Source: a virus. Taken from it: a DNA stretch of 22,793 bases. The position numbers were made by a program, and so were the translations under genes. Shown here in pieces: positions 1 to 22,793 of this stretch. The notes under the pieces were generated by a model, which ran no database searches, was not told where the DNA came from, and saw nothing but the letters and a program-made list of their open reading frames with translations. The stretch spans positions 1 through 22,793 of IMG/VR virus record IMGVR_UViG_3300033145_002492; one strand, written 5' to 3'. How positions within the stretch are numbered: the first letter of the stretch is position 1; each line of letters starts with the position of its first letter.

Positions 1-720
1 GAAGTTATAATATTACTCAGATAAATAGTTTAGAACACGATACAGTTTATGGAACTCACAATTCTCTCGTAATGATAGATAATACTCATTTTATTTTAGC
101 TTATTCTGGAGATAGTGGCTTCATCAAAACATTTAGCATAGACGGCTCTTATAACATTACTCAAATAGACAGCTTAGAACACGATGCAGAATATGGAAAG
201 TATAGCTCTTTCGTAATGATAGATAATACTCATTTTATTTTAGCTTATTCTGGTTCTGTTTTTGGCACGGACGGTTTTATCAAAACATTTAGCATAGACG
301 GAAGTTATAATATTACTCAGATAAATAGTTTAGAACACGATACAGTTTATGGAACTCACAATTCTCTCGTAATGATAGATAATACTCATTTTTTTTATTA
401 AAACATTCAGTATAGACGGCTCTTATAACATTACTCAAATAGACAGCTTAGAACACGATGCAGTTAAAGGAACTCACAATTCTCTCGTAATGATAGACAG
501 CACTCATTTCATTTTGGCTTATGTGGGAACTGATGATGATGATTATATCAAAATATTCTCAATAGACGGAAGTTATAATATTACTCAGATAAATAGTTTA
601 GAACACGATACAGTTTATGGAGGGCATAACTCTCTCGTAATGATAGACAGCACTCATTTCATTTTGGCTTATGCTGGTTCTATTTTTGGTATAGACGGTT
701 TTATCAAAACATTTAGTGTG
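1..720 (+). repeat. Tandem ~150-bp coding repeats (propeller-like blades)
   Basis: There are near-identical nucleotide repeats within the adhesin gene. Bases 1-92 are identical to 301-392, and bases 1-53 recur at 569-621. A second variant (GCTCTTATAACATTACTC) occurs at about 145 and 419, so two unit types alternate. The nucleotide identity is far higher than among the corresponding repeats of the downstream paralogue, which are diverged. That suggests recent duplication or gene conversion here. The array continues past the left edge, so its copy number cannot be counted from this window and may be collapsed by assembly. Confidence 0.85.
3..401 (+). pseudogene. 5'-partial upstream segment of repeat adhesin 1 (frame broken)
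   Basis: The reading frame is open from the window edge (codons start at base 3), so the true start lies outside. It encodes about 50-residue repeats with landmarks SYNITQI, SLEHD, VMIDNTHFILAYSG and DGFIKTFSIDG. The frame ends at TAA 399-401, directly after a T8 run (389-396). Downstream, the same repeat continues in the next frame (IKTFSIDGSYNITQ from 397) and runs into the gene at 490. Compared with the neighbouring copy (81-143), the copy at 381-417 is 26 nt shorter, which explains the shift. The two segments therefore look like one gene split by a 26-bp deletion, or by a homopolymer error on top of an in-frame loss. The ATG at 72 is an internal Met and not a start. The fold is inferred to be a beta-propeller because the paralogue downstream has seven such repeats. 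Confidence 0.7.
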
Positions 721-3700
721 GAGGGGGCAGTTTCTGATTTATCTATTGATATTTATGACTCAATTACAATTACTGAAAATATTGAATTCTTTCCTGGTAA
801 TATTGATGATTCTATTTCTATCACTGAAAATATTACAATAACTAATACTCAACTTGGGGATATTTCCTTGTTTGATGAAACTACTTTAACAGAAGATATT
901 TCTATAGAAATTGAAAAACCTTATAGATTAAAAACACAAGGTGGAACAACGGCAATTACGGCTGGAAATACGAGCATTGATGTAACCTTAGATATTAATA
1001 TTTCAGATTTATCAAGAGCATTTTTAGTAATGAAAACATCTGGAGATTCAGGTGCTAATTTGGGTTCAGAACATCAGGCAACTGGATATTTATGGGATGA
1101 TTCTGGAATAACTAAAATAAGGTTTGAAAGAGATTCTACTGAAGATGATTGCCAAATATCATATTATGTAGTTGAAACAAACAATGAAGATTTTACTGTT
1201 CAGCGTGGAGATTGTTTAATAACTGCTGGAAATTCTACTGTTGATGATGATTTTATAACAGATATAACACAGTCAAGAACAGTTTTAATTTCAAATTCAA
1301 GGAGTAGTAATACAACTAATGAGGGATATGCTATTGGAGAATTCAAAGACAATAATACGGTTACTTTTACAAGAAATCCAACGACAAACGCAACTACCAT
1401 TAGATATGAAATAGTTGAATGGTCAGTAGAAAGTGGAGTTAGTGTTTATACAGGGGAACAAGATTTATCGGGAGATATTTCTACTGGAGTTTCTACAGAT
1501 ATTACATCTCACGGAATTACTAAAGCACAAACTTGGTTATTTGCTACTTTTAGACACACAACAAATGGATTAGAGCAAACTGCTATTGCTACCAGTTTAA
1601 CGAGTGATACTGCTATTTTATGGCAAAGATATGACCAAACAACCAGTTATGTTTCAACAGGAAGATATTGGTTAGTTGAGTTTCCGAGTGATGTTGTTGT
1701 TCAGCATTCTGGAGTAGTTGAAGCGGTATCAGGAGATTTTACAAAAGATTATAGTATTAGTGCTATAGATACATCAAGAGCCTGGGGAGACCATTATAAT
1801 TCATGTAATGGGACAGGGACAGCTTTTCCACGAAACGCTTGGATTGATTTTTTTGAAAACACAACAACATTGAGAGCACAAAGGTGGTATGACGGTCAAG
1901 CAGGAGAAATTGCTTTTCAGGTTATTGACATAAGTGATTGGACTTACACAACAGGAGAAGAAGATTTAACTATTGATATTAGTGATTCTATTTCTATTAC
2001 AGAAAATATATCTATAACCAATACTCAACTTGGAAATGTTTCTTTATTTGGTGAAATTACTTTAATAGAAAATATTTCTATAGAAATTGAAACACCTTCA
2101 GCAGATTTAAGTATTTCAATAACTGAAACAATAACTATTACAGAAGATATAAATATTGGAATGATTTTTGATGTTAATCTTTTTGATTCTGTTTCTATTG
2201 TAGAAAATGTAGTTATTGAAAATAAAGAAATCGGAATTAATATTTTTGATTTAATATCTATTACGGAGAATATTTTTATTAACAAAATTTTAGAAATAAG
2301 TATTTTTGATTTACTTTCTATTTCAGAAAATATTTCAATATTGAATACAGAATTAGGTAACATATTTGTTTCAGATAATATTTCAATAATTGACAATACA
2401 ACGGAATTTAAAGAATTAGATATTAATTTATTTGATTCTATTTCTGTAACTGAAAATATTACAATAACTAATACACAATTAAGTGGAATAAATGTCAATG
2501 ACGAAATCTTAATTATAGAAAATATTGAAAGTGAAAGTCAATTGTTTGTTTCTATTTATGATGAAGTAACAATTTCAGAAGATATTTCTATGATTCTTGG
2601 TTATGGAATTAATATTTCTGATGAAATTGCAATTACCGAAAGTGTTATAATTGAAAATCTTGAATCAAATATTTCAATTTCAGATGAAATTACGATAACA
2701 GAATTAATTGCTATTGGTAGAAATTTGTTTATTTCTGAAAGTGAAGATGTTTCTATAACTGAATCTATAGATATTGATAACATCCAACTTGGAAATATTG
2801 ATATTTCGGATGAAATTGCTCTTACAGAAGATACAAATATAGGAAAGGTATTAGATGTTAATACTTATGATTCTATTTCATTTACAGAAGATATTAGTAT
2901 TGGAATTACTGCTGTTTCTGATATTAATATTGATGTATCTGATTCTATTTCTATTGCCGAATCTATAGATATTGAAAGAATTATATTTATAAATGTTAAT
3001 GATTCTACCTCCATTTCAGAAAACATTAGCATTGAAAATATACAACTTGGTGGAATAGATATTTACGACACAATAATAATTACTGATGACTCAGCGGGAG
3101 GAGGAGTATTGTTTATTTCAATTTCAGATTTGGTTTCTATTGCTGAAAATATTGATATTGAAAATAAAGAATTAAATACAAGTGTTTCAGATTCAATTAG
3201 CATAACAGAAGGTATTACTTCCAATGCAACAATTGGAGGAATTTCAGTATTTGATTCTACTTCTATAAGTGAATTAGTAGATACTGGGGGAGCTATTGTT
3301 ATCTCAACTGATGATTCAGTTACAATTACTGAAGATATAAATTCAGAAAATACTCAATTAGGTCAAATTAGTTTGTCTGAAAATATCTCTATTATTGAAA
3401 ATATTTTAATTGAAAAAGAATTAAATCTAAATATTTCAGATTCTATTATTATTGTTGAAAATATTATTATAGATAATATACAACTTGGTGGGATAAACAT
3501 TTTTGATACAATTAATATTGTAGATGACACTTCTGAAACAAAAGAATTAGAAATAAATATTTTTGACACAGTTTCAATTACAGAAAATATTGAAATAAAT
3601 AATATTCAATTAAGCATTAGTATTATTGATAATATTGCGATTATAGAACAAATTGAAATTATTCCAGATTTATTGATAAATATTTATGATGTAATTTCTA

Positions 3701-3918
3701 TAACAGAAAATATTTCTTTAGATATTAGCGAAGAATCAATACTATATATAAATATTCAAGAAAATATCTTAATTGAAGAAAGTATTAATATAGATAATAA
3801 TTTAGGAGAACTTTCGGTGAGTGATTCTATTGTAATAAGCGAAAGCATTACAACAGAGAACAAAAACATTGAGATAGAAAGTTATGGTCGAGAAATTATT
3901 GGAGTAAGAATTTTCTAA
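490..3918 (+). CDS. Giant repeat adhesin / tail fibre 1 (3' part; true start upstream)
   Basis: This is a probable virion-surface adhesin or fibre; no specific family is recognised. The ATG at 490 is only the first Met after the frame break, since the frame is open and repeat-like from 379. Numbering from that Met: residues 1-80 hold the last propeller-like repeats (MIDSTHFILAY twice). Residues 80-145 and 492-1135 are tandem beta repeats of about 20 residues with a core like ISDSISITENISI, often spaced by NTQLG or IENKEL. Residues 145-492 are a globular insertion of about four diverged 80-90-residue units, each ending in a strand like ISYYVVE or IRYEIVEWS. The stalk is rich in Asp, Glu, Ser, Ile and Asn and has almost no Lys or Arg, so it is very acidic. 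The stop is only 4 nt before the next ATG (3923), which indicates co-transcription with its paralogue. A surface-layer-like host protein is an alternative, but the phage neck genes that follow favour a fibre. Confidence 0.75.
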   Translation: MIDSTHFILAYVGTDDDDYIKIFSIDGSYNITQINSLEHDTVYGGHNSLVMIDSTHFILAYAGSIFGIDGFIKTFSVEGAVSDLSIDIYDSITITENIEFFPGNIDDSISITENITITNTQLGDISLFDETTLTEDISIEIEKPYRLKTQGGTTAITAGNTSIDVTLDINISDLSRAFLVMKTSGDSGANLGSEHQATGYLWDDSGITKIRFERDSTEDDCQISYYVVETNNEDFTVQRGDCLITAGNSTVDDDFITDITQSRTVLISNSRSSNTTNEGYAIGEFKDNNTVTFTRNPTTNATTIRYEIVEWSVESGVSVYTGEQDLSGDISTGVSTDITSHGITKAQTWLFATFRHTTNGLEQTAIATSLTSDTAILWQRYDQTTSYVSTGRYWLVEFPSDVVVQHSGVVEAVSGDFTKDYSISAIDTSRAWGDHYNSCNGTGTAFPRNAWIDFFENTTTLRAQRWYDGQAGEIAFQVIDISDWTYTTGEEDLTIDISDSISITENISITNTQLGNVSLFGEITLIENISIEIETPSADLSISITETITITEDINIGMIFDVNLFDSVSIVENVVIENKEIGINIFDLISITENIFINKILEISIFDLLSISENISILNTELGNIFVSDNISIIDNTTEFKELDINLFDSISVTENITITNTQLSGINVNDEILIIENIESESQLFVSIYDEVTISEDISMILGYGINISDEIAITESVIIENLESNISISDEITITELIAIGRNLFISESEDVSITESIDIDNIQLGNIDISDEIALTEDTNIGKVLDVNTYDSISFTEDISIGITAVSDINIDVSDSISIAESIDIERIIFINVNDSTSISENISIENIQLGGIDIYDTIIITDDSAGGGVLFISISDLVSIAENIDIENKELNTSVSDSISITEGITSNATIGGISVFDSTSISELVDTGGAIVISTDDSVTITEDINSENTQLGQISLSENISIIENILIEKELNLNISDSIIIVENIIIDNIQLGGINIFDTINIVDDTSETKELEINIFDTVSITENIEINNIQLSISIIDNIAIIEQIEIIPDLLINIYDVISITENISLDISEESILYINIQENILIEESINIDNNLGELSVSDSIVISESITTENKNIEIESYGREIIGVRIF
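910..1970 (+). other. Globular fourfold beta-domain inserted in adhesin 1 stalk
   Basis: This region covers about 350 residues between two stretches of DSISITENI-type stalk. Four diverged units can be aligned by eye. Each starts near a Thr/Asp-rich strand (AGNTSIDVTLD, AGNSTVDDDFI, ISTGVSTDI, FTKDYSISAI), passes a hydrophobic strand after Ser/Arg (SRAFLVM, SRTVLIS, QTWLFAT, SRAWGDH) and ends in an aromatic strand (YYVVE, YEIVEWS, YWLVEF, FQVIDIS). This layout resembles repeated beta-sandwich carbohydrate-binding modules of the H-type-lectin kind, but that is inference from pattern only. It is the most likely receptor-contact module of this protein. Confidence 0.5.
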
Positions 3919-3922
3919 AAAT

Positions 3923-6900
3923 ATGATAGAACTATTAAAAATAAAAAGAAATAAAGAATTTATTAAAAGTATCAGAGAAACTGATAGTGTTGTTATTGAG
4001 AATGGATTTACTAAAACTTATATAGCTAAAGAAAAGAAATTGAAAATAGAAAGTGAAGGAAAAATGATTGATATGGAACTTTTATCTTCTTATAATAAAA
4101 TAGTTGGAATAGGAGAAAGTGTTTTGGTAGCTGAAATAAAACTAAAAGATTGGAAAAATAAAAATGATTTATTTGATAAATTAGGTTTTTATAATAGAAA
4201 TAATTTTCAAAAATTAGATAAACAATTTACTTTGAAATGGTGTGAAGAAAAAACTATTAAAATGGAACTTCCAGTAGATTTTCCAAATGAAGTGAGAGAT
4301 GATAAAATGTTTGAAAAAATAATTGGTGATTGGAATAATGCTATTGAATTTACTAAACTAAATGAATTACCACACAAAGATATACGAATTGGTATTTTTG
4401 CAGAAACAATTCTAGGAGAAAAAATAGAATGGATACCAACTATTGATAATTTTAATATTTATGAATGGGCTGGGTGGGCTACATCTGAAATAGATGTTTT
4501 AGAATTTGATATTGCAAATGGTTCATATCATTCTATGGTTCTTATTGATAGCACCCATTTTGCGATTGCTTATTCAGGAAATGGTAATGATGGTTTTATT
4601 AAAACTTTTTCTTTTGATGTAAATTTTGAAAATATTACGGAAATAGCTATTTTAGAACATGATACTATATTTGCAATTGACAATTCCTTAATTCTTATAG
4701 ATTCAACTCATTTAGTTTTAGCTTATAAAACATCTGATGATTCTGGGCATTTGAAAATATTTTCTTTTGATGGTTCTTATGAAAATATTACTGAAATAAA
4801 TGATTTTGAATTTGAATCTGTTAATGCTAATTCAATTTCTTTAGTAAAAATAGATTCTACTCATTTTATAGTAGCTTGGTCTGGTGATTATAAAGGTGAT
4901 ATTGCCACTTATACTATAGATGCTAGTTATGTTATTTCTGAATTAAATTTTTTACAGCATGATAGTTCAAATTCAAGTTGGAATAGTTTAGTATCTATTG
5001 ATAGTTCTCATTTTGTTTTAGCTTATAAAGGAACCAGTGGAGATGATGGGGTTGCTAAAACTTTTAGTATTGATGGTAGTTATATAATAACTGAAATAGA
5101 TAGTTTAGTATTTGAAACCCAAGTATTTCAATATGTGTCTTTAGCATTAATAGATTCTACTCATTTTGCAGTGGCTTATCAAGGGAATTTTGATGGTCGG
5201 ATAAGAACATTTTCAATGGATTCTTCCACTGCTGATAATATTGCTACAATAGATAGTTTAGATTTTGATACTGACTTAGTATATCCTTCTTTAGTTCTAA
5301 TTGATTCTTCTAATCTTGCAGTAGCTTATTCAGGGAAAGATAATGATGGATTTATACAGACATTTATTTTAGATGGTAGTTTTAATATTGAAAAAGTTTA
5401 TTCTTTTGAACATGATATTGTATATGGTTCTCATAACTCTTTAGTAAAAATAGATTCTACTCATCTTGGATTAGCTTATTATGGGGAGGCTAGTGATGGC
5501 TTTCTTAAAACTTTTTTGTTAGAAGAAGCTCCAGTATCTATTAATGTAAATGATTCTATTTCTATTGTAGAAGATATTTCAATAAATAATACTCAACTTG
5601 GTATTGATATTTTTGATACTGTTTCAATATCAGAAGATATAAACATTGGAATAATTTTTGATGCTAATCTTTTTGATTCAATTTCTATAACAGAAAATAT
5701 TGCAGTAACAAAAGTATTTGATATTAATAAAGTTGAGAATATCTCTATTGATGAATCTTTTATAATAATAAATGAACAATTAGGAGACATTTCTATATCA
5801 GATAATATTTCAATTGTTGATGATATTTCTGAAACAAAAGAATTAGAAATAAATATTTCAGATAATCTTAATCTTATAGAATTAATTAATGTAACTAATA
5901 TTGAATCAAATATTTCTATTTATAATGAAATTATAATTAATGAGGACACACAAATAAAGGAAAATTCATTTTTGAATATTTTTGATGATGTTGTATTGAC
6001 TGAAATAATTTTCGCAGAAAGTCTCTTGAGTATAGATGTATTTAACACTGTTTCAATTTTAGAAAATATATCTAAAACAAATACTCAGCTTGGAGATATT
6101 TCAATTTCAGATAATATTACTGTTTTAGATGACATAGACCAAACAAAAATTTTATCTATAAATTGTTTTGATTCTGTTTCTGTTGTTGAAAATATTTCTA
6201 TAGAAAATATACAGTTAGGAGGAATTGATATGTATAATGAAATTGTTATTACTGAATTAAATACATTAGAATTTAATTCATTTATTTCTGTCAATGATTC
6301 TGTGTCATTATCTGAAAATATTGTTCCTAATAATACTGAACTTGGAGATATTTTAGAAATAGAAAATATTTCTTTAGAAGATATCGTTAGTATTCAAAAT
6401 GAACAATTGGGAGATATTTTATTGAATGATGAATTAACAATAACTGAAGATTTAACAACATATTTTTTATCAGATATTAATATTTTTGATACAATAACAT
6501 TAAGTGAAAATATTGAAACTGAAAATACAGAATTAAATATAAATATATTTGATGAAATTACTATTACAGACAACCTTTCTGAAAGTGGAACTCTATTTAT
6601 AAATATATTTGATAGTATTGGGATTGCTGAAGATATTGAAATTGAAAATATTCAATTAAATATTAATGTTTATGATGAAGTTTTGGTTAGTGATTCTATT
6701 GATGAAGAAAATAATTTGTTTATAAATATTTCAGATTCAATTATTTTTTCTGAAGATATTATTTGTGAAAATCTTGAATTAAATACTAATGTATTTGATT
6801 TAATTTCTGTTACTGATGAGGTAGAAGAAAGTAGTAGTTTTGATATTAATGTTTATGAAGAAGTATTAGTGAGTGAAAATATTGAAATTGAAAATAAGGA

Positions 6901-7801
6901 AATTAGTATTGATATATTTGATAGTGTTATTGTGACAGATGATGTTTCTGAAGGTGGCTTATTATTTGTAAATGTTTACGATAATTTAATAATATCTGAA
7001 GATATTGAAATTAAAAATACTGAATTAAATATTAATGTAAATGATTCTATAAATATTATTGATTCACAAGAAGAAGAAAATATATTATCTATTAATATAG
7101 AAGATTTAATAAATATAACTGAAAGTGAAATTGTATCAAATATTCAATTAAGTGATATTATTGTAAGTGATAATATTACAATTACTGAAAGTGAAACTGA
7201 AACAAAAGTATTATATATTGAAACTAATGATTCAATTTCTATTATTGATAAGGTCTTTTATTATGATGATACTCTTATTGTTCATGAATCTATCAATACA
7301 ACAATTGAATTTAATATTAATGTATTTGATTCAATTTCAATAGGAGAAAATGTTGATGTAATTTCTGATTTAGCAATTAGTAAAAATGAAGAAATAGTTA
7401 TTACAGAATCTATAGAATTTAATTTACCATTAAGTATAAATATAGATGATAATATAGGAATTACAGAATCAATTTCAAGAGAAGAAATTAAATTCATTAG
7501 TGTTTATGATGAAATTGTAATTACAGAAAGTATTGAAAGTGGATTACCAATTAATGTTGATGTTTATGATTCAATAAATATTGGCGAAAATATAACAATT
7601 AATGAATCAGCTGTTATCATTTCTGTTTCAGATTCGATTGCAATTACTGAAAACCTTGAATTATTAAGGAGTTTTGAGTATCCTTATAAAAAGAAACCAA
7701 GTAATTATACTTCGACAGATGGTTTATATGTTAAAAAACCAGCGATATATGAAAATACTGACGGACTTTATAAAAAGAAACCAAATTTATACAGTTGTTA
7801 G
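3923..7801 (+). CDS. Giant repeat adhesin / tail fibre 2 with seven propeller-like repeats
   Basis: This 1292-residue paralogue of the preceding gene starts 4 nt after its stop. Residues 1-190 are a mixed, Lys-rich domain of unknown family (possible attachment domain). Residues about 195-530 hold exactly seven repeats marked by I-D-S-[TS]-[HN]-[FL]-x3-A-[YW], which is the number expected for a seven-bladed beta-propeller. Residues 535-1245 are an acidic stalk of about 20-residue beta repeats (DSISITEN-like). Residues 1251-1292 carry three KKPxxYxxTDGLY-type repeats, and the chain ends in Cys. No signal peptide is visible. A role as a virion fibre or adhesin is inferred from size, architecture and position before the neck genes. 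Cell-surface adhesin is the alternative. Confidence 0.75.
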   Translation: MIELLKIKRNKEFIKSIRETDSVVIENGFTKTYIAKEKKLKIESEGKMIDMELLSSYNKIVGIGESVLVAEIKLKDWKNKNDLFDKLGFYNRNNFQKLDKQFTLKWCEEKTIKMELPVDFPNEVRDDKMFEKIIGDWNNAIEFTKLNELPHKDIRIGIFAETILGEKIEWIPTIDNFNIYEWAGWATSEIDVLEFDIANGSYHSMVLIDSTHFAIAYSGNGNDGFIKTFSFDVNFENITEIAILEHDTIFAIDNSLILIDSTHLVLAYKTSDDSGHLKIFSFDGSYENITEINDFEFESVNANSISLVKIDSTHFIVAWSGDYKGDIATYTIDASYVISELNFLQHDSSNSSWNSLVSIDSSHFVLAYKGTSGDDGVAKTFSIDGSYIITEIDSLVFETQVFQYVSLALIDSTHFAVAYQGNFDGRIRTFSMDSSTADNIATIDSLDFDTDLVYPSLVLIDSSNLAVAYSGKDNDGFIQTFILDGSFNIEKVYSFEHDIVYGSHNSLVKIDSTHLGLAYYGEASDGFLKTFLLEEAPVSINVNDSISIVEDISINNTQLGIDIFDTVSISEDINIGIIFDANLFDSISITENIAVTKVFDINKVENISIDESFIIINEQLGDISISDNISIVDDISETKELEINISDNLNLIELINVTNIESNISIYNEIIINEDTQIKENSFLNIFDDVVLTEIIFAESLLSIDVFNTVSILENISKTNTQLGDISISDNITVLDDIDQTKILSINCFDSVSVVENISIENIQLGGIDMYNEIVITELNTLEFNSFISVNDSVSLSENIVPNNTELGDILEIENISLEDIVSIQNEQLGDILLNDELTITEDLTTYFLSDINIFDTITLSENIETENTELNINIFDEITITDNLSESGTLFINIFDSIGIAEDIEIENIQLNINVYDEVLVSDSIDEENNLFINISDSIIFSEDIICENLELNTNVFDLISVTDEVEESSSFDINVYEEVLVSENIEIENKEISIDIFDSVIVTDDVSEGGLLFVNVYDNLIISEDIEIKNTELNINVNDSINIIDSQEEENILSINIEDLINITESEIVSNIQLSDIIVSDNITITESETETKVLYIETNDSISIIDKVFYYDDTLIVHESINTTIEFNINVFDSISIGENVDVISDLAISKNEEIVITESIEFNLPLSINIDDNIGITESISREEIKFISVYDEIVITESIESGLPINVDVYDSINIGENITINESAVIISVSDSIAITENLELLRSFEYPYKKKPSNYTSTDGLYVKKPAIYENTDGLYKKKPNLYSC
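7675..7801 (+). repeat. C-terminal KKPxxYxxTDGLY triple repeat of adhesin 2
   Basis: After the acidic stalk ends, composition switches to basic and aromatic. Three units (YKKKPSNY..TDGLY, VKKPAIY..TDGLY, KKKPNLY) close the protein, followed by Ser-Cys-stop. The spacing of about 14 residues is regular. It could be a multivalent binding tail or a trimerisation tip. Function unknown. Confidence 0.65.
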
Positions 7802-7825
7802 ATTTCTTTTATTAATTAATTAAGG

Positions 7826-7831
7826 TATAAT
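7826..7831 (+). promoter_or_regulatory. TATAAT hexamer just upstream of adaptor gene
   Basis: A perfect -10 hexamer ends 6 nt before the ATG at 7838, so a transcript from it would start at or next to the start codon (leaderless). No -35 match is present 17 nt upstream. In DNA this A/T-rich it could be chance. Confidence 0.25.
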
Positions 7832-7837
7832 AAAAAT

Positions 7838-8440
7838 ATGAGCAATTATACAACAAAGGGGAAAATCCAAAATTATCTTGCAGTAGATATTAACGATTCT
7901 TTAGATAGCCAACTTACTGATTGGATTAGTGCTGTTACTAACTATATAGATAATTATACAGGAAAAAGTTTTGAAGAAACTGCTGATGAGGTTCGTTACT
8001 TTGATGGAAATGGAAAAAATGAAATTCAAATTGATGATTTTCTTTCTATTTCTTCAGTAGAAATATTAGAACTAGATTCAACTGATGTAGATTACACATT
8101 AACAGAAGGAGTAAATAACGATTATATTACTTTTCCTTATAATGACACTCCAAAATATAGATTACTGATGACAATTAATTCTCAAATTGCTAATTTCTTA
8201 AAAGGAGAAAAGAGAATTAAGGTTACAGCAACTTGGGGACATAGTTCAACAGTTCCTAAAGATATAGAATTAGCCGCAACAATGCTGGTTTCAAGTATTA
8301 TTGAAAAAGGAATGAAAGGTGGAACTATAATGTCAGAAAGTTTAGGAGATTATTCTGTTTCTTATGCAAATTTGGATAATCTTTCAAGTAGTTTAGGAGT
8401 AAAAGAAATCTTATCGAAATACAAAATTTGGGAATTATAA
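7838..8440 (+). CDS. Head-tail adaptor (gp6/gp15-like connector)
   Basis: This is a 200-residue protein likely to sit under the portal as the adaptor ring joining head and tail. The N-terminal helical part (about residues 5-45, with LDSQLTDWISAVTNYIDNYTG) matches the pattern of phage connector proteins: a short start, helix, 'yid.ytG..f', then strands. Residues 50-130 are predicted beta (RYFDGNGKNEIQIDD, SSVEILELDSTDVDYTL, IKVTATWGHS), with the typical 'tWGhs.vP.di..A...' followed by a C-terminal helix. It is followed 18 nt later by a head closure-like gene, the usual order in HK97/SPP1-type phages. The assignment rests on pattern and order, since no catalytic motif exists. Confidence 0.72.
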   Translation: MSNYTTKGKIQNYLAVDINDSLDSQLTDWISAVTNYIDNYTGKSFEETADEVRYFDGNGKNEIQIDDFLSISSVEILELDSTDVDYTLTEGVNNDYITFPYNDTPKYRLLMTINSQIANFLKGEKRIKVTATWGHSSTVPKDIELAATMLVSSIIEKGMKGGTIMSESLGDYSVSYANLDNLSSSLGVKEILSKYKIWEL

Positions 8441-8458
8441 GGTAATTAAAATGAAAAA

Positions 8459-8782
8459 ATGCAACTCACACATTTGCTAACAAAACGAATAATCATTTCA
8501 AGAAAGATTGCCACTACTGGTGATAAGATGGCTTTGAGCACAGTAACTTCTGTTATGATTAATTTACAACCAACAGCAAGTTCAAGCCGAGAAATTGCTG
8601 AAGGAGTTTTTGGAAAATCTTTTAAGATTTATTGCGATGGAGATATTGATTTACAAGCAGGAGATAGATTAAGAGATAATGCTACAGGAGATACTTATAC
8701 AGTAATGCCTGATGGAGTAACAAGAAGAAATATGGGTTGTATTGATTATACGATTGCGGTTATACAAAAAACTGAAAATTAG
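8459..8782 (+). CDS. Head closure / stopper-like protein
   Basis: This small (107-residue), mostly beta protein lies between the adaptor and the gp10-like neck gene. It carries the feature typical of phage head-tail stoppers: a middle strand pair around FKIYCDGDIDLQAGDRLRD, then GDTYTVMPDGV (compare 'gD.i.d..tG..Y.V'). It probably closes the portal channel after packaging. The start at 8459 is chosen because an ATG 8 nt upstream (8451) runs into a stop after nine codons. There is no SD sequence. The next gene begins 13 nt after the stop. Confidence 0.65.
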   Translation: MQLTHLLTKRIIISRKIATTGDKMALSTVTSVMINLQPTASSSREIAEGVFGKSFKIYCDGDIDLQAGDRLRDNATGDTYTVMPDGVTRRNMGCIDYTIAVIQKTEN

Positions 8783-8791
8783 TGCTATAAT
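8783..8791 (+). promoter_or_regulatory. Extended -10-like TGCTATAAT before the neck protein
   Basis: The TGN-TATAAT motif ends 4 nt before the ATG at 8796, so the predicted transcription start falls inside the start codon. This is either an accidental match in A/T-rich DNA or a leaderless start. A weak call. Confidence 0.25.
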
Positions 8792-8795
8792 AAAT

Positions 8796-10271
8796 ATGTC
8801 AAATTCATTTGAAATTGAAATAAAAGGATTAAATAAATTAAAGGGAGCGATTAGAAAATCACCTAAGATGGTTTATGGAGAATTATCTAATGCTATCAAA
8901 ACTTCAGTTCATTTTATCAGACCGATAATGAGAGGTGAAGCACCCAATCAATCTGGGAAATTAAGCAGAAATATTTTTGCCAATGCTAAAGGATTAGAGG
9001 GGGCAGTAGGACCTGATTTAGATGTAACGCCCTATGCTTGTATTTTTGATGGTAAGACAAGAATTATAACAGAAAAAGGGCGTAAACAAATAAATAATAT
9101 TAAAGTTGGTGAAAAAGTATTGACACAAGACGGGCAATATCATGTAGTATTAGCAACTCCTCAATTTAAGGCGATAGATAAACCTAATTTAGTAAATTTA
9201 GATATTGAATACAGAAAAGGAAATAATCATAAACTTATATTAACACAAGACCATAAAGTTTTAACTAGAAAAAATAATGCAATATGTTGGATTGAGGCAG
9301 GTAAATTAAAAAAAGGTAGTATTGTCTTTACAAGAATTAAAAAAGATAATAAAAAAGGTAAAGGACATAAATATATAAAAAAGATTTGTGAATATTGTGG
9401 TAAAGATTATATAGGTCAAGCTGTTAAATATTGTTCTATTGAATGTAGAGATAATCAATATAGGAAACATCATCCTCAATTAGGAATTAAAAGAAGTGAA
9501 GAAGTTAGAAATAGAATAGCTAAAGCTAATAGAAAGTATCTTGAGGAACATCCAGAAAAACATCCTAATAGAATAATGGTAAAATTAGGGAGAAGAACTT
9601 CTTGTCAGTTACAAATTAAAAACTGGTTAGACAAACTAAATATAAAATATATAGAAGAATACGGGGTCGGTAAAAAATTTGTTGATTTTTATATCAAAGA
9701 TACTAATACTGTATTTGAAGCTGACGGAGCTTATTGGCATAAAGACCAAAATAAAGATATTGAAAGAGATAAAGATTTATTAATAAATTTACCAAAAGAA
9801 TGTAATATTATTCATATACATTTTACAGATTATAGATTTTCTAAAGATATTAAAGTTAATCCAATAAAAAATGTTTATTATATTCAGGTGAATCCTAATA
9901 TGTCTTCATTTGTTAATTTATCAGAATTTAAGGAAGTTAAAATCTTAGATACAAAACAATGGAAATATACAAACAATTCAAATAAAAAATTATATGATTT
10001 AACTGTAGAAGGGATGCATTCCTTTGTTGCAAATGGTATTATAGTATCTAATAGTTATGTCCACGAAGGAACAAGTCCATATATAATTAGACCGAAAAAT
10101 AAGAAAGCTTTATATTGGAAAGGAGCTTTACACCCAGTTAGAGTAGTTCACCACCCAGGAATTACAGCAAATCCATTTATTGAAAGAACTTTTGGGCAAA
10201 TTAAAAGTCCTGTAGAGAAAATTTTTCAAAATACAATTAAGAAAATTATTAGTAATATTCATAAAGGATAA
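8796..10271 (+). CDS. HK97 gp10-like neck / tail-completion protein precursor with intein
   Basis: The precursor has 491 residues. Residues 1-81 (N-extein) and the last 72 residues (C-extein, from Ser at 10053) join into a 153-residue protein of the HK97 gp10 family. It has an N-terminal strand (FEIEIKGLNKLKGAI), the APNQSGKLSRNI segment typical of the family, then PYA-SYVHEGTSPYIIRPKNKK across the splice junction and PFIERTF near the end (family pattern: 'YA.yVEfGT...... PF..pa'). The start at 8796 is preferred over the ATG at 8742, which overlaps the upstream gene by 41 nt. The protein probably forms part of the neck or caps the tail during joining. Function in the virion depends on removal of the intein. 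The stop lies 2 nt before the next ATG. Confidence 0.85.
   Translation: MSNSFEIEIKGLNKLKGAIRKSPKMVYGELSNAIKTSVHFIRPIMRGEAPNQSGKLSRNIFANAKGLEGAVGPDLDVTPYACIFDGKTRIITEKGRKQINNIKVGEKVLTQDGQYHVVLATPQFKAIDKPNLVNLDIEYRKGNNHKLILTQDHKVLTRKNNAICWIEAGKLKKGSIVFTRIKKDNKKGKGHKYIKKICEYCGKDYIGQAVKYCSIECRDNQYRKHHPQLGIKRSEEVRNRIAKANRKYLEEHPEKHPNRIMVKLGRRTSCQLQIKNWLDKLNIKYIEEYGVGKKFVDFYIKDTNTVFEADGAYWHKDQNKDIERDKDLLINLPKECNIIHIHFTDYRFSKDIKVNPIKNVYYIQVNPNMSSFVNLSEFKEVKILDTKQWKYTNNSNKKLYDLTVEGMHSFVANGIIVSNSYVHEGTSPYIIRPKNKKALYWKGALHPVRVVHHPGITANPFIERTFGQIKSPVEKIFQNTIKKIISNIHKG
9039..10052 (+). mobile_element. Intein (338 aa) with EDxHD/Vsr-like homing endonuclease
   Basis: The Hint splicing domain is visible at both ends. 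It begins at Cys (CIFDGKTRIITEKG, block A), has LTQDHKVLTR with the TxxH of block B, and ends LYDLTVEGMHSFVANG then IIVSN (blocks F and G), followed by Ser as +1 nucleophile. The penultimate residue is Ser instead of the usual His. Between the splicing halves lies a zinc-finger-like CEYC..CSIEC segment, a basic helical stretch, and a nuclease core VDFYI..VFEADGAYWH..ERD that resembles very-short-patch-repair-like (EDxHD) homing endonucleases, with likely active residues E308, D310 and H315 counted from the Met at 8796. The boundaries restore a continuous gp10-like extein. The family of the nuclease is inferred from the motif; the intein call itself is firm. Confidence 0.9.
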
Positions 10272-10273
10272 TC

Positions 10274-10711
10274 ATGTTTACAACTTTATTAAACAAAATA
10301 ACCAGCATTCTGTCTGCTAATGAATTGATTTCAGCAACATTTAATTATGAAGCTCAACAATTCAATGAAGACCCTGTTGCAGTGGTAACTCCTTCAGGAA
10401 ACGAAAGTGATTATAGCACTACGAAAGAAAATGAAAGAATTTATGCTTTTAATCTAAAACTTTTTGTTTCTAGAACTGACAGAGAGCCAGAACAAGCAGA
10501 TAGAGTTTTAAGAAATTTAGTTGATAGTGTGCTGGATGATTTTGATAAAGATTATTACTTTGTAGGTTTGACAGTTCCGACAGGATATACGATGATTAAT
10601 GTGTTCGCTACTCCCTCAAATTGGGGATATGCAGGGCGTGAGAGTGAATATAGGGTGAGCGAAGTGGTAATCAAATGTAGAGTTAGCGTGAATGTTACTG
10701 CGATTTCGTAA
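10274..10711 (+). CDS. Tail terminator-like protein
   Basis: This 145-residue protein starts 2 nt after the neck protein stop. It has an N-terminal helix (FTTLLNKITSILSANELI), a mixed strand core including ERIYAFNLKLFVSR, a helix with ADRVLRNLVDSVLDDFD, and C-terminal strands ending ECRVSV-like (EVVIKCRVSVNV). This is the layout of small tail-terminator proteins (lambda gpU / SPP1 gp17 type), which form a ring that stops tail-tube growth and binds the head. Its position between the neck gene and the tail tube gene supports this. Sequence alone does not prove it. Confidence 0.62.
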   Translation: MFTTLLNKITSILSANELISATFNYEAQQFNEDPVAVVTPSGNESDYSTTKENERIYAFNLKLFVSRTDREPEQADRVLRNLVDSVLDDFDKDYYFVGLTVPTGYTMINVFATPSNWGYAGRESEYRVSEVVIKCRVSVNVTAIS

Positions 10712-10748
10712 CTATGAATTTTGGTCGATAGTATGTTATGATAGATTA

Positions 10749-10777
10749 TTGATAAAAAATGTAATTTTATATATAAT
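10749..10777 (+). promoter_or_regulatory. Sigma70-type promoter candidate for the major tail gene
   Basis: TTGATA (10749-10754), a 17-nt spacer and a perfect TATAAT (10772-10777) give the best -35/-10 pair seen in the structural region. It lies in the only sizeable gap between tail genes (10712-10904). The predicted start is near 10784, leaving a leader of about 120 nt before the major tail gene. An extra promoter here would let the tail tube subunit be made in excess. Confidence 0.5.
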
Positions 10778-10804
10778 ATGTGTATGAAAAAAATTAAGAT
10801 AATA

Positions 10805-10825
10805 TACAATTATGTCGGAATTGTA
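10805..10825 (+). promoter_or_regulatory. Perfect 7-bp inverted repeat in the major tail gene leader
   Basis: TACAATT and AATTGTA flank a 7-nt loop (ATGTCGG), about 20 nt downstream of the predicted transcription start. It could be an operator or a leader hairpin. There is no T-run, so it is not a terminator. The remainder of the 193-nt gap shows no gene: the longest ATG-started frame on the + strand here that I followed is 19 codons. Confidence 0.3.
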
Positions 10826-10904
10826 ATTATGAATTAAAATGTAATGAATTAAGACAAGAAGTAATAAAAGGGAAATAGATTATTACATTAATAAATAAAT
10901 TTTT

Positions 10905-11879
10905 ATGATTTGGATTGGAAGAAGAATGAGTATAGGAATTGCAAACGAAGTTTCTAGAGGAACTGGAGTTGCTCCTACTTATTGGGTAAATGCACTTTCT
11001 TTCTCTTTTAGAGATGTGCCAGAAAGAGCTTTATCAGAAGCTGGATTCGGAGGAATCTGGGGAGGGGACCAAAGCCCTAAAACTTTGGAACATGCAGAAG
11101 GGGAGATGGAACTTGAAGTAGATGACCAATCAATTGGTGCTATCTTAAAAGCTGTATTTGGAACAGTGTCAAGTGCTGTTGAAGATACAACTGCTTATAA
11201 ACATACATATACATTACAAAATGATAATCAACACGATTCAATAACAATTACTACAATTGACCCTATTGGACAGTTGCAATTTGAATTAGGAATGGTTGAT
11301 ACTTTTGAACTTAGGATAGAACCTAATGCAATTGTATCGGCTCGTGTGAATTTCTTAGCTAAAGGAAGCAATAATACAAGTGAACACTCCGCTTCTTATA
11401 CAGCTGTAAAGAAATGGTTAGGAAGACATCTTACTTTCAAAGTAGGAGCTACAACAGCAGATTTAGCTGCTGCTTCTGGAGTTGATTTGAAAAGTTTAAC
11501 ATTAACTATTGAAAAGAATGCAGAAGTAAATGCAACTCTTTCAACAGTTCAACCTGAAGATATTATAAACAAGAGATTCAATATCACAGGAGAATTTACT
11601 TTGAACTATGAAGATAGAACTTGGTTAAATTATGTTAAAAATGCAACAAACAAAGCTATCAGAATTGATTTAGTTCATGATGATTTAGCTGGTTCAGCAA
11701 CAGCATATTACCAAATCAGATTAGATTTGAGTAAATGTTCAATTGAAGGTTTTGACCCTGATTTTGGAATGGATGATGTTGTTACACAAACATTTACATT
11801 TAACGCTCTTTATGATGCAGGTGGAAATGATAATGTTGTAAACGATTGTTACTTAATCAATCAAGTAGCAAGTTATTAA
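10905..11879 (+). CDS. Major tail protein (tail tube subunit)
   Basis: This 324-residue protein forms the tail tube. The N-terminus, with WIGRRMSIGIANEVSRGTG followed by APTYW, is the signature of a common phage tail-tube family ('iGrk.s.GiakE..rGT.v.p.yWip'). Therefore the start at 10905 is preferred over an internal ATG at 10926. The region around GGDQSPKTLEHAEGEMELEVD and the strand-rich body with IDPIGQLQFELGMVDTFELRIEP fit as well. It lies directly before the chaperone pair and tape measure gene, the canonical order. It has its own promoter candidate at 10749-10777, consistent with high expression. No C-terminal Ig-like decoration is evident. Confidence 0.82.
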   Translation: MIWIGRRMSIGIANEVSRGTGVAPTYWVNALSFSFRDVPERALSEAGFGGIWGGDQSPKTLEHAEGEMELEVDDQSIGAILKAVFGTVSSAVEDTTAYKHTYTLQNDNQHDSITITTIDPIGQLQFELGMVDTFELRIEPNAIVSARVNFLAKGSNNTSEHSASYTAVKKWLGRHLTFKVGATTADLAAASGVDLKSLTLTIEKNAEVNATLSTVQPEDIINKRFNITGEFTLNYEDRTWLNYVKNATNKAIRIDLVHDDLAGSATAYYQIRLDLSKCSIEGFDPDFGMDDVVTQTFTFNALYDAGGNDNVVNDCYLINQVASY

Positions 11880-11897
11880 TAAGTAATTAAAAAAATT

Positions 11898-12251
11898 ATG
11901 AATGAAAGAGAACATATAGATTTTGTAACACCTGAAGATAAACACAAGGTTATAATCAAAGCTTGGCTTACAGCTAGAGAGCGAAGAAGTATTCGTTCAG
12001 TTCTTTTAGATGGAATTAAATTTTCAGTAAAAGAAGGAGAAGAAAGTCCTATTTCTGATTATAATTTAGAAGGTTCTTCATTAGATAAGATGCAAGATAT
12101 TGCATTAACAACAGTAGTTATTTCTGTAAATGAAAAAACAGATAATATATTAGATACAATTCTTGAAATGAAAGAGGTTGATTTTGATTTCATTATTAAA
12201 GAAATTGATAAAATCACAGGAAGTTTAGATGAAGATACTAAAAAAAAATAG
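11898..12251 (+). CDS. Tail assembly chaperone, short form (gpG-like)
   Basis: This 117-residue protein sits between the tail tube and tape measure genes. The N-terminus (HIDFVTPEDKHKVIIKAWLTARERRSIRSVL) resembles tail assembly chaperones, which usually begin 'f.tp.g..v.lK.wlt.rE...i'. It ends DEDTKKK with TAG at 12249-12251, directly after a run of nine A (12240-12248). In lambda-like phages the short form binds the tape measure protein and recruits tail tube subunits without entering the virion. The A9 run is the slip site for the long form described separately. Confidence 0.8.
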   Translation: MNEREHIDFVTPEDKHKVIIKAWLTARERRSIRSVLLDGIKFSVKEGEESPISDYNLEGSSLDKMQDIALTTVVISVNEKTDNILDTILEMKEVDFDFIIKEIDKITGSLDEDTKKK

Positions 12252-12457
12252 TAAACGAATATCAAAACCTACTGAATGATGGAAAAGGAATTATCTCGGA
12301 GCAACTTGAAATCGTCCTTTTTTGCAAATCAATGCATTGGGGTTATGAAACTTATGTCCGACAACCACAATGGTTTTTAGATATTTTCAGGATTGTAGGA
12401 AACCTTGATGCTGAATATCAAAAAAGATTAGATAGAATTAATAAAAGAAAAAGATAA
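11898..12457 (+). CDS. Tail assembly chaperone, frameshifted long form (gpGT-like)
   Basis: A -1 slip on the A9 run (12240-12248) would replace the TAG stop by ATA-GTA-AAC and continue for 69 codons to TAA at 12455-12457, giving a 186-residue fusion. The -1 frame is closed upstream by TAA at 12239-12241 and open from 12242, so the shift can only happen in this short window, exactly on the slippery stretch. The added part (NEYQNLLNDG, then QLEIVLFCKSMHWGYETYV, then PQWFLDIFRIVGNLDAEYQKR) looks fully coding and has no start codon near its beginning. Its TAA overlaps the ATG of the tape measure gene by one base (TAATG). This is the classic G/GT arrangement, and the ratio is presumably set by slippage efficiency. 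Confidence 0.85.
12240..12248 (+). promoter_or_regulatory. Programmed -1 frameshift site (A9)
   Basis: The codons are ACT-AAA-AAA-AAA-TAG. Both tRNAs can re-pair perfectly after slipping back one base, as in A-AAA-AAA heptamers, and the zero-frame stop follows at once. No obvious strong downstream stem is seen in the next 30 nt, so stimulation may come from the adjacent stop codon alone. Confidence 0.8.
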
Positions 12458-15400
12458 TGGATAAATCAACATTACAAATTGTTCTGTCTGCTAAAGACGA
12501 TTTATCAAAGGAACTTGTTAAAGTTCAGAAAGAATTAACTAAATTATCTAATGAATTTAAGAAAGGAAAAACAACGAGTAAACAAGCAGCAGATAGTATA
12601 ACAAAAGACCTAAAGAAAATAGATAATGAAGCGACAAATGTTCGCGGTGGAATTAAAAAACTTGTAGGAACATTTCAAGGTTTAGGAGCAATGCGTCTAT
12701 TCGGAGCAATAGGTGCTCTTTTGGCGTTGCGTAAAGCAATGTTATTAACTAAAGATGCTATGTTCAAAGCAGCTGATTTTGAAAAAGTAATGTCTGATGT
12801 TAATACTTTATTCAATGACACAGGAGAAAATGTTGCTAGATTAGAAAAAGGAATAAAAAATATGGTAAAGAGTATGCCAATTGACCCTAATGAATTAGGA
12901 AAAGCTGCTTACCAAATTGTTTCTGCTGGTATTAGTGATACATCTGAAGCATTAAAAGTTTTAGAGGCATCTGGTAAATTAGCTACTGCTGGTTTATCTA
13001 CTACTGCTGAAGCAGCTGATATTTTAACTTCTGCTGTAAATACTTTTTCAAAAGATGGATTGACTTCTGCTGAAATAGCAAATGTTCTTTTCAAAACTGT
13101 GAAAGCTGGTAAGACTACAGTAGCGGAATTAGCTCAAGCTTTTGGTGCAACTGCTCCTATGGTTGCTGAAGCTGGAGTTAAATTCAAAGATTTCCAGGCT
13201 GCAACTGCGGCACTTACTACAACTGGTTTACCTGCAGCCCAAGCTCAAAATGCTCTTAGAGGTGCGATGTCAGCTTTGATTAAAACATCTGGACCTATGA
13301 AAGAATTATTAGCAAAAATTGGAGAAGAAATGGGGATAGATAATATGAAAGGCAGGGACCTTATTGCAACTACTGATAATATGGGTCAAGCTTTTGATTT
13401 ACTTAGAAAAGCTTCTAAAAAACATAATATATCACTTGAAGAAGCCTTTGGTCGTGTTGAAGCTCTAAATGCTGTATATGGTCTTACGGATTCTGTAGTA
13501 GGGTCTTATGTTAATACTTTAGAATCTGTAAATGATGCTACTGACCTACTTACTGAAGGTTTTTTGAAACAACAAAAAACAATGACAGCACAATGGCAAC
13601 TTATCAAGAACCAAGTAAATGTTGCTTTAATAGATTTAGGTTCTAAAGTTTTTCCTATTGTCTTGAAAGCAATTAATACTGGAATTGGAGCAGTAGAAGG
13701 ATTGATAAATATTTATAGTAAACTTGAAGAATTTATTACAGGTTATTTAATTCCTGCTCTTGTAGGTTTAGCAGCTTCTTTCGCTGTTATTTTTGTAACA
13801 GGAAAAGTTCAAGCAATTGGTTGGGCAGCTGTTGTTACTAAAGCTTTTGATGCTGTTTGGCTTAGTAGTATAAAATTAGGACTTTCATTAGATGCCTTAA
13901 AAGTTAAAATGTTAGCTATTCCTGGGCTTAATCTTGCAATTGCAATTGGTTTTGCTGTAACTGAATTTGTTAGATTAATGAAAAGTATAAAACAAACGAA
14001 TAAAGAACTAGATGAAAATACAGAAGCAATGATTAAAAATGTTGATGCACAGATAAAAAGAATTAAAGCAACAAGAGGTATGGAAGTTATTGCTGAATCT
14101 GCTACTAATGAAAAAGTTAAACAATTATTGTTGGAAAAAGTTGAATGGAATAGACGAGCACAGGAAGGAATGACAGAAGATTTCCGAGTGGCATCTAAAG
14201 AAAGAATGAGAATTTTAAGAGAAGAAATTGCAAAATCTCCTCAAGCAAGATTAGAATTAGCTAAACTTGCTGGTATAGGTGATATTGAAGAAATAGAAGC
14301 AGAAATAGCTCAAACAGAAGAAATTCTAAAAAGTGCCAAAAAAGAATATAACGATTTTGGAAAAACTGTTTCTAAAATTTGGATTGAATTACAACTTGCT
14401 CATGAAAAGAGTATTGAAAAAATTACAAATAAATTAAGTGGTTTAAGTGATAAATATAATGAAACTCAAATAAAAGGTTCTGAAGCTATTGCAAAATTAA
14501 AAGAAAATTCAGCTAATAGTTTGAAAGATATTGATAAAAGTATTTCAAATGTAAATCAAAGTATGGCTGACCTTATTGCTGAATTTGAAAAGACTAAAAT
14601 TAGTGATAGACGAGGTATAGGACAAGTTTTTGTTGAAGCTGAAGAAAGAGTTAAAGATTTGAAAAAAGAATTAGCGAGAGCTACTGATGTTCAACAAATT
14701 TTAGATATCAAAAATCAAATAAAAGCAGAAGAAGATGCTTTAGCAAAATCTGCTGATGTAAGAAAACAATTTTCTATTGAAATAGCCGAAGCTCAAAGAC
14801 GAGCTGGTTTAAGTGATATCCAAAGAGCAGTAGAAGATTTTAATTCTAAAAGAGAATTAGCTGAATTAGAATTCAATGCAAAAATGTCTGACCTACAAAC
14901 TGAAAAACAAGCTTTGATTGAAAAGAGAGCTTTAGAAAAGCAAATGTATTTGGATAAAATTGAAGACCAAAAAGTAACTACTCTTTTGAAATTAAAAAGT
15001 ATTCTTGAAGAAAAAGTTGCTTTATTACAACAACAAAAAGAAGAAGTTACTTTATTCAAACAAAAAGAAGATACTATTTTAGGATTGATTACAGAAGCTC
15101 AAGCAGAAAGAACTAGAATTACTTTAGATGCTCATAATCAAACTGCTGAAGCAGTTGAAGCTGAAATTCAATTATATAATGAATTAGCTGCTGCTATAAA
15201 AAGCGCTGCTTCAGCAAGTGTTGGTTCTTTGATTACTCCTACTCCTTTTGGTGGAATACCTTTAGGAAATAGAGCAACAGGAGGACCAATTCAACAATCA
15301 GGAATGTATAATCTTCATCAAGGAGAATATATTTTGAATCGTAGAGAAAGTAGAGGAGTAGGTGGAATAGTTGTAAATATAAATGGAGGAACATATCTTT

Positions 15401-15468
15401 CAGAACAAGTTGCTGAAGAAATAGGAGATAAGATTATTTCGAAACTTAAAACAAATACGCGACTTTAA
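12457..15468 (+). CDS. Tail tape measure protein (TP901-type core)
   Basis: This 1003-residue protein sets tail length and is ejected ahead of the DNA. Residues 1-60 form a charged coiled coil, and about 72-95 is a hydrophobic stretch. Residues about 105-400 carry the conserved tape measure core (AADFEKVMSDVNTLF, ELGKAAYQIVSAGISD, AADILTSAVNTF, TVAELAQAFGATAPMVAEAG, TTGLPAAQAQNALRGAMSAL). Residues 428-447 (YLIPALVGLAASFAVIFVTG) look membrane-spanning. Residues about 608-890 are a long coiled coil. The C-terminus has the usual RATGGPIQQSGMYNLHQGEYILNRRES segment. By the rule of about 0.15 nm per residue, the tail would be near 150 nm. The start overlaps the chaperone stop, so translation is probably coupled. 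Confidence 0.92.
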   Translation: MDKSTLQIVLSAKDDLSKELVKVQKELTKLSNEFKKGKTTSKQAADSITKDLKKIDNEATNVRGGIKKLVGTFQGLGAMRLFGAIGALLALRKAMLLTKDAMFKAADFEKVMSDVNTLFNDTGENVARLEKGIKNMVKSMPIDPNELGKAAYQIVSAGISDTSEALKVLEASGKLATAGLSTTAEAADILTSAVNTFSKDGLTSAEIANVLFKTVKAGKTTVAELAQAFGATAPMVAEAGVKFKDFQAATAALTTTGLPAAQAQNALRGAMSALIKTSGPMKELLAKIGEEMGIDNMKGRDLIATTDNMGQAFDLLRKASKKHNISLEEAFGRVEALNAVYGLTDSVVGSYVNTLESVNDATDLLTEGFLKQQKTMTAQWQLIKNQVNVALIDLGSKVFPIVLKAINTGIGAVEGLINIYSKLEEFITGYLIPALVGLAASFAVIFVTGKVQAIGWAAVVTKAFDAVWLSSIKLGLSLDALKVKMLAIPGLNLAIAIGFAVTEFVRLMKSIKQTNKELDENTEAMIKNVDAQIKRIKATRGMEVIAESATNEKVKQLLLEKVEWNRRAQEGMTEDFRVASKERMRILREEIAKSPQARLELAKLAGIGDIEEIEAEIAQTEEILKSAKKEYNDFGKTVSKIWIELQLAHEKSIEKITNKLSGLSDKYNETQIKGSEAIAKLKENSANSLKDIDKSISNVNQSMADLIAEFEKTKISDRRGIGQVFVEAEERVKDLKKELARATDVQQILDIKNQIKAEEDALAKSADVRKQFSIEIAEAQRRAGLSDIQRAVEDFNSKRELAELEFNAKMSDLQTEKQALIEKRALEKQMYLDKIEDQKVTTLLKLKSILEEKVALLQQQKEEVTLFKQKEDTILGLITEAQAERTRITLDAHNQTAEAVEAEIQLYNELAAAIKSAASASVGSLITPTPFGGIPLGNRATGGPIQQSGMYNLHQGEYILNRRESRGVGGIVVNINGGTYLSEQVAEEIGDKIISKLKTNTRL

Positions 15469-15488
15469 AATAATATAAAATATAAATT

Positions 15489-17129
15489 ATGCCAGATATA
15501 AACGACACACTTTCAATATCAGAAAGCTCAACAACAGAAATAATTAGTTCTGGTGTGCAGGTTTATGTTGATGGAACTCGTGTGACTCGTTCTATTGAAA
15601 GAAATTCATTATCTGTAGAAAATATTTTAACAAGACAAGTAGATAGATGTAAATTTGTTTTAAGAAAATATGGAGATAACCATACTTTTGTTCCTAAAAA
15701 TGGGAATGAAGTTAAAGTTTATAATGATGGGACTCAAATTTTTGGTGGAGTGATTGTAAAATTAGTTCAAAGAGTAGAAGATTATAAGATTCTTTTATAT
15801 GACATTGAGTGTGAAGATTATACAAGATTGCTTGATAAAAAATTAGTTGCAGATACTTTTAAAAATAAAACTATTACTCAAATTCTTGAAAGTATTAATG
15901 CTGATTATTTAGAAGATTTTACTTTGAATAATGCTCAAGGAGTTAGCAAAGAAATTGCATATATTGCTTTTAATTATTGTTCTGTATCTGATGCTTTTAC
16001 ACAGTTAGCAGATTTAGTTAGTTATGATTGGTATGTAGATTATGATAGAGATATTCATTTCTTTTCTAAAAGTGCAAAATCGGCACCGATAGATATTAAT
16101 GATGATGATGGAAGTTATCTAAAAGGTTCATTAAGAATTAGGAGAGATAATTCTCAATTAAGAAATAAGATTTATATCAGAGGTGGAGAATATTTAGCAG
16201 ATACTATGACCAGTGAAGCTATTTCAGATGGAATCCAAAATGTTTATCCTTTACCTTATAAATATGAAGATTTACAAGTTTCTGTTACAGGTGAAGTTTG
16301 GGAAGGAGGAATAGATGGAGTTGATGCAATAACTCTTTATGATTATCTTTGGAATAAAGACGAAAAATTCATTCGTTTTAGAGGAGATAGAATTCCAAAT
16401 GATACTTCAAGTATTAAAATGTCAGGACAGCCTTATTTACCAGTAAGAGTTGTAACTCAAGATATGGGGTCTATTACTGATACAATTTCAGCAGAAGGAG
16501 GAGATGGTATTTATGAATTTTTGGTTGTGGATAACTCAATCAATTCCAAAGAGGGTGCAAGAGAAAGAGCGGTAGAAGAACTTGACGCGTATAAAGAAAC
16601 ACTTTCAGAAGGACAATTTTCTACTTATGAAGATGGATTGAAAGCTGGGCAAAGAATAAGAATTAATTCTGATTCTCATGATATTGATGAATATTTTATA
16701 ATCAATAAAGTGACAGCAAGAATGTATACTTCTGAAGCTTTGCGATATGATGTTTCTATAGTGACCACAAAAACATTAGGAATAATAGAGTTTTTACAAG
16801 GTTTATTATTAAAAGAAACAAAACAGATTATTATTAACGAGAATGAAATTATTGATTTAGTTTATGCAAAAAGTGAATCTTTAACTATTGCAGAAGAAGT
16901 AACTTCTTCAAAAAGTCATAATCCTGTTAGTGAATCAGTTTCAATAAATGAAGCTATTACAGAACAAGATTTGAATTATTTAATAGAGTTTGTTTTAGGT
17001 CCTTTTGGAATTCCTCAAAATACTAAAAGAGTATTTATTCTTGGTGGTTCATACTTAGGACCTATGCAAAATACAAATAAATATGATACAATTTCATTAA
17101 CTGAAGACATCAGTATCTCAATAACATAA
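15489..17129 (+). CDS. Baseplate hub / tail-associated protein
   Basis: This 546-residue protein follows the tape measure gene. Residues about 20-120 (VQVYVDGTRVTRSIERNSLSVE, CKFVLRK, GNEVKVYNDGTQIFGGVIVKL, YDIECEDYTRLLDKKLV) have the pattern of the first domain of phage tail hub proteins of the gp27/Tal class. The middle (TITQILESI, AFTQLADLVSYDWYVDYDRDIHFF) and the part with LRNKIYIRGG and GLKAGQRIRINSDSHDIDEYFIINKV continue that fold. It probably forms the hub at the tail tip that the tape measure protein contacts. The first 15 and the last about 110 residues instead carry DTLSISES, SESVSINEAIT and DTISLTEDISISI repeats, matching the adhesin stalks at 740-7660. No lytic domain is seen. Confidence 0.75.
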   Translation: MPDINDTLSISESSTTEIISSGVQVYVDGTRVTRSIERNSLSVENILTRQVDRCKFVLRKYGDNHTFVPKNGNEVKVYNDGTQIFGGVIVKLVQRVEDYKILLYDIECEDYTRLLDKKLVADTFKNKTITQILESINADYLEDFTLNNAQGVSKEIAYIAFNYCSVSDAFTQLADLVSYDWYVDYDRDIHFFSKSAKSAPIDINDDDGSYLKGSLRIRRDNSQLRNKIYIRGGEYLADTMTSEAISDGIQNVYPLPYKYEDLQVSVTGEVWEGGIDGVDAITLYDYLWNKDEKFIRFRGDRIPNDTSSIKMSGQPYLPVRVVTQDMGSITDTISAEGGDGIYEFLVVDNSINSKEGARERAVEELDAYKETLSEGQFSTYEDGLKAGQRIRINSDSHDIDEYFIINKVTARMYTSEALRYDVSIVTTKTLGIIEFLQGLLLKETKQIIINENEIIDLVYAKSESLTIAEEVTSSKSHNPVSESVSINEAITEQDLNYLIEFVLGPFGIPQNTKRVFILGGSYLGPMQNTNKYDTISLTEDISISIT

Positions 17130-17134
17130 AAAAT

Positions 17135-17695
17135 ATGAAAAAAGAAAATCTAAAACTAAAAGGAATATATAAAATTACAAAAGCGAAGATTGAATCTCCT
17201 GCTCAATGGGATTTACATAATAAAATTCAGGATTTCATAAAAAGTGGGAAAGAATATATTTCATTAGTGAGAAAATTAAATAAAATGTGTAAAACTGAAA
17301 TTTTTGTATATGAGAATATTATCCCTACTTGTGGTAGGGCACTTTTGGCAAACAATTTAACTTCTTCCTCTCCAGATAATGACCCAAAGATTAATTATAC
17401 TGCTTTAGGAACAAGTGATACGGCAGTGGCAAATTCAGATGTAAAATTAGTGACAGAAACTTATAGAAAAGAAACAGCATCAGCTACAAATGCAGATAAT
17501 ATTGCTTATATAACTTCATTTTATACAGCAACAGAAACAAATGGGACTTTCAAAGAGTCTGGGCTATTTAGTGATGGTTCAGTTTCAGCAGATTCAGGTG
17601 TGTTATTCAGTAGAGTTCTTCTTAATGGAGGAACTGGAATAACGAAGTCGGCAACCGAAAGCCTTACGATTGACTACAATATAGAAATTTTATAA
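17135..17695 (+). CDS. Distal tail / baseplate fibre-attachment protein
   Basis: This 186-residue protein starts 5 nt after the hub gene stop. The body reads like a widespread phage tail protein: NYTALGTSDTAVANSD, then strands, then YITSFYTATETNGTFKESGLFSDGS and LFSRVLLNGGTGITKSATESLTIDYNIEI (compare 'GtG...p...dt.L..E', 'a.f...e.ng.i.E.GLF', 'l.sR.......ktst.sltv.w.i.i'). Such proteins occur near the baseplate beside fibre genes. The N-terminus (residues 1-70) is basic and helical. The specific role (fibre base or receptor contact) is not determined. Confidence 0.6.
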   Translation: MKKENLKLKGIYKITKAKIESPAQWDLHNKIQDFIKSGKEYISLVRKLNKMCKTEIFVYENIIPTCGRALLANNLTSSSPDNDPKINYTALGTSDTAVANSDVKLVTETYRKETASATNADNIAYITSFYTATETNGTFKESGLFSDGSVSADSGVLFSRVLLNGGTGITKSATESLTIDYNIEIL

Positions 17696-17781
17696 TATCA
17701 AGTATAATTAAAAAATAACTTAGAAAAAGTAATTAAAAATGTAATGAAATTGTAATTTTTATAAATTAACAATTTCTTAAT

Positions 17782-18843
17782 ATGACTTATCCTTTTGAAG
17801 ATGGAGATAGATTAGATGCAGCAGATTTGAATCGAATTGTTCAATTCGGGGCTGATTATAGTGACGGTTCTGATGGTGATGTAGTAATTTCATCTGGAAC
17901 TACAACTCTTACAAGAGATATGTTTTATAATTCTCTTACAATTGATTCTGGAGCAACATTAAATACTGCACATTATAAAGTTTTTATAAGAAATACTTTT
18001 ACAAATAATGGAACTGTAATGGTGAATACAGGAGCAAGTGGTGCAGCTGGAACAAATAATTCAACTACGGAAACTGTTAGTGGTGGGAGTGGTGGTAGTG
18101 GAATTACACATACATTAAAATCTGCCTCTGGGGGTGCAGGGGGGACAGGACAAAAAACAGGGTCTACGGGAGGAGCATCAGGAATAGCAGGTGACCCTGG
18201 AGTTTCTGGAATGACAAATCCTTGTATTAATATTTCAACTAATGCTGGAGGGGCTGGAGGGGCTGGGGGTGATGGTTCTGTTAGTAGTGGAGGAGCTGGC
18301 GGTGCAAGTGGAATATCAACAGTTGTTAGACCTATTTATAATTCAGCTCATCTATTAATTAATTTAATAAAATGGACTGAACATACCCCAGGGTCTACTC
18401 CTAAATTATTTATGGGTGATAGTGGAGGTTATGGCGGAGGAGGAGGTGGTGGCGGTGGTCGTAATGGTGGTGGAGGTTATGGAGGAGGTGGCGGTGGTGG
18501 CGGTGGTGCTGCTGGTGGGAGTATTATGATTATTTGTAGAACTTGGGCGGGAAATGGTGTCATTCAAGCTATTGGTGGAAATGGTGGAAATGGTGGAAAT
18601 GGCGGAAATTCTCCAAGTGAAGGTGGTGGTGGAGGTGGTGGTGGTGGTGCTGCTGGAAATGGGGGATATGTTCTTATTATTTATATGACTAAAACATGGA
18701 CAGGTTCTACAATCTTAACTGGAGGAACAGGTGGAGTTGGGGGGGCAGGGGGGACAGGAGGAACAAACAATGGAACTGCTGGTTCAAATGGTAGTGATGG
18801 TAAAAGTGGAACATTAAAAGAAATTCAATTTTCTATTTCTTAA
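17782..18843 (+). CDS. Polyglycine-rich tail adhesin
   Basis: This is a 353-residue protein. Residues 1-25 (TYPFEDGDRLDAADLNRIVQFG) look like an attachment segment seen at the start of phage fibre proteins ('f.dGd.L.a.dlN'). Residues 30-85 are beta-helix-like (DGDVVISSGTTTLTRDMFYNSLTIDSGATLNTAHYKVFIRNT read as short strands). From about 90 to 345 the chain is dominated by Gly, in blocks such as GGYGGGGGGGGGRNGGGGYG and GGNGGNGGNGGN, broken by strands (SIMIICRTW, YVLIIYMTKTW). Glycine tracts of this type pack as polyglycine II helices in the gp38 adhesin of phage S16, so a receptor-binding tip is inferred. G-rich codons make a sharp GC peak in this A/T-rich genome. An 86-nt gap without a gene precedes it. 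Confidence 0.7.
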   Translation: MTYPFEDGDRLDAADLNRIVQFGADYSDGSDGDVVISSGTTTLTRDMFYNSLTIDSGATLNTAHYKVFIRNTFTNNGTVMVNTGASGAAGTNNSTTETVSGGSGGSGITHTLKSASGGAGGTGQKTGSTGGASGIAGDPGVSGMTNPCINISTNAGGAGGAGGDGSVSSGGAGGASGISTVVRPIYNSAHLLINLIKWTEHTPGSTPKLFMGDSGGYGGGGGGGGGRNGGGGYGGGGGGGGGAAGGSIMIICRTWAGNGVIQAIGGNGGNGGNGGNSPSEGGGGGGGGGAAGNGGYVLIIYMTKTWTGSTILTGGTGGVGGAGGTGGTNNGTAGSNGSDGKSGTLKEIQFSIS

Positions 18844-18853
18844 ATTATAAAAT

Positions 18854-19030
18854 ATGACAAAAATAGACATCTATAAACAAATAAAGACAAAGGATAAAAC
18901 TCTTGATTTGAAAGAAAATTTATTGAATTTATTTAACAAATTATTAAAAGAAAAAAATATTACTAATGAAAAAAAACAAAAATTAGCTGGATTAAGAGCT
19001 AAAATTGAAATAACCTTAACAGAACTATGA
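18854..19030 (+). CDS. Small charged protein before the holin
   Basis: This 58-residue ORF (MTKIDIYKQIKTKDK...LAGLRAKIEITLTEL) fills the gap between the glycine-rich adhesin and the holin. It starts 10 nt after the adhesin stop. Its TGA (19028-19030) overlaps the holin ATG (19027-19029) as ATGA, a sign of coupled translation and a real gene. It is Lys/Leu/Glu-rich, probably helical, and has no membrane segment. The family is not recognised. Its position suggests a tail or lysis accessory role. Confidence 0.65.
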   Translation: MTKIDIYKQIKTKDKTLDLKENLLNLFNKLLKEKNITNEKKQKLAGLRAKIEITLTEL

Positions 19031-19467
19031 CAACAGATAAATTACAATACGTTTCGTCTATGTTTCAAAAAATTTTCAGCAATATCTGGATTAAAATTAT
19101 AGGTGTCTTGGGGTATATTTCAACTTATCAATTCTTTGACCCAAATAATAAAACCGCTTTAGTTGCATTATTCTTTTTAATTTTTGCAGATTTAATTACT
19201 GGTGTTTATGCTTCTTATAAGACAGGAATGGAGATTAAATCAGCAAAAGTATTAAGAACTGGTTTGAAAATTGCTATTTATTATATAATGATTTCAGCAG
19301 GGCATCTTACAGAAGTTGCTGGTATTGGTTTTATTCCAATTGAAGAATCTTTAATAGGTATTTTAGCCGTTACAGAGCTTATTTCATTACTTGAAAACTG
19401 TGCTAATGTAGGTTATGTCGTTCCACGAAAATTATTAAATAGATTAAGAGATTTTAGAGATAAATAA
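19027..19467 (+). CDS. Phage holin (holin_4/TcdE-like)
   Basis: This 146-residue membrane protein permeabilises the cytoplasmic membrane to release or activate the endolysin. It has about four hydrophobic segments: residues about 20-35, 42-62 (ALVALFFLIFADLITGVYAS), 78-98 (LKIAIYYIMISAGHLTEVAGI) and 108-125. The motifs D-x2-TG-V-x-A-S-x-K-T-G followed by K-S-A-K, and ENCANVGYVVPRKLLNRLRDF at the C-terminus, match the family that includes the phi-type class 4 holins and TcdE. It overlaps the preceding small ORF by 4 nt and lies 26 nt before the amidase start. Confidence 0.85.
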   Translation: MTTDKLQYVSSMFQKIFSNIWIKIIGVLGYISTYQFFDPNNKTALVALFFLIFADLITGVYASYKTGMEIKSAKVLRTGLKIAIYYIMISAGHLTEVAGIGFIPIEESLIGILAVTELISLLENCANVGYVVPRKLLNRLRDFRDK

Positions 19468-19493
19468 AATTATTAAATAACTAAAAAAAGATT

Positions 19494-19988
19494 ATGCGAA
19501 AAATTATAATACATCATAGTGCTGTTTCAAGAGCAAAAGTTTATTATCAAACTTGGAGTATAAATAATTATCATAAACAACTTTGGAATATGAAATCTAA
19601 ATTAGGTTTTTATGGTGGTTATCAATATACAATAGACCCGAAAGGAAATATTGTGCAATTTAGAAAAGAAACTGAAGAAGGAATACACACAGTTGGACAT
19701 AATAAAGGTTCTGTTGGAGTATGTTTACAAGGTGATTTTCGTGTAGAGAAGCCTACAGAAGCTCAAATTAAGTCCTTGCGAAGTTTAATTCATTCAAGTG
19801 ATAAAGTTTATCGTCATTGTGATTTACAAGCAGAGAGAATATGTCCTTGTTTAACAAAAGAGTATATAGAGATGATTTTGAAAGATGATAAAATAGAGAT
19901 TGAAAAAGGTAAACAGATTATTCAATTATCAAGTAAATTGAAATATATAAAACAATTCTTGTTAAATTTATTGAAACAAATTATATAG
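19494..19988 (+). CDS. N-acetylmuramoyl-L-alanine amidase (endolysin)
   Basis: This 164-residue Amidase_2/PGRP-type enzyme cleaves the lactyl-amide bond between MurNAc and L-Ala in peptidoglycan. Zn ligands are visible: H7 in IIIHHSA, H108 in VYRHCD and C117 in ICPC. The Tyr in GGYQYTIDPKG (Y43/Y45) and R115, two residues before the Cys, take the places of catalytic Tyr46 and Lys128 of T7 lysozyme. VGHNKGSVGVCLQGDF is the usual core. It lacks a signal peptide, so export depends on the holin upstream. The final 35 residues are basic and amphipathic and may contact the wall or membrane; no classic wall-binding domain is present. Confidence 0.92.
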   Translation: MRKIIIHHSAVSRAKVYYQTWSINNYHKQLWNMKSKLGFYGGYQYTIDPKGNIVQFRKETEEGIHTVGHNKGSVGVCLQGDFRVEKPTEAQIKSLRSLIHSSDKVYRHCDLQAERICPCLTKEYIEMILKDDKIEIEKGKQIIQLSSKLKYIKQFLLNLLKQII

Positions 19989-20047
19989 ATTTTATTACAA
20001 AAATATATTATAATTAAAGTATTAAAAATAATTTATAATTAAAATAT

Positions 20048-20674
20048 ATGAGTAAGTTTATAGACTTAGCAGGACAAAAATTTAGTAAATTGACAGTAAT
20101 AAAAAAAATGGAAAAAGATAAATATGGAGTATATTTTTGGCTTTGTCAATGTGAATGTGGAAATGTTAAAAAAATAAGAGGTAGCCACTTAAAAAGTGGA
20201 TATACAAAAAGTTGTGGTTGTTTACAAAAAGAAATAGTAACCAAAATAGCAAAAACTTATGGAATGGCATATAATTTAGAATATAAAAGTTGGGCAAATA
20301 TGAAACAGCGTTGTCTAAATAAACATAATTCAAAATATAAAGATTGGGGTGGTCGTGGAATAAAGGTTTGTAAAAGGTGGTTAAAATTTGAAAATTTTTA
20401 TAAGGATATGGGAGATAAACCATTCAAAAGTTATAGTATAGATAGAATAGATAATTCAAAAGGATATTTCAAAGAAAATTGTAGATGGGCAACAAAAAAA
20501 GAACAAGCAAGAAATAAAAGAAATAACAAAATGATAACTTATAAAGGAGAAACTTTTTGTTTAAAAGAATGGTCAGAAAAATTAAATATAAAATATAGTA
20601 TTTTACAAAATAGACTAAATGATAAATGGGATATTAAAAAATTATTCCAACAACCTCGATATTACAATAAATAA
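20048..20674 (+). CDS. Free-standing HNH homing endonuclease
   Basis: This 208-residue protein has an N-terminal segment GQKFSKLTVIKK, then a cysteine-rich finger (CQCECG...KSCGC, residues about 34-58). The HNH/AP2-type core is WGGRGIKVCKRWLKFENFYKDMG, then SYSIDRIDNSKGYFKENCRWATKKEQARNKR (read in pieces; residues about 100-160). A C-terminal helix-turn-helix-like part (TFCLKEWSEKLNIKYSILQNRL) resembles NUMOD DNA-binding modules. It is typical of selfish endonucleases inserted between phage genes. Here it separates the endolysin from a second holin-like gene. Its codons are even more A-rich than those of its neighbours. It is preceded by a 59-nt A/T-only-like leader without an SD sequence. 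Confidence 0.87.
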   Translation: MSKFIDLAGQKFSKLTVIKKMEKDKYGVYFWLCQCECGNVKKIRGSHLKSGYTKSCGCLQKEIVTKIAKTYGMAYNLEYKSWANMKQRCLNKHNSKYKDWGGRGIKVCKRWLKFENFYKDMGDKPFKSYSIDRIDNSKGYFKENCRWATKKEQARNKRNNKMITYKGETFCLKEWSEKLNIKYSILQNRLNDKWDIKKLFQQPRYYNK

Positions 20675-20711
20675 AAAGGTCGAAATTATAAATTCTTTAA
20701 TACAATATAAT

Positions 20712-20927
20712 ATGACAAAAATAAAAACTTTGGTTTCCAGTATAAGATTTTGGTTAGTAACATTAACTGCTGTAGTTGCCGTCCTTCAAGGATATGTAGA
20801 TAATAATGTTTTTATAATAGCTGATATTTTAGTAGTAATTGAAGTCTGGTTAGGTGCAGTTGTCGGAATTGGAACTCTTGATAGTATTGCTACAAAATTT
20901 GGAATTTCAATGAGAGGAAAAAAGTAA
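20712..20927 (+). CDS. Small holin-like membrane protein
   Basis: This is a 71-residue protein with two hydrophobic segments (about residues 12-29, FWLVTLTAVVAVLQGYV, and 34-57, FIIADILVVIEVWLGAVVGIG) and a basic C-terminus (RGKK). A short protein with a KIKTL..IRFW N-terminus and two membrane spans beside an endolysin is typical of small phage holins or holin partners. The start at 20712 is chosen over an in-frame ATG at 20619, which would lie inside the endonuclease gene and add a non-hydrophobic 31-residue extension. It is the last gene before a strong terminator. With the larger holin upstream it makes a two-membrane-protein lysis cassette; an antiholin role is possible. Confidence 0.65.
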   Translation: MTKIKTLVSSIRFWLVTLTAVVAVLQGYVDNNVFIIADILVVIEVWLGAVVGIGTLDSIATKFGISMRGKK

Positions 20928-20949
20928 TGAAATAAAAATTAGGTGCTTG

Positions 20950-20979
20950 AAAAACCATTCTAAAAAAGAGTGGTTTTTT
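20950..20979 (+). terminator. Rho-independent terminator ending the late operon
   Basis: AAAAACCATTCT (20950-20961) pairs with AGAGTGGTTTTT (20967-20978) across a 5-nt A loop. It makes a 12-bp stem with one G-U pair and a T6 tract. It lies 22 nt after the last lysis gene and would end the long structural/lysis transcript. Confidence 0.85.
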
Positions 20980-20987
20980 AATATTTA

Positions 20988-20996
20988 TGATATAAT
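20988..20996 (+). promoter_or_regulatory. Extended -10 promoter (TGATATAAT)
   Basis: A TGN motif directly precedes a perfect TATAAT (20991-20996), just after the terminator. No -35 match lies 17 nt upstream, as is common for extended -10 promoters. The predicted start is near 21003, exactly where a 7-bp hairpin begins. It would drive the RNA described at 21003-21155. Confidence 0.5.
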
Positions 20997-21088
20997 ATAG
21001 AGGTTAGAGAAGTAATAAACCTCTAACAATTATTAGTTTATTAATTAATGCTAATTAATATGATTAATAATTTCGTTTAGGAGTAGTA

Positions 21089-21133
21089 ATGATAGGAATT
21101 TGCTCCAGAATAAAAGTCCCATTTAAGAAGTAA
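21089..21133 (+). CDS. Tiny SD-led ORF (14 aa) inside the structured RNA
   Basis: ATG at 21089 to TAA at 21131-21133 encodes MIGICSRIKVPFKK. It is preceded by TAGGAG with 5 nt spacing, one of the few good Shine-Dalgarno matches in the window. The SD sits in a stem that pairs with CTCC at 21103-21106, and the stop falls in the loop of the terminator hairpin. Ribosome occupancy of this ORF could therefore influence termination, as in leader-peptide attenuation. It may also be chance. Confidence 0.35.
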   Translation: MIGICSRIKVPFKK

Positions 21134-21149
21134 TTCGGATGGGATTTTT
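21112..21149 (+). terminator. Intrinsic terminator of the putative small RNA
   Basis: AAAAGTCCCAT (21112-21122) pairs with ATGGGATTTTT (21139-21149), with one G-U pair. The loop is about 16 nt and further T-rich sequence follows. It is weaker than the one at 20950 because of the large loop. Confidence 0.6.
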
Positions 21150-21165
21150 ATTATATTCAATGTAA

Positions 21166-21180
21166 AAGTGTGGATAACTT
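21166..21180 (-). promoter_or_regulatory. DnaA box 1 (perfect TTATCCACA on the minus strand)
   Basis: TGTGGATAA at 21169-21177 is the complement of the consensus high-affinity DnaA box. The surrounding 15 bp (AAGTGTGGATAACTT) are the exact reverse complement of 21819-21833. It lies in a non-coding, very A/T-rich region, as expected for a replication origin or a DnaA-binding regulatory site. Confidence 0.6.
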
Positions 21181-21197
21181 TTTATAAATATATTGAG

Positions 21198-21247
21198 TTA
21201 GGAATAATCCTAATATACCCTTATTTTGTAAGGGTTTTATAACCCTT
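21198..21247 (+). repeat. Cluster of short palindromes next to DnaA box 1
   Basis: TTAGGA/TCCTAA (21198-21213, 4-nt loop) is followed by three alternating segments: ACCCTT (21217-21222), AAGGGTT (21230-21236) and AACCCTT (21241-21247). The middle one can pair with either side, so two mutually exclusive hairpins are possible. ACCCTT also forms a direct repeat with 25-bp spacing. It may be protein-binding iterons or an RNA switch. No strong T-run follows. Confidence 0.45.
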
Positions 21248-21284
21248 GATTTATATTTATTTTTATGGTTTAACTGTTTTTTCC

Positions 21285-21313
21285 TTGATTATATAACTTT
21301 TATAACATATAAT
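21285..21313 (+). promoter_or_regulatory. Sigma70-type promoter candidate for the small-gene operon
   Basis: TTGATT (21285-21290), a 17-nt spacer and a perfect TATAAT (21308-21313) lie about 70 nt before the gene at 21390. It is the likely driver of the genes that follow. Confidence 0.5.
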
Positions 21314-21340
21314 ATAAGTATAAAAGAAATAAGAAATTAT

Positions 21341-21357
21341 TAACAAATAGTCGTAAA
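21341..21357 (+). repeat. Direct-repeat leader element, copy 1
   Basis: TAACAAATAGTCGTAAA is repeated exactly at 21581-21597. The similarity continues for about 30 nt through an A/T-rich leader to the ATG in both cases (49 and 45 nt from element to start). It precedes the gene at 21390. Confidence 0.7.
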
Positions 21358-21389
21358 CAATTTATTAAAAATTAATTAAAAAAAATAAA

Positions 21390-21590
21390 ATGAAAAATAT
21401 AAAAGAATTAGATAAAAAAATTGAAGAAACTACAAATAGGTTAAGGGATATGTTAAGAAGATTATTTGCTACAGTAGCATCAGAAACTCCAAATAAATGG
21501 GAACTTGCAGAAGTAAAACAAAGTTATGTTGATAAATTAAAAGATGAATTAAGAATATTAGAAGAAAAAAAATTATTAAATAACAAATAG
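21390..21590 (+). CDS. Small helical protein, unknown
   Basis: This 66-residue protein (MKNIKELDKKIEETTNRLRDML...EEKKLLNNK) is Lys/Glu/Leu-rich, with heptad-like spacing suggesting two helices or a coiled coil around a short linker near ASETPNKWE. It is the first gene after the promoter at 21285-21313, with a repeated leader element upstream. No family is recognised. It is probably an early or regulatory phage protein by position. Confidence 0.65.
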   Translation: MKNIKELDKKIEETTNRLRDMLRRLFATVASETPNKWELAEVKQSYVDKLKDELRILEEKKLLNNK

Positions 21591-21597
21591 TCGTAAA
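21581..21597 (+). repeat. Direct-repeat leader element, copy 2
   Basis: This is the exact second copy of TAACAAATAGTCGTAAA. Here it overlaps the last codons and stop (AAC AAA TAG) of the upstream gene and leads into the ATG at 21626. Two unrelated genes sharing one leader suggests a common translational or regulatory signal. Confidence 0.7.
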
Positions 21598-21625
21598 AAT
21601 TTATTAACAATTAATTAAAAATAAA

Positions 21626-21817
21626 ATGAATACAAAAATACAACAAAAATTTATAAAAAATTTAGAAGAAGATTTAGCAAATGACCCAGATATAGGAATT
21701 GAAGGATTTAACTTAAATAGACTTTTAGAAAATGAAAAAGAAATGATAATGAATGATTGTTGCCTTTTAGAAGATGAAGCAGATAGGATAATAGATGATT
21801 TTGTTTTTAATTATTAA
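21626..21817 (+). CDS. Small acidic protein, unknown
   Basis: This 63-residue, acidic and probably helical protein (MNTKIQQKFIKNLEEDLAND...DEADRIIDDFVFNY) is not similar to the preceding gene, despite the shared leader. It has no membrane segment. Its size and charge fit many phage early proteins, including DNA mimics and host-takeover factors, but nothing specific is supported. The stop comes 1 nt before the A/T-rich gap holding DnaA box 2. Confidence 0.6.
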   Translation: MNTKIQQKFIKNLEEDLANDPDIGIEGFNLNRLLENEKEMIMNDCCLLEDEADRIIDDFVFNY

Positions 21818-21818
21818 G

Positions 21819-21833
21819 AAGTTATCCACACTT
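21819..21833 (+). promoter_or_regulatory. DnaA box 2 (perfect TTATCCACA on the plus strand)
   Basis: TTATCCACA occupies 21822-21830 within AAGTTATCCACACTT, an exact inverted copy of 21166-21180. The following 66 nt are almost purely A/T and contain a TATAAT (21859-21864). Thus the box lies about where it would overlap the upstream part of a promoter for the gene at 21900. Confidence 0.6.
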
Positions 21834-21858
21834 AAATTTGTAAAACAACTATAACTAA

Positions 21859-21864
21859 TATAAT
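21859..21864 (+). promoter_or_regulatory. -10-like TATAAT before the gene at 21900
   Basis: This perfect hexamer lies 35 nt upstream of the ATG. A poor -35 (TTGTAA, 21838-21843) sits 15 nt before it, directly beside DnaA box 2. If real, DnaA could repress or activate this promoter. Confidence 0.3.
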
Positions 21865-21899
21865 ATAAAGATAAGAATTATAATTAATTAAAAAAATAT

Positions 21900-22148
21900 A
21901 TGAAAAAAATGGCAGAGCAAGAAAAAAAACGAGAAGAATTAAAACAAGAAACTGCCGAGGAACAAAAAAGAGATGATTATGCCGAAACAAATCAAAGAGA
22001 ATTAGAAAAAGCATTTGATCAAAGAGAATTAGAAAAAGCATTTGCAAAAACTTACGAAGGAACAGATGACGAGATGATAGATAGTTATGATGAGTTTATC
22101 AGCAATTCTTCTTTGGATGAATTAAAAACTTATGTAGAAATTGAATAA
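21900..22148 (+). CDS. Charged helical protein with an internal 9-residue tandem repeat
   Basis: This 82-residue protein has a Lys/Glu/Gln-rich N-terminal helix (residues 4-30). A perfect nine-residue duplication (QRELEKAF twice, residues about 32-49) follows, then an acidic C-terminus (GTDDEMIDSYDEFI, then LDELKTYVEIE). The first ATG (21900) is used; ATG 21909 is an equally possible start. No family is recognised. It is followed 2 nt later by another small ORF, so the gene is in an operon. Confidence 0.6.
   Translation: MKKMAEQEKKREELKQETAEEQKRDDYAETNQRELEKAFDQRELEKAFAKTYEGTDDEMIDSYDEFISNSSLDELKTYVEIE
21991..22044 (+). repeat. Perfect 27-bp tandem duplication in coding sequence
   Basis: The units at 21991-22017 and 22018-22044 are identical at the DNA level (each beginning ATCAAAGAGAATTAG) and keep the frame. 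This indicates a recent slippage duplication. Confidence 0.9.
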
Positions 22149-22150
22149 TT

Positions 22151-22324
22151 ATGAATGATAAAATTATTAAAATATTGGAAAGAATACAAATTAAAGAAGA
22201 CAAAGAATACGCGGTTAAAATGTCTGGAGCGTCTGCTTTTGAAAAGATGGGTATAACTGCTCACAGTGCGGGATATGCAACAGCAATAGCAGATTTTTTA
22301 GAAGAATATAATAAAATTGACTAA
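22151..22324 (+). CDS. Small unknown protein
   Basis: This 57-residue ORF begins with MNDKIIKILERIQIKEDKEYAV, continues through KMSGASAFEKMGITAHSAGYA and ends at YNKID. It starts 2 nt after the preceding stop and ends 2 nt before the next ATG. Both starts share the context TAATTATG. The N-terminal helix is charged, and the centre is small-residue rich. No family is recognised. Tight spacing on both sides supports a real gene. Confidence 0.65.
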   Translation: MNDKIIKILERIQIKEDKEYAVKMSGASAFEKMGITAHSAGYATAIADFLEEYNKID

Positions 22325-22326
22325 TT

Positions 22327-22680
22327 ATGAAAAACTTAAACAAAATTTTTGAAACTCACGAAGATACAAGAAAATTATATCGCAGAGAGAGAGTAAAATA
22401 TTTCAAACTATTCCGAGCGGTAATGTTCTTAATCCTTTTTATCGGAATACTTTACATCGGAATGGCTTTGTATTATTTAGAAGGGTGGAATTCTGAACAA
22501 CTCAATACAATAGAAATTCCGACACATTATACAGCCGAAATCAACGGACGAGATACAGTCATATCCGAATATGCAGACGACACAAGAGAAGCAAGGGTGC
22601 AGTTTCAGTATTGTGAGCCGTTATCGTGGGATAAAAATAAATGTCGTAATCAAGATGAAATTATTAGTATTAAGTTTTGA
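22327..22680 (+). CDS. Single-pass membrane protein, unknown
   Basis: This 117-residue protein has a basic N-terminus (residues 1-29) and one membrane segment (about 30-50, AVMFLILFIGILYIGMALYYL). A C-terminal domain of about 65 residues with two cysteines (QYCEPLSWDKNKC) should lie outside by the positive-inside rule. It could be a superinfection-exclusion or envelope-modifying protein, but that is only suggested by topology. GC content and codon use are visibly higher than in the adjacent small genes. Confidence 0.6.
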   Translation: MKNLNKIFETHEDTRKLYRRERVKYFKLFRAVMFLILFIGILYIGMALYYLEGWNSEQLNTIEIPTHYTAEINGRDTVISEYADDTREARVQFQYCEPLSWDKNKCRNQDEIISIKF

Positions 22681-22686
22681 TTTATT

Positions 22687-22793
22687 ATGAACAAAGAACA
22701 AGCATTACAAAAAATTGAAGAATTAAAAAACTTCATAAAAAAACAAGAAGAAAAACAAGAATGGGTAAAAATTGATTATTCTGTAATACCCGA
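22687..22793 (+). CDS. 3'-partial small protein
   Basis: ATG at 22687, 6 nt after the preceding stop and in the context TTTATTATG, opens a frame that runs off the window edge (35 codons visible: MNKEQALQKIEELKNFIKKQ, then EEKQEWVKIDYSVIP). The N-terminal part is a charged helix. Identity unknown. Confidence 0.55.
   Translation, partial: MNKEQALQKIEELKNFIKKQEEKQEWVKIDYSVIP

Follow-up and report, generated by a model that had tools for sequence, protein, structure and literature searches.

The gp10-family gene of a 22,793-base virus record of metagenomic origin (GC 28%; the whole of this stretch is called the window) very probably encodes a splicing, homing-type intein within a tail-completion protein, and the nuclease domain of the intein in all likelihood is, or was, a homing endonuclease. 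The ORF at 8742-10271 on the plus strand runs without interruption, with the ATG at 8796 as its likely start. The intein begins with CIFDGKTRIITEKG at the Cys1 codon (9039-9041) and ends with ANGIIVSN, the Asn338 codon (10050-10052) being followed by Ser. A preliminary description of this DNA had placed a 338-residue intein at 9039-10052, between PYA and SYVHEGT, and the codon positions and intein profiles proved this right to the base. The insert matched TIGR01443 intein_Cterm (30.4 bits; cut-off 15.6), Pfam Intein_splicing (1.4e-8, 35.1 bits, slightly below the 35.8 cut-off) and Pfam DUF559 (3.4e-4, 20.9 bits, at the cut-off of 20.6). The joined flanks, 153 aa in length, scored above the cut-off of TIGR01725 HK97_gp10 (37.2 vs 30.8 bits), whereas the unspliced ORF stayed below it at 17.8 bits. 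In phrog_5 ('tail completion or Neck1'), the joined extein reached 3e-14 and the two halves, taken separately, 0.013 and 6.9e-6; removal of the insert thus restores a 153-residue family member, as had been proposed. The features of the locus and its neighbourhood are listed in Table 1, in which numbers with the prefix L denote other loci.

Table 1. Coordinates of the intein-bearing gp10 gene, its parts and neighbouring genes in the window.
Feature	Position	Strand	Evidence
Head-tail adaptor (gp6-like connector), upstream	7838..8440	+	phrog_442, 4.5e-21
Probable head-tail adaptor or head-closure protein, upstream	8459..8782	+	Weak: phrog_615, 0.012; gene order
gp10-family gene, split by the intein	8796-10271	+	HK97-gp10 / tail-completion family
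N-extein, 81 codons, ending TPYA	8796..9038	+	Colinear with intein-free allele L004:4998-5237
Intein, 338 aa, Cys1 to Asn338	9039..10052	+	Boundaries, profile matches, family alignment, AF2 model
N-terminal Hint half: block A; block B T69-x-D71-H72	9039..9353	+	Invariant in 13-sequence alignment; AF2 model vs gp41-1
C4 zinc-finger-like motif C117-x2-C120-x11-C132-x3-C136, presumed DNA-binding	9387..9446	+	Four Cys invariant in 13/13 inteins
EDxHD/Vsr/DUF559-type nuclease domain	9597..9824	+	3R3P profile match; Pfam DUF559
Gln190 (CAG) at the Glu position of EDxHD	9606..9608	+	Glu in 14/16 full-length inteins; Lys in L045
C-terminal Hint half: block F LYDLTVEGMHSF, block G ANGIIVSN	9921..10052	+	TIGR01443, 30.4 bits; family comparison
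C-extein: +1 Ser, SYVHEGTSPYIIRPKNKKALYW..., stop codon	10053..10271	+	Joined-extein profile; L004 colinearity
Probable tail terminator, downstream	10274..10711	+	Position only; conserved in L004
Tail tube protein	10905..11879	+	Pfam Phage_tube_2, 5.6e-24
Tape measure protein	12457..15468	+	Pfam PhageMin_Tail, 3e-26

The residues expected of a splicing domain are conserved across the related inteins described below. In a 13-sequence alignment, Cys1, T69/D71/H72 of block B, L318-Y-D of block F, H327-S-F and N338 were invariant, and Cys1, the block B TxDH, the block F HSF, the final Asn and a +1 Ser were present in all 16 full-length inteins (the partial relative L062 has a +1 Cys). The AF2 model of the intein had a mean pLDDT of 86, and its Hint part matched the gp41-1 intein at 1.8 A rmsd. 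Foldseek matches of the model were inteins and hedgehog autoprocessing domains, with gp41-1 first and Mtu RecA also among them; a search of the PDB with the family profile of the Hint part likewise gave the gp41-1 intein as the best match. The penultimate position holds Ser in 15 of the 16 inteins and Ala in L060, the usual His occurring in none. A penultimate His is usual but not obligatory in class-1 inteins, and since exceptions are known, its absence is compatible with class-1 membership; splicing may, however, be slow or need compensation. Judged by its sequence, the element is a class-1 intein of ordinary layout, contiguous and bearing a homing endonuclease domain. The absence of the penultimate His, together with weak Pfam matches to PT-HINT and Hint_2, could also point to a Hint self-cleaving protein of the BIL or pretoxin-HINT type that cuts without joining. 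We regard this as very improbable, because all 16 full-length copies have a +1 Ser, a kind of residue that BILs usually lack at this position, and because the flanks join into one complete gp10 protein whose gene exists without the insert in close relatives.

The closest relative found, L004, shares about 80% nucleotide identity with the window over positions 7472-14844 (about 7 kb). Its gp10 gene is uninterrupted, reading ITPYA/IYVHDGT (the slash marks the insertion point), and its product is 78% identical in amino acid sequence to the window extein; the 1,014-base insert is absent, and the junction shows neither loss nor gain of a codon. L004 is therefore an intein-free allele in which PYA is joined directly to xYV, the kind of allele that the preliminary description had suggested looking for. 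A second set of filled and empty alleles was found in L051 (filled) and L101, L102 and L100 (empty), with flanks 85-91% identical and empty junctions reading GAMQ/AFLAEHGH or GAMQ/SWLVEHGH. The L100 sequence indicates that an intein-free gene may already have the +1 Ser. Chance is excluded, since the junction of the L004 allele coincides with the predicted one and 15 more full-length inteins interrupt gp10-family genes at this codon or its neighbour. An assembly chimera or misjoined contig, conceivable because the record is metagenome-derived, has a negligible probability here: separate contigs drawn from many samples carry diverged in-frame versions at the same motif, and the window and L004 are colinear around the insert for about 7 kb. 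In L004, a free-standing NUMOD3/HNH endonuclease gene (L004:5459-5989) lies directly after gp10, its ATG at 5459 following the gp10 stop at 5456; the window has no such gene at this position. Two kinds of homing element, the HNH gene of L004 and the intein of the window, may thus compete around one gene.

Family searches yielded 18 distinct gp10-type loci with related inteins, the window included, on 23 contigs when near-copies were counted; 16 of these inteins are distinct and full-length, and two (L048, 63% identical, and L062) are partial. The window and about 17 other uncultured phages thus make up a set that ranges in GC from 28 to 66% and whose members are very different from one another. 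When ten further spliced exteins were tested, phrog_5 was the top family for every one (2e-9 to 5e-22). Insertion is at YA/S.VE.GT or one codon upstream. The alignment of insertion sites, which took in 19 intein-free homologues, placed the site directly after the YA of YA..VE.GT in the window, L045, L046, L047, L049, L050, L054, L060 and L063 (L109 and L110 have the same YA/S flanks), and one codon upstream, ahead of the A-equivalent residue, in L002, L051, L053, L055 and L056. The empty allele L101 (MQ/AFLAEHGH) confirmed the one-codon shift with no gap needed. Since homologous inteins lie one codon apart, the residue of YAxxVE that the +1 Ser replaces differs between the two groups. The intein tree was poorly resolved, a single origin of the shifted group receiving a support of 25/0. 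The description of the site as the most conserved point of the protein stood for YA..VE.GT among the intein-bearing exteins; the comparison with intein-free homologues is biased, as that set was retrieved via the KNKKALYW motif.

The inteins are more alike than the proteins that carry them: the window and L045 share 60% identity in the intein against 31% in the extein, and the L051 group shares 81-87% against 54-80%. This is expected of inteins that move between hosts or that are under stronger constraint, and the difference could partly reflect such constraint rather than transfer. Searches with the inteins of the window, L046 and L109 against 50,697 named phages, and with that of L047 against 72,556 plasmids, recovered no relative over the full length; the matches were partial, to other nucleases and to Hint and DUF559 proteins. 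The gp10 proteins of about 85,000 bacterial genomes yielded no related intein; a scan of genome contigs gave two weak matches, both to nuclease-like parts. No named phage was close to the window at the DNA level. Terminases and other nucleic-acid enzymes are the best-known hosts of phage inteins. The host protein and the insertion site appear to be new and the kind of element known, as the family had no member in the named phages and the literature searched contained no description of a tail-completion protein with an intein; earlier papers on the EDxHD family may mention related contiguous inteins.

Neither the endonuclease nor the wider intein family was part of the preliminary description. 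Between the Hint halves, a basic linker connects the zinc-finger-like motif to the nuclease domain, in which T187..Q190 (E in relatives), D216, E227-A-D229-G, H234, D240 and R243-D244 were recognized. The best PDB match of the family profile over this region was 3R3P, the catalytic domain of I-Bth0305I (3.4e-6); the sister intein of L045 matched Vsr at 6.7e-4, below the cut-off. EDxHD/Vsr-type nucleases are an accepted family of homing endonucleases (PMC3943268; PMC12350094). LAGLIDADG or HNH identity was rejected, as Pfam gave no such match; some of the matched PHROG families are named HNH. The Glu of the T..E motif, aligned with that of 3R3P, is present in 14 of the 16 full-length inteins and in the partial L048. 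These 14 carry all four catalytic residues (E, D, H and D), and the window and L045 lack the E only.

Cutting and homing by the window copy are doubtful because Gln190 replaces the Glu of EDxHD. In our judgement it is as likely as not that the intein is still able to splice while its homing endonuclease has already lost its activity in the window lineage, the element having entered the vertical, decaying part of the homing cycle; this is a variant of the homing-type reading and does not contradict it. The change of Glu to Gln in the window and to Lys in L045, at a position kept in the 14 others and in L048, argues for such a loss. The window copy nevertheless retains the active-site residues D216, E227, D229, H234, D240 and D244, and its nuclease region, compared with that of L045, had a dN/dS of 0.23 (dN 0.23, dS 1.0), a rough value since synonymous sites are near saturation; the ratio was about 0.05 for L002/L055. 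In both pairs, dN was lower in the nuclease region than in the Hint region. On these sequence comparisons, the nuclease domain of the window and L045 remains constrained by purifying selection. It is unlikely, though conceivable, that the EDxHD domain with Gln or Lys in place of Glu has taken on a new role in the window lineage, such as nicking or DNA binding that protects or regulates the gp10 locus, instead of simply decaying.

The gene order of adaptor, small ORF, gp10, small ORF, tube and tape measure is the usual one for a gp10 gene, which here lies between the probable head-closure gene and the probable tail-terminator gene, the latter followed by the tail tube gene; the ORF at 10274..10711 had no family match in Pfam and PHROG profile searches. 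HK97 gp10 is the counterpart of lambda gpZ, SPP1 gp16.1 and 80alpha gp51, and the 80alpha equivalent lies inside the neck, where it contacts DNA and the tape measure and has been suggested to take part in joining and ejection (PMC11661146). The host had been called an HK97-gp10-like neck protein; the family assignment was correct, and by the equivalences given in the 80alpha neck paper it is better named a tail-completion protein, a small protein that finishes the tail ahead of its attachment to the head. In the model that AF2 gave for the empty allele (pLDDT 89), a short helix spanning residues 79-85 links a beta-hairpin to an extended loop, and the insertion site A80/I81 is at the beginning of this helix; the predicted position fits the layout described for 80alpha gp51 (PMC11661146). 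The top PDB match of this model was chain P of 9MU2, the 80alpha neck structure, and was weak (E 0.31, probability 0.66). As the gp10 product acts in tail completion and its 80alpha equivalent sits in the neck, particle formation probably depends on splicing, and the preliminary view that particle joining does so is a reasonable one. Elsewhere in the window, a free-standing HNH endonuclease gene (20048-20674; phrog_374, 9.5e-76) follows an amidase gene. Positions 490-7801, upstream of the connector genes, hold a pair of very long ORFs (1142 and 1292 aa); they consist of degenerate ISITENISI-type repeats and longer SLEHDTVYG..NSLVMIDNTHF repeats and had no NCBIfam match.

From the anatomy, empty sites, recurrence, predicted fold and conserved residues observed here, we infer splicing, DNA cutting and homing in the following form. 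The precursor would be translated as a single chain, Cys1 would begin an N-S acyl shift, Ser+1 would receive the N-extein by transesterification, and Asn338 would then cyclise, releasing the free intein and the joined 153-aa tail-completion protein, which would enter the tail end. The EDxHD/Vsr-type nuclease, steered by the zinc-finger and linker region, would cut the empty gp10 allele brought in by a co-infecting phage, its target being the conserved coding motif YA..VE.GT, and repair of the break would copy the intein in. In this way, an intein lineage specialised on YA..VE.GT would have spread through very different phages, the endonuclease of the window copy being possibly weakened by the Gln at the Glu position of EDxHD. 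Homing is the simplest account of the distribution because the inteins are more identical than their exteins, close relatives include both filled and empty alleles, and the coding target is conserved. The repeated occurrence at a single motif of a late structural protein, with a penultimate Ser that could slow splicing, might instead suggest that the intein is kept for regulated splicing that sets when the mature tail-completion protein appears, thereby controlling the joining of head and tail. This appears quite improbable, as the close relatives L004 and L100-L102 lack the intein and selfish homing explains the recurrence; no evidence of regulation was found.

On the homing-type reading, a head-tail-joining virion protein is added to those whose production in phages may require protein splicing, and one intein lineage recurs at one motif in phages that otherwise share little. 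Because YA..VE.GT is widely conserved in the gp10 gene family and filled and empty alleles are available at up to 91% identity, these loci offer a clear system for studying the choice of homing targets. The +1 positions one codon apart allow asking whether intein insertion sites drift, and the combination of a Ser-Asn ending with an EDxHD nuclease makes the set useful for intein and endonuclease researchers.

Among known systems, the mycobacteriophage inteins, found in TerL, portal and RecB-like proteins, resemble the window intein in having essential phage proteins as hosts (PMC5050341). The tail-completion protein is not among the hosts listed there. Structural hosts, which the preliminary description had set apart from the usual ones, do occur, as mycobacteriophage portal proteins carry inteins (PMC5050341). 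The inteins of MuF-like minor head proteins (L064-L067; Gordonia phage Barsten) have a related Hint domain and a DUF559-type nuclease and also lie in a virion morphogenesis protein; they differ in site (C..C / HP.CRC) and in a +1 Cys, and are only 25-32% identical to the window intein. The MuF-like head protein of L064 (L064:1-3540) has two inteins, at VL/CEFC and HPM/CRC, and a C-terminal ADP-ribosyltransferase domain (Pfam), and L065, L066 and L067 have their related inteins at HPR/CRC; weaker matches were seen to the head morphogenesis protein of Barsten and to helicases of Vibrio phages such as CP-T1. The nuclease domain most resembles I-Bth0305I, the best PDB profile match, with which the T..E, F, E..G.YW and D residues align; I-Bth0305I is encoded by a group I intron, whereas the window domain lies inside an intein and has Gln in place of Glu. 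The splicing domain is closest in sequence and fold (1.8 A) to the cyanophage-like gp41-1 intein (PDB 6QAZ), likewise of phage origin. The gp41-1 intein is split and is found in a helicase-type gene; the window intein, in contrast, is contiguous, carries a nuclease, resides in a virion protein and ends in Ser-Asn rather than His-Asn.
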